49,703 bases of DNA from Actinomycetota bacterium (GTDB lineage: Bacteria > Actinomycetota > Acidimicrobiia > Acidimicrobiales > Ilumatobacteraceae), in contig VGAB01000004.1 of the NCBI GenBank assembly GCA_016870935.1, forward strand, positions 1 through 49,703, read 5' to 3'. Positions 1 through 49,703 of the stretch are shown here, in pieces. The first letter of the stretch is position 1; each line of letters begins with the position of its first letter. A program made the translations under genes and the position numbers. The notes under the pieces are model-generated. The model made no database searches. It saw only the letters and a list, made by a program, of their open reading frames with translations, and was not told the origin of the DNA.

Positions 1-122
1 AACATGCCGGCGCAGAACCCACCCTGGCGGGAAGCGGTTCGACCTGGTGGCTAGACGGCGAGTTCGCCGACCTCGCGGCGCAACTTACCGACGCCACAGT
101 CATCACCACCCACACCAACTAA
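1..122 (+). CDS. ispE: 3' end of a GHMP kinase, probably IspE (partial)
   Basis: An open frame with codons starting at position 3 enters from the left edge and ends at the TAA at 120-122. The 39 visible residues include LAGSGSTWWLDG, which fits the third GHMP-kinase motif (glycine/serine-rich loop followed by a strand) near the C-terminus of 4-diphosphocytidyl-2-C-methyl-D-erythritol kinase of the MEP isoprenoid pathway. Context supports this: ispE commonly lies just upstream of the glmU-prs-ctc-pth-mfd run seen from 2560 onward. Only the tail is visible, so another GHMP kinase remains possible. The next gene starts 11 bp after the stop. Confidence 0.6.
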   Translation, partial: HAGAEPTLAGSGSTWWLDGEFADLAAQLTDATVITTHTN

Positions 123-133
123 AGATTCTTCAC

Positions 134-2104
134 ATGCAGACCCAACCAACCCAAGCCGAATATTTCCGCAGTGACATTCAAGGCCTGCGCGGAATCGCAG
201 TTCTGCTGGTCGTTATCTATCACACTGGCGTTGCTCTACCGGGCGGTTACATCGGCGTAGACATTTTCTTTGTGATTTCAGGCTTCGTCATCACACAGTT
301 GCTGCTGCGCGAAACAAATGCGACTGGCACAATCAGTTTGAAGAGTTTTTACGAAAGACGAATTAAGCGTATTTTGCCAGCAGTTGCGTTTGCAATCATC
401 GGCACCGTATTGCTATCAATTTCTGCCCTCTCTCCTTTTGGTGAGCAACAACAAGTTGCGCAAACTGCTCGCGCTTCAAGTTTTTTCGCTGCAAACTTTT
501 ACTTTTATCTACAAGACAGTTATTGGGCGCTTGCTGAAAACCCATTGCGACATCTTTGGAGTTTGGCCGTCGAAGAGCAGTTTTACATCTTTTTCCCCGT
601 GCTTTTGCTGGCTCTGAACAAACTCAAGATTCGTATCAATTCGCGTCTATCGGTTGCAATCTTGATCGTTATTTCGACTATCTCTTTTGTTATTTCATAT
701 TTGCTTTCTATCGGTGAACAAATCTTGCCCAAGCCCGAACTATTTGCTTTTTTCGGCACGCCTTGGCGAATGTGGGAGTTCCTCGCAGGCTCGCTAATTG
801 CACTCGCGCCAAGCACCCGAATTGCCGTCAAATCGATAGCCGCACCGCTCTCGGCAATTTCTGTAGCTGCGATTACCTGGTCTGCGATTTCGTTCGACTC
901 GTACACGCCGTTTCCGGGTTCTGCCGCATTAATCCCCGTGCTTGCGACCACCGCACTGATTTACCTTGGCACTCAAAGCAATCTTTTTACAACACTGCTT
1001 AGCGCACGACCGTTAACTGCAATCGGCGACATTTCTTACTCGTGGTATCTCTGGCATTGGCCACTGATTGTTTTTGCCCACCGCGTTTTTCCCACGTCCG
1101 AGGTCATTGCACCGATTAGTGCAGCACTCATCTCAGTCTTGTTCGCAATTTTTTCGTTACTCAAGATTGAAAACCCAATTCGACACAACTCTCTGATTCA
1201 CGGCAAGCGCGCGCTGCAACTCGGTGCAGTTTGCGTACTCGCACCGCTAGTTTTCTCAATCGCCACACAAAAACTAAGCGACACCGGCCTCGGCCTCACC
1301 GAACTCCGCAGCGATTCGTCTGACATTTCCTATGCGGACACGAAAGTTTGTCGAGTCGATTTAATTGTTGATCTTGAAAACAGCAAGTGCGACGACTATT
1401 CATTTGGACCACTCGCTAAACGAATTCTTCTCGTTGGTGACTCTGCCGCAGGTTCAATCAGCGACGCAATTGCTTCAGTCGCCAAGTCAAATGAGTTTAA
1501 CTTTTCGGTTTACTACGCCAACAGCTGCCCGGTGACGGCTCGTGCCTACAAATATCGTGAAAATTGCGATAGTAATTTCGCGCAGATCAGCGACTACATC
1601 GAAAAGCTCAGCCCTGACCTTTTGATAATCGCAAACATGAGCGACCTATACGTAAGCGAGTCTGGGCTGGGCAAGGTGATCGTCGATTTTGACGGCAACC
1701 CCGCGCGCTCAGCAGACGAAGCACTTCAACTTTGGATTGCCGGACTTCGATCACGTATCGAGAACAGTTTTTCTATGCGCAAAGTTTTGATAGTTCAGCA
1801 GCCACCGCTATCTGCGATGCGCGAGCCGATATTGCTGCAGAAATTGTTTGACGAGGAAATCTCGTTAGACAACTCGGACACTCGGAACATGATCGTCGCC
1901 GCTGAGGCGGACTTGTTCAAAAAGTATGCAAATGTCGCCGTATTCGATCCAGCCACAGTTTTGTGCGACGGGCAAAACTGCAGACAGACCCTGAATGGTG
2001 ACGCGCTTTATTACGACGGGCGTCACTTAACCGTGAAAGGTAGCCTGCTGATGGTCGACGGGATCGTTGCGAAATTGAAGTCGCTGATCGAACGCGAGGG
2101 TTAG
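134..2104 (+). CDS. Acyltransferase-3 membrane protein with C-terminal SGNH domain (OafA/OatA type)
   Basis: The 656-residue product has the acyltransferase-3 layout: a start FRSDIQGLRGIAVLLVVIYH with the expected catalytic His, then YIGVDIFFVISGF, YERRIKRILPA and HLWSLAVEEQFYIFFP, and about ten membrane segments up to residue ~390. The C-terminal third is an SGNH-hydrolase-like domain with GDSAAGS (nucleophile Ser) and DGRHLT (Asp-x-x-His). Such fusions O-acylate peptidoglycan, O-antigen or exopolysaccharide from the membrane. An in-frame GTG at 47 exists, but it would overlap the upstream gene and add a non-conserved Arg/His-rich stretch, so ATG 134 is preferred. The gene is clearly richer in A/T and T-runs than its neighbours and breaks the expected ispE-glmU block, which suggests transfer. 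The acyl acceptor is unknown. Confidence 0.88.
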   Translation: MQTQPTQAEYFRSDIQGLRGIAVLLVVIYHTGVALPGGYIGVDIFFVISGFVITQLLLRETNATGTISLKSFYERRIKRILPAVAFAIIGTVLLSISALSPFGEQQQVAQTARASSFFAANFYFYLQDSYWALAENPLRHLWSLAVEEQFYIFFPVLLLALNKLKIRINSRLSVAILIVISTISFVISYLLSIGEQILPKPELFAFFGTPWRMWEFLAGSLIALAPSTRIAVKSIAAPLSAISVAAITWSAISFDSYTPFPGSAALIPVLATTALIYLGTQSNLFTTLLSARPLTAIGDISYSWYLWHWPLIVFAHRVFPTSEVIAPISAALISVLFAIFSLLKIENPIRHNSLIHGKRALQLGAVCVLAPLVFSIATQKLSDTGLGLTELRSDSSDISYADTKVCRVDLIVDLENSKCDDYSFGPLAKRILLVGDSAAGSISDAIASVAKSNEFNFSVYYANSCPVTARAYKYRENCDSNFAQISDYIEKLSPDLLIIANMSDLYVSESGLGKVIVDFDGNPARSADEALQLWIAGLRSRIENSFSMRKVLIVQQPPLSAMREPILLQKLFDEEISLDNSDTRNMIVAAEADLFKKYANVAVFDPATVLCDGQNCRQTLNGDALYYDGRHLTVKGSLLMVDGIVAKLKSLIEREG

Positions 2105-2138
2105 CGCCGAGCGGCTATTTGTTGCGTTGATGACGCGT

Positions 2139-2161
2139 AGAAACGGCGCGAGGCGCAGCCG
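2139..2161 (-). terminator. Probable terminator of bS22, distal duplicated copy
   Basis: Identical copy of the hairpin at 2188-2210, 49 bp further downstream of bS22 and created by the tandem duplication. Two weak terminators in series could act together. Confidence 0.4.
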
Positions 2162-2187
2162 AGCTATTTGTTGCGTTGATGACGCGT

Positions 2188-2210
2188 AGAAACGGCGCGA
2201 GGCGCAGCCG
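2188..2210 (-). terminator. Probable terminator of bS22, proximal copy
   Basis: On the minus strand, two bases after the bS22 stop, CGGC-T-GCG-CCT-CGC-GCCG folds into a 7-bp GC stem with one bulged T and a 3-nt loop, followed by TTTCT. The U tract is short, so intrinsic termination may be partial. Confidence 0.45.
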
Positions 2211-2212
2211 AG

Positions 2213-2305
2213 CTATTTGTTGCGTTGATGACGGGTGCGGCGAAGCATCTTCTTGTGCTTCTTTTTGCGCATTCGCTTGCGACGGCGCTTGACAAGTGAA
2301 CCCAT
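2213..2305 (-). CDS. Small ribosomal subunit protein bS22 (AURKAIP1/COX24 domain), 30 aa
   Basis: ATG at 2305-2303 and TAG at 2215-2213 encode 30 residues, too short for usual gene calling. The start MGSLVKRRRKRMRKKKHKK and the following LRRTRHQ match the actinobacterial bS22 family (mycobacterial start MGSVIKKRRKRM). About half of the residues are Lys or Arg, as expected for a peptide buried in 16S rRNA at the 30S subunit. It is transcribed against its neighbours. A TATCGT box lies 10 nt upstream. The C-terminal codons are part of a 49-bp repeat that is duplicated downstream, and the protein is slightly shorter than the ~33-residue mycobacterial form, ending in Asn-Lys. Confidence 0.9.
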   Translation of the reverse strand: MGSLVKRRRKRMRKKKHKKMLRRTRHQRNK

Positions 2306-2315
2306 AACTTGAAAT

Positions 2316-2321
2316 ACGATA
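2316..2321 (-). promoter_or_regulatory. Candidate -10 box for bS22 (TATCGT)
   Basis: TATCGT on the minus strand, 10 nt before the bS22 ATG, matches the TANNNT pattern seen before other genes here. No clear -35 box or ribosome binding site is seen, so a very short leader is likely. Confidence 0.3.
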
Positions 2322-2384
2322 GCCGAAGCCACGGGCAAACGACACTCAAACTTGGCTACCGTAGAAGCGTCGGCCGAAGCCCAC

Positions 2385-2455
2385 TCCGGGGTCGTTCAAT
2401 GGCAGGACAACGGGTTTTGGTCCCGTTTATAGGGGTTCGAGTCCTCTCCCCGGAA
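2385..2455 (+). tRNA. tRNA-Gln (UUG)
   Basis: A full cloverleaf can be drawn. The acceptor stem TCCGGGG (2385-2391) pairs with CCCCGGA (2448-2454), and A2455 is the discriminator. The D arm is GTTC...GGAC. The anticodon stem CGGG/CCCG encloses the loop TTTTGGT with anticodon TTG, which reads CAA. The T arm AGGGG-TTCGAGT-CCTCT has the expected TTCGA. No CCA is encoded. It lies between bS22 (opposite strand) and glmU. Confidence 0.95.
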
Positions 2456-2559
2456 CTTCAATTCGTCGCAGCTCGGGTGGCGAATGTTGCAGCGGGCTCG
2501 GGTAGCGGCGCGGGTTGCGGTCGCAATCTCGACGCGAGGCGATCGTGTAGAACATAACC

Positions 2560-3657
2560 GTGCCGGTTTACGCAATCATCCTCGCCGCGGGCGAGGGCAC
2601 GAGAATGCAATCCTCGCGACCGAAACCATTGCACCTGTTGTGCGGTCAGGAAATGGTGATTCATGTGATCACCGCGCTCAAAGACCTCGCGGTCGACAAA
2701 ACCACGGTGGTCGTCGGCCACGGCGCAAAACAAGTGACCAGTGTCGTCGCCAAAAAAGCGCCGAAGTGGGCGAAGGTCTCGTTCGTCGAACAAAAAGTGC
2801 AGCGCGGCACGGGTGACGCGACGATCGTCGGTCTTTCGGCGATAGATCTGCAGGTCGGCGCGAGCAGCGAAATCTCGGACACGTCGACGGTGATCGTGAT
2901 GCCGGGCGATACTCCCCTGCTCAAAGCCTCGACGATCTCGACCCTGGTCAACGAGCACCAGAACTCGAACAACGCGGCCACTTTGTTGACCGCATACCTC
3001 GACTCGCCGACTGGCTACGGTCGCATCGTGCGGGCAAAAGACGATCGAATCTTGAAAGTCGTCGAAGAGCGCGACGCGACGCCCGAGATCAGAACAATCA
3101 GCGAAGTGAACACGAGCATCTACGCGTTCAGGCGCGACCTTTTGGGCCCCGCCCTGCGCCGAATCTCGAACAAGAACTCGCAATCGGAGTATTACCTGAC
3201 CGACGTCGTCGAAGTCTTGGCGGGCATGGGTCACCGCGTCGGTTCGCACACGGCGGTGGCGAGCGAGGTGAGTGGGGTCAACGATCGCTGGCAGTTGGCG
3301 ATGGCCGAACGCGAACTGCGCAGTCGCACCAACAACTCTTGGCTCATGTCGGGGGTGACGATGTTCGACCCGCAGCAGACATTCATCGACGTCACGGTCA
3401 AAATCGGCAAAGACGTGACGCTTCTGCCCGGCACGATTCTGCAGGGAGAAACGATCATCGGTGACGGTTGCGAGATCGGGCCGAACAGCCGCCTCGTCAA
3501 CACCCGAGTCGGGCAAAACTCGCGCGTCGACAACACCATCGCCAGAGATTCGACGATCGGCAAAAATGCGACGGTTGGTCCGTTCGCGAATCTCGCGCCG
3601 AACTCGACCGTGGCTGACGAGGCGACCACCGGTTCGTTCTATGATGGCTCACAGTGA
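2560..3657 (+). CDS. glmU: GlmU-like UDP-GlcNAc pyrophosphorylase with truncated acetyltransferase domain
   Basis: 365 residues from GTG 2560. The nucleotidyltransferase domain (residues 1 to ~230) is complete: LAAGEGTRM, RPKPLH, EQKVQRGTGDA, MPGDTPLL, PTGYGRI and EVNTSIYAF, so UDP-GlcNAc formation from UTP and GlcNAc-1-phosphate is supported. A left-handed beta-helix begins near 265 but stops at residue 365, while GlmU is normally 450-480 aa. The last stretch aligns with the E. coli TIGPFARLRPG region, with LAPN in place of LRPG (loss of Arg333), and the protein ends about where Lys351 would be; His363, Tyr366 and Asn377 are absent. The acetyltransferase half is therefore not functional as seen. 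The stop overlaps the prs GTG by 4 bp, leaving no room for a frameshifted remainder. The 105 bp upstream follow tRNA-Gln and show no convincing promoter. Confidence 0.85.
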   Translation: MPVYAIILAAGEGTRMQSSRPKPLHLLCGQEMVIHVITALKDLAVDKTTVVVGHGAKQVTSVVAKKAPKWAKVSFVEQKVQRGTGDATIVGLSAIDLQVGASSEISDTSTVIVMPGDTPLLKASTISTLVNEHQNSNNAATLLTAYLDSPTGYGRIVRAKDDRILKVVEERDATPEIRTISEVNTSIYAFRRDLLGPALRRISNKNSQSEYYLTDVVEVLAGMGHRVGSHTAVASEVSGVNDRWQLAMAERELRSRTNNSWLMSGVTMFDPQQTFIDVTVKIGKDVTLLPGTILQGETIIGDGCEIGPNSRLVNTRVGQNSRVDNTIARDSTIGKNATVGPFANLAPNSTVADEATTGSFYDGSQ

Positions 3658-4658
3658 ATAAAACGATCGACAAAGTAACCACCAAACGGATGGCGATCTA
3701 TTCGGGTCGAACCCACCCCGCACTCGCCCAAGAGGTGGCGCAACACCTGAATGTTCAACTTGGCGACGCCAACATCGTCGAGTTCGCCAACGGAGAATTG
3801 CGGCCGCGATTCGGCGAAAGCATCAGAGGTGGCGATGTTTTCATCATGCAAACCCACTGCAGCCACGACGGTCGCAGCATCAACGACTCGATAATGGAGC
3901 AGTTGATAATGATCGACACGGCGTATCGCGCGTCGGCGAAACGAGTGACGGCGGTTTGTCCGTTTTATGGATACGCGCGACAAGATCGCAAAGCCGAAGG
4001 TCGCGAACCGATCACCGCCCGCCTGATCGCCGACATGTTCAAGGCCGCGGGCTCGAAGCGCATGGTGTCGATCGATTTGCACAGCGGGCAAATTCAAGGA
4101 TTCTTCGAGGGGCCCGTCGACCACCTCACGGCGATTCCGGTGCTCGAACAATATGTTCGCGACAACGCCCGCGAAGGCTTGGTGATCGTCTCGCCGGACG
4201 CGGGACGCGTGAAAGTCGCCGAGCGATTCGCCCAGCACCTCACCGACATGAGCGCCGACGTCGCTTTCATCAACAAGCGTCGACCAAAGAACACGGCGAA
4301 TGTGGCCGAGGCGAAAGAAGTGATCGGCGAAGTCGAAGGTCGGCTTTGCATTCTCGCCGACGACATGATCGACACCGGCGGCACGATTTGTAGCGCCGCC
4401 GAGTTGCTCTACGCGCGGGGTGCGAAAGAAGTTTGGGCGATGGCGACGCACGGCGTGCTCTCGGGATCGGCGGTCGATCGCCTGAGCAAGTCGCGAATCT
4501 CCCGTGTCGTGCTGACCAACACGCTGCCGATGGCGCCCGAAAAGCGGCTCGCCAAGTTCGAGATTCTCTCGGTTGCCAAGATTCTGGCCGACGCCCTGTC
4601 GGCGGTGTTCGAAGACACCAGCGTCAGCGATCTATTCGGGGGCGAGAACCAGTCGTAA
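3654..4658 (+). CDS. prs: Ribose-phosphate pyrophosphokinase (PRPP synthetase)
   Basis: Makes PRPP from ribose-5-phosphate and ATP in the cytosol for nucleotide, His and Trp synthesis. The 334-residue product has YSGRTHPALA near the N-terminus, FYGYARQDRKAEGREPITARL, DLHSGQIQGFF, the flexible-loop KRRPKNTANVAE and the PRPP-binding motif DDMIDTGGT at 236-244. GTG 3654 overlaps the glmU stop (GTGA) and gives an N-terminus (TTKRMAIYSG) like other actinobacterial Prs proteins; an internal ATG at 3690 is less likely. Translation is probably coupled to glmU. Confidence 0.96.
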   Translation: MNKTIDKVTTKRMAIYSGRTHPALAQEVAQHLNVQLGDANIVEFANGELRPRFGESIRGGDVFIMQTHCSHDGRSINDSIMEQLIMIDTAYRASAKRVTAVCPFYGYARQDRKAEGREPITARLIADMFKAAGSKRMVSIDLHSGQIQGFFEGPVDHLTAIPVLEQYVRDNAREGLVIVSPDAGRVKVAERFAQHLTDMSADVAFINKRRPKNTANVAEAKEVIGEVEGRLCILADDMIDTGGTICSAAELLYARGAKEVWAMATHGVLSGSAVDRLSKSRISRVVLTNTLPMAPEKRLAKFEILSVAKILADALSAVFEDTSVSDLFGGENQS

Positions 4659-4659
4659 T

Positions 4660-4701
4660 ACGAGGCCGGTGGCAACACGAGGCTGGTGGCAACACGAGGC
4701 T
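4660..4701. repeat. 17-bp tandem repeat, 2.5 copies, between prs and rplY
   Basis: ACGAGGCYGGTGGCAAC occurs at 4660-4676 and 4677-4693 with one C/T difference, and the first 8 bases recur at 4694-4701. It starts right after the prs stop. The copies show no strong self-complementarity, so no function is proposed. Confidence 0.85.
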
Positions 4702-4771
4702 TTGACCCTTAGACTAAAAAGCCGTCATTTGCTCGGCGTTCTGAAGAGACTTAAAGACATCCGGAGTTTTC

Positions 4772-5479
4772 ATGCCTACATCACTCAAGACAAAAGTCGG
4801 TCGCGCGGTTGGTAGCGCCGAAGCCCGCCGACTCGTATCGGCCGACCAGATTCCGGCCGTCGTTTACGGTCACGGCATGACCCCGGTCAAAGTCACGGTC
4901 GATCGGCGCGATTTGCGCGTTGCGCTCGCGGGACCGGCCGGTGCCAACACGATCCTCGAACTTCAGGTCGGTGACGACAAATATCCGGCGATCATCAAAG
5001 AACTGCAGCGCGACCCCGTGAAGCGTGTCGTGCGTCATGTCGACTTCCTGCAAATTTCGCTCACCGAACTGATCACGATGGACATTCCGGTGCACCTCAA
5101 AGGCACGGCTAAGGCGGTTCTTGCCGAAGGCGGTTTGGTTGACGCGACGGTCAACACGATTCAGATTCGCGCGACTGCGAACAATATTCCGAACGAAATC
5201 TTGATCGACATCACCAACATGGGCATGCAAGACGTGATCAGACTCTCCGAGATTGCCCTGCCGACCGGTGTAAACGCGGTCGGCGACCCAGACCTCGTGG
5301 TCGTCACGGTGCTCACCACCAAGATCGAAGAAGTTGCGCCGGTTGTCGCCGCGGTCGAGGGCGACGCCGCCGCCGTGCCTGCCGAAGGTGCAGCACCTGT
5401 CGAAGGTGCCGCGCCAGCAGAGGCCGCCGCACCTGCCAAGGGTGCAGCGCCCGCGGGCAAAGCCAAACCTTCGGCGTAA
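4772..5479 (+). CDS. rplY: Large ribosomal subunit protein bL25, CTC form
   Basis: Binds 5S rRNA in the 50S subunit; the long CTC form is also linked to general stress in other bacteria. The 235-residue protein has an N-terminal L25 domain (TKVGRAVGSAEARRL, IPAVVYGHG, residues 5 to ~95) and the CTC beta-barrel domain (VDFLQIS, VPVHLKG-like VHLKGTA, to ~185). The tail from ~190 is low-complexity Ala/Pro/Glu with four copies of a six-residue EGAAPA-like repeat, visible as an 18-bp DNA period. CCGGAG at 4761-4766 is a good ribosome binding site five bases before ATG 4772. It sits in the conserved prs-ctc-pth order. Confidence 0.95.
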   Translation: MPTSLKTKVGRAVGSAEARRLVSADQIPAVVYGHGMTPVKVTVDRRDLRVALAGPAGANTILELQVGDDKYPAIIKELQRDPVKRVVRHVDFLQISLTELITMDIPVHLKGTAKAVLAEGGLVDATVNTIQIRATANNIPNEILIDITNMGMQDVIRLSEIALPTGVNAVGDPDLVVVTVLTTKIEEVAPVVAAVEGDAAAVPAEGAAPVEGAAPAEAAAPAKGAAPAGKAKPSA

Positions 5480-5485
5480 CAATAA

Positions 5486-6103
5486 ATGGCGCTGTTCGGT
5501 CGCTCGAAGCGACCTGAGCGTCGCGGTGCGGCCTTCGATTTTCTGTTGGTCGGGTTGGGCAACCCCGGCGGCGAATATTCGCGAACCCGTCACAATGTCG
5601 GCTTTGAAGCGATCGATGAACTGGCGAAACGATTCGGTGCGAACCTGAAGTCGGGGCGCGACCGCGCGCTGACGGCCGAGGTCACGGCGATGTCGAGACA
5701 CCTGTTGTTGGCCAAGCCGACGACTTTCATGAACGAGTCGGGAAGCGCGGTCGGTCCGCTCGCCCGTCGTTTCGCGATCGATGATCCACAAAAAATCGTC
5801 GTCGTGCACGACGAACTCGACCTCGAGCCGGGCGTCGTTCGCATAAAAACGAGCGGCGGAATGGCGGGGCACTACGGATTGCAATCCATCTCGCAACACC
5901 TCAAGTCGCAGGATTTTCTGCGGGTGCGCATCGGCGTGGGCAAGCCTCCGTCGAAAGAACTGGGTGGCGAGCATGTTCTGTCGAAGATTCCGTCTCGTGA
6001 GCGCGATCTGCTCGACATCGCGGTGCAGGTCGCGGCCGACGCGGTGCAGTTGATCGTCGACCAGGGCGTCGAGGCGGCGATGCGCGAAATCAACTCGCGA
6101 TAG
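5486..6103 (+). CDS. pth: Peptidyl-tRNA hydrolase with unusual Tyr in the substrate motif
   Basis: Releases tRNA from prematurely dropped peptidyl-tRNA. The 205-residue protein keeps the main active-site residues: Asn26 in GLGNPG (E. coli Asn10), the catalytic His36 in RHNVGF (His20), Asn83 in TFMNESG (Asn68) and Asp109 in HDELD (Asp93). The next motif, normally GGHGGHNGL, reads GGMAGHYGL, so Tyr130 replaces Asn114, a tRNA/peptide-binding residue, while His129 is kept. It starts 6 bp after the rplY stop and has a ~15-residue basic N-terminal extension before the fold. Confidence 0.94.
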   Translation: MALFGRSKRPERRGAAFDFLLVGLGNPGGEYSRTRHNVGFEAIDELAKRFGANLKSGRDRALTAEVTAMSRHLLLAKPTTFMNESGSAVGPLARRFAIDDPQKIVVVHDELDLEPGVVRIKTSGGMAGHYGLQSISQHLKSQDFLRVRIGVGKPPSKELGGEHVLSKIPSRERDLLDIAVQVAADAVQLIVDQGVEAAMREINSR

Positions 6104-6112
6104 TCGGCAAAA

Positions 6113-9100
6113 ATGACCGCTCTCGGCGCGTTGGCGTCAACCCTGAGTTTCGAGCCCGCCCTCAGCGCGGCACTCGGCGCACAAAACGCATCGATCGTCT
6201 GTGCCGACAACGCTTGGGCATTGTTGATAAGCGGACTGGCCCAACGAACCGAGGGCGAGATCGTGATCGTTGCCGCGCCGACAGGTTTGATTGCCCGGCA
6301 ACTCTGCGACGACCTGGCCAATTTTTTGCCCGCACGCGACATCGCCCTGTTTCCCGCTTGGGAGACCCTGCCGTTCGAACGGGTCAGCCCGAACTGCGAG
6401 ACGATGGGTCGACGACTCGAAGTTCTCTGGCGAATCAAGAATGACCGGCCAAAAGTAATCGTCACAGGCGTTCGCGCCCTGCTTCAACACCTGTGCAACA
6501 CGACGGTCGAACCGCTCGAGATCGATCGTCAATCACGCCTCGACACCGACGCGTTGTCGGCGACCTTGGTGAAATTCGGCTACCGACGGGAAGAAATCGT
6601 CGAACACCGAGGTGAGTTTGCGCGTCGTGGTTCGATCGTGGATGTCTATCCGTCCACTGCCGACGCCCCGATTCGCATCGACCTTTGGGGCGACGAGGTC
6701 GACCGACTCACCTCTTTCAATGTCAACGACCAGCGCAGCACCGACGACCTCGAGATGGTGAGAATTTTCCCCGCCCGCGAGATGATCATCACCGATGCCG
6801 TCGCCGAGAAAGCGCGGGCGCTGATCGCCAAAGAACCGTGGGGTCAAGAAAACTGGGATCGCATCGCCCAACAGATGACTTTCGACGGCATGGAGTCTTG
6901 GCTGCCGTGGGTGGCAACAGATGGCGAACTGTTGACGACGATCTGCAGCAACAACTCGCCCACGCACATCGTGTTGATCGAGCCGCGGAGAATGCGCGAC
7001 AGGGCGCGAGACTTGATCGCCGAAGAAGACGACCTGGCTCGGGCTTTGGCGTCAACATGGTCGCGCGACCCCGAGCAGGAATATCCGCGCTTGCACTCTG
7101 AGATCGACTCGTTGCTCGGCGGCGTCGAGGCGCGATCGATCATCTCGCTGACGCCCGTCGCCGACACGCCGAGTTCGGCGACGATAGTTACTTCGACCTG
7201 GGGTCAGGCGACCGGTGACACCGAGGCGCTGGCCAGCCGCATTCTCAGATTGGTGACAAAAAAATTCAGGGTGGTGATCGCCGCGGACACGCCGAACTCG
7301 GCGCAACGGTTCAACGAGGTCTTGACGCTCGAGGGCGTCACCGTGCGAACACCGCAACAGAACGCGAGTTCGGTCGCCGACCCGGGCGTTTCGATCGTGG
7401 TCGCACCGCTGCACAACGGCTGTGTGAGCAACGAGCACGAACTCGCGATCATCACCGAAACAGATTTGACGGGTCGACGCCGAACACACCGGCAGGTCAA
7501 GGCTCCAAAACGGGGAGCGTCGAGCATTTTCGAAGATCTCAAACCTGGCGATCATGTCGTGCATCATGTGCACGGGGTCGGAAAATATTTGGGCATGACC
7601 AAGCAGTCGATGAGCGGCATCGAGCGCGATTATCTGCACCTGCAATACAACAACGGCAATTTGTACGTGCCGACGGACCACATCGATTCGATTCGCCAAT
7701 ATGTCGGCGGCGAGACACCGACGCTGAATCGCATGGGCGGATCAGACTTCGCCCGCTCGAAGGCGCGCGTACGAAGCGCCGTGCGCGAGATCGCCCAAGA
7801 ACTCGTGGTGCTCTACCAACGACGCGTCAACGCCAAGGGCCACGCGTTCTCCCCCGACACCACCTGGCAAGACGAAATGGAGGCGGCGTTTCCGTTCGTC
7901 GAGACGCCCGACCAACGCACCGCCATCGACGCGACGAAAACCGACATGGAGCGCGAAGTGCCGATGGATCGCCTGGTTTGCGGCGACGTGGGTTTCGGAA
8001 AAACCGAGGTCGCGGTTCGCGCGGCGTTCAAGTGCATTCAAGACGGCAAACAGGTGGCGGTGCTCGTGCCGACGACGCTTTTGGCCTCGCAACACGGTTC
8101 GACGTTCGCCTCGCGCTTCGCGGGATACCCGATTCGTGTCGAGACCCTGTCGCGTTTCTTGACGCCCGCACGCGCGAAAAAAGTCGTCAAACAACTCGAA
8201 TCGGGCGAGGTCGACTGCGTTATCGGCACGCACCGACTCTTGCAGGAGGGCGTCAAGTTCAAAGACCTGGGCCTGCTCGTCGTCGACGAAGAGCAGCGAT
8301 TCGGCGTGCAACACAAAGAAATGATGAAGCAACTCAAGACGAATGTCGATGTGCTCACGCTCACCGCGACGCCGATACCCCGAACATTGGAGATGAGCCT
8401 GGTCGGAATCAGGGATCTCTCGCTGCTGCACACGCCGCCCGCGGATCGCCAACCGATTCTCACTTTCGTCGGCGAAGAAAACGACCGGGTCGCCACCGAG
8501 GCGATAAGACGCGAACTGTTGCGCGACGGGCAAGTTTTTTGGGTGCACAATCGGGTGAAGAGCATCGAGGAGCGAGCCAGAACTTTGCGCGACCTCGTGC
8601 CCGAGGCGCGCATCGCCGTGGCCCACGGTCAAATGGACGAGGCGATTCTCGAACAAACCGTGCAGGATTTCTGGGAGGGAAAGTACGACGTGCTCGTTTG
8701 CACGACGATCATCGAAAGCGGCATCGATATGCCGACCGTGAACACACTCGTCGTCGAACGAGCCGACCTGCTGGGTCTTGGTCAACTGCACCAACTCCGC
8801 GGGCGGGTTGGCCGAAGCGGACAGCGCGCCTACGCCTACTTGTTCCACCCGCGCGACCGCGCACTCTCGGAAGAGGCTTATGAAAGGTTGCGCACGATCG
8901 GTGAGTCGACCGAACTCGGCAGTGGTTTCAAGATCGCGATGCGCGACCTGGAGATTCGTGGCGCGGGCAACTTGCTCGGTGAGGCGCAAAGCGGCCACAT
9001 TGCGGCGGTGGGATACGACCTCTACTGCCAACTCGTGACCGAGGCGGTGGCCGAAATGAAGGGTGAACAACCCGAGATCGCGATCGAATTGAAAATTGAC

Positions 9101-9520
9101 GTGCCCGTGACGGCATTTTTGCCGACCAGTTATGTCGCCAAAGAAGAGCTTCGTCTCGACGCCTACCGTCGACTTGTCGCCGTCAAATCGCACGCCGATG
9201 TCGCCGATATCAAAAATGAATGGCTCGACAGGTTCGGAGAACTACCCGAGCAGGCCGAGGCGTTGTTGATCGTCGGCTCGTTGCGCGCCGAGTGCCATCG
9301 ACTCGGATTGCGAGAGATCGTCTGTGCCGACAATCGAGCACGCCTCAAACCGATCGTGCTCAAAGCCAGCGAGGCGATGCGACTTGTGCGCTTGTCGCCG
9401 AACGCGACCTATCACGAGCCGAGCGGAGAACTGAACATCGCGCTACCCCGCGGGCAAGATCCCGCCACATTTTTGGTCGGCTTCATGCAAGACCTCGTCG
9501 AGATCGCCCCACTAATGTGA
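6113..9520 (+). CDS. mfd: Transcription-repair coupling factor Mfd
   Basis: An ATP-dependent DNA translocase that removes RNA polymerase stalled at lesions and recruits UvrA. The 1135-residue length is typical. Domains in order: a UvrB-like N-terminal module (LFPAWETLPFERVSP near residue 80; REEIVEHRGEFARRGSIVDVYP), the RNA-polymerase-interacting CarD-like domain (LKPGDHVVHHVHGVGKYLGM, ~475-540), helicase motifs with Walker A GDVGFGKTE (~622-630), DEEQRFGVQHKE (~724), TATPIPRTLEMSL and the GRVGRSGQRAYAY motif VI, then a C-terminal TRCF domain (LRLDAYRR). The ATG follows the pth stop by 9 bp and the stop overlaps the next gene. Confidence 0.97.
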   Translation: MTALGALASTLSFEPALSAALGAQNASIVCADNAWALLISGLAQRTEGEIVIVAAPTGLIARQLCDDLANFLPARDIALFPAWETLPFERVSPNCETMGRRLEVLWRIKNDRPKVIVTGVRALLQHLCNTTVEPLEIDRQSRLDTDALSATLVKFGYRREEIVEHRGEFARRGSIVDVYPSTADAPIRIDLWGDEVDRLTSFNVNDQRSTDDLEMVRIFPAREMIITDAVAEKARALIAKEPWGQENWDRIAQQMTFDGMESWLPWVATDGELLTTICSNNSPTHIVLIEPRRMRDRARDLIAEEDDLARALASTWSRDPEQEYPRLHSEIDSLLGGVEARSIISLTPVADTPSSATIVTSTWGQATGDTEALASRILRLVTKKFRVVIAADTPNSAQRFNEVLTLEGVTVRTPQQNASSVADPGVSIVVAPLHNGCVSNEHELAIITETDLTGRRRTHRQVKAPKRGASSIFEDLKPGDHVVHHVHGVGKYLGMTKQSMSGIERDYLHLQYNNGNLYVPTDHIDSIRQYVGGETPTLNRMGGSDFARSKARVRSAVREIAQELVVLYQRRVNAKGHAFSPDTTWQDEMEAAFPFVETPDQRTAIDATKTDMEREVPMDRLVCGDVGFGKTEVAVRAAFKCIQDGKQVAVLVPTTLLASQHGSTFASRFAGYPIRVETLSRFLTPARAKKVVKQLESGEVDCVIGTHRLLQEGVKFKDLGLLVVDEEQRFGVQHKEMMKQLKTNVDVLTLTATPIPRTLEMSLVGIRDLSLLHTPPADRQPILTFVGEENDRVATEAIRRELLRDGQVFWVHNRVKSIEERARTLRDLVPEARIAVAHGQMDEAILEQTVQDFWEGKYDVLVCTTIIESGIDMPTVNTLVVERADLLGLGQLHQLRGRVGRSGQRAYAYLFHPRDRALSEEAYERLRTIGESTELGSGFKIAMRDLEIRGAGNLLGEAQSGHIAAVGYDLYCQLVTEAVAEMKGEQPEIAIELKIDVPVTAFLPTSYVAKEELRLDAYRRLVAVKSHADVADIKNEWLDRFGELPEQAEALLIVGSLRAECHRLGLREIVCADNRARLKPIVLKASEAMRLVRLSPNATYHEPSGELNIALPRGQDPATFLVGFMQDLVEIAPLM

Positions 9521-10434
9521 TTTCGGTGAAAAACAAGCAAACCCTGGCGATCAAGTCGATGCTGCTTTGCTTCGCAACTTTTTTCGCCGCGTCGTGCGGC
9601 TCGATGTCGACGAGCGCGGCCGAGATCAACGGCAGAAAAATTTCTCGCGCCGAACTTGAACTCACGATCACCGAATTGGGCGACGCGGGCCAGACCCCTG
9701 TCGTAAATGGCGAGATCGACGGTGAAACCGTTCGCGGCGTGCTGTCGGCCCTGATTCAGGGCGCCGCCACCGAGCAGTTTCTCAAAGAAAACGGCGTGGA
9801 GATCACGACCGCCGATCGCGACGCGACGCGGGCGCGAGTCGTGCAGAACAACGACACTTCGGCATACACGCAACATCTCAAGGATCTGATCGTCGAATTG
9901 AATTCGGGCATATTGGCGCTCGAGCGAGTCAAAGCGCCTGCTGCGAAAAGAGCCGCCGAGATGTACGCCGCCGCTCCGGCCTCGCTGGGCGTTCTGTGTC
10001 TGCGCCATCTGGTGGTTGACGCCGAAGCGACCGCCACCGAGGCTCTGAAAAAGTTCAACAATGGCGCCGAGTTCGCGAGCGTGGCCAGCGAATTTTCGAT
10101 CGAGCCGAATGTCGAAACATCAGGTGGAGCATTGACGGGCGCCGACAACGCCTGCATCACGCTGGCCGAATATCAGAGCAATTTTGACGGCGAGTTCACT
10201 GCAGGCGCGCTTCGGGCCAAGGCGGGTGTGGCGTTCGGCCCGGTGAAGTCGAGTTTTGGTTATCACATCATCTATGTTCGACCGTTCGTTGAAGTGGCCG
10301 ACGACATCTCGAAACTGCTGCAAACGAGTGCCGGCGTCAACCTGCTCACCGGTTTTGTTGCAACCTCAAAAATCAAGGTCGACTCGGCATACGGATTTTG
10401 GAACCCCGCCCGCGGTGGCGTCGTCGCCAACTAA
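9517..10434 (+). CDS. SurA/PrsA-like parvulin-domain lipoprotein
   Basis: A probable extracytoplasmic peptidyl-prolyl isomerase or chaperone. From GTG 9517 (overlapping the mfd stop as GTGA) the product is 305 aa; GTG 9526 would give 302 aa, and both keep the signal. Residues 5-27 form a lipoprotein signal peptide ending in a lipobox-like AASC (Cys27). A SurA-type helical region follows, then a parvulin domain near 155-270 with LRHLVVD, GAEFASVASEFS, SGGALTG and FGYHIIYVRPF. The Mycobacterium block has the lipoprotein LpqU between mazG and eno; this gene is different and sits between mfd and mazG. Confidence 0.8.
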   Translation: MISVKNKQTLAIKSMLLCFATFFAASCGSMSTSAAEINGRKISRAELELTITELGDAGQTPVVNGEIDGETVRGVLSALIQGAATEQFLKENGVEITTADRDATRARVVQNNDTSAYTQHLKDLIVELNSGILALERVKAPAAKRAAEMYAAAPASLGVLCLRHLVVDAEATATEALKKFNNGAEFASVASEFSIEPNVETSGGALTGADNACITLAEYQSNFDGEFTAGALRAKAGVAFGPVKSSFGYHIIYVRPFVEVADDISKLLQTSAGVNLLTGFVATSKIKVDSAYGFWNPARGGVVAN

Positions 10435-10437
10435 AAG

Positions 10438-11904
10438 ATGACGCGCAACAAGGCGCAGATCACGATCGTTGGTTTGGGTCCGGGTGCGCCCGAGTCGATA
10501 AACAATCAGACGCTCGACGCGATCAATGCCGCGCGACATCGATATGTTCGCACGCTGCGCCACCCCAGCGCGTCGTTGATGGGTGACGCCATCAGTTTCG
10601 ACGACGAATACGAGAAACACGAAAAATTCGATGACGTCTATCGGGCCATCGCCGAAGAGTTGAAATCAGAGGCCAAAAAACTCGGCTCGATTCTTTATGC
10701 GGTGCCGGGCTCTCCCCTCGTGCTCGAGCGAACCGTGCAACTTCTTTTGCACGACGACGAAATCGACACGAAGTTGATCCCGGCGATGAGCTTTTTGGAT
10801 GTGGCGTGGCAAATTCTGCGAATTGATCCGATAGATACGGGGGTTCGCCTGATCGACGGGCATCGGTTCGCTCAACTCGCCGCGGGTGAAAGCGGCCCGC
10901 TATTGGTCGCGCAATGTCACGCCAAGTGGGTTTTGTCAGAAATCAAACTGGCCCACGAATCGGCCACGGGCGACGAGACCGTCGTGATTCTGCATCACCT
11001 TGGTTTGGAAGACCAAAGGGTCGTCACGACGACGTGGAAAGAACTGGATCAAGTCGTCGAGCCTGATCACCTGACGAGTATTTACATTCCGAAACTCGCG
11101 GATTCGATCGCCGGCGAGATGGCCCGACTGCACGGCTTGGCCAGAACCTTGCGCGAACAATGCCCGTGGGACCAGGCACAAACCCACGATTCGCTCGTGC
11201 GGTATCTGATCGAAGAAACCTACGAGGTGGTCGACGCGATCACCGATCTGGACGCGAATGACGAGTCGGGTGACGAAAAATTCATCGAGGAGTTGGGCGA
11301 TCTGCTTTATCAAGTCGAATTTCACGCCACGATCGCCGAGCAGCAGGGTCGGTTCAGCATCGCCGATGTCGCCAGGTCGATTCACGACAAGTTGGTGAGG
11401 CGACATCCGCATGTCTTCGGCGATACCAGCGCCGAGACGCCCGATGCCGTCGCGTCGAATTGGGAGTCGATCAAAAAACAGGAGCGTGGCGAGTCGAATG
11501 CCGAAACTGTTTTCGACGGCGTGGCAAAGTCGGCCCCATCGTTGATGTATTCGATGAAACTGCAGAAGCGCGCGGCCGACTTGGGTTTCGATTGGCCGGA
11601 CAAAACGGGGGCATCGGAAAAGATCGCGGAAGAGTTGGGCGAACTGATCGAAGCGATCGATTCGTCGGGTGCATCTGAAGAGATCGCACTCGAATTGGGC
11701 GACCTGCTGTTCAGCGTGGTCAACTTTTCACGCCACATCGGTGTCGACGCCGAATCGGCGTTGCGCTCGGCAGCCGAAAAGTTTCGACGCCGATTCGAGG
11801 CCGTCGTGGCATTGGCGCGAAAGCGCGACCTTGAACTCGAAAAGTGCACGCTCGATCAACTCGACGCGCTTTGGGACGAGGTCAAGAAAGCCGACAAAAA
11901 CTGA
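10438..11904 (+). CDS. mazG: MazG nucleotide pyrophosphohydrolase with N-terminal methyltransferase-like domain (YabN type)
   Basis: 488 residues with two parts. Residues 1 to ~225 resemble the tetrapyrrole methylase fold (VGLGPGAPE at 10-18, AVPGSPLVLERT). The rest holds two MazG-type helical modules: EETYEVVDAI...EELGDLLYQ near 258-300 and EELGELIEAI...LELGDLLFSVVNF near 395-430, which carry the Glu/Asp metal ligands that hydrolyse NTPs to NMP and pyrophosphate. The same fusion is known as Bacillus YabN, which also lies downstream of mfd. Likely house-cleaning of abnormal NTPs; the methylase half has no assigned substrate. The ATG is 3 bp after the preceding stop. Confidence 0.92.
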   Translation: MTRNKAQITIVGLGPGAPESINNQTLDAINAARHRYVRTLRHPSASLMGDAISFDDEYEKHEKFDDVYRAIAEELKSEAKKLGSILYAVPGSPLVLERTVQLLLHDDEIDTKLIPAMSFLDVAWQILRIDPIDTGVRLIDGHRFAQLAAGESGPLLVAQCHAKWVLSEIKLAHESATGDETVVILHHLGLEDQRVVTTTWKELDQVVEPDHLTSIYIPKLADSIAGEMARLHGLARTLREQCPWDQAQTHDSLVRYLIEETYEVVDAITDLDANDESGDEKFIEELGDLLYQVEFHATIAEQQGRFSIADVARSIHDKLVRRHPHVFGDTSAETPDAVASNWESIKKQERGESNAETVFDGVAKSAPSLMYSMKLQKRAADLGFDWPDKTGASEKIAEELGELIEAIDSSGASEEIALELGDLLFSVVNFSRHIGVDAESALRSAAEKFRRRFEAVVALARKRDLELEKCTLDQLDALWDEVKKADKN

Positions 11905-11920
11905 CCGAGCGATAATCTAG

Positions 11921-13210
<1,290 letters not shown>

Positions 13211-13230
13211 TCGCAAGCCAGAATGGACGG

Positions 13231-13662
13231 GTGAACACAGCGGCAAATCATCGTGCAATCGGTGCACGGCGCGGCAGATTCGCGCTGTTGCCGGTAGGTG
13301 CGGTGTTCGTCGCGGCGGTCTCGCTCGCCTTGTTCGTGATTCCGATGCGCACATGGACGAAACAGCGCTCGATGATGGGCGAAAAAAACGAGCAATTCGC
13401 CGCGTTCGAGGACATCAACGACGCTTTGCAAGACGAAGTAGACACGCTCAAGACGACCGAGGGGATGCAGGAGGCGATCAGGTCGCAACTCGGCTATTTG
13501 TTGCCCAGCGAAAAGCGCGTGCCGATGCTCGATATGCCGGCGGCGAGCGCCGAACTTCCCGACAGGTGGCCCTACACGATTGTGACAAATATTTTGCAGG
13601 TTCGCGTCGCCCAGGTGATTCGAAACAGCAGCGTCGAAATCATGAACCCGCTTCAGCCCTGA
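13231..13662 (+). CDS. FtsB/DivIC-family septum formation protein
   Basis: 143 residues from GTG 13231, the first sensible start after the eno stop at 13210. A short basic N-terminus is followed by one membrane segment (about 16-38) and a coiled coil (about 45-85) with EKNEQFAAFEDINDALQDEV, then EGMQEAIRSQLGYLLPSEK, the FtsB/DivIC family topology. The family links early and late divisome proteins through FtsL and FtsQ. Its position directly after eno matches Rv1024 in Mycobacterium. In that genome DUF501 and ppx come next; here they come 16 kb later. Confidence 0.85.
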   Translation: MNTAANHRAIGARRGRFALLPVGAVFVAAVSLALFVIPMRTWTKQRSMMGEKNEQFAAFEDINDALQDEVDTLKTTEGMQEAIRSQLGYLLPSEKRVPMLDMPAASAELPDRWPYTIVTNILQVRVAQVIRNSSVEIMNPLQP

Positions 13663-13676
13663 CGGCTGAAACGCTA

Positions 13677-13682
13677 TAGATT
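13677..13682 (+). promoter_or_regulatory. Candidate -10 box (TAGATT) for leaderless coxL-like gene
   Basis: TAGATT ends 6 nt before the ATG at 13689, within CTATAGATT; no ribosome binding site is seen between them. This is the same spacing as at several other genes in the window. No clear -35 element. Confidence 0.5.
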
Positions 13683-13688
13683 CTTGCC

Positions 13689-15977
13689 ATGGCTGGAAGC
13701 ATTCTCGGCAATCGAGTTCTACGCAAAGAAGACCCGAAGTTTCTCACTTCGGGCGGCAAATACATCGAAGACTTGAACGACGAGCCGCTTTTTGCCGGCG
13801 CGTTGCATGTCACCTACGTGCGATCGACGGTCGCGCACGCAAGAATCACGCGCATCGACCTTTCAGAATGCAAATTGGCGCCGGGTGTCGTCGCGGCATT
13901 CACCGCACAAGACCTGGGTCTCGAAGAAGAGCCCGCCGCATACAACCCGGGCGCCAAGCGCGCGCATTTGGCGATCGGCAAGGTGCGTTGGGTGGGAGAA
14001 TTGGTCGCCGCGGTCGTCACCGAGAGGGCCGACCAGGGCGAAGATGCGATCGAACGCGCGATCGTCGAATACGAGGTGCTGGAACCGTTGATCGATCTCG
14101 AGCAGTCGATGAACAGCGCGACACATATATATGAAGGTTGCGGCAGCAACATCGTGATGGGCACGGTGGAGATGGGCATGCCCGACAACACGGGCGACGA
14201 ACTATTCAAAGACTGCGAAGTAGTCGTAAAAGGCCGTTTCATGAACCAGCGTGTCGCACCTTGCCCGCTCGAGGCACGCGGCTCGGCCGCCGTCTGGGTC
14301 GACGGGCGCTTGCACCAATGGATCTCGACCCAGCACGCCCAAGGTGTTCGTGCCGAGGTCGTGAAGGCGAACAAGGTCGACGCCGAAAAAGTACGGATCA
14401 TCACGCCCGATGTCGGCGGCGGTTTCGGCGCAAAAATCAGCGCCTACTCCGAAGAATTGCTGCTGGGCAATATCGCCAAGCATGTCGGCAAACCGGTTCG
14501 TTGGCGAGAGACGCGAAGCGAGTCGATGGTCGGTCTCGGCCACGGTCGTGCGCAACTTCAATATGTCACGATCGGTGGCACGAGGGCGGGCAGAGTCACC
14601 GCATATCAATTGAACGCGATCCAAGATTCGGGCGGCTGGGTCGATGTCGGCACGGTTCTTGCGCCGTTCATGACCCGCCCGATGTCGCAGGGCGTATACG
14701 ACATCGAGAAAGTCGAATGCCGCACGACCTCTGTCGTGACGAACACGACCCCGATCGTCGCCTATCGCGGCGCGGGTCGACCCGAGGCCACCGCGGCGAT
14801 CGAGCGGGCAATGGATCTTTTCGCCGCGGAAATCGGCAAAGATCCCGCCGAGGTGCGACGAATGAATTTGATACCCAAGTTCTCGGAGCCCCACAAAACC
14901 AGGATCGGCCACACCTACGACGTCGGCGACTATTCGGCCGCGCTCGACAAGGCGATGGCGATCGCGAAATATTCCGAGGCGCGGGCCGAGCAAGCCGAGC
15001 GCCGCAAGCGAGGCGACAAGGTGCAGCTCGGCATCGGTGTGAGCGTTTATGTCGAAATCACCGGCGGTGTCGACCCGATGCAGGAGCACGCGAAGATAAA
15101 TGTTTTGCCCAACGGTCGGGCGGTTGTTTTCACCGGCACTTCACCGCACGGTCAGGGACATGTGACTTCATGGGCGATGATCGCCAGCAGCGAGACCGGC
15201 ATTTCGATCGAAGACATCGACGTCGTGTGGGGCGATACAGACCTGGTGCCCAACGGGGGTGGCACGATGGGTTCGCGTTCTCTGCAGCAAGGTGGCGCGG
15301 CGGTACAAAAAGTCTCGATTGAAATCGTCGATCAAGCGAAAAAACTCGCCGCGCAATTGCTCGAGGCCAACGAAAACGACGTCGTGCTCGACAAGTCAAA
15401 CGGCGCGTTTCATGTCGCGGGCACGCCCTCGATCTCGAAATCGTGGTCTGAGGTCGCCGCTTCTGCCGACGCGAAAAGCGGACTCACCCAAGAAGGCATG
15501 TTCGTCGCAAATTCGGCGACATTTCCGTTCGGTGCTCATATCGCGATCGTCGAGGTCGACACCGAAACAGGAAAAGTGAAACACCGACGCCACATCGCGT
15601 GCGACGACGCCGGTCGAGTTGTGAATCCGTTGATTTTGGACGGGCAGATTCACGGCGGCATCGCCCAAGGTACGGCCCAGGCCTTGCTCGAAGAGTTTCG
15701 TTACGACGACGACGGAAACCCGATCACGACGAATTTCGCCGACTACACATTCATCTCGGCGGTCGAACTGCCGAGCATCGAAGTGGTGCACATGGAGACG
15801 CCGACTTTCGTGAACCCGCTCGGCGCAAAAGGAATCGGCGAATCCGGCACGATCGGCTCGACGCCGGCTGTTCAATCGGCGGTGATCGACGCGCTTTTGC
15901 CGTTGGGTGTGCGTCACATCGACATGCCGACGACGCCCGAGCGAGTCTGGTCGGCGATCTCGACTGCCTCCGCTTAA
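13689..15977 (+). CDS. Form-II CoxL-like molybdopterin hydroxylase large subunit (orphan copy)
   Basis: 762 residues of the xanthine oxidase / aerobic CO dehydrogenase large-subunit family, which binds molybdopterin cytosine dinucleotide and hydroxylates a substrate. Family features: GNRVLRKEDPKFLTSGGKYIEDL at the start, PDVGGGFGAK, RGAGRPEA, TGTSPHGQGH, GSRSLQQGG, LILDGQIHGGIAQG and GIGESGTIG with the catalytic Glu718. The active-site loop is AYRGAGR (358-364), typical of form II, not the AYRCSFR of true CO dehydrogenases, so CO is probably not the substrate. No small or FAD subunit is adjacent: an ABC exporter follows, and the coxS-L-M set begins 2.8 kb further on. It may share those subunits. 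Confidence 0.88.
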   Translation: MAGSILGNRVLRKEDPKFLTSGGKYIEDLNDEPLFAGALHVTYVRSTVAHARITRIDLSECKLAPGVVAAFTAQDLGLEEEPAAYNPGAKRAHLAIGKVRWVGELVAAVVTERADQGEDAIERAIVEYEVLEPLIDLEQSMNSATHIYEGCGSNIVMGTVEMGMPDNTGDELFKDCEVVVKGRFMNQRVAPCPLEARGSAAVWVDGRLHQWISTQHAQGVRAEVVKANKVDAEKVRIITPDVGGGFGAKISAYSEELLLGNIAKHVGKPVRWRETRSESMVGLGHGRAQLQYVTIGGTRAGRVTAYQLNAIQDSGGWVDVGTVLAPFMTRPMSQGVYDIEKVECRTTSVVTNTTPIVAYRGAGRPEATAAIERAMDLFAAEIGKDPAEVRRMNLIPKFSEPHKTRIGHTYDVGDYSAALDKAMAIAKYSEARAEQAERRKRGDKVQLGIGVSVYVEITGGVDPMQEHAKINVLPNGRAVVFTGTSPHGQGHVTSWAMIASSETGISIEDIDVVWGDTDLVPNGGGTMGSRSLQQGGAAVQKVSIEIVDQAKKLAAQLLEANENDVVLDKSNGAFHVAGTPSISKSWSEVAASADAKSGLTQEGMFVANSATFPFGAHIAIVEVDTETGKVKHRRHIACDDAGRVVNPLILDGQIHGGIAQGTAQALLEEFRYDDDGNPITTNFADYTFISAVELPSIEVVHMETPTFVNPLGAKGIGESGTIGSTPAVQSAVIDALLPLGVRHIDMPTTPERVWSAISTASA

Positions 15978-16010
15978 GTTCACGCAGTCTTAGGGTGTTA
16001 AGAATTAATC

Positions 16011-17018
16011 GTGAGTAAGTCACCGATCGTCGCCGAAAACTTGGTTCGTCACTTTGGTGATGTTCAAGCCGTGAAAGGCATCAACCTTGAAATCAAGGCC
16101 GGCGAAGTTTTTGGTTTTCTGGGCCCGAACGGTGCCGGAAAAAGCACCGCCGTGCGAATGCTGACGACTCTGCTTCGACCGACATCGGGTTCGGCAAGAG
16201 TCGCGGGTTTCGATGTCGTGACCGAGGCCGACCAGGTTCGCCGCAACATCGGCGTGGCGTTGCAGGACGCCGCAATCGATCCGCTGATGACGGGTGCTGA
16301 ATTGCTGGCGCTTCAGGCGGTTCTCTACGGCATCCCCGCCTCACTGCTCAAACAACGCTCGAACGAATTGTTGGAGCGCGTCGGTTTGACCGCCGCGGCC
16401 TCGCGGCGCGTTTCGACCTATTCGGGTGGCATGCGTCGCCGACTCGATCTGGCGCTATCTCTGATTCATCAACCGTCGGTTTTGTTTCTGGATGAACCGA
16501 CCACGGGCCTCGACCCGATGAGCCGTCTCACGCTTTGGGAAGAGGTTCGTCGCCTTAACCGCGAAGGCACGACGGTGATGTTGACGACCCAATATCTCGA
16601 GGAGGCCGATCAACTCGCCGATCGCATCGCGATTATCGACCACGGCAAGATCGTGCGCGAGGGAAAACCCGCCGACCTGAAAGCCAGCGTCGGTGCGCCG
16701 ACTTTGATCATCAACACCAACACTGATCAGGTCGAAAAAGCGAACGCGGTTCTCAGCACATTCGGAGATTTGCGACCCGGCGCCGAGGGCGCCCTCGGCG
16801 TCGGTTTGCGCGGCGGCGCCGCTCAAGTCACCGAGGTCGTGCGCAAACTCGACGAGGCGGGCGTGCGCGTGCAACATCTCGAGATCAACGAGCCAAGCCT
16901 CGACGACGTGTTCGCCGAGGCGACGGGTCACCGGCTTGAAGGTGCCGACAACGCGCCGTCGGCCGGCGACAACGGCGACGAACAACCGCAAAAGAAAAAA
17001 CGACGGGGCAAGAAGTGA
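16011..17018 (+). CDS. ABC transporter ATP-binding protein, DrrA family
   Basis: 335 residues from GTG 16011. Walker A GPNGAGKST at 38-46, signature SGGMR at 138-142, Walker B VLFLDE at 157-162, then TTGLDPMSR and the switch region TTQYLEEADQLADR. The C-terminal ~110 residues fit the DrrA-type extension, and the protein ends in a Lys/Arg-rich tail (KKKRRGKK). It energises export through the two ABC-2 permeases that follow; the permease start overlaps this stop (GTGA). The exported compound is unknown. The position between two Mo-hydroxylase genes suggests a link to their substrate or product, which is inference. Confidence 0.92.
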   Translation: MSKSPIVAENLVRHFGDVQAVKGINLEIKAGEVFGFLGPNGAGKSTAVRMLTTLLRPTSGSARVAGFDVVTEADQVRRNIGVALQDAAIDPLMTGAELLALQAVLYGIPASLLKQRSNELLERVGLTAAASRRVSTYSGGMRRRLDLALSLIHQPSVLFLDEPTTGLDPMSRLTLWEEVRRLNREGTTVMLTTQYLEEADQLADRIAIIDHGKIVREGKPADLKASVGAPTLIINTNTDQVEKANAVLSTFGDLRPGAEGALGVGLRGGAAQVTEVVRKLDEAGVRVQHLEINEPSLDDVFAEATGHRLEGADNAPSAGDNGDEQPQKKKRRGKK

Positions 17019-17839
17019 CCGGCGTCGCCACCGCCCCAGCGCCGCTGATCGCCGAACACTCTGCCGCCGTCGCATTTCGTCAAACAATCGCGCTCGCCAA
17101 GCGCTCGACGCTCGAATTGTTTCGCCAGCCCGCGCTGGTCGTGCCCAGCCTGATTTTTCCGCTGTTTTTTTCTTTCCTCGGCAACTCAAGTTTTGGAAGA
17201 ACGACCTCGCTCCCCGGGTTCCCGAAGGTCAACTCGTATCTGCAGTTTCAACTCGCGGGCACGATCACCCAAGGTGTGTTGTTCGGCTCGGTGACCGGGG
17301 CCGCGGCGCTGGCCACCGATATCGAGAACGGTTTTTTCTACCGTCTCTTGGCGGCGCCAACCGCGCGAACTTCGATCTTGTTCGGAAGACTCGCCGGCAG
17401 CACGCTGTTCGGCGCACTCGAAACCGCGGTGTTCGTATTGGTCTTGCTGCCGTTTGGCGCCGATGTTTCGGCCGGATTGCCGGGAATTATCGCGATGATC
17501 ATCAGCGGAGCATTGATCGCCCTGGCGGTAGGTGCTTTGATGTCTTCGGTCGCGCTCAAGACGGGTTCGGCCGAGGCGGTTCAGGGCACTTTTCCGTTGC
17601 TGTTCATTTTGCTGTTCTTCTCGAGCGCGTTTTTTCCGCGTGAGACGATGAGCGGCACCTACAAGACGATCGCCGGCATCAACCCGATTTCACATCTGGT
17701 CGAGGGTCTGCGCGCGCTCTCGCTCGAGGGCTTCAGCATTTCGGCGACGGCACGAGCGATCTTGGTGCCTTTGGCGATCGCCGTTGTCGCGCTGTTCGTC
17801 GCCAATCGACAACTGCAAAAGCGACTGCGGGCGAATTAG
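17015..17839 (+). CDS. ABC-2 type transporter permease (DrrB-like, first copy)
   Basis: 274 residues with about six membrane segments of the ABC-2 family: LVVPSLIFPLFFSF near residue 45, a loop with SSFGRTTSLPGFPKVNSYLQF, then ENGFFYRLLAAPTARTSILFGRL, the conserved cytoplasmic motif, and four more hydrophobic stretches. GTG 17015 overlaps the ATPase stop by 4 bp, so translation is probably coupled. It shares the ENGFF(Y/D)RL pattern with the next gene, and the two probably form a heterodimeric channel. Confidence 0.88.
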   Translation: MTGVATAPAPLIAEHSAAVAFRQTIALAKRSTLELFRQPALVVPSLIFPLFFSFLGNSSFGRTTSLPGFPKVNSYLQFQLAGTITQGVLFGSVTGAAALATDIENGFFYRLLAAPTARTSILFGRLAGSTLFGALETAVFVLVLLPFGADVSAGLPGIIAMIISGALIALAVGALMSSVALKTGSAEAVQGTFPLLFILLFFSSAFFPRETMSGTYKTIAGINPISHLVEGLRALSLEGFSISATARAILVPLAIAVVALFVANRQLQKRLRAN

Positions 17840-17844
17840 TCACC

Positions 17845-18675
17845 ATGAGCACCATCGCGACGCGCACGCCAACGCTCACCACATCAGACATGCACTCGAC
17901 GACCGCCCGCAGTTCGTGGCAACTCGTCAAACGAGGTTTGATCAACACCCGTCGATTGCCGTCGGCATTTTTTCCGGCCCTCGCGATGCCGATCTTCAAC
18001 ATGATTTCTTTTTCGGGCACATTTTTTGCCCTGACGAAACTGCCGGGCTTCCCCACCGATCGATCGGTGAACTGGTTCATGCCTCTCGGATTGGCGATGG
18101 GCTCGGCGTTCAGCGGTGTCGGGCTCGGCTTCTCGTTGATTCGTGATCTCGAGAACGGATTCTTCGATCGACTGAGAATGTCGCCGACCTCGCGGATCTC
18201 GCTGATAATCGGCCCCGTGCTCGCAACATGGATTCGAGTGACGCTGGTTGCCGTGATGGTGTTCGTCGCCGGCACACTGCTTGGTGCACGGCCGACCGCG
18301 GGCGTGATGAGCTACGTCTGTTCGTGGGTCGCGGCGATCGGCATCTCGACCATCGGCGCGGGTTGGGGTCTGGCCCTCGCGTTTCGTTTTCAAGACATGC
18401 GCGGCGCCGCGGTGATGCAGTTGTCGATTTTCCTGACGATGTTTCTCTCGACTGCACAGGTGCCGTTGAACGTGATGACGGGTTGGTTGCACACCGCCGC
18501 TCGCATCAACCCGGTCACGAACATCTTTCGCCTGGCTCGTGCGGGCTGGGTCAACGCGAACGACGCGGACTATCTCAGTTGGCAAAACGCCTACGGCGGG
18601 CTGATCGCAATTTTCGTCTTGAGCACCCTGGCCTTTGTTTTCGCCCTGCGGAGCCTGCAAAAAATCGACAACTAG
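17845..18675 (+). CDS. ABC-2 type transporter permease (DrrC-like, second copy)
   Basis: 276 residues, six predicted membrane segments, homologous to the preceding permease ([31 protein letters not shown]). The ATG follows the first permease stop by 5 bp. It completes an ATPase + two permeases set of the daunorubicin-resistance type, which typically exports hydrophobic compounds, antibiotics or lipids. It is the last gene before a 113-bp gap with inverted repeats that precedes coxS. Confidence 0.88.
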
Positions 18676-18693
18676 TCGGATTAAAGGCTAAAA

Positions 18694-18769
18694 GCGCCCG
18701 ATTTGTGAAGGCGCCCGATTCAGGGGCAATATTGCCCTCAGGGGAAGTCGTTCGGCTCTTTTGCCGAAC
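18694..18769. promoter_or_regulatory. Repeat- and palindrome-rich control region upstream of coxS-L-M
   Basis: The gap holds three structures. GCGCCCGATT occurs twice in direct orientation (18694-18703 and 18711-18720, 17 bp apart). GGGCAATATTGCCC (18724-18737) is a perfect 14-bp palindrome. GTTCGGC-TCTTTT-GCCGAAC (18750-18769) is a perfect 7-bp-arm inverted repeat ending 19 bp before the coxS ATG. There is no U tract, so a terminator is unlikely. An operator region for a dimeric regulator fits best; the regulator is not identified. Confidence 0.5.
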
Positions 18770-18788
18770 CGAAAGTTGGGGGTTGAAG

Positions 18789-19247
18789 ATGAAGGTTTCA
18801 ATCACGGTCAACGGCAAAGAACATCACAGCGATGTAGAGCCGAGAACACTGCTGGTGCACTACATCCGCGAAGTGTTGGGCCTGACCGGCACGAACGTGG
18901 GATGCGACTCGTCGAGTTGCGGCGCATGCACGATTCATATGAACGGCGAGGCGGTGAAGAGTTGCACGATTCTCGCGGTTCAAGCCGATGGCGCGAAACT
19001 CACGACGATCGAAGGCCTGGCCAAAGACGGCGTGATGCACCCGATGCAAACCGCGTTCATGGAGAACCACGGTCTGCAATGCGGCTACTGCACGCCGGGC
19101 ATGGTGATGGCGGCGATCGGCCTGCTCAACGAAAACCCGAAGCCGACGGAAGAGCAAGTTCGCGTCGGTCTTGAAGGCAACTTGTGTCGCTGCACGGGAT
19201 ACCACAACATCGTCAAGTCGGTGCTGGCCGCCGCCGGTTCGAAATAA
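18789..19247 (+). CDS. CoxS-like [2Fe-2S] small subunit of a molybdenum hydroxylase
   Basis: Carries electrons from the Mo centre to FAD. 152 residues with two iron-sulfur clusters: a plant-ferredoxin-type N-terminal domain with Cys39, Cys44, Cys47 and Cys59 ([10 protein letters not shown]...SC) and a helical C-terminal domain with Cys98, Cys101, Cys133 and Cys135 ([16 protein letters not shown]). ATG 18789 was chosen because the homology begins there ([10 protein letters not shown]) and a G-rich stretch lies just upstream; the same frame runs open further upstream without family similarity. First gene of the S-L-M operon, 11 bp before coxL. Confidence 0.95.
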
Positions 19248-19258
19248 AGGAGCGCAAA

Positions 19259-21649
19259 ATGACAATCACCGAAAACAAAACGACGAATGTAATCGGCACG
19301 AGGTTGCTGCGCCGTGAAGATCCGCCGCTACTCACGGGCGAGGCGAAATTCACCAACGACCTGAACATTCCCGGTGCCCTGCATCTTGCGGTGTTGCGCT
19401 CTCCTTTCGCGCACGCGAAAATCAAGTCGATAAATGTCTCGGCTGCACTGAAAATTGCCGGTGTGGTGGCCGTCTATACGGGCAAAGATCTGCAGACAAC
19501 TTGGGCGTCGCCGATGCCCTGCGCGTGGCCGGTAACCACCGACATGAAGAACCCGGCGCACTACCCGCTGGCGATCGACAAGGTCAACTATGTCGGTGAT
19601 GGCGTCGCCGCCGTGTTGGCGACCAACGAGACCGCCTCGCGCGACGCGCTCGACGCGATCGACGTCGAATACGAGGCGCTTCAAGCCGTGGTCGATCTCG
19701 AAGACGCTCTGAGCGACAAGAACATTATTCACAAAGACCTCGGCACCAACAAGAGCTACACCTGGCCGCTGTTGGTCGAAGAGACGCCGGGGTGCGTCGA
19801 AGAGGCTTTCAAAAAAGCGAAGTACAAAGTCAAAGAACGATACGTGCAACAACGCCTCATACCGATGGCGATGGAGCCGCGAGCAATCGCCGCGGTGCCG
19901 CAACCGTTCGGTGGCGACATCACTCTGTATTCGGCGACGCAGATTCCGCACATTCTCAAGGTGATGACGGCGCTCACACTCGGAATTCCCGAGCATCAAG
20001 TGCGCGTCGTCGCCCCGAGCGTGGGTGGCGGGTTCGGTTCGAAGCTGAATGTGTATGCCGAAGAGCTTTTGTGCATGGCGCTGGCGCGCAAGCACAACGC
20101 CCCGGTGCGCTGGGTCGAAGAAAGGTCGGAGAACGCCCAGGCCACGATTCAAGGACGCGGCCAAATTCAGCACATTGAACTTGCGGCCGACGAAAAAGGG
20201 AAAATCACCGCCGTTCGAGTTCGCATCATCGGCGACATGGGCGCCTATCTGCAACTCGTGACACCGGGTGTGCCGATTCTCGGCGCATTCTTGTACGCGG
20301 GCGTCTACGACATACCCAAGGCCTACGACTTCAGTTGCACATCGGTGTTCACGAACTTGACGCCGACCGACGCATATCGCGGCGCGGGGCGACCCGAGGC
20401 GACTTATGCGATCGAATCCGCGATCGAGGCGTTGGCGCGCGAGATGAAGATCGATTCGTTCGAATTGCGCAAGCGCAACTACATCAAGAAAGAGCAGTTT
20501 CCGTACACGGCGTTCAGCGGCCTGGTCTACGACTCGGGCGATCACCTGAGCGCGGCCGAAAAAGCGGCGAAACTCACGGACATCGCGGGCGTGCGGGCGC
20601 AACAGAAAAAACAGAACGTGCCCGGGGCGACCAAACTGCTCGGCGTCGGAATGACCTCGTATTTCGAAATGTGCGGTCTGGCGCCGTCACGAGTGTTGGC
20701 GTCGCTCAACTACAGCGCCGGAGGTTGGGAAGCGGCTACGGTTCGCGTTCTGCCGACGAACAAGGTGCAGGTAATTACCGGCACATCACCCCACGGTCAA
20801 GGACATGAGACCAGTTGGGCGATGATCGCCGCGGAAAAGCTCGGCGTCGCACCCGAAGATGTGGACGTGTTGCACAGCGACACCGCCATTTCGGCGCTCG
20901 GCCTCGACACCTACGGCTCGCGAAGTTTGCCCGTGGGTGGTGTGGCGATCGCGATGGCGTGCGACAAAGTGATCGAGAAAGCGAAGACGATCGCCGCGCA
21001 CCAACTTGAATGCGCCGCCGAAGACCTGCAGTTCGTGGGCGGAACTTTCAGCGTGAAGGGCTCGCCTGATCGCGCGTTGCCGCTCGCGGCAATCGCCTTT
21101 GGTGCCTTCACCGCGCACAACCTGCCCGAGGGTTGCGAACCCAACCTCGAGGCCCAGGTCTCGTATGATCCGCCGAACTTCTCGTGGCCGTTCGGCACGC
21201 ACATGTGCGTGGTCGAGGTCGACACCGAAACCGGCGCCGTGGAAATTCTGAAGTACATCGCGGTGGACGATTGCGGAAATCAAATTAATCCGCTGATCGT
21301 CGAAGGTCAGGTGCACGGTGGCGTGGTGCAAGGCATCGCCCAGGCGTTGTTCGAGGAGGCCGTCTACGACAGCGACGGCAACCTGAAGACTTCGACCCTC
21401 GCCGAATATCTCGTGCCGGCCGCGTGCGATGTGCCGCCGATCACCACGGCGCACACGACGACACCGTCGCCAACCAACCAACTCGGGGTGAAAGGCATCG
21501 GCGAGGCGGGCACCATCGGTGCGGCCCCGACCGTGATCAACGCGATCATCGACGCCCTCTCGAGTTTGGGCGTCAAGTCGATGGCGATGCCGGCATCGCC
21601 GCAGACGGTGTGGAAAACGATTCAAGCAGCCCGTGGAGGTAAGAAATGA
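19259..21649 (+). CDS. Form-II CoxL-like molybdopterin hydroxylase large subunit (operon copy)
   Basis: 796 residues of the same family as the gene at 13689, with RLLRREDPPLLTGEAKFTNDL, PSVGGGFGSK, TGTSPHGQGHETSWAM, GSRSLPVGG, VEGQVHGGVVQG and GIGEAGTIG (catalytic Glu749). The active-site loop is again AYRGAGR (372-378), so form II and of unknown substrate. AAGGAG at 19247-19252 is a strong ribosome binding site before ATG 19259. Its stop overlaps the coxM ATG (ATGA). It is clearly a paralogue of the orphan copy, not a recent duplicate: many blocks differ and it is 34 residues longer. Confidence 0.93.
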   Translation: MTITENKTTNVIGTRLLRREDPPLLTGEAKFTNDLNIPGALHLAVLRSPFAHAKIKSINVSAALKIAGVVAVYTGKDLQTTWASPMPCAWPVTTDMKNPAHYPLAIDKVNYVGDGVAAVLATNETASRDALDAIDVEYEALQAVVDLEDALSDKNIIHKDLGTNKSYTWPLLVEETPGCVEEAFKKAKYKVKERYVQQRLIPMAMEPRAIAAVPQPFGGDITLYSATQIPHILKVMTALTLGIPEHQVRVVAPSVGGGFGSKLNVYAEELLCMALARKHNAPVRWVEERSENAQATIQGRGQIQHIELAADEKGKITAVRVRIIGDMGAYLQLVTPGVPILGAFLYAGVYDIPKAYDFSCTSVFTNLTPTDAYRGAGRPEATYAIESAIEALAREMKIDSFELRKRNYIKKEQFPYTAFSGLVYDSGDHLSAAEKAAKLTDIAGVRAQQKKQNVPGATKLLGVGMTSYFEMCGLAPSRVLASLNYSAGGWEAATVRVLPTNKVQVITGTSPHGQGHETSWAMIAAEKLGVAPEDVDVLHSDTAISALGLDTYGSRSLPVGGVAIAMACDKVIEKAKTIAAHQLECAAEDLQFVGGTFSVKGSPDRALPLAAIAFGAFTAHNLPEGCEPNLEAQVSYDPPNFSWPFGTHMCVVEVDTETGAVEILKYIAVDDCGNQINPLIVEGQVHGGVVQGIAQALFEEAVYDSDGNLKTSTLAEYLVPAACDVPPITTAHTTTPSPTNQLGVKGIGEAGTIGAAPTVINAIIDALSSLGVKSMAMPASPQTVWKTIQAARGGKK

Positions 21650-22470
21650 TTCCAGCAGCATTCGACTACAAGCGGGCATCTTCGGCCGCCGAGGCGATCT
21701 CGCTCGTCGGCCAATATGGCAGCGACGCGAAGTTTCTGGCGGGCGGTCACAGTTTGTTGCCGCTGATGAAACTGCGCCTCGCCCAACCGGCGATGCTGAT
21801 CGACATCGGTCGCGTCAAGGATCTCTCATACATCAAAGACGCGGGCAAACACATCGCAATCGGTGCGTTGACCCGACACATGGATGTCGAGACCTCGAAG
21901 GTTCTGCACGAACACGCGCCGCTTCTGAGCCATGCCGCCGCCCATGTGGGTGACTCTCAGGTGCGACACCGTGGCACGATCGGTGGCTCGATCGCCCATG
22001 CCGACCCGGCCAGCGATCTGCCCGCGACGACCCTCGCCCTTGGCGCGACTTATGTCGTGCAAGGACCGAAGGGGCAGCGCGAAATCGCCGCCGCGAAATT
22101 TTTCAAGGGTTTCCTCGAAAGCGATCTCGCCGCCGACGAAATGTTGGTCGAAATTCGTGTGCCGAAAATGCAGGGCGCGGGTTGGAGCTTTCAAAAGTTC
22201 AATCGTCGAGCCCAAGACTGGGCGATCGTCGGCGTGGCCGCATGGCGACGCAAGAATGAGGCCGGGGTCGCGCTCGTGAACATGGGCTCGACGCCGATTT
22301 TGGCGACCAGCGTCGCCGGAGCTTTGGCCAAAGGCGCCTCTGTTGGCGACGCGGCGGCGTTGGCATCTAACGAGGCCGACCCGCAGAGCGACCTGAACGC
22401 GTCGACCGAGTATCGCAAACACTTGGCGAGTGTTCTGGTGCGTCGGGCGCTCGAAGACGCCTCGAAATAG
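21646..22470 (+). CDS. CoxM-like FAD-binding medium subunit
   Basis: Accepts electrons from the iron-sulfur subunit and passes them to the respiratory chain. 274 residues with the two FAD motifs of the family, AGGHS at 32-36 and TIGGS at 111-115, and the C-terminal CO-dehydrogenase flavoprotein region (FQKFNRRAQDWAIVGVAA). The ATG overlaps the coxL stop by 4 bp. The order S-L-M differs from the M-S-L order of Oligotropha-type CO dehydrogenase. The gene ends 6 bp from a convergent gene with no visible terminator. Confidence 0.94.
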   Translation: MIPAAFDYKRASSAAEAISLVGQYGSDAKFLAGGHSLLPLMKLRLAQPAMLIDIGRVKDLSYIKDAGKHIAIGALTRHMDVETSKVLHEHAPLLSHAAAHVGDSQVRHRGTIGGSIAHADPASDLPATTLALGATYVVQGPKGQREIAAAKFFKGFLESDLAADEMLVEIRVPKMQGAGWSFQKFNRRAQDWAIVGVAAWRRKNEAGVALVNMGSTPILATSVAGALAKGASVGDAAALASNEADPQSDLNASTEYRKHLASVLVRRALEDASK

Positions 22471-22476
22471 GTCGCG

Positions 22477-22773
22477 CTAAAACTCGATCTGCGCGGCCGA
22501 ACGGGTCGCGATATATGGCTTGAAATATTTGGCGCGAATCTCGTTGTGCAACGGGCTCTCGTCGTAGACCCGCCAACCCGCGACATCGTCGAAAGTCGCG
22601 GCGATCAAATAATTTGCGTTGGACGCGGCCGATACGCCCAAGTCTGGACCGCAGTGATAACTGCGCACGGTCGGTATCTGTTCGACCATCTCGTGCAGAA
22701 CTTTGGTGATTGTCTCGGCGTAATTCGCGGGCACTTGGTCGTTCCAGGTGATCGCGACGACATGCTGCAGCAT
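22477..22773 (-). CDS. Dabb (stress-responsive A/B barrel) domain protein
   Basis: 98 residues forming a single ferredoxin-like Dabb domain: LQHVVAITW at the start, IPTVRSYHCGPDLG in the middle and HNEIRAKYFKPYIA near the end, all typical. These small dimeric proteins have varied roles, including polyketide cyclisation and stress functions, and none can be assigned here. The ATG shares one base with the SDR stop (TGATG), so the two are translationally coupled and may act together. Confidence 0.85.
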   Translation of the reverse strand: MLQHVVAITWNDQVPANYAETITKVLHEMVEQIPTVRSYHCGPDLGVSAASNANYLIAATFDDVAGWRVYDESPLHNEIRAKYFKPYIATRSAAQIEF

Positions 22774-23519
22774 CAGATCAAGCCTTGATAGGCGCCGCCG
22801 TCGACCTGCAGATTCGCGCCGGTGATGAACTTGGCCGACTCACCGCACAAGAATGCGACGACATTGCCGAAATCTTTCGGGTCGCCGACGAAACCCGCGG
22901 GAATATCGAGTGCCTTGGCGTCGGGTGTCGCCCCGTAAAGCTGCCTGATTCGATCGGTGTCGTGGGTGCCGGGCTGAACCGTGTTGATCGTCACTCCGTC
23001 GCCGGCGACTTCTCGAGCCACGGTTTTCAAAAAACCCGTCAAACCCGCGCGCGCCGTGTTCGACAAAATCAGATTCGCGATCGGTTGTCGCACGGCGATC
23101 GAGGTGATCGCCACGACCCTTCCCCACTTGCGCTGTTGCATCTGCGGAACCGCGAGTTTCGTCATCGCGATCATCGACATGAGACCGTTTGCCAACGCCT
23201 TGTCGTAGCCGTCTAGATCGGTGCCCGCGAAATTGCCGGCCGGCGGACCCCCGCTGTTCAAAACCAAAATGTCGAGTCGGCCGAGAATCTCGACTGCGCG
23301 GTTGACGAAACTTTCGCCGCCCGCGACAGACGACACATCGCACGAAACACCGACGCATGAATTGCCGATTTTTTTCGCGGCGTCCTCGGCGCGCTTGGCG
23401 TCTCGTCCACAGATCACGACGCGAACACCGTCGTTGGCCAAAGCCTGCGCGGTGGCAAAGCCGAGCCCTGCCGAACCCCCCGCCACGGCGGCGGTGCGAC
23501 CGCTCAACCCCAAATCCAT
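22773..23519 (-). CDS. SDR-family oxidoreductase lacking the usual YxxxK active site
   Basis: 248 residues with a Rossmann fold: AGGSAGLG at 13-20 in place of TGxxxGxG, CGRD at 37-40, LNSGGPP at 88-93 and a Ser140-containing strand ITSIAVRQP. Where YxxxK is expected there is SNTAR (153-157), so the catalytic Tyr and Lys are replaced by Ser and Arg. A subgroup of beta-ketoacyl-ACP-reductase-like SDRs with degenerate tetrads has this LSNxxR pattern. Activity cannot be predicted from the fold alone. ATG 23519 is supported by homology; TAGCCT lies 7 nt upstream. Divergent from the flavoenzyme at 23577. Confidence 0.85.
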   Translation of the reverse strand: MDLGLSGRTAAVAGGSAGLGFATAQALANDGVRVVICGRDAKRAEDAAKKIGNSCVGVSCDVSSVAGGESFVNRAVEILGRLDILVLNSGGPPAGNFAGTDLDGYDKALANGLMSMIAMTKLAVPQMQQRKWGRVVAITSIAVRQPIANLILSNTARAGLTGFLKTVAREVAGDGVTINTVQPGTHDTDRIRQLYGATPDAKALDIPAGFVGDPKDFGNVVAFLCGESAKFITGANLQVDGGAYQGLI

Positions 23520-23526
23520 TGGTTCA

Positions 23527-23532
23527 AGGCTA
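23527..23532 (-). promoter_or_regulatory. Candidate -10 box (TAGCCT) for the SDR-Dabb unit
   Basis: TAGCCT on the minus strand ends 7 nt before the SDR ATG, with no ribosome binding site in between, suggesting a leaderless transcript. The 57-bp gap must also hold the promoter of the divergent flavoenzyme; TAGAAT at 23546-23551 is a candidate on the plus strand. Confidence 0.4.
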
Positions 23533-23576
23533 GTTCTGCGACCCGTAGAATTAGCCGAGTTAGGTGGTGAGAAGCA

Positions 23577-25010
23577 ATGGACCGATCGGCAATTACGCCG
23601 CGGTCGAGCGAGCGTTACCTCGATGCAATAGCCGACGCGGAGACTTTTCCGTATTGGCTCGATGACGTCGACGAACCCGACTCGAACCCCACCGCAGTTC
23701 ACGACGAAGACTGCGACTTGTGCGTGGTCGGCGGCGGATTCACGGGTTTATGGACGGCGATCATCGCCAAGCAACGCGACGCGAACCGCGACGTCGTTTT
23801 GATCGAATCGCACGAGATCGGCTCGGGTGCGAGCAGTCGCAACGGCGGATTCATGGACTATTCGCTGACTCACGGCATCGCCAACGCCCAAGAGAGGTTT
23901 CCCGACGAGGTCGCGATTCTCGAACAACTCGGTCGTGAGAACTTCGCCGAGATCGAAAAAACAATTCGCGAACACGGCATCGATTGTGACTTCGAGCGAA
24001 ATGGCGCGATCGAGGTAGCGAGCAGTTGGCACACCGAGAACTACATCCACGAACTTCGCGAAGACTTCAACCAACTGCGAGATTTGGGGCACGATGTCGT
24101 GTGGCTAGATCGAGAGGCGATGCGCAACGAAGTGCACTCGCCCGTTTTCATGGGTGGAATGTGGACGAAAGACTCGTCGGCGCTGGTCGACCCCGCCCGC
24201 CTCGCCTGGGGTTTGAAGCGCGTGGCACACAACATGGGCGTGCGAATCTACGAAGACACGCGGGCGCTCGACCTGAACGACACCAAAAAGAAAATCGAAA
24301 TCAAGACTCCGTTGGCGAAAATCAAGGCGAACAACGTCGCTTTGGCGACGAACACCTTCTCGCCGCTGCTGCGACAGATGCACAAATACATCGCGCCCGT
24401 CTACGACTATTGCCTGGTCACCGAGCCCCTGACCGCAGAACAACTCGAGAGCGTGGGTTGGCGCAGTCGCCAAGGTTTGGCCGATTGCTCGAATCAGTTT
24501 CATTACTTCAGGTTGACCGCCGACAACCGAATTCTTTGGGGTGGTTACGACGCGATCTACTATTTCGGCGGAAAAATGGACAAAGAACTCGAATCGCGAC
24601 CCGAAACATGGGCGATGCTCTCGAGTCAGTTCTTCACGACATTTCCGCAACTCGAAGGCGTCAAGTTTTCGCACATGTGGGGCGCGGCGATCGACACCTG
24701 CGCGCGCTACAGCGTTTTTTGGGGGACGCACCACGACAGGCGCGTCGCCTATGCGCTCGGATACACGGGCCTTGGCGTCGCGGCGTCGCGATTCGGTGGC
24801 GAGGTGATGCTCGACCTGCTCGCGCGCAACGAAACGCGCGCGACCCGAACAGATTTCGTCAAGACCAAGCCGCGGGCGTTTCCGCCCGAGCCGTTCAGGT
24901 TCATCGGCATCCAGGCCACGCGATGGTCGCTCGACTACGAAGACCGCACCGGCAAAAGAAACCTGTGGCTTCGACTGCTCGACAGGCTCGGTCTGGGTTT
25001 CGACTCGTAA
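23577..25010 (+). CDS. FAD-dependent amino-acid/amine oxidase-type oxidoreductase (DAO family)
   Basis: 477 residues. After a ~45-residue N-terminal stretch (SSERYLDAIADAETFPYWLDD) comes an FAD-binding Rossmann motif VVGGGFTGLWTA (GxGxxG at 52-57), the ESHEIGSGASSRNGG motif and a C-terminal LGYTGLGVAASRFGGEV flavin loop. This pattern is like gamma-glutamylputrescine oxidase and related amine oxidases. AGGTGG at 23562-23567 is a plausible ribosome binding site. It lies between the hydroxylase subunit genes and their maturation genes, so it may oxidise an amine in the same pathway; the substrate is not determined. Confidence 0.87.
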   Translation: MDRSAITPRSSERYLDAIADAETFPYWLDDVDEPDSNPTAVHDEDCDLCVVGGGFTGLWTAIIAKQRDANRDVVLIESHEIGSGASSRNGGFMDYSLTHGIANAQERFPDEVAILEQLGRENFAEIEKTIREHGIDCDFERNGAIEVASSWHTENYIHELREDFNQLRDLGHDVVWLDREAMRNEVHSPVFMGGMWTKDSSALVDPARLAWGLKRVAHNMGVRIYEDTRALDLNDTKKKIEIKTPLAKIKANNVALATNTFSPLLRQMHKYIAPVYDYCLVTEPLTAEQLESVGWRSRQGLADCSNQFHYFRLTADNRILWGGYDAIYYFGGKMDKELESRPETWAMLSSQFFTTFPQLEGVKFSHMWGAAIDTCARYSVFWGTHHDRRVAYALGYTGLGVAASRFGGEVMLDLLARNETRATRTDFVKTKPRAFPPEPFRFIGIQATRWSLDYEDRTGKRNLWLRLLDRLGLGFDS

Positions 25011-25029
25011 TCTTCTGCAGTTTGCGCTC

Positions 25030-25035
25030 TAGCCT
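25030..25035 (+). promoter_or_regulatory. Candidate -10 box (TAGCCT) for coxD
   Basis: TAGCCT ends exactly 6 nt (GACAGC) before the coxD ATG at 25042, with no ribosome binding site; leaderless start likely. No convincing -35 box. Confidence 0.45.
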
Positions 25036-25041
25036 GACAGC

Positions 25042-25959
25042 ATGAGTTTGCAGTCTGTCGCCGATGTTCGCAGCGCGCTCGACGAACAGAACTATCTGGC
25101 CAGCGACGGCTTGGCCACCGCGGTTTTCTTGGCGGTGGCGCTAAACCGCCCGTTGTTGCTCGAAGGCGAGGCGGGCGTCGGCAAAACGGAACTGGCGAAA
25201 GTTCTCGCAAAGATCAGGCAGAGCGAACTTATTCGCCTGCAGTGTTACGAGGGCATCGACGCCTCGCAGGCGATGTATGACTGGGACTACTCGCGTCAGT
25301 TGTTGCACTTGCGCACCGTCGAGGCCACGGGTGAAGCCACGGTGCTTGGTGCCGACAAACTCGAGGGTCAGCTCTACAGCGAAAAGTTTCTGATTCGTCG
25401 CGCGCTGTTGCAGGCCATCGATCAAACATCGGGTGTCTCGCCGGTGCTGTTGATCGACGAAATCGATCGTGCCGACGACGAGTTCGAGGCATATTTGCTC
25501 GAAGTTTTGTCCGACTTTCAGATCACGATCCCCGAACTCGGAACCTACAAGGCAACCGTGCCTCCGTTGGTCGTGTTGACGTCGAATCGCACCCGTGACG
25601 TGCACGACGCGTTGAAGCGACGATGTCTGTACCACTGGGTTGAACACCCGAATTTCGACCGGGAAGTCGAAATCGTCAAACGACGCGTGCCCCAGGTCGC
25701 AGAAACGCTCGCCAAACAGGTCGCAGGAGCGGTCGAGGCGTTGCGCAAGATGCAGTTGTACAAGCCGCCAGGTGTCGCCGAGACGATCGACTGGGCCACC
25801 GCACTAGGTCGACTCGGCGTGGGCGAACTAGACGAGTCGGTCGTGCAGGCCACCCTTGGCACCGTGCTCAAATATCGCGAAGACCACGATCGCGTGCGCG
25901 ACAACGGTGTCGCCAACCTCGTCAAACAAGCCTTTGAACGGGGCTTGTACAGCAACTGA
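25042..25959 (+). CDS. coxD: CoxD-like MoxR-family AAA+ ATPase
   Basis: 305 residues: Walker A GEAGVGKTE at 42-50, Walker B LLIDEIDRAD at 136-145, sensor region LTSNRTRDVHDALKRRC. In Oligotropha, CoxD is needed to assemble the Cu-Mo active site with CoxE and CoxF; here it more likely acts in general maturation, since the large subunits are form II and lack the copper-binding Cys. The stop overlaps the coxE ATG (TGATG). Confidence 0.9.
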   Translation: MSLQSVADVRSALDEQNYLASDGLATAVFLAVALNRPLLLEGEAGVGKTELAKVLAKIRQSELIRLQCYEGIDASQAMYDWDYSRQLLHLRTVEATGEATVLGADKLEGQLYSEKFLIRRALLQAIDQTSGVSPVLLIDEIDRADDEFEAYLLEVLSDFQITIPELGTYKATVPPLVVLTSNRTRDVHDALKRRCLYHWVEHPNFDREVEIVKRRVPQVAETLAKQVAGAVEALRKMQLYKPPGVAETIDWATALGRLGVGELDESVVQATLGTVLKYREDHDRVRDNGVANLVKQAFERGLYSN

Positions 25960-27116
25960 TGTCGACACCGTCACCTGCCCACAAAATGGCGGTGACTTTC
26001 GCCCGCATTCTGCGTGGAGCAGGCGTCGATGTGCCTCTCGACTCGGTGATCGTCTTTGTCGGGGCGTTGAGCCGAGTTGGTCTCGACAATCGCGACGATG
26101 TCTATTGGGCCGCATACTCGACATTGATCCGTCGCCACGAGGACACCTCGATATTTGATCGTGCGTTCGCCGTGTTTTGGGAGCAGTTGATCCAGATCGA
26201 TGACGCCGAACAAATTCAAGAAACCGAGTCTGTGACGCTGCTCGTCGACAGCGACGATGAACAAGACGACAAGTCGGGTGCCGACACGATCGAAGATGAG
26301 AACACGATCGCCCTGCGGTTTTCAAGCATCGAGACGCTTCGCGAGAAAGATTTTGCCGCCTACTCAGAGAGCGAATTGCGCGAGGCCGAACAGTTCATGA
26401 CGAGTCTGCGGCTGGCGGGCCCACCGAAACGATCACTGCGGCTTCAACAGACGAACCACTCGGCCAGGCGACAAGACATTCGGCGCACGATGCGCGCGGC
26501 GCTGCAGAACGACCGTGAACCAATCGAACGATTCTGGCGCGAACCGAGCACGAGGCTTCGTCGACTGGTCGTTCTGCTCGACGTCTCGGGATCGATGGAG
26601 CCTTATGCGCGCGCCTTGTTGCGATTCATGCATGCCGCCGTGGTCGGTCGCCAAAGAGTCGAGGCTTTCACTCTCGGTACCCGATTGACGCGCATCACCA
26701 AAGAACTCGCCAATCGTGACCCAGACCGCGCCCTCGCGCGAACCTCGGCCCAAGTCTCAGATTGGAGCGGCGGCACTCGCCTCGGCGAATGCCTGCAAAA
26801 TTTCAACGACAACTGGGGCGTCGGCGGCATGGCCCGCGGTTCGATTTTTGTGATCCTCTCCGACGGCTGGGATCGGGGCGACCCGCACGCGTTGGCCGCG
26901 CAAATGGCGCGCCTCAAACGGGTCGCGTTCAGGGTGATCTGGGTGAACCCACTGAAAGTCAGCCCTGGTTATGCGCCCCTCGCCCGTGGCATGGCCGCGG
27001 CGATGCCCTACATTGATGACTTCGTCGAAGGGCACTCGCTCGAGGCGTTGCGCGAATTGACCGAGGTCATTTCGCGCGAGTCGAACAGTTCGCGAAGGGC
27101 GGTCAGTCATGCGTGA
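25959..27116 (+). CDS. coxE: CoxE-like von Willebrand factor A domain protein
   Basis: 385 residues. The C-terminal half is a VWA domain with an intact MIDAS motif LDVSGSM (Asp208, Ser210, Ser212), and the later FVILSDGWDRGDP; the N-terminal half is helical and acidic around residue 95-110 (SDDEQDDKSG). CoxE proteins pair with the MoxR ATPase CoxD as a chaperone-like system, and the one-base overlap of the two genes fits that. The stop overlaps the next gene by 8 bp. Confidence 0.9.
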   Translation: MSTPSPAHKMAVTFARILRGAGVDVPLDSVIVFVGALSRVGLDNRDDVYWAAYSTLIRRHEDTSIFDRAFAVFWEQLIQIDDAEQIQETESVTLLVDSDDEQDDKSGADTIEDENTIALRFSSIETLREKDFAAYSESELREAEQFMTSLRLAGPPKRSLRLQQTNHSARRQDIRRTMRAALQNDREPIERFWREPSTRLRRLVVLLDVSGSMEPYARALLRFMHAAVVGRQRVEAFTLGTRLTRITKELANRDPDRALARTSAQVSDWSGGTRLGECLQNFNDNWGVGGMARGSIFVILSDGWDRGDPHALAAQMARLKRVAFRVIWVNPLKVSPGYAPLARGMAAAMPYIDDFVEGHSLEALRELTEVISRESNSSRRAVSHA

Positions 27117-27426
27117 GATTTTGGGCGACATCGACCGCTGGCGTTCGCAGAACAAACGCATCGCCGTGGCGCGCGTGATCGATATCGAAGGTTCCGGCCC
27201 GCGCGACCCGGGTGCGGCGATGGCGGTGAACGAAGACGGCGAGGTTTGCGGTTCGGTTTCGGGCGGGTGTGTCGAGGGTGCCGTCGTCACCGAGGCGCTC
27301 GAGATTTTGCAGTCGAACAGCCAGGGGCGACTCGTCAAGTTCGGCTACTCAGACGACGAGGCGTTCGCCGTCGGTTTGACCTGTGGGGGCGTCGTGCATC
27401 TGTTCATTCAGCCGTTGAACTGGTGA
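27109..27426 (+). CDS. Short XdhC/CoxI-family protein (N-terminal domain only)
   Basis: 105 residues covering just the XdhC_CoxI domain: ARVIDIEGSGPRDPGAAMAVNEDG, GSVSGGCVEGAVV (50-62) and LTCGGVVHLFIQP. XdhC proteins bind molybdenum cofactor and help sulfurate and insert it into hydroxylases. The partner Rossmann domain is supplied by the next gene. It overlaps coxE by 8 bp. It has its own start and normal stop and ends at the natural domain boundary, so it looks like a stand-alone domain, not a broken gene. Confidence 0.85.
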   Translation: MREILGDIDRWRSQNKRIAVARVIDIEGSGPRDPGAAMAVNEDGEVCGSVSGGCVEGAVVTEALEILQSNSQGRLVKFGYSDDEAFAVGLTCGGVVHLFIQPLNW

Positions 27427-27460
27427 TCGAACTGACTCTCAAACTTATGACTGCCGAACG

Positions 27461-28270
27461 ATGATCTACGCAGCGCTCGCCGAACGAATTCGCGGCAACA
27501 AGCCGACCGTGCTGCTCACGGTGATCGACGGACCAAACACCGGCTCGACGCTTCTGGTGTCGCCCGATCAAAAAAAGTTTCCGACGCTCGGCACTTTGGG
27601 TGACGAAGAACTCGATCGTGTCGCCGCGCGCGACGCACTCGGCGAACTCGAGGCGGGTCGCACCAGCGTGCGAAATTACGGACCCTCTGGCCAGGTGACG
27701 CCCGAAGACCTGGTCGGCACGCCGACAGTGCGGATTTTCGTCGAATCTTTTTCGCCGCCACCGCAGATGATCATCTTTGGTGCGGTCGATTTCACCGCCG
27801 CGCTCGCCCGCGTGGCGAAAGTTCTCGGCTATTACGTGACCGTCTGCGACGCTCGCGAGGTGTTCGCCACCAAGCGAAGGTTTCCGATGGCCGATGAAGT
27901 CATCGTCACATGGCCGACACCCGTGCTCGCAGAACGAGGCCCCGACCTCGGCGCGCGCGACGCCGTTTGCATCCTCACCCATGATCCAAAATTCGACGTG
28001 CCGGCGATACAGGGCGCGCTCGCGACGGCGGTTGGTTACATCGGCGTGATGGGAAGTCGAAAAACGCACGCCAAACGACTCGAGCGACTCGCCGAGGTCG
28101 GCATCACGAAGCCAGCCGACTTGGCGCGACTGATGTCGCCGATCGGTCTAGACATCGGTTCGCGAACACCCGAAGAAACTGCGATCTCGATCTGCGCCGA
28201 GATCATCGGCAAACGGGTCGGTCGCAACGTGCCTTCGTTGGCCAACACAAGCGGGCCAATTCACAGATAA
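27461..28270 (+). CDS. XdhC-family maturation factor with Rossmann domain
   Basis: 269 residues: an N-terminal XdhC_CoxI-like part (PTVLLTVIDGPNTGSTLLV, GTLGDEELDR) with fewer conserved residues than the preceding gene, and a C-terminal XdhC Rossmann domain (MIIFGAVDFTAALARVAKVLG, GYIGVMGSRKTHAKR, DIGSRTPEETAISI). Probably works with the 105-residue protein upstream in loading sulfurated cofactor into the CoxL-like subunits. It starts 34 bp after that gene and ends convergent with the NlpC/P60 gene. Confidence 0.87.
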   Translation: MIYAALAERIRGNKPTVLLTVIDGPNTGSTLLVSPDQKKFPTLGTLGDEELDRVAARDALGELEAGRTSVRNYGPSGQVTPEDLVGTPTVRIFVESFSPPPQMIIFGAVDFTAALARVAKVLGYYVTVCDAREVFATKRRFPMADEVIVTWPTPVLAERGPDLGARDAVCILTHDPKFDVPAIQGALATAVGYIGVMGSRKTHAKRLERLAEVGITKPADLARLMSPIGLDIGSRTPEETAISICAEIIGKRVGRNVPSLANTSGPIHR

Positions 28271-28284
28271 TTTCTGCCGAGAAG

Positions 28285-28968
28285 TTACGGATTCGGGTCG
28301 ACCCAACGCATCCATTTCACGCGCGTCTCGTCGATCTTGTGCACCTCAACGCTTCGGCCGTTGCGCGGCGCTTGAATAACGACGTTTTCGACGCCAAGCG
28401 ACATCGAGATGTGACCCGGATACCAGGCCAAGTCGCCCACCTGCACCTCGTCGCTTTGCACACGCTCGCTGAACGAATATTGCTGCTGCGAACCGCGCGG
28501 TATCGCCAAACCGACGGTGTTCCAAGCGAATTTGATCAGCGCCGAACAATCAAGGGCGACGCCGGGCTCGTCGGCATTCGTTTTGTATGGCACGCCCAGT
28601 TGGGTGAGCGCCGCGAACAACACCCGTTGACGCTCGATGCCTGCGTCGAGCCAGGCTTGCTCTAGCGCGACTTTGTCGATTTCGAGATGTTCGGCGACGA
28701 TGATCGCGATATTTTTCAGCCATCGTGCGGCGACATCGCGTTGTTCACGCTGTCTAATTTGGTCGGCCGACCTCAAGGCCTCGAGGGCGAACTGTGCCTG
28801 CTTGGCGACCCACGCCGACTCGATCGCCGGCATCGGTTTGGCGGCGACTGGCTCGACCGAAAACGGCCCACGGTCAAAAGAGAGCCCGAACGAAAGCACC
28901 AGCGCGCTCAAGAGGATACGAACGCCGAGCACGGCAGATCTGCGACAATACGAAACTTGGGGGTTCAT
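28285..28968 (-). CDS. Secreted NlpC/P60-family cell-wall hydrolase
   Basis: 227 residues from ATG 28968. Residues 8-33 form a signal peptide or anchor with a twin Arg (CRRSAVLGVRILLSALVLSFGL). After a helical region the NlpC/P60 domain begins near 115: LGVPYKT, LDCSALIKFAW with Cys141, GHISMSLG with His186 and IQAPRNG with Gln199 where a His is common. The Cys-His-Gln triad should still hydrolyse peptide bonds in peptidoglycan stems. An upstream in-frame ATG at 29031 would add 21 residues before the signal and is less likely. Divergent from the XRE regulator. Confidence 0.82.
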   Translation of the reverse strand: MNPQVSYCRRSAVLGVRILLSALVLSFGLSFDRGPFSVEPVAAKPMPAIESAWVAKQAQFALEALRSADQIRQREQRDVAARWLKNIAIIVAEHLEIDKVALEQAWLDAGIERQRVLFAALTQLGVPYKTNADEPGVALDCSALIKFAWNTVGLAIPRGSQQQYSFSERVQSDEVQVGDLAWYPGHISMSLGVENVVIQAPRNGRSVEVHKIDETRVKWMRWVDPNP

Positions 28969-29042
28969 AATGGGGAGGGTTGGCGTCAAACTAATTGAGC
29001 CGTGTAACAGGGTATCCAAACAAAGTCGCATCTGAAACCTGC

Positions 29043-29056
29043 CCGATTAAAATCGG
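29043..29056. promoter_or_regulatory. Inverted repeat overlapping the -10 box of the XRE gene (candidate operator)
   Basis: CCGATT-AA-AATCGG is a perfect 6-bp-arm inverted repeat. Its centre contains TAAAAT (29048-29053), a -10 box that ends 6 nt before the XRE ATG at 29060. A repressor bound here would block the promoter, so autoregulation by the XRE protein is likely, perhaps also affecting the divergent NlpC/P60 gene. Confidence 0.55.
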
Positions 29057-29059
29057 CGC

Positions 29060-29320
29060 ATGGCATTGTCGAAGCAATATCTGGCGAAAAAATGTGCCTC
29101 GCAACAAAAATTAGTGGCGAAACAATTGCGCAAGCAGAGAGTGAAACTTGATTTGAGTCAGGACGAACTCGCCCAACGCGCCGGCATCGAAAGAAAAACA
29201 GTCAATCGAATCGAGAACGGCCACTTCTCGCCGACACTCGAAACACTCACGCGGTTGTGCCTCGTGCTCAAAATCTCCCCAAGTACTCTCTTTGGCAGTG
29301 GTCGCCGCGCAAAAAAATAG
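29060..29320 (+). CDS. XRE-family helix-turn-helix regulator
   Basis: 86 residues. Residues ~22-78 form a Cro/CI-type HTH domain (LRKQRVKLDLSQDELAQRAG, KTVNRIENGHFSPTLETL); the rest is a short basic N-terminal arm. There is no ligand or dimerisation domain beyond the HTH. The start lacks a ribosome binding site and sits 6 nt after TAAAAT, so the mRNA is probably leaderless. It overlaps the MocA-like gene by 23 bp and is thus transcribed with it, suggesting a role in controlling cofactor genes (inference). Confidence 0.88.
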   Translation: MALSKQYLAKKCASQQKLVAKQLRKQRVKLDLSQDELAQRAGIERKTVNRIENGHFSPTLETLTRLCLVLKISPSTLFGSGRRAKK

Positions 29321-29912
29321 ACAAACTGCAACCGCGATTCTGCTTGCTGCAGGCGGTGGCTCGAGATTTTCCGGCACGAAACACAAGTTGTTGACGGTCA
29401 TCAACGGTCGAAGCATTTTTTCTTGGTCGCTGCAACATTTGATCGAGGCGAATTTTAAGCACGTGGTCGTAGTAACAGGTGCGGTCGACTTGTCGGCTCA
29501 AATCGCGACTGCTGATACCGCGACGCAAGACATCGCCGTGATGCACAACCCCGATTGGCAATTGGGCATGGCTTCGAGTCTGCAGTGCGGAATCGCTCGA
29601 GCCCAGCAACTTGGCGCCGAATCGGTCGTGGTCGGTCTGGCCGACCAACCGGCGATTCTCCCGTCGGCATGGCGAAAAGTTGGCGCCTCGAACGCCCCGC
29701 TGGCGATCGCCACCTACAACGGAGTGCGCGGAAACCCGGTGCGATTGCACGCCGAGATCTGGCCGCTATTGCCGACGACGGGCGATGAGGGGGCGCGATC
29801 CCTTTTCAAATCTCATCGCGATTTGGTCGAAGAGATCGCTTGCGAGGGCTCGGCGCAAGATCTCGACACGACCGAAGATCTCGACCTGCTGACAAAGTTG
29901 CTCGGCGCATGA
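29298..29912 (+). CDS. MocA/MobA-like nucleotidyltransferase, probable molybdenum cofactor cytidylyltransferase
   Basis: About 204 residues from GTG 29298 (TTG 29292 is an alternative). The glycine-rich nucleotide-binding start ILLAAGGGSRFSGTKHKLL, GMASSLQCGIARA, the metal site GLADQP and NPVRL match the MocA group, which transfers CMP to molybdopterin to give the dinucleotide cofactor of xanthine-oxidase-family enzymes. That fits two CoxL-like enzymes in the same island. It overlaps the end of the XRE gene. MobA (GMP transfer) is less likely from context. Confidence 0.8.
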   Translation: MVAAQKNRQTATAILLAAGGGSRFSGTKHKLLTVINGRSIFSWSLQHLIEANFKHVVVVTGAVDLSAQIATADTATQDIAVMHNPDWQLGMASSLQCGIARAQQLGAESVVVGLADQPAILPSAWRKVGASNAPLAIATYNGVRGNPVRLHAEIWPLLPTTGDEGARSLFKSHRDLVEEIACEGSAQDLDTTEDLDLLTKLLGA

Positions 29913-29930
29913 ACCGGCGATGATCCGCAA

Positions 29931-30392
29931 ATGACGCGACCGACGCTGCAAGACATCACGCGCGTAACCGAGTTGCTTGGTCGCAAGCCCCAAGGCGACT
30001 TTGAGGTCGCATTGCGCGGTTCAGATGGCGACATCATCGTCGTCAAGAACGCCCCGTTGCTGTTCGACGGCACGCCGATGCCGACACGATATTGGTTGGT
30101 CGGCGTGAAAGAGAACGTCGCGGTGAGTCGCCTCGAGTCTGCAGGCTGCATTGACCAAGCCGAACGAGAGGTCGACCCCGAAGAATTGCGTCTGACCCAC
30201 CAGAGATATGCCGACGAGCGCGACGGCGCGATTTCGCCGAGCCATGTCGGCCCCCGACCATATGGCGGCGTCGCCGGCACCAGGGTCGGTGTGAAATGTT
30301 TGCACGCCCACTACGCCAATTGGTTGGTGAACAAAAGCGACGTCGTCGGCGCATGGGTCGACAAGCGACTTCGGCAGGATCAGCGACCCTAA
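29931..30392 (+). CDS. DUF501 family protein
   Basis: 153 residues of the actinobacterial DUF501 family: TELLGRKPQGDFEVA at the start, TRYWLVGVKENVAVSRLESAGCI in the middle, and HVGPRPYGGVAGTRVGVKCLHAHYANWL near the end with conserved Cys and His. The function is unknown. Its usual neighbours are eno, ftsB/divIC and ppx (Rv1025 in Mycobacterium); here it marks the right border of the inserted Mo-hydroxylase island. Confidence 0.88.
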   Translation: MTRPTLQDITRVTELLGRKPQGDFEVALRGSDGDIIVVKNAPLLFDGTPMPTRYWLVGVKENVAVSRLESAGCIDQAEREVDPEELRLTHQRYADERDGAISPSHVGPRPYGGVAGTRVGVKCLHAHYANWLVNKSDVVGAWVDKRLRQDQRP

Positions 30393-30393
30393 C

Positions 30394-30399
30394 TAGTCT
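30394..30399 (+). promoter_or_regulatory. Candidate -10 box (TAGTCT) for ppx
   Basis: TAGTCT begins 2 bp after the DUF501 stop and ends 6 nt (GCTCTG) before the ppx ATG; a leaderless transcript in addition to read-through is likely. Confidence 0.45.
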
Positions 30400-30405
30400 G
30401 CTCTG

Positions 30406-31326
30406 ATGGTGGGCAAAAACTTCGCGGCGATCGATATCGGCAGCAACTCGACGAACTTGTTGGTCGCCGATCAAGACGGAGCCACCGTGCATCGCGTCGT
30501 GACCACCACTCGACTCGGCAAAGACCTCGGCAAGACCGGCATGTTGAGCACCGAATCGATCGAACGAACTTTGCAATGTCTCGGTGAATATCAGCGTTTG
30601 ATGGCGAGCAACGATGTCATCGCGACACGAGCCGTCGCCACTGCGGCGTGTCGGGCGGCAAGGAATACCGGTGATTTCTTTTCGGCGGCGAAAAAAATTA
30701 TTGGCATCGAACCCGAGTTGATCTCCGGAGAGTCCGAGGGTGCGCTGTCGTTTCTCGGCGCCACCGGGGCGTTCGCCGAGAAAACAGCCACGCTGGTCGT
30801 CGACATCGGCGGCGCCTCGACCGAGCTGATGGTCGGGGCCGAAAGCCTGGAATTTTCGGTGAGTTTGCCGTTTGGCGCCGTCAGCGTCACCGAGTCGGAG
30901 TTGCATCGTGATCCGCCACGACCCGAAGAGTTGACGAACGCGATTTCGATGGTTTCCGATGCGGTCGACGATGTGGCGCACAATTATCCGCTGATTCGCT
31001 CGGTTGACCGAGTGATTGGCGTGGCGGGCACGATCGTCACGGTTGGCGCGGTCGAGGTCGGTCAGCGAGTTTTCAACCCAGATGCGCTGCACGCTCTGCG
31101 TCTCGGGCGCGACGCCGTCGAGGATGTTTTTCGAACCCTGGCCACCGAGTCGCTGGCAGATCGCGTGCACAACCCCGGACTGCCCCGTGATCGCGCCGAC
31201 ATCATCGTCGGTGGATGCTGCGTGCTCGTGGCGATTTTGCGACGCCTGCAGATTTCTGAAATCGTCGTCAGTCAGCACAATCTGCTCGATGGTCTAATCT
31301 CTGAGATGAGAAAAAAGTTTTCGTGA
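30406..31326 (+). CDS. Ppx/GppA-family exopolyphosphatase
   Basis: 306 residues of the ASKHA phosphatase fold: AAIDIGSNSTNLLVAD (phosphate-1 loop), ATRAVATAACRAARN, GESEGALSFLGATGA, VVDIGGASTELMVG (phosphate-2) and GVAGTIVTVGAVEV. It corresponds to the short, two-domain type found in actinobacteria (Rv1026 position) that hydrolyses polyphosphate or pppGpp. The GNAT gene start overlaps its stop (GTGA). Confidence 0.92.
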   Translation: MVGKNFAAIDIGSNSTNLLVADQDGATVHRVVTTTRLGKDLGKTGMLSTESIERTLQCLGEYQRLMASNDVIATRAVATAACRAARNTGDFFSAAKKIIGIEPELISGESEGALSFLGATGAFAEKTATLVVDIGGASTELMVGAESLEFSVSLPFGAVSVTESELHRDPPRPEELTNAISMVSDAVDDVAHNYPLIRSVDRVIGVAGTIVTVGAVEVGQRVFNPDALHALRLGRDAVEDVFRTLATESLADRVHNPGLPRDRADIIVGGCCVLVAILRRLQISEIVVSQHNLLDGLISEMRKKFS

Positions 31327-31985
31327 GTCATCTTTCATCTTCTTCGCCGAAACGGTTCATGCACCCGGCCGGTGCGCCAGTCGCACCGCCGCGACTTTAC
31401 GGCGCGCGGGTGATGCTTCGGCCCCTCGTCGCCCATGATTTCGAGGCATGGAGCGAGGTGCGCCTGCGCAACATCGATTGGCTGACGGTCTGGGAGCCAC
31501 GCCGATCCGAGTTTCTGGCCGACCCCGCGACAGACCGCGACGCATTCGAGCGGCGCTGCGTGGCACGCGATCGCGAACGGCAAAACGGCACGGCGTATGC
31601 GCTCGGCTTGTTCTTCAACAATTTTCTGGTCGGCGAGGTGAACATCAACAATGTCGTGCGTGGCGCGATGCAAATGGGCACGATCGGCTATTGGATCGAT
31701 CGCAAGCACGCCGGCAACGGGTACGTGGCCGAGGGTGTCGCGGCGATCATGCAGTTCGCGTTCGACGACCTCAAACTGCATCGGCTCGAGGTCTGCATCA
31801 TTCCGCGCAACACCAACAGCAAGCGCGTCGTCGAAAAACTTAACCTGCGCTACGAGGGTTTGTCGGAGCGGTTCCTCGAGATCAACGGCGTCTGGGAAGA
31901 CCACCTGCGCTTTGCGATCACCGCCGAAGAGTGGCACGAACGCCGCGACACCCTCTCCCGCCAATGGCTCATGGCGAAAAAATAA
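31323..31985 (+). CDS. RimJ-like GNAT N-acetyltransferase
   Basis: 220 residues: the RimJ/RimL-type start VMLRPLVAHDFEAWSEVRLRN and DWLTVWEP, the acetyl-CoA loop region GYWIDRKHAGNGYVAEG, and LHRLEVCIIPRNTNSKRVVEKL. RimJ acetylates ribosomal protein S5 in E. coli, but this family also modifies other proteins or small amines, so the substrate is open. GTG 31323 overlaps the ppx stop. A Ser/Pro-rich ~25-residue N-terminal stretch precedes the domain. Confidence 0.87.
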   Translation: MSHLSSSSPKRFMHPAGAPVAPPRLYGARVMLRPLVAHDFEAWSEVRLRNIDWLTVWEPRRSEFLADPATDRDAFERRCVARDRERQNGTAYALGLFFNNFLVGEVNINNVVRGAMQMGTIGYWIDRKHAGNGYVAEGVAAIMQFAFDDLKLHRLEVCIIPRNTNSKRVVEKLNLRYEGLSERFLEINGVWEDHLRFAITAEEWHERRDTLSRQWLMAKK

Positions 31986-31997
31986 GTTTTATTTTTT
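31977..31997. repeat. AT-only inverted repeat at a convergent gene end
   Basis: AAAAAATAA-GTT-TTATTTTTT, 9-bp perfect arms around a 3-nt loop. It contains the stop codons of both convergent genes (TAA of the acetyltransferase at 31983-31985 and of the crotonase at 31991-31989). A bidirectional transcription end is possible, although a stem with no GC pairs is weak. Confidence 0.5.
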
Positions 31998-32744
31998 GAT
32001 TTTGGCTTGGAGGGCGGCGAGGCGCTCGGCGAACCAGGGTTGCTTGGTCGTCCAAACTTGGGGCTCGAGTTCTTTGGCCACCGCCTGCTCGTGGGTCTGG
32101 ACATTGGCCATTTCTTGGATCGTGCGCTTGGTGAGAACGGCCAGTTCGCGCGGGGCGCTCGCCGCGCGCCGAGCCATCGTGTGGGCCGCCGACATCAACT
32201 CGCCGTCGGGCACGCATTTGTAGACCAGACCAACTCGTGCCGCCTCGGCGCCGTCAAGAATCTCGCCGAAAATCACCGCCGCCATGGTGGCTTGCGGGCC
32301 GGCGATGTTTCGAAACATCCAAGTGTGACCACCGCCGGGGTGAAGACCGATCTGCAAAAATCGCGTGTCGAACTTGGCACGCTCGGCGGCGATGCGCACA
32401 TCGCAACAAAGCGCGAGGTTCATGCCCGCACCCACGGCCGCGCCGTTGACTGCGGCGATCGTCGGCAACGGCGTTCTGGCGACGCGCAAAAAACCCTCGT
32501 AGATCTTGGTCAACGACTTGCCGTCGGCTTCGGCCAGGTTTCCCAGGTTCGCCCCGGCGCAGAACGCGGGTGGCGCACCCGTGACGATCAACGCGCCGAC
32601 TTTCTGATCGCCCTCGATTTCATCCATCGCCGCCGTGATGTCGGCGACCATTTCGAGAGTCATCGTGTTGCGTTCGGCGGGATTATTCAGCGTCAAAATA
32701 GCCACACCCTCGCGGCGCTCGACCTGCACAAGACCCATGAGCAT
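31989..32744 (-). CDS. Enoyl-CoA hydratase/isomerase (crotonase) family protein without the two usual Glu residues
   Basis: 251 residues of the crotonase fold: RREGVAILTLNNPAERNTM, the oxyanion-hole segments CAGANLGNL and GAAVGAGMNLALCCDVRIA, and GLHPGGGHTWMF. In rat mitochondrial hydratase, Glu144 and Glu164 act on water; here the equivalent residues are Asn109 and Phe129. Standard hydration of enoyl-CoA is therefore unlikely, and another crotonase reaction is possible. The ATG at 32738 (MGLVQVE) is an alternative start. Convergent with the GNAT gene. Confidence 0.88.
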   Translation of the reverse strand: MLMGLVQVERREGVAILTLNNPAERNTMTLEMVADITAAMDEIEGDQKVGALIVTGAPPAFCAGANLGNLAEADGKSLTKIYEGFLRVARTPLPTIAAVNGAAVGAGMNLALCCDVRIAAERAKFDTRFLQIGLHPGGGHTWMFRNIAGPQATMAAVIFGEILDGAEAARVGLVYKCVPDGELMSAAHTMARRAASAPRELAVLTKRTIQEMANVQTHEQAVAKELEPQVWTTKQPWFAERLAALQAKIKK

Positions 32745-32776
32745 TTAGTTTGTCATATTGTTAGCGTGATCACCGC

Positions 32777-33394
32777 ATGTTGGACCATGTCTTCAGCGAC
32801 GCGATAAGCGCCCTGCGCGACGCGTTCTCGAACTCGTTTCTCGAGCGTCAGGCGTTCGATGAACACTTTCAATCCGATGTTCTGCTCGGCGACCTGGTTT
32901 GGCAGACGAGTTACGGTCTGCCCGGCGAGGGCCGCCCACCGCGGGTGATCGCCCTCGTGACGCTGACCTGGCCGAGTTGGAGTCAGGCCGTTTATCGCAC
33001 CTGGTATACCGACGAGACATTTCACGAATCACCCGAAATCGAAATGGAGATCGTGTTCAGGGTGCAGCGACTCTCGACGCAGCCCGAGGCGAGTCAAGTC
33101 GAGACGATCGTGCCCGTGAAGAGCCCGCAAATCGGGCACGGGCAACTCGAGCGCGAGGGCATCACGATCGAGATAAACCATCCGTCACAAAACCCCGACT
33201 CGAACGACAGACAAACCGATTTCGCGATCGAAGTCACGTATCAGGGCAATTACGAACTGGCCGAGCAGACGCTGCAAGACGGCACGAGCAAATTGCTCGA
33301 CGACAACTTCGGAAGTCTCGGCAGTTGGATCGCCTCTACCCTGGTCAAACTCGGCGACCTGAAACTCGCCTACCTGCCCGCCGACGAAAACTGA
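32777..33394 (+). CDS. Uncharacterised protein, 205 aa
   Basis: No family recognised. The protein is soluble with no signal peptide or membrane segment. It starts MLDHVFSDAISALRDAFSNSF, has a central beta-rich, Trp-containing part (VIALVTLTWPSWSQAVYRTWY), a Glu/Gln-rich part and an ending LGSWIASTLVKLGDLKLAYLPADEN. Codon use is like its neighbours. It is divergent from the crotonase gene across only 32 bp and convergent with the PfkB kinase gene. TAGCGT, 9 nt before the ATG, could serve as a -10 box. Confidence 0.75.
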   Translation: MLDHVFSDAISALRDAFSNSFLERQAFDEHFQSDVLLGDLVWQTSYGLPGEGRPPRVIALVTLTWPSWSQAVYRTWYTDETFHESPEIEMEIVFRVQRLSTQPEASQVETIVPVKSPQIGHGQLEREGITIEINHPSQNPDSNDRQTDFAIEVTYQGNYELAEQTLQDGTSKLLDDNFGSLGSWIASTLVKLGDLKLAYLPADEN

Positions 33395-33403
33395 CGACTC
33401 GAC

Positions 33404-34420
33404 CTACAACAGGTCTTTCGGCACCACCGTAGAGAGTTGCACGATCGGTCGGGGGCCCATGTGGGTGATCACCTCTGAAGCGACGATCGACCCGATCTTG
33501 CCGCACTGCTCGATCGGTTTGCCCCGCACGAATCCATAAAGAAAACCCGCCGCATACATGTCGCCCGCACCCGTGGCGTCGACAACGCTGTCGACGGGCT
33601 CGGCATCGATGATCACGACCTCGTCGCCGTCGATCACAACCGAACCGTGCTCGTTGCGTGTCACCGCGGCGAATTCGCAATTCTCGCGCAATTTGTGCAG
33701 CCCGTCGTTGATCGATCTCACCTGATAAAGCGACTTCAATTCGTCTTCGTTGGCGAACAAAACGTCGATGTCGTTCTTCACCAACGACAAAAAGTCGTCA
33801 CGATGGCGATCGACGCAAAAAGAGTCGGACAACGTGAGCGCGACCTTGCGACCCGCCGCATGGGCATATTCGGCCGCCGTGCGAAAGGCGTCTTTTGCGG
33901 CGTCTTTGTCGAACAAGTAGCCCTCGAGCAACACGACCGCGGCGCTTTGCACGGCCTCTTTCGAGATATCGGCAGGCTCGAGCAGCGAGGCCGCCCCGAG
34001 AAAAGTGTTCATCGTGCGGTTTCCGTCGGGGGTGACGACGATCAGGCAGCGACCCGTGTCTTCGGTCGTGCTGTTCGCACCCGGAAAAAAACTCACGCCA
34101 ACCGACGACATGTCGCGGGCAAACGCCTGACCAAGTCGGTCGGCCGAAATCTTGCCGATAAAACCGGCCCGACCACGCAGGCTGGCCAGACCGTAGGCGG
34201 TGTTGGCGGCTGAACCACCGCTCACCTCGGTGCGCGAATTCACGAGCGAATGCAGATGCTTCGAGCGTTTGATGTCGACAAGATTCATCGAACCTTTGAC
34301 GATCTTCTCGCGCACGAGAAAACCCTCGTCGACGGTGGCCAACACATCGACCAGGGCGTTTCCGATGGTCAACGCGTCAAGGCTTACTCCCGCTTGATTC
34401 GTTAGGTCGGTGGGTGGCAC
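33404..34420 (-). CDS. PfkB-family carbohydrate/nucleoside kinase, adenosine-kinase-like
   Basis: 338 residues with the ribokinase fold: TIGNALVDVLATVDE at the start, the substrate-site SGGSAANTAYGLASLRG, a central TLSDSFCVDRHRDDF segment and the ATP/anion-hole motif DATGAGDMYAAGFLYG that carries the catalytic Asp. Similar proteins are usually called adenosine kinase or PfkB-family sugar kinase; the substrate cannot be fixed from sequence alone. GTG 34420 starts 6 bp after the acyl-CoA synthetase stop, so the two are co-transcribed. Confidence 0.88.
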   Translation of the reverse strand: MPPTDLTNQAGVSLDALTIGNALVDVLATVDEGFLVREKIVKGSMNLVDIKRSKHLHSLVNSRTEVSGGSAANTAYGLASLRGRAGFIGKISADRLGQAFARDMSSVGVSFFPGANSTTEDTGRCLIVVTPDGNRTMNTFLGAASLLEPADISKEAVQSAAVVLLEGYLFDKDAAKDAFRTAAEYAHAAGRKVALTLSDSFCVDRHRDDFLSLVKNDIDVLFANEDELKSLYQVRSINDGLHKLRENCEFAAVTRNEHGSVVIDGDEVVIIDAEPVDSVVDATGAGDMYAAGFLYGFVRGKPIEQCGKIGSIVASEVITHMGPRPIVQLSTVVPKDLL

Positions 34421-34426
34421 GCGTTC

Positions 34427-36145
34427 TTAACTTTGGCGACTTACCGCGCTGAGCTCGCCCTTGGCGAGTCGTTGCTGCAATTCTCGTTTCAAGAATTTGC
34501 CCGCGGCGTTGCGCGGCAAAGGTTCGCTCATCACGATGACGTGTGCCGGCACCTTGAACGCGGCGATCTTGCCGTCCAAAAACTTCCACAGGTCTTTGGG
34601 ATCAAGCACCGCCCCCGCCTTGGCCAGAATCGCGACGCCAACTTCTTCACCCAGTCGTTCGTGGGGCACGCCGAAAACCGCGGCTTCGTGCACCGACGGA
34701 TGGTCGTAGATCGCGCTCTCGACTTCGGCACCGTAGATGTTTTCTCCCGCGCGAAGAATCATGTCTTTGACGCGATCCTCGACATATACGAAACCTTCGG
34801 CGTCCAATCGACCGATGTCGCCCGATCGCAACCATCCGTCGACGATCGTCTCGGCGGTGGCGTCGGGGCGATTCCAGTAGCCACGAATCAGCATCGGGCC
34901 GAAGAACCAGATCTCGCCCGCCTCGCCGGTGGGCACGGGTTTCAGGTTTTCGTCGCGAACCTCGACCCGCATCGGCAACACCGCACGACCGGTGCTGGTC
35001 GGGTGCGCCAAATAATCGGAGCCAGTAATGCCCGGACCAAAGGCGTTCGTTTCGGTCATGCCATAACCAAGTTGCGGACTGCCGTTTTTGACTTTGTTGT
35101 TGACTTTGCCGACCAACGAAGTCGGTGACGGTGCGCCACCCCCGCCCACCGCGCGCAGGCTGGATGTGTCGTATTTGTCGAACACGGGCGAGTTGACGAG
35201 ATCCCAACTCTGGGTCGGCACGCCGACGAAGTTCGTGATCTTTTCGCGCTCGATGATCTCGAGCGCTTTTTCTACATCCCATTTGTACATGATCACCAGT
35301 TTCAGGCCGGCGATGAAACAACTCATCATCACGGGCACGCAACCCGTGACGTGGAACAGCGGCACGATCAAAATGAACGACAGCGGAACCTCGGGGTCTT
35401 TGACCTCTTTGAGTTTCACGCCCGCCAAATTCAGCACGGAGTTGCGCGAGGCGAAACCCATCAATGCCGAGATGATCGCGCGGTGGGTCGACACCGCACC
35501 CTTGGGTCGGCCCGTCGTGCCCGATGTGTAAAGAATCGTCGCGTCGTCATCGGGTTGAATGTCGACAACCGGACATTTTTGCTTGGCCTCGAGAAACGGC
35601 GCGAGCGCGTCTTGCCACTTGTCGACGCCCTGAGGCAACGGCTTTTCGGCGCGCACCACCAAAACTTTTACGCCGAGTTTCTGGCAACTGGCATGGGCGA
35701 TATCGAATCGCTGTTGGTCGCAGATCAGCACTTTGGCGCCCGAATCTTGCAGCGCGAAATCCATCTCGTCCTCGACCCACCACGAGTTCATCGACACCGA
35801 AACACCGCCCGCCGAAATGATCGCGGCGAACGACATCACCCATTCGGGATAATTGCGCATCGCGATCGCGACCCTGTCGCCTTTTTTGATGCCGTAACCA
35901 CCGACGAGCAGGTTCGCCAAAGCGTCTATGCGATCGGACGCCTGGGTGAAATTGAAACTTTCACCCTCGTAAACCAAAAACGGCTTTTCACCGTGCCCGC
36001 GGGCGCCGCCGAACACCTGACCCAAATGTTGCGGTGCATTCTTGAAAATTCGCGTCTTGACCCCGAGCACCTCGGCGTCGATCAACTCGAATATCTGTCC
36101 GGGTGCGGTGACCGCGAGGTTGGCTTCTTCCCAGGTCATCGCCAT
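34427..36145 (-). CDS. Fatty-acid/acyl-CoA synthetase (AMP-forming ligase)
   Basis: 572 residues of the adenylate-forming superfamily. The P-loop ILYTSGTTGRPKGAVSTHRA (~205-224), LIVPLFHVTGC, YGMTETNAFGP, GWLRSGDIGRLDAEGFVYVEDR and the catalytic Lys in NAAGKFLKREL are all present. It would activate a carboxylic acid, probably a fatty acid, as acyl-AMP and then acyl-CoA. GGAGG, about 9 nt before ATG 36145, is one of the few strong ribosome binding sites in the window. First gene of a unit with the PfkB kinase. Confidence 0.92.
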   Translation of the reverse strand: MAMTWEEANLAVTAPGQIFELIDAEVLGVKTRIFKNAPQHLGQVFGGARGHGEKPFLVYEGESFNFTQASDRIDALANLLVGGYGIKKGDRVAIAMRNYPEWVMSFAAIISAGGVSVSMNSWWVEDEMDFALQDSGAKVLICDQQRFDIAHASCQKLGVKVLVVRAEKPLPQGVDKWQDALAPFLEAKQKCPVVDIQPDDDATILYTSGTTGRPKGAVSTHRAIISALMGFASRNSVLNLAGVKLKEVKDPEVPLSFILIVPLFHVTGCVPVMMSCFIAGLKLVIMYKWDVEKALEIIEREKITNFVGVPTQSWDLVNSPVFDKYDTSSLRAVGGGGAPSPTSLVGKVNNKVKNGSPQLGYGMTETNAFGPGITGSDYLAHPTSTGRAVLPMRVEVRDENLKPVPTGEAGEIWFFGPMLIRGYWNRPDATAETIVDGWLRSGDIGRLDAEGFVYVEDRVKDMILRAGENIYGAEVESAIYDHPSVHEAAVFGVPHERLGEEVGVAILAKAGAVLDPKDLWKFLDGKIAAFKVPAHVIVMSEPLPRNAAGKFLKRELQQRLAKGELSAVSRQS

Positions 36146-36230
36146 CGTTCACATCCTCCAATGCGGTGCGCTAAGCATTGAAATATTGTGCCACTCGGGT
36201 TGGTCGCCCACCTAACCCGCACTCGACTTG

Positions 36231-36303
36231 TGGAGCTGAGGGGAATTGAACCCCTGGCCTGTACATTGCGAACGTACCGCTCTGCCAACTGAGCTACAGC
36301 CCC
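36231..36303 (-). tRNA. tRNA-Ala (CGC)
   Basis: Read on the minus strand. The acceptor GGGGCTG pairs with CAGCTCC (one G-T), with A as discriminator. The D arm is GCTC-AGTTGGCA-GAGC. The anticodon stem GTACG/TGTAC, which includes a G-T pair, encloses TTCGCAA with anticodon CGC, reading GCG. The T arm is AGGGG-TTCAATT-CCCCT. No CCA is encoded. It lies between the acyl-CoA synthetase and the small membrane protein gene. Confidence 0.95.
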
Positions 36304-36343
36304 GAAAACCTCTCAACCAACCGTTTGACCGGCGACCAACAAC

Positions 36344-36865
36344 CTAGATGCGGTTGCGAAACTGGCGCATATAGCGGGTGCTGTCGCGCTGCATGCGAAG
36401 TTGCACCAACCAATAGCAGTAACCCAACAAACCGATCAGGCTGAGCGTGAACGCATAGACCAACACGATCGAACCGGTCGTGAACGCCAAGAACAACGAA
36501 ACCACGGTCGCCGTCGCCAAACCCACCACGGTGTGCTGACGTCGTTGACGCACCAGTTCGCGCGCATAAAAACTGCCCGAAAGTCGCTGATGAGAGCGCG
36601 TGCCCTCGGGTCGCAAAATCGGGCTCGTCAGATGCGAAATATGATGCGCTTGACGCGGACGCATTTGACTTGGCGCCAACTCGCGCGACATGCCGCGCAA
36701 CTGGGCCTGCGGGTGTCGCAAGTTCGTGCTTTGCAGCGACGAAAGGTTGCGGCGAAAGTTGCTCACCGACATCGTCGGCGAACTGTTTATGCGGGCGCGC
36801 ACCAGCGGCGGCAAAAGAACTGCCAGCCATGCGGCACCGACGATCAAAAGAATCAACTTGCTCAT
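36344..36865 (-). CDS. Small actinobacterial membrane protein
   Basis: 173 residues from ATG 36865, with GGGAG as ribosome binding site. One N-terminal membrane segment (4-20, LILLIVGAAWLAVLLPPLV) is followed by a basic, Ser/Gln/Arg-rich cytoplasmic-looking stretch (22-110) and two membrane segments (111-130 and 132-155). A membrane protein of this type lies near moeA and rimJ in Mycobacterium (Rv0996), and the gene here is next to moaC. Function unknown. A TTG start at 36877 is possible but less likely. Confidence 0.8.
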   Translation of the reverse strand: MSKLILLIVGAAWLAVLLPPLVRARINSSPTMSVSNFRRNLSSLQSTNLRHPQAQLRGMSRELAPSQMRPRQAHHISHLTSPILRPEGTRSHQRLSGSFYARELVRQRRQHTVVGLATATVVSLFLAFTTGSIVLVYAFTLSLIGLLGYCYWLVQLRMQRDSTRYMRQFRNRI

Positions 36866-36879
36866 GGGGTCTCCCAATT

Positions 36880-36909
36880 CTATTAGAGGTTCACCAGATC
36901 GCTACTCAA
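36880..36909 (-). promoter_or_regulatory. Candidate promoter for the small membrane protein gene
   Basis: On the minus strand, TTGAGT (36909-36904) and TAATAG (36885-36880) are separated by 18 bp; TAGAAT overlaps the second box at 36882-36877. GGGAG and the ATG follow, so this is one of the few genes here with a conventional leader. Confidence 0.4.
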
Positions 36910-36968
36910 ACCGCTCAGAGCCCTAAAAATAAAGGGATGAGGTGTGCCGCCCGCAGAACGCCCCGAGG

Positions 36969-37448
36969 TCACGCCTCGCGTCGATAAGTGCCCTGGCGGC
37001 CGCCCGATTTCTCCCACAGGGTGAGATCACCGATGACCATCGCCCGATCGGCGCTCTTGCACATGTCGTAAATGGTCAGAGCGGCGACCGAGCACGCGTG
37101 CAGAGCCTCCATTTCGACACCTGTTCGGTCGACGGTGTCGACTTGCGCCTCGACGGCGATGAAGTCGTCGCCGATTTCGAAATTGATGTAAACCGAGCCG
37201 ACCAGCAACGGATGACACAACGGAATCATCTCGGCGGTTCGCTTCGACGCCTGAATACCCGCGACGCGGGCGACCGCGAGCACATCACCTTTTTTGACCT
37301 CGCGATTGGCGATCGCCGCGGTCGTCTCTGGCTTCATGAAAACTTTGCACCGTGCGACCGCGCGACGGTGGGTCGGTTCTTTCGGCGTGACATCGACCAT
37401 GCGCGCCCGACCCAGAGGGTCGAGGTGCGAGAAATTAAGTTCAGACAT
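36969..37448 (-). CDS. moaC: Cyclic pyranopterin monophosphate synthase
   Basis: Second step of molybdopterin synthesis: rearranges 3',8-cyclo-GTP from MoaA into cyclic pyranopterin. 159 residues from ATG 37448 (MSELNFSHLDPLGRARMVDV), which is only 2 bp after the moaA stop. The conserved motifs MIPLCHPLLVGSVYINF and GVEMEALHACSVAALTIYDMCKS include the catalytic Lys and His region. Last gene of moeA-moaA-moaC. Confidence 0.95.
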   Translation of the reverse strand: MSELNFSHLDPLGRARMVDVTPKEPTHRRAVARCKVFMKPETTAAIANREVKKGDVLAVARVAGIQASKRTAEMIPLCHPLLVGSVYINFEIGDDFIAVEAQVDTVDRTGVEMEALHACSVAALTIYDMCKSADRAMVIGDLTLWEKSGGRQGTYRREA

Positions 37449-37450
37449 GT

Positions 37451-38470
37451 TCAGCCACCGATCTGGCTCATCGATCTCTTCGGTCGAACGAAAGTGACGT
37501 TGCCGATGGCGTGGCCCGCCCACTTCGTGCCGACCGCCCGCTTGATCTCGTCGGCGATCGCATCGTCGGTTGCACCACCGCGCAACATCGCCCGCAAATC
37601 GAACTCGGTGGTCGAAAACAGGCAGGTTCTGAATTGACCCTCGGCCGTCAAGCGCACCCGATCACAGTCTCCGCAAAAAGGCTTCGTCACCGACGGAATC
37701 ACGCCGACCGTGCCGCCGCCATCGAGGTATCGCCAACTATCGGCGGGGGCGGCGCCGCGCGCAGCCTGCTGCTCAAGCGGAAAAACCTGGTTGATTTGCG
37801 CGACGATCTCGTCTTGACCGACGACGCTGTCGGCCCGCCACTCACCTTGCGCGTCTAGCGGCATGAACTCGATGAACCTGACTTCGACCTGCTTTTCACG
37901 CCCGAATCGGGCCAACGCCAGAACCTCGTCGTCGTTGACGCCGCGCTGTATCACGGCGTTGATCTTGACCGGCGAGAAACCGGCTTGAATCGCCGCGTCG
38001 ATGCCGTCGAGAACATTCGCCAGGTGGTCGCGTCGGGTGATCTTGAAGAATTTTTCGCTCTGCAGGGTGTCGAGGCTGATGTTGATGCGCTCGAGACCCG
38101 CGCTCTTCAACTCGTCGGCGAGAAGACGCAGCGTCGCCCCGTTGGTCGTCAGGGCCAAGTCGATTTTCTGGCCTGCACGCGGCGAGTCGGCACCGTCGCG
38201 CACTCTGAGCCGCGAGAGTTTTTCCACCAGCACGGGCAGATGCGCCCGCACCGTGGGTTCGCCACCCGTCAGGCGAATGCTGTCGACGTCGAACCGTTCG
38301 ACACAAATCGTGGCCAGTCGATTGATCTCTTCGAATGTCAGAATCTCTTTGCGGTCGAGCCAAGCCATGCCCTCTTCGGGCATGCAGTAGGTGCAGCGAA
38401 AGTTGCAGCGATCGGTTATCGAGATGCGCAGGTCGCGAACGGTTCGACCGAAAGGGTCAATCAACTTCAT
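37451..38470 (-). CDS. moaA: GTP 3',8-cyclase (radical SAM)
   Basis: First step of molybdopterin synthesis. 339 residues: the radical-SAM cluster CNFRCTYC (22-29), LTGGEPTVR, TTNGATL, NISLDTL, the second cluster CGDCDRVRLTAEGQFRTC binding GTP, and the C-terminal GG needed for activity. GGGAG, about 8 nt before ATG 38470, is a ribosome binding site. It starts 23 bp after the moeA stop. Confidence 0.97.
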   Translation of the reverse strand: MKLIDPFGRTVRDLRISITDRCNFRCTYCMPEEGMAWLDRKEILTFEEINRLATICVERFDVDSIRLTGGEPTVRAHLPVLVEKLSRLRVRDGADSPRAGQKIDLALTTNGATLRLLADELKSAGLERINISLDTLQSEKFFKITRRDHLANVLDGIDAAIQAGFSPVKINAVIQRGVNDDEVLALARFGREKQVEVRFIEFMPLDAQGEWRADSVVGQDEIVAQINQVFPLEQQAARGAAPADSWRYLDGGGTVGVIPSVTKPFCGDCDRVRLTAEGQFRTCLFSTTEFDLRAMLRGGATDDAIADEIKRAVGTKWAGHAIGNVTFVRPKRSMSQIGG

Positions 38471-38493
38471 AACCGAACTCCCACGAGCCGAGC

Positions 38494-39714
38494 CTATTGC
38501 CCGAGAAGCATCACTTCTACTTCGGCGCCCACACCCAAACCCTGCCCATCGGGCACGATCGCCAAGCCGTTGGCTTGCGCGGTGGCGGCGAGTTGATGGC
38601 TTCCCTGTGGCCCGGTGTCGCGCACATGCAGTCGTCCGTCTTCACCGAACTTGCCGAACACGCGCATGAAGTGAATCTTGCCGTCTTGTTTTCGCTTCAT
38701 CGGCGCGTCGACGATCGCGCGCACGGTCGGTCGCCGAAGGTCGACGGTGTGACCCATCATCTTGCGCAGGGCCGGTCGAGCCAAAAGTTCGAAACTGATC
38801 ATCGACGAGACCGGGTTGCCGGGCAGACCGAAAATCGGCACGACCCGCTGGTCGCCGGTCTTCAATTTGCCGAACGCAAACGGTTTCGCCGGTTTGATCG
38901 CCATCTGCATCCACTTCATTTCGGCGATGCGCGACAAGACGATCTTGACGACATCGAAATCGCCCTGCCCGACCCCGCCGCTCGTGACGATCGCGTCGCA
39001 GCGAGCGGCGACGTCGCGAAGAACTGCCTCGAGTTTCGTTTCATCATCGTCGATGATGCCCAGATTTATCACTTCGCACCCGGTCGCCTCGATCATCGCC
39101 GCCAGCATCGTCAAATTGCTCTCACGAATCTGGCCTGGTCGCAGCGTCGAGCCGTCGATCACCAGTTCGTCGCCGGTCGACAACATCGCCACCCGCAGTT
39201 TCGGATATGACGAGACCTCGCGAGCATTGATGCCCGCGAGCACGCCGATGCCTGCACTGTTGATCACCTCGCCCGCCCTGAACACGACGTCGCCCGCGCG
39301 AACATCCTCGCCGATCTCGCGCACCGCGTCGCCAATTTTGGCGGCCTTGTTGCAACGCACACGGCTCGCGCTCAACACCGTGGCGTCTTCGATCATCACC
39401 ACCGCATCGGCCCCGCGTGGCATCGGCGCACCGGTCATGATTCGCGCCGACTGCCCCGCGCCGATTTGATACTCGGCGACATGACCGGCACCGATCACGC
39501 CGAGCACCTCGAGTTCGACGCCGGGTTTGTCGACATCTTGGGCGCGCACGGCAAAACCATCGACGGCCGTATTTGCGAACGGGGGCACGAACTCGGTGGC
39601 CACCACATCTTGGGCGACAACACGACCCGACATCAGACGACAGTCGACTTTGATCGGGGCGAGGCTCGAGCAACCACCGATCACGATTTCAGAGGCTTCG
39701 GATAAAGAAATCAC
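38494..39714 (-). CDS. moeA: Molybdopterin molybdenumtransferase
   Basis: Inserts molybdate into adenylated molybdopterin. 406 residues from GTG 39714, where MoeA homology begins (VISLSEASEIV); the frame stays open upstream but without similarity. Motifs: PPFANTAVDGFAVRA, IMTGAPMPRGADAVVMIED, GIGVLAGINAREVSSYPKLRVAMLSTGDEL, TSGGVGQGDFD, GLPGNPVSSMISFELLARP. A TACCGT box lies 7 nt upstream of the start, so a leaderless transcript is possible. First gene of the cofactor operon. Confidence 0.93.
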   Translation of the reverse strand: MISLSEASEIVIGGCSSLAPIKVDCRLMSGRVVAQDVVATEFVPPFANTAVDGFAVRAQDVDKPGVELEVLGVIGAGHVAEYQIGAGQSARIMTGAPMPRGADAVVMIEDATVLSASRVRCNKAAKIGDAVREIGEDVRAGDVVFRAGEVINSAGIGVLAGINAREVSSYPKLRVAMLSTGDELVIDGSTLRPGQIRESNLTMLAAMIEATGCEVINLGIIDDDETKLEAVLRDVAARCDAIVTSGGVGQGDFDVVKIVLSRIAEMKWMQMAIKPAKPFAFGKLKTGDQRVVPIFGLPGNPVSSMISFELLARPALRKMMGHTVDLRRPTVRAIVDAPMKRKQDGKIHFMRVFGKFGEDGRLHVRDTGPQGSHQLAATAQANGLAIVPDGQGLGVGAEVEVMLLGQ

Positions 39715-39767
39715 ATCGCTGACGGTATCGCCCGGAAAATACCTGCAGATACTGTGGTTGCGCGAAC

Positions 39768-40334
39768 ATGTCCGTTTATCAGTCTCTTTCGTCGTCGGGC
39801 CACGCGGCATCGTGGAAATCGCTCGGCCTACCCGGCACCGGGCAAGACTGCTCGGTCTCTCTGCGCTGGGAGAACGAAGGTTGGACGGCCGAGGGCTCGC
39901 TCGGCGACGACGACGCACAATTTGTCTTGCGCCTTTCGGCGGGTTGGGTGGTGCAGCAGTGCCTGCTGTTCCGCGATCTTGAAGAGCCTGATTTGTGGCT
40001 CGGCACCGACAGTCATGGTCGATGGGGCGAGGTCAACGGCGCACATCGCACAGAACTCGACGGGTGCACCGACGTCGATTTCGTAAATACGCCGTTCACG
40101 AACTGCATTCCGATTCGTCGTCTGCCGCTGCTTGTGGGTCACAGCGCGACGCTGAGTGTGGCCGTGGTCGATGTCGAAACTTTGGGCATCACAAAACAGT
40201 TGCAGCAATACACGAAAGTTGCGCCGAACACCTGGCGATATTTCAGCGGTGCATCAAACTGCGAGGTCGAGGCGAACGTCGATGAATTTGGTTTCGTGGT
40301 CGACGAACCTGATCGGTTTCGTCGCCTCGTCTAG
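39768..40334 (+). CDS. Putative glycolipid-binding family protein
   Basis: 188 residues matching the putative glycolipid-binding family by the diagnostic block LDGCTDVDFVNTPFTNCIPIRRL (residues ~98-120) and by LWLGTDSHGRWGEVNG before it. The fold is beta-rich with no signal peptide. In other bacteria the family is inferred, not proven, to bind glycolipids. Divergent from moeA across 53 bp and followed by a clear terminator. Confidence 0.82.
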   Translation: MSVYQSLSSSGHAASWKSLGLPGTGQDCSVSLRWENEGWTAEGSLGDDDAQFVLRLSAGWVVQQCLLFRDLEEPDLWLGTDSHGRWGEVNGAHRTELDGCTDVDFVNTPFTNCIPIRRLPLLVGHSATLSVAVVDVETLGITKQLQQYTKVAPNTWRYFSGASNCEVEANVDEFGFVVDEPDRFRRLV

Positions 40335-40336
40335 TT

Positions 40337-40363
40337 CGCGCGAATAGTTTGCGCGTTTTCTTC
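40337..40363 (+). terminator. Rho-independent terminator after the glycolipid-binding gene
   Basis: CGCGCGAA-TAG-TTTGCGCG forms an 8-bp stem (one G-T pair) with a 3-nt loop, directly followed by TTTTCTTC. It begins 2 bp after the stop codon and separates this gene from the convergent serine hydrolase. Confidence 0.75.
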
Positions 40364-40379
40364 GCGAATGGTCAGCGCG

Positions 40380-41618
40380 TCAGTCGGTGACGGCGGCGTA
40401 AACAAGCGAACGCAGATATTGCCGAATCGGATACGTGCTGGAAGGAATCAATTGCGTGAAGAACATCGCGCTGATTTCGTTCACGGGGTCGACCCAAAAA
40501 ACCGTGCTGGCCATGCCACCCCAACCGAAAGTTCCGTTCGGGCAGGCCGATCGGGTCTTTGCCTGATCTACGACCACCGAGAATCCGAGACCAAAGCCGA
40601 TGCCGTCGTAGAAGATCTCTTCGCCAAGCGGGCGACCAAAAGTCGAGATGTCGGCGTTGTTCGGCAGTTGGTTGATCACCATCATGTCGAATGTGCGCGA
40701 CGAGACCAGACGAACGTCACCCGATCGACCGCGACCCTCGAGCATGCGGACGAACTTGAAATAGTCGGCCGCGGTCGAAATCAAACCCCCGCCACCCGAC
40801 AAGAAAACCGGTTTGTCCAGCGAACTGTTGCCGAAGCGGCCCAATCTGAGTTTCGAGTCTTTGGCCTCGTCATAGCGGTAGAGCGACGCCATTCGCTCGT
40901 GCTTTTCTGACGGGGCGAAAAAAGCCGTGTCATGCATCGACAACGGTTCGAAAATCTCTTTTTGAAAGAACTCGTCGAGCGGCATCTTGGCGACGACCTC
41001 GATTATTCGCCCGACGATGTCGGTGGCGACGCTGTAGTTCCAACTCGAGCCGGGCTGAAAAAGCAAAGGAAGTGCCGCAAATTTGTCGCAGACCACCTCG
41101 AGCGATTCGTTGAACCCGACACCGGCCTCGAAACCCGCTCGGCGATACATGTCGTCGACGACATCGGCATACATGAAGCCGTAGGTCATGCCCGCCGTGT
41201 GCGTCAACAAGTGCCACACCCTGATCGGCTCGGTGAGCGCGTTGGTCAAGGGCTTCAAGATCGTGCCCGTGTTCCAAACCCGCGTCTCGCCGAACGACTC
41301 GATGAACTTGCTCACCGGGTCGGTGAGTTGCAACAGTCCCCGTTCGACGAGCATCATCAACGCCAACGAGGTGACGGGTTTCGTCATCGAGTAGATGCGG
41401 TACATCGTGTCATCGGTGATCGGCGTGCCGGTTTCGGAATCTTTGTGGCCGTACATTCCGAAATGGGCGACCTTGCCCTTTCGCGCCACGGCCACCGCGT
41501 AACCGGCCAATCGACCGCTGTCGACATAGCGATTGAAATGCTCGTCGATTTTTTTAAGGCGCGCCGCGTCGAGACCGACATCTTTTGCATCGATGTTCGC
41601 ACCAAACTTCTCGGTCAT
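40380..41618 (-). CDS. Serine hydrolase of the beta-lactamase / class C esterase family
   Basis: 412 residues from ATG 41618 (a TTG at 41627 is less likely). The SxxK motif is SMTK with Ser77 and Lys80, the second motif is NYSVATDIVG with the Tyr base, and a third region holds GFGWGGMAST. No signal peptide is evident, so it is probably a cytoplasmic esterase or transesterase, not a resistance beta-lactamase. It starts 16 bp after the galU stop and is probably co-transcribed with galU. Confidence 0.88.
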   Translation of the reverse strand: MTEKFGANIDAKDVGLDAARLKKIDEHFNRYVDSGRLAGYAVAVARKGKVAHFGMYGHKDSETGTPITDDTMYRIYSMTKPVTSLALMMLVERGLLQLTDPVSKFIESFGETRVWNTGTILKPLTNALTEPIRVWHLLTHTAGMTYGFMYADVVDDMYRRAGFEAGVGFNESLEVVCDKFAALPLLFQPGSSWNYSVATDIVGRIIEVVAKMPLDEFFQKEIFEPLSMHDTAFFAPSEKHERMASLYRYDEAKDSKLRLGRFGNSSLDKPVFLSGGGGLISTAADYFKFVRMLEGRGRSGDVRLVSSRTFDMMVINQLPNNADISTFGRPLGEEIFYDGIGFGLGFSVVVDQAKTRSACPNGTFGWGGMASTVFWVDPVNEISAMFFTQLIPSSTYPIRQYLRSLVYAAVTD

Positions 41619-41634
41619 CGAACCCAACTTTAAA

Positions 41635-42444
41635 CTATTTGTTGAACTTTTCTTTAAGCCAAGCGTTCAACGGCGCGCCGATATCTTTGCGCTGCAGGGC
41701 GATTTCGATCACCGCGCGCAACAGACCCATCGGCGTGCCCGTGTCATAGCGCGTGATATCGCTGACGATGCCGTTCAACGAGCGTTCGGCGGCCAGCATC
41801 GCCAGGGCGTCGGTGAGTTGAATCTCAGAATTCGCGCTCGGCTTGACCTGGTCGAGTTTGTCGAAAACGGTCGGTGCAAACACATAGCGACCGATTATCA
41901 CGATGTCGCTGACCGCTTCGGCAGAACTTGGTTTTTCGACGACCTGCAATATTTCGACCGAAGACTCCGCCCCGCCCGAATAACCGGCAACCTTGACATT
42001 GCCGTAGCTCGAAACTTCTGCGGGGGCGACCCGTTTCAGACCGATACTGCTCTTGCCCGTGGCTTCGAATTGGGCGACGAGCTGCTTGGTCAGCGACGCG
42101 TCGCCCATTATCTCGTCGGGCAGCATCACGATGAACGGATCTTTGCCGACTGCCTGGCGAGCGCAACCCACCGCATGACCCAAACCCAACGGCGCATCTT
42201 GATAAACGACGCTGACCGAAACTTTGTCGGTGCTGGCCGTCGCGACATAGTTTTCGATCGAAGGCTTGGTTCGGCTGGTAACGACTATCACCTGGTCGCA
42301 ACCTGCCGCGATCGCCTCGTCGATGACGAACTGCAGCGCCGGCGTGTCGTATATAGGAAGCAATTCTTTCGGTGTTGCGCGGGTGGCCGGCAAAAATCGG
42401 GTTCCCATCCCCGCCGCAGGAATCACAGCAGTTCGCACAGCCAC
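41635..42444 (-). CDS. galU: UTP--glucose-1-phosphate uridylyltransferase
   Basis: Makes UDP-glucose for glycans and trehalose. 269 residues with PAAGMGTRFLPATRATPKELLPIYD, QFVIDEAIAAG, DAPLGLGHAVGCAR, FIVMLPDE and VEKPSS. It is about 25 residues shorter than most GalU proteins but has all core motifs. GTG start at 42444 with TAGGAT exactly 6 nt upstream and no ribosome binding site, so the transcript is likely leaderless. Divergent from fmdB, as galU is divergent from Rv0991c/Rv0992c in Mycobacterium. Confidence 0.93.
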   Translation of the reverse strand: MAVRTAVIPAAGMGTRFLPATRATPKELLPIYDTPALQFVIDEAIAAGCDQVIVVTSRTKPSIENYVATASTDKVSVSVVYQDAPLGLGHAVGCARQAVGKDPFIVMLPDEIMGDASLTKQLVAQFEATGKSSIGLKRVAPAEVSSYGNVKVAGYSGGAESSVEILQVVEKPSSAEAVSDIVIIGRYVFAPTVFDKLDQVKPSANSEIQLTDALAMLAAERSLNGIVSDITRYDTGTPMGLLRAVIEIALQRKDIGAPLNAWLKEKFNK

Positions 42445-42450
42445 ACAAGC

Positions 42451-42460
42451 ATCCTAGAAT
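42451..42460. promoter_or_regulatory. Overlapping divergent -10 boxes of galU and fmdB
   Basis: ATCCTAGAAT contains TAGGAT on the minus strand (42456-42451, 6 nt before galU) and TAGAAT on the plus strand (42455-42460, 10 nt before fmdB). The boxes share two base pairs, so only one polymerase can occupy the site at a time. Confidence 0.5.
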
Positions 42461-42470
42461 CAAAAGCCCT

Positions 42471-42872
42471 ATGCCGACCTATGTCTACAAGTTCATCGAC
42501 TCGGGCGAGACGATCGAGATCTATCAGGCGTTCAGCGAAGAGGCGTTGACCGAGGCGCCTCATCCGTCCGACGGCAAAATGCGCAAGGTAAAAAAAGTTT
42601 TCACGCCCGTCGGCATCACTTTCAAAGGTGGGGGCTTCTACAAGACCGATTCGAGTTCGCAGTCGAATACCGGGACGAAGACCGAGAAGAACGCGGGGAC
42701 GCAGACCGGGACGAACAACAAAACCACCACAGACGCGGGCGCATCTTCGCCATCAAGTTCGTCGACCGAAAGTTCATCGGGTTCGACGAGCTCGACGAGT
42801 TCATCTTCGCCAACCGCCCCGACACCGCCAACGAACACGGGCAAGACCGCGACTCCAGCCAAAAGCGAGTAA
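42471..42872 (+). CDS. FmdB/Ruc-family protein with all zinc-ribbon cysteines lost
   Basis: 133 residues. The N-terminal ~60 residues match the FmdB putative-regulatory family (MPTYVYKFIDSGETIEIYQ, FTPVGITFKGGGFYKTD), but the two CxxC pairs that normally bind zinc are gone: the first reads FIDS and the second APHP, and the whole protein contains no Cys. Residues 60-133 are a disordered Ser/Thr/Pro tail. The Mycobacterium homologue Rv0991c (Ruc) is a zinc-dependent redox-regulated chaperone, so this version should be zinc- and redox-independent. ATG 42471 is fixed by the conserved MPTY start. Confidence 0.88.
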   Translation: MPTYVYKFIDSGETIEIYQAFSEEALTEAPHPSDGKMRKVKKVFTPVGITFKGGGFYKTDSSSQSNTGTKTEKNAGTQTGTNNKTTTDAGASSPSSSSTESSSGSTSSTSSSSPTAPTPPTNTGKTATPAKSE

Positions 42873-42892
42873 ACCGCACACATGGCGCAGCC

Positions 42893-43306
42893 ATGAAGAA
42901 GAATCTCCTCGAAGTTTGGTACGACCTGTGTCGCGATGCGGCCCGACAGAAGATTCTCGTCATCGTTCTCGCAATAATCTGCAGTCTCTTTTATCTCGTC
43001 TCGGCCGTCGCAATGCGGCCAGAAGCCAAACAACCGATCGCGCTTGGCGCATCGGCCAGCGCGGTTCCCGTCGGGTTCAGGGCTGTCGCGCTGCAGAGCG
43101 CCGGCCCGCTGCCCGAGATTCGAACCGGCGACCACGTCGATGTGATCATCGACTCGACCATCGCGCTCGAACGGGTCCTGGTTTTCGACGTCATCGACCA
43201 ACCGAATCGTCAGACGACCGTCGTCTTGGCGGTGCCCGTGACCAGCACGGCGATGATCGCCAATGCCGCCGCCCTAGGCGCGGTCAGCCTGGTCTTAGTT
43301 GGCTGA
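42893..43306 (+). CDS. Small membrane-anchored SAF/CpaB-like protein
   Basis: 137 residues. One membrane segment (about 19-41, ILVIVLAIICSLFYLVSAVA) is followed by an extracytoplasmic part with IRTGDHVDVIIDS and VVLAVPV, resembling the core of SAF/CpaB (RcpC) pilus-assembly proteins, though shorter. It starts 20 bp after fmdB and probably belongs to the same transcript. Its 3' end overlaps the convergent uppP gene by 23 bp. Function uncertain; assignment from short motifs. Confidence 0.65.
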   Translation: MKKNLLEVWYDLCRDAARQKILVIVLAIICSLFYLVSAVAMRPEAKQPIALGASASAVPVGFRAVALQSAGPLPEIRTGDHVDVIIDSTIALERVLVFDVIDQPNRQTTVVLAVPVTSTAMIANAAALGAVSLVLVG

Positions 43307-44147
43307 ACACGATCAGCAAAACTGCCGAACCCAACAAAACTCGATACACGACATACGGCGAAAAAGACTTGGTGCGCACGAGTCGCACCATCGACCACAT
43401 TGCGAACCAACCCGCGACACCGCTGCTCGCGATGCCCACGATCATCGGCACCAACAACCCCTCGGGCATGCCGTCGCGCGCCAACTGGGCAAGTTTGAAC
43501 GCGACCGCGCCGCCGATGATCGGCACGCTCATCAAAAATGAAAGGCGCGCCGCCGCCTCGCGAGAAAAACCCCCGAGACGCGCCGCGGTGATCGTTATTC
43601 CCGAACGCGAGGTGCCCGGATTAAGCGCGAGAATCTGCGCCGAACCGATTAGCAACGCGTCGCGCAAAGTCAGGCCGTCGACGTCGCGCTGACCCGGCGT
43701 GGCACCCGCCCGACGATCTGCCCAGACCAAAAGCAGACCAAAACCGATCAGGCTCATCGCGATCAGAACCGGTGTGCCGAGTCGATCGGTGATCGAGTCT
43801 TCGAACACCGCGCCAACCACGCCAGCCGGCAACGCCGAGGCGACCAAAAACCAGGCGCGTCTTCCCGTGGCTCGATCGATAGTCGGGGCATCGTTCGCTT
43901 TTCGATGCACCACAACTTGTAGACCTTGGCGCAGATAACCGCCCAACTCGGCACGAAGATAGACGAGCACCGCCACGAGCGTGCCGAGATGCAGCGCGGT
44001 GTCGAAAGCCTTGGCTGTGGATTGCGAATCGAAATCATTCCAGTTGAACAACCACGGCACGATCTCCAAATGGCCGCTCGATGAGATCGGCAAGAACTCG
44101 GTCAAACCTTGCACGATGCCAAGCACGATCGCGTGCCAGATCGACAT
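43284..44147 (-). CDS. uppP: Undecaprenyl-diphosphatase
   Basis: Recycles the undecaprenyl lipid carrier for peptidoglycan synthesis at the membrane. 287 residues, about eight membrane segments, with the active-site motifs EFLPISSSGHL (17-27) and NPGTSRSGITI (~177). ATG 44147 was chosen from homology (MSIWHAIVLGIVQGLTEF); the frame is open upstream into the preceding gene without similarity. It lies 5 bp after tldE, suggesting a tldD-tldE-uppP transcript. Confidence 0.94.
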   Translation of the reverse strand: MSIWHAIVLGIVQGLTEFLPISSSGHLEIVPWLFNWNDFDSQSTAKAFDTALHLGTLVAVLVYLRAELGGYLRQGLQVVVHRKANDAPTIDRATGRRAWFLVASALPAGVVGAVFEDSITDRLGTPVLIAMSLIGFGLLLVWADRRAGATPGQRDVDGLTLRDALLIGSAQILALNPGTSRSGITITAARLGGFSREAAARLSFLMSVPIIGGAVAFKLAQLARDGMPEGLLVPMIVGIASSGVAGWFAMWSMVRLVRTKSFSPYVVYRVLLGSAVLLIVFSQLRPG

Positions 44148-44152
44148 CGGCT

Positions 44153-45505
44153 TTACGAACCGCTCATCATCACGTCGTCGATCACCAAAGTTAGACCCAC
44201 CGCGCGCATCGGCAACCAGTCGATGTCGTTGCCGAGACTGACTATGTTCAGCAACATTTTCTGCAGGGTCGAGGCGATTGTAAATTCGCGAATCGGCGCG
44301 CCAAGCGTGCCGTTCGTTATCACGATGCCCGACGCGCCCGTCGAAAAGTCGCCCGAAATCGTGTTCACTCCGCTGTGCATGCCGGCCACATCTTGAATCA
44401 GCACGCCGTCGTCGATAGTGGCGATCAACTCGGCCTGCGACTTGGCACCAGGCTGAACCTGCATCGCCAGACAACCAACCCCCGGCCCGCCCGCAAAACC
44501 GCCGCGCGTCGCGTTGCCCGTGCTCTTGGTGTTCATGCGTCGCGCGCTGTAACTCGAATGCACGAACTTTTTCAGCACGCCGTTTTCGATCAACACATTG
44601 CGTCGCGCCGCCAGACCCTCGCCGTCGATGTCTGTGGCGGTATACGCCAAGGGGTTCGTCGGGTCGTCGACGAGCGTGAACTTCGCGCTTGCGACCTGCT
44701 CGTTCAGACGATCGGCGAAAAGGCTGCGGCCCTTGGCCAAGTTTTCACCGTTCAGCGCGCTCGACAAAATGCCGACGAACTGCGAGGTCACATACGGGTC
44801 GAGCACGATCGTCACTTTTTTGCTGGCGGGTTTGGTCGCACCGATCAAACGGGTCGCGCGATCGGCCGCTTCGCGGGCCGCCTTGCCCAGGTCGAACTCT
44901 TTCGGCGAGTCACCGACCGAGAAGCCGAAACCTGTCAACGCCTCGTCGCCGTCATCGGCGAGGGTCGCAACCGAGACATAACACGAGTTGCCTCGCCCGC
45001 TCTCGCGAATGCCCGTCGTGGTTGAAACAGCCGTCTCACCCCAGCCATCTTCGTAATTCGATTGCTCGGCGCGCACGCGCGGGTCGGCGGCCAACGTAAG
45101 TTTCTCCAGTTCTTTTGTGATCTCGATCTTCTTGTCGGTCGGATAATCCGCCAACTCTTGATCCCAGAACTTTTGTGGCACCTGCTGCACGCCGTCGGGC
45201 TCGGCCAAACCCGCCCACTCGTCGACAGTGCCGAACTGAATGTTGTCGCGCGCCTCGGCCAACACCTCGTCGATCGCCGTGGGCTCGAGCGTGCCCGCAT
45301 ATGCGAAACCGGTGCGACCCTCTTTGATGATGCGAATGCCGACGCCCTCGCTTTGCGCCGAAACAAAATGTTCGAGTTCGCCTTCATAAACACGCACTGA
45401 TGTTTCGCCGCCCCGGGCGACATAGGCCTCGATCTGTTCGCCCGGTCTCGCCTGCTCGACGACCAGATCGGCAAGTTTCTGCAGATCGGGAACCTCGACG
45501 CTCAT
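44153..45505 (-). CDS. TldE/PmbA subunit of the TldD-TldE protease
   Basis: 450 residues of the PmbA/TldE family: the N-terminal VRVYEGELEHFVSAQSEGVGIRI, a middle VTIVLDPYVTSQFVGILSSALNGENLAKGRS, and the C-terminal GFAGGPGVGCLAMQV and GVNTISGDFSTGASGIVI. TldE lacks the metal site and pairs with TldD to degrade small unfolded peptides and to process some natural products and toxins. The ATG overlaps the tldD stop by 4 bp. Confidence 0.93.
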   Translation of the reverse strand: MSVEVPDLQKLADLVVEQARPGEQIEAYVARGGETSVRVYEGELEHFVSAQSEGVGIRIIKEGRTGFAYAGTLEPTAIDEVLAEARDNIQFGTVDEWAGLAEPDGVQQVPQKFWDQELADYPTDKKIEITKELEKLTLAADPRVRAEQSNYEDGWGETAVSTTTGIRESGRGNSCYVSVATLADDGDEALTGFGFSVGDSPKEFDLGKAAREAADRATRLIGATKPASKKVTIVLDPYVTSQFVGILSSALNGENLAKGRSLFADRLNEQVASAKFTLVDDPTNPLAYTATDIDGEGLAARRNVLIENGVLKKFVHSSYSARRMNTKSTGNATRGGFAGGPGVGCLAMQVQPGAKSQAELIATIDDGVLIQDVAGMHSGVNTISGDFSTGASGIVITNGTLGAPIREFTIASTLQKMLLNIVSLGNDIDWLPMRAVGLTLVIDDVMMSGS

Positions 45506-46920
45506 GCGGCGGTGCCACCGATTGTCATCGACCTAACTCGCAGCGTCGGTTGACCATCGCCCACAGGCACGCCTTGGCCGTCTTTGCCGCAGGTGCCCGG
45601 GTTGCCCATCGCGAAATCGTTGCCCAACAGGTCGATGTCTTTCAAGACTTCCGGACCGTTGCCGATCAAGTTGCCTTCGCGCAACGGCTCGGTAATCTCG
45701 CCGTTCTCGATCAGGTACGCCTCGGTCATGCCGAAAACAAAATCACCGCTCGCGGTGTCGACCTGACCGCCGCCAAGTTTTGCGATGTAGACGCCCTGCT
45801 TGGTGTCGCGAATGATGTCGTCGGGATCTTCTTTTCCGTTGATCACGAAGGTGTTGGTCATTCGCACCATCGGCAAGTGTTGGTAACTCTGGCGACGACC
45901 GTTGCCGCTTTGCGCGCGACCTTCTTTGCGCGCGCGCAGGTAGTCCCACATGTAGTCGGTCAAGATGCCGTCTTGAATCAGCGTGTTGCGCTGCGATGGA
46001 TGCCCCTCGTCATCGATGCCGATCGCCCCCCACTCTGCGGTCATCGTGCCGTCATCGATTAGCGTCACGAGCGGCGAAGCGACGAGTTCGCCCATCTTGC
46101 CGCGGTAGACGCTGGCGCTCTTGCCGACGAGGTCTGCCTCGAGACCATGACCGCAGGCCTCGTGAAAAAGCACTCCGCCACTGCCGCGCTTGATCACCAC
46201 CGGCATCGAACCCGAAGGTGCGGGCCGAGCAGAAAGTTTCGTCACGGCCTGTTTGGCGGCGCGAATCGCCAACTCTTCGACATCGTTCTCGTCGAACATC
46301 TCAAAACCGATCGTGTGACCAAGCGAGTCGTAACCGGTTTGCATTCCGCCGTCGCCGGTCGCCACCACGCTGACTCGCAACAGAGTGCGCACCTGTTCAT
46401 CGGCGCTCAACACGCCGTTGCTGTTGGCCACCAAAATTCGCCGACGCGAGTCGCCGTAGCCCGCCGAAACCTGCACGATCGCGGGGTTGACGCCACGAGC
46501 CGCCGCGTCGACACGTTTGAGCAATTCGACTTTCCGCGACTTTTCGACGCCATCGGGAGAAATCTTCACTTCGTTGACGGGGTGACGCGTCAACGACCCG
46601 AGTTGAACCTTGTTCACGCCGCCGCCACCTTGTTTGGCCGCCAGCGCGGCCGCTTTGGCCGCGGCGATCAGACCCTTTTCTGAAAGATCAGATGTGTGGG
46701 CGAAACCCGTCGTCTCGCCGGAGACCACCCGTATGCCGGCGCCACGATCGCGACCCGATGTGACCTGCTCGACTTTGCCGTCGTCGAGACCCGCCGAGGT
46801 CGAGCGCTTGTCTTCAATGTAGACCTCAGAAAACTCGGCCCCGGTGCCGCGACCCGCCGCCAGAACCTTCTCTAAAACATCGGGGCTGACCAGCGGTTCG
46901 TGGGTTTGGGTTTTTGGCAT
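45502..46920 (-). CDS. tldD: TldD metalloprotease subunit
   Basis: 472 residues with the zinc motif HEACGH (His253, Glu254, His258), GVSAGYGDSRRR-like repeats in the N-terminal part, GTMTAEWGAIGIDDEG, DGILTDYMWDYLRARKEGRAQSGNGRRQSYQHLPMVRMTN region and GVYIAKLGGGQVDTASGDFVFG. It cuts unfolded peptides inside the TldD-TldE dimer. The ATG sits 6 nt after TAGGCT, so the transcript may be leaderless. First gene of tldD-tldE-uppP. Confidence 0.94.
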   Translation of the reverse strand: MPKTQTHEPLVSPDVLEKVLAAGRGTGAEFSEVYIEDKRSTSAGLDDGKVEQVTSGRDRGAGIRVVSGETTGFAHTSDLSEKGLIAAAKAAALAAKQGGGGVNKVQLGSLTRHPVNEVKISPDGVEKSRKVELLKRVDAAARGVNPAIVQVSAGYGDSRRRILVANSNGVLSADEQVRTLLRVSVVATGDGGMQTGYDSLGHTIGFEMFDENDVEELAIRAAKQAVTKLSARPAPSGSMPVVIKRGSGGVLFHEACGHGLEADLVGKSASVYRGKMGELVASPLVTLIDDGTMTAEWGAIGIDDEGHPSQRNTLIQDGILTDYMWDYLRARKEGRAQSGNGRRQSYQHLPMVRMTNTFVINGKEDPDDIIRDTKQGVYIAKLGGGQVDTASGDFVFGMTEAYLIENGEITEPLREGNLIGNGPEVLKDIDLLGNDFAMGNPGTCGKDGQGVPVGDGQPTLRVRSMTIGGTAA

Positions 46921-46926
46921 CCCCTC

Positions 46927-46932
46927 AGCCTA
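46927..46932 (-). promoter_or_regulatory. Candidate -10 box (TAGGCT) for tldD
   Basis: TAGGCT on the minus strand ends 6 nt (GAGGGG) before the tldD ATG. GAGGGG touches the start codon and is too close to act as a ribosome binding site. Confidence 0.5.
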
Positions 46933-46965
46933 GGCGTGGTCAATCTGTCGCAACTATTGCGGTCG

Positions 46966-46971
46966 TAATCT
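46966..46971 (+). promoter_or_regulatory. Candidate -10 box (TAATCT) for the PAP2 gene
   Basis: TAATCT ends 6 nt (TGAGAC) before the GTG start at 46978, the same geometry as at tldD on the opposite strand 34 bp away. Confidence 0.5.
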
Positions 46972-46977
46972 TGAGAC

Positions 46978-47877
46978 GTGGAAGCCGACACAAACACGCC
47001 GAAAAAAACAGGGCGACGCCCCGCCCTGCCCGTCGACTTCGAACATCGAATGGTGTGGTGGAAAGAAGTCTTGATCTTCGGGATTTTTTATTCGGTCTAC
47101 ACCCTGATCCGCAACCAGTTTGGTTCGACTCTCGTCGAGGGCGTGTCGGTGCCGAACCACTCGTTCACCAACGCGATTCGCATAATCGAGTTCGAAAGGT
47201 TCATCGGTCTTTATCATGAAGAGACTTTGCAAGACTGGTTCTTGCCGCATGTCTGGTTCATCAAAACGATGAACGTCTACTACGGCACCGCCCATTTCTT
47301 TGTGACGCTCGGCGTCTTCATCGCTCTATACGTGTTTCGGCCCGGCGTTTTTGCTCAGTGGCGAAACACGCTCGCAGTGATGACCGCACTGGCGATCATC
47401 GGTTTTTCTTTGTTTCCGTTGATGCCGCCCCGACTTCTCGACGCACCGTGCCCCGACGCGGGTTACGGGGCGAGTTGCATCGAGAGCGAACTTCGCAATC
47501 GAAACGGTGCCGAAAATTTCGGCTTCGTCGACACGATCAAAGAGTTTGGCGGGCCGTGGGCTTTCGACAGCGGTGCGGGCAGCAAACTGACGAATCAATA
47601 CGCGGCGATGCCGTCGCTGCACATTGGTTGGGCGACATGGTGCGCGTTCGCGCTCTGGCCGATCGCCAGAAAATTGTGGATGCGACTCGCGTTGCTGATT
47701 TACCCCACTGTGACCATGTTGTGCATCATCGTCACCGGCAACCATTTTTGGATGGATGGCGTCGGCGGAATACTCGCTTTCGCTGTGGCATATTTCATCG
47801 GCACCGAACTGCACTACTTCAACCACCGCCGACTGATGGCCAGACTCGTTGAGGCCCAAACAACCGCTCGGGACTAG
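46978..47877 (+). CDS. PAP2-family membrane phosphatase/transferase (Aur1/IPC-synthase-like)
   Basis: 299 residues with about six membrane segments. The PAP2 phosphatase motifs are AAMPSLHIGW and TGNHFWMDGVGG, with the catalytic His residues and Asp; an upstream MNVYYGTAHF segment is typical of the inositol-phosphorylceramide-synthase-like branch. Such actinobacterial enzymes act on lipid phosphates or transfer phosphoinositol head groups; the exact reaction is unknown. GTG start with a -10 box 6 nt upstream. It lies 13 bp before dxs. Confidence 0.85.
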   Translation: MEADTNTPKKTGRRPALPVDFEHRMVWWKEVLIFGIFYSVYTLIRNQFGSTLVEGVSVPNHSFTNAIRIIEFERFIGLYHEETLQDWFLPHVWFIKTMNVYYGTAHFFVTLGVFIALYVFRPGVFAQWRNTLAVMTALAIIGFSLFPLMPPRLLDAPCPDAGYGASCIESELRNRNGAENFGFVDTIKEFGGPWAFDSGAGSKLTNQYAAMPSLHIGWATWCAFALWPIARKLWMRLALLIYPTVTMLCIIVTGNHFWMDGVGGILAFAVAYFIGTELHYFNHRRLMARLVEAQTTARD

Positions 47878-47890
47878 CGTTGAGGGCGTT

Positions 47891-49703
47891 ATGGCGCTCT
47901 CCGACATTCGCCAGCCCAGCGATCTCGCAAATCTCAGCTTCGAACAACTCGCCGAATTGGCCGTCGAGATTCGCGAGTTCATCATCGATGCGGTGGCCAA
48001 GAACAGCGGACATCTCGGCTCGAATCTCGGCGCCGTTGAACTGACCCTGGCTCTTCATCGTGTGTTCGAGTCTCCGCGCGACGCGATTTTGTGGGACACA
48101 GGCCACCAGGCCTATGTGCACAAGATCGTCACGGGCCGCCGCGTTGGCTTCAACAATCTGCGCCAAGCGGGCGGACTTTCGGGCTACCCGAGCCGCGAAG
48201 AAAGCGTGCATGACTTCATCGAAAACAGCCACGCGTCAACGGTGCTGAGTTACGCCTATGGTCTCGCGGTTGCCAGGGACCAAAGCACCAAACCCGATCA
48301 TCGGCATATCGTCGCGGTGATCGGCGACGGCTCGCTCACGGGCGGCATGGCCTACGAGGCGCTGAACAACCTCGGTCACTCGGGTCGTCGTGTGATCATC
48401 GTGCTCAACGACAACGGTCGCTCGTACGCGCCGACGATCTCCAATGTCACGAGCCCACAAAACACGAACACCGCGCCCGATGCGCTCGACGAAACCGGCG
48501 AGTTGGCCCGACCACAAGATCGCCTGACGCAGATCCTCTCGCGGGCGCTCACCGACATCAGACTCAACCCCGTCTATGTTCGACGCCAACGCAAACTCGA
48601 GAAGTTTCTCTATGATTTGCCGATCGTCGGGCCGCAAGCCGAGCGCGGAATCGAGGCGTTCAAGGCCGGCGTCCGCGAATATCTGCAACCCACCGCGTTC
48701 TTCGAGGCCCTCGGCGTTCGCTACATCGGGCCGATCGACGGTCACGATCAAAAGGCGCTCGAGCATGCGCTCAAGTCGGCGACCGCGCGCGTCGAAGAAG
48801 GCCCGCTCGTCATTCATGTGATCACGCAAAAGGGTCGGGGTTACCCGCCCGCCGAAGACGACGACGAGAAAAATCTGCACGATGCACCCGTGTTCGACCC
48901 CGTCACTGGTCCCCCAAAATCAGTGCCGACGGGCTACACGCAGGCGTTCGCCGACTCGATCATCAAGATCGCCGAACAAGATTCGCGCGTCGTGGCGATC
49001 ACAGCGGCGATGCCGGGACCGACGGGCTTGTTGCCGTTTCAATCGCGATTTCCCGAGCGCTTCATCGATGTCGGCATCGCCGAGCAGCATGCCGTAACCG
49101 CCGCGGCCGGCATGGCGATGGGTGGTTTGCGTCCGGTCGTCGCGCTCTATTCGACATTTTTGAATCGCGCCTGGGATCAACTCGTCTACGACGTAGCGCT
49201 TCATCGTTTGCCCGTCGTGTTCTGCCTCGACCGCGCCGGAGTCACTGGCGACGACGGGCCGAGCCACAACGGCGTCTACGACATGGCGTTGTTGTCGAAA
49301 GTGCCGGGCATGCGATTGCTCGCGCCGTCGAGCGCGCAAGATCTGGCGCAGATGCTCGAAGATGCGATCGGTCTGGCCGATTCTGGCCCCGTGGCGATTC
49401 GCTACCCGAAAGGTCTGGCTCGTTCGGTGGGCGAACATGAGATCGGTTCTGGGCTTCAGGCGCGAAAACTTCAGGCTTCATCTGCACCGAATGTCTGCGT
49501 ATTGGCGATCGGCAAAATGGTGGCGTCAGCCGAGACCGCGGTGCGCACCCTGGCAAGTCGCGGCATCGAGATCACGCTTTACGATGTTCGAAGTTGCGTG
49601 CCTGCCGACGAGAAAATGATCGCCGACGCCGCCCGCCACTGCGTCGTGGTGACGATCGAAGACGGAATTCGCGACGGTGGCATCGGAATGATGCTCGCCG
49701 ACC
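47891..49703 (+). CDS. dxs: 1-deoxy-D-xylulose-5-phosphate synthase (partial, 3' end outside window)
   Basis: First enzyme of the MEP isoprenoid pathway; condenses pyruvate and glyceraldehyde-3-phosphate with thiamine diphosphate. The first 604 codons are present without a stop up to the window edge. Motifs: NSGHLGSNLG, WDTGHQAYVHK, SGYPSREES, ENSHASTVLSYA, the ThDP site GDGSLTGGMAYEALNN, LNDNGRSYAPT, DVGIAEQHAVTAAAGMA with the catalytic Glu, and FCLDRAGVTGDDG. About 25-40 residues are missing. ATG 47891 follows a weak TAGCGT box. Together with the ispE fragment at the left edge it shows that the host uses the MEP route. Confidence 0.97.
   Translation, partial: MALSDIRQPSDLANLSFEQLAELAVEIREFIIDAVAKNSGHLGSNLGAVELTLALHRVFESPRDAILWDTGHQAYVHKIVTGRRVGFNNLRQAGGLSGYPSREESVHDFIENSHASTVLSYAYGLAVARDQSTKPDHRHIVAVIGDGSLTGGMAYEALNNLGHSGRRVIIVLNDNGRSYAPTISNVTSPQNTNTAPDALDETGELARPQDRLTQILSRALTDIRLNPVYVRRQRKLEKFLYDLPIVGPQAERGIEAFKAGVREYLQPTAFFEALGVRYIGPIDGHDQKALEHALKSATARVEEGPLVIHVITQKGRGYPPAEDDDEKNLHDAPVFDPVTGPPKSVPTGYTQAFADSIIKIAEQDSRVVAITAAMPGPTGLLPFQSRFPERFIDVGIAEQHAVTAAAGMAMGGLRPVVALYSTFLNRAWDQLVYDVALHRLPVVFCLDRAGVTGDDGPSHNGVYDMALLSKVPGMRLLAPSSAQDLAQMLEDAIGLADSGPVAIRYPKGLARSVGEHEIGSGLQARKLQASSAPNVCVLAIGKMVASAETAVRTLASRGIEITLYDVRSCVPADEKMIADAARHCVVVTIEDGIRDGGIGMMLAD

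Follow-up and report, generated by a model that had tools for sequence, protein, structure and literature searches.

We analysed a 49,703-nucleotide stretch of DNA from a member of the Ilumatobacteraceae, referred to here as the window, and focused on a short open reading frame lying between galU and a gene for a membrane-anchored protein (Table 1). The translation of this frame reads MPTYVYKFIDSGETIEIYQAFSEEALTEAPHPSDGKMRKVKKVFTPVGITFKGGGFYKTD followed by a 73-residue Ser/Thr-rich tail, and contains not a single Cys among its 133 residues. Both the N-terminus (MPTYVYKFIDSGETIE) and the FTPVGITFKGGGFYKTD segment are kept, and the N-terminal ribbon and FKGxGFYxTD segment can be aligned with those of Cys-bearing FmdB/Ruc relatives. 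The protein matches the models for this family only at scores below the curated cut-offs (TIGR02605, 18.9 bits against a cut-off of 31.3; PF09723, 15.5 bits against 34.4) because the CxxC cysteines are missing. The better Cys-bearing homologues from sister families are nevertheless found at E values of 1e-10 to 1e-16, with approximately 41-60% identity to the window protein. An earlier interpretation of this DNA, the sequence-only reading, had described the protein as a Cys-free FmdB/Ruc homologue with the MPTY start and FKGGGFYKTD motif intact. Translation and alignment bear out the two motifs, and homology to the FmdB/Ruc family is secured by the Cys-bearing relatives together with gene order.

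Table 1. Features of the ruc locus in the window
Feature	Coordinates	Strand	Basis
Cys-free Ruc/FmdB orthologue, 133 aa	42471..42872	+	translation, model matches, gene order
Remodelled ribbon domain and conserved FTPVGITFKGGGFYKTD segment, residues 1-60	42471..42650	+	AlphaFold2, alignment
Site of the first zinc knuckle, with F8-I-D-S11 in place of C8xxC11, then G-E-T	42492..42503	+	alignment
Site of the second zinc knuckle (residues 29-37), with A-P-H-P-S-D-G-K-M in place of C29xxC32	42555..42581	+	alignment
FKGGGFYKTD signature, retained, residues 51-60	42621..42650	+	translation, alignment
Ser/Thr-rich tail without Cys, residues 61-133, inferred to be disordered	42651..42869	+	translation, alignment
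Putative promoter (sigma-70-like; TTCGCA-17-TAGAAT), ten bases ahead of ATG	42432..42460	+	sequence inspection, genus comparison
galU, divergent neighbour, conserved beside ruc	41635..42444	-	gene-order comparison
moeA, conserved neighbour used for tree; start codon uncertain	38494..39918	-	gene-order comparison, tree
Membrane-anchored SAF/RcpC-like protein, 20 bases downstream of ruc	42893..43306	+	model match

Comparison of gene order across the class shows that ruc is divergent from galU, with moeA beyond, in the Cys-free and Cys-bearing groups alike, and that in many loci of both groups genes for tldD-type proteases occupy the other flank of ruc. By position the window gene is the orthologue of the gene for the zinc-ribbon chaperone FmdB/Ruc. 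The ruc gene of Mycobacterium tuberculosis also lies, we presume, in a galU/moeA neighbourhood. The neighbourhood in the window is devoid of chaperone genes. In one genome (L016/L101, G146) ruc is fused in frame with the downstream gene for the SAF/RcpC-like membrane protein; as this fusion is known from one assembly, a sequencing error may have obscured the stop codon. At another locus (L047 of G019) the gene downstream, which slightly overlaps ruc, resembles S-methylthioadenosine phosphorylase, and the downstream partner of ruc thus varies among genera.

Collecting homologues from the class, as the sequence-only reading had suggested, shows that loss of Cys is general in the Ilumatobacteraceae, with no Cys-bearing Ruc found alongside. 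A Ruc ribbon match is present in 136 of 150 genomes of the family, essentially one per genome. The ribbons of all 50 loci from the family search are without Cys, as are 93 of a further 95 loci, among which L161 has its sole Cys at position 35, a non-ligand position, and L101 in the fused downstream gene. The resulting set of about 94 distinct Cys-free ribbons spans the sampled genera of this one family, whose named members are Ilumatobacteraceae/acIV and whose genomes are mostly MAGs from lakes and other freshwaters, with some from soil or groundwater. The genome of the window itself is 1.58 Mb in 150 contigs; the absence of Cys from so many distinct sequences in many independent genomes shows that it is due neither to chance nor to assembly error. 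Each of 40 loci from other families in the order and class still carries 2-4 Cys, and the same holds for 15 more loci from a wider search of the order and phylum. A profile of the Cys-free form finds the sampled members of the Ilumatobacteraceae at E < 1e-35 and everything else at > 1e-19.

In a tree of the neighbouring gene product MoeA the Cys-free loci form one clade (support 100/98), indicating a single loss. Erosion of the Ruc zinc site is not unique to the Ilumatobacteraceae, but complete loss was seen only there. The Ruc variant of family f6 (L202-L206) has three Cys, its first knuckle being CxxT and its second a long CTQVHDNEGxxC, and a locus of family f19 (L061) retains the first CxxC but has lost the second pair (GEDHTHK), possibly leaving a C2H2 site. 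We considered a stepwise loss of Cys by way of the f6 CxxT form and rejected it: MoeA of f6 does not branch with that of the Cys-free loci, and the f6 form is probably an independent partial loss, although the deep branches of this tree are weak.

The sequence-only reading had the two CxxC pairs exchanged for FIDS and APHP. Both pairs are indeed replaced, but the second site (residues 29-37) has in addition gained a net four residues relative to Cys-bearing forms, and the columns of this insertion are gaps in roughly 85-90% of the Cys rows of the alignment. Residue 8 is Phe in 100% of Cys-free rows and Cys in 100% of Cys rows, residue 11 is Thr or Ser in 99% of Cys-free rows and Cys in 90% of Cys rows, and position 5 is Val in the Cys-free group, where Cys-bearing forms mostly have Glu, Gln or Asp. 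Within the second-knuckle insertion His31 is present in 98% and Pro32 in 100% of Cys-free rows. The full set of near-invariant residues that distinguish the Cys-free group is V5, F8, T/S11, T14, H31-P32, V40, P46 and K58, with V5, F8, T14 and P32 invariant in the ribbon. In both groups the most conserved segment, FKGxGFYKTD, is not part of the zinc site, and the tail has the same composition as, and a similar length to, that of Cys-bearing relatives.

The dN/dS ratio of ruc is 0.022 against the nearest relative and mostly 0.02-0.1 within the genus. Over all close pairs of the family the median is 0.23, a higher value that we interpret as partly due to biased codon usage limiting synonymous change. 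These ratios indicate that Cys-free ruc is under strong purifying selection, as would be expected of a gene that has been remodelled and is not decaying. AlphaFold2, supplied with 54 Cys-free sequences, predicts a domain of four strands (residues 3-8, 14-18, 28-30 and 37-44) with no metal and a pLDDT of 88-91 across residues 1-40. A Cys-bearing orthologue is predicted with a similar strand order and lower confidence, although the difference in means (76 for the Cys-free domain, 65 for the Cys orthologue) is uncontrolled in that alignment depths differ and zinc lies outside the model. Fold neighbours of the predicted domain in the PDB (bL33, an MCM ribbon and RbpA) have Z < 5 or Foldseek E > 0.3 and share with it only a common ribbon arrangement. 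Searching solved structures by sequence gave no clear relative for either the Cys-free or the Cys-bearing group.

For the regulation of ruc we looked for CIRCE, the HrcA-type inverted repeat TTAGCACTC-N9-GAGTGCTAA, with a match at 14 or more of 18 positions and no more than 150 bases upstream. Such boxes occur at 28 of 105 Cys-free and 35 of 56 Cys-bearing loci, and none was seen in random control windows of the same loci. By this mark some members of the family have kept Cys-free ruc as a heat-shock gene. Of the 150 Ilumatobacteraceae genomes, 135 encode HrcA. No CIRCE box was found upstream of ruc in the window or in its genus, though HrcA is present. Here a TAGAAT element before the ATG is conserved in the genus and is preceded in the window, at a spacing of 17 bases, by TTCGCA, and the position of this putative promoter suggests a leaderless housekeeping transcript. 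The window contains no HspR/HAIR palindrome within 3 mismatches.

The small-genome genera of the family, including that of the window (L232-L235; G003, G030, G005 and G009), encode a single bL31 and a single bL33, close together and with no CxxC (the bL31 of G005 was not read), and these streamlined members perhaps have a permanent zinc-sparing ribosome set. Neither protein was found in the window's own assembly (G000), but since relatives in the genus encode them this is probably an assembly gap; the bL36 of the window's genome still has its Cys. In G012 there are both Cys-bearing and Cys-poor forms of bL31, and in G022 a Cys-bearing one. Zinc economy in the window's genus was considered as the cause of the changes in Ruc and set aside, for although C- bL31 and bL33 are found there, Cys-free Ruc is spread more widely. 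We likewise rejected as a backup a second FmdB-type protein of 75 residues, encoded on another contig of the same assembly (C2:7231-7455; L001). This protein has a Cys-rich C-terminus (GGCGSGCGCHS), is without FKGxGFYxTD and belongs to a different subfamily that is patchy in the order.

Ruc has been proposed as the actinobacterial stand-in for Hsp33, the second zinc-switch chaperone of bacteria, and the four Cys of Ruc are regarded as its defining switch. A search of 98 genomes of the order gave no Hsp33, and with a Cys-free Ruc these organisms apparently have neither of the known zinc-thiol chaperone switches. To our knowledge, M. tuberculosis is the only species in which the activity of Ruc has been tested. 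In that organism the reduced, zinc-bound protein is inactive, oxidation removes the zinc and gives chaperone activity, and the four Cys are described as the feature that is conserved (PMC7448276). The C8S/C11S and C29S/C32S variants bind no zinc and suppress luciferase aggregation when reduced, the C-terminal tail is required for holdase activity, and HrcA represses ruc along with the Hsp60/Hsp10 genes (PMC7448276).

Because it has no Cys, the window protein is incapable of forming the Cys4 zinc site, and hence of using the Ruc thiol switch. To this extent the proposed loss of zinc and redox control stands, whereas the accompanying analogy to zinc-free ribosomal paralogues is not supported. 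The likeliest reading, to which we give somewhat more credence than doubt, is that the Ilumatobacteraceae possess a natural zinc- and redox-independent Ruc chaperone. Evenly poised, in our estimation, is the fuller proposal that throughout the family a chaperone once gated by oxidation and inhibited by zinc became a stress chaperone independent of both zinc and thiols, through a single ancestral ligand loss and a compensating rebuild of the ribbon; it would be the equivalent in nature of the Cys-to-Ser mutants, which are constitutively active. All four zinc ligands were lost once, in the ancestor of the family, and the ribbon would have been rebuilt for a metal-free fold by Val5, Phe in place of the first ligand, an S/T-G-E-T turn where the first knuckle was and a lengthened second hairpin. 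The protein would still feed Hsp70 as a stress chaperone, but neither zinc nor thiol oxidation would gate it; it would be active whenever made, with control mainly via expression. Points that weigh against this reading are the missing CIRCE box at the window gene and in its genus despite the presence of HrcA, the restriction of Ruc activity tests to M. tuberculosis, and a neighbourhood devoid of chaperone genes.

The main counterpoint is that the metal-free ribbon might mimic the zinc-bound, inactive Ruc and not the active state. The domain would then be locked in the zinc-type fold and have no holdase activity, and FKGxGFYKTD would have been kept for some other purpose, for instance to bind DnaK or a different partner. 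We regard this as a serious though rather unlikely alternative: selection rebuilt the fold instead of letting the ribbon melt, and the segment in question, the best conserved of the protein, lies away from the zinc site, but the Ser/Thr tail needed for Ruc holdase activity (PMC7448276) is kept at the same composition and part of the family retains heat-shock boxes. Those boxes, still present at some Cys-free loci, would also suit a metal-free but heat-labile fold in which the oxidation switch was exchanged for a thermal one, as would the zinc-independent fold predicted by AlphaFold2; with CIRCE absent from the window's own genus, we consider such an exchange improbable.

Continued metal binding through other residues, for example His31 with acidic side chains, would make use of a His that is nearly invariant in the Cys-free rows, yet this His is replaced by Asn in one genus (L036) and the old ligand positions are now Phe, Thr/Ser, Ala or others, and Asp/Thr/Ser, making retained metal very unlikely. 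The analogy already mentioned, a zinc-sparing paralogue made under zinc shortage in the manner of C- ribosomal proteins, gains from the occurrence in the family of C- bL31 and bL33, which are the sole forms found among the members read from the window's genus. However, each family genome has one Ruc-type match, Cys-free where read, and the analogy fails for want of the coexisting Cys-bearing copy that is a defining trait of C-/C+ pairs. Moreover, the window has no Zur-like box within 3 mismatches of an actinobacterial-type consensus, and Cys-free Ruc is fixed even where bL31 keeps Cys (G022 and G012); we judge a role in zinc shortage to be highly improbable. Finally, the hallmark residues of the family are lost, as they might be in a decaying gene, but strong purifying selection and near-universal retention make decay barely credible, and on the evidence of sequence we can exclude an unexpressed or decaying gene, which had been named as a possible refutation.

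Cys-free Ruc resembles Ruc (Rv0991c) of M. tuberculosis in its MPTY start, FKGxGFYKTD motif and presumably disordered Ser-rich tail, and in part of the family also in its HrcA box. It differs in the absence of all four Cys, in the invariant Phe8, Val5 and Thr14, in the four-residue insertion and in its sub-cut-off model scores. With the C8S/C11S and C29S/C32S mutants, which are zinc-free and active when reduced (PMC7448276), it shares a destroyed zinc site; unlike them, the natural protein is without both pairs at once and carries apparent compensating changes. The C-/C+ ribosomal pairs (bL31, bL33 and bL36) provide a parallel in that a zinc ribbon keeps its fold after Cys loss, but Cys-free Ruc replaces the Cys form family-wide and no Zur-regulated partner was found. 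Mycobacterial RbpA, a weak fold neighbour without the zinc Cys that Streptomyces RbpA has, is likewise a lineage-specific zinc-free ribbon in actinobacteria, but its function is unrelated and no significant sequence match to it was found.

A search of the open (non-subscription) literature found no paper combining the FmdB family, zinc ribbon and cysteine, and a family-wide Cys-free Ruc is new relative to that literature. The whole Cys-free group falls below the cut-offs of annotation models that are built on the CxxC pairs. Cys-free Ruc is a ready-made test of which part of the protein does the chaperone work. In common freshwater and soil actinobacteria a stress protein appears to have been stripped of its oxidation switch by evolution, and the existence of a natural Cys-free variant throughout a family suggests that the selected role of Ruc does not need the switch.
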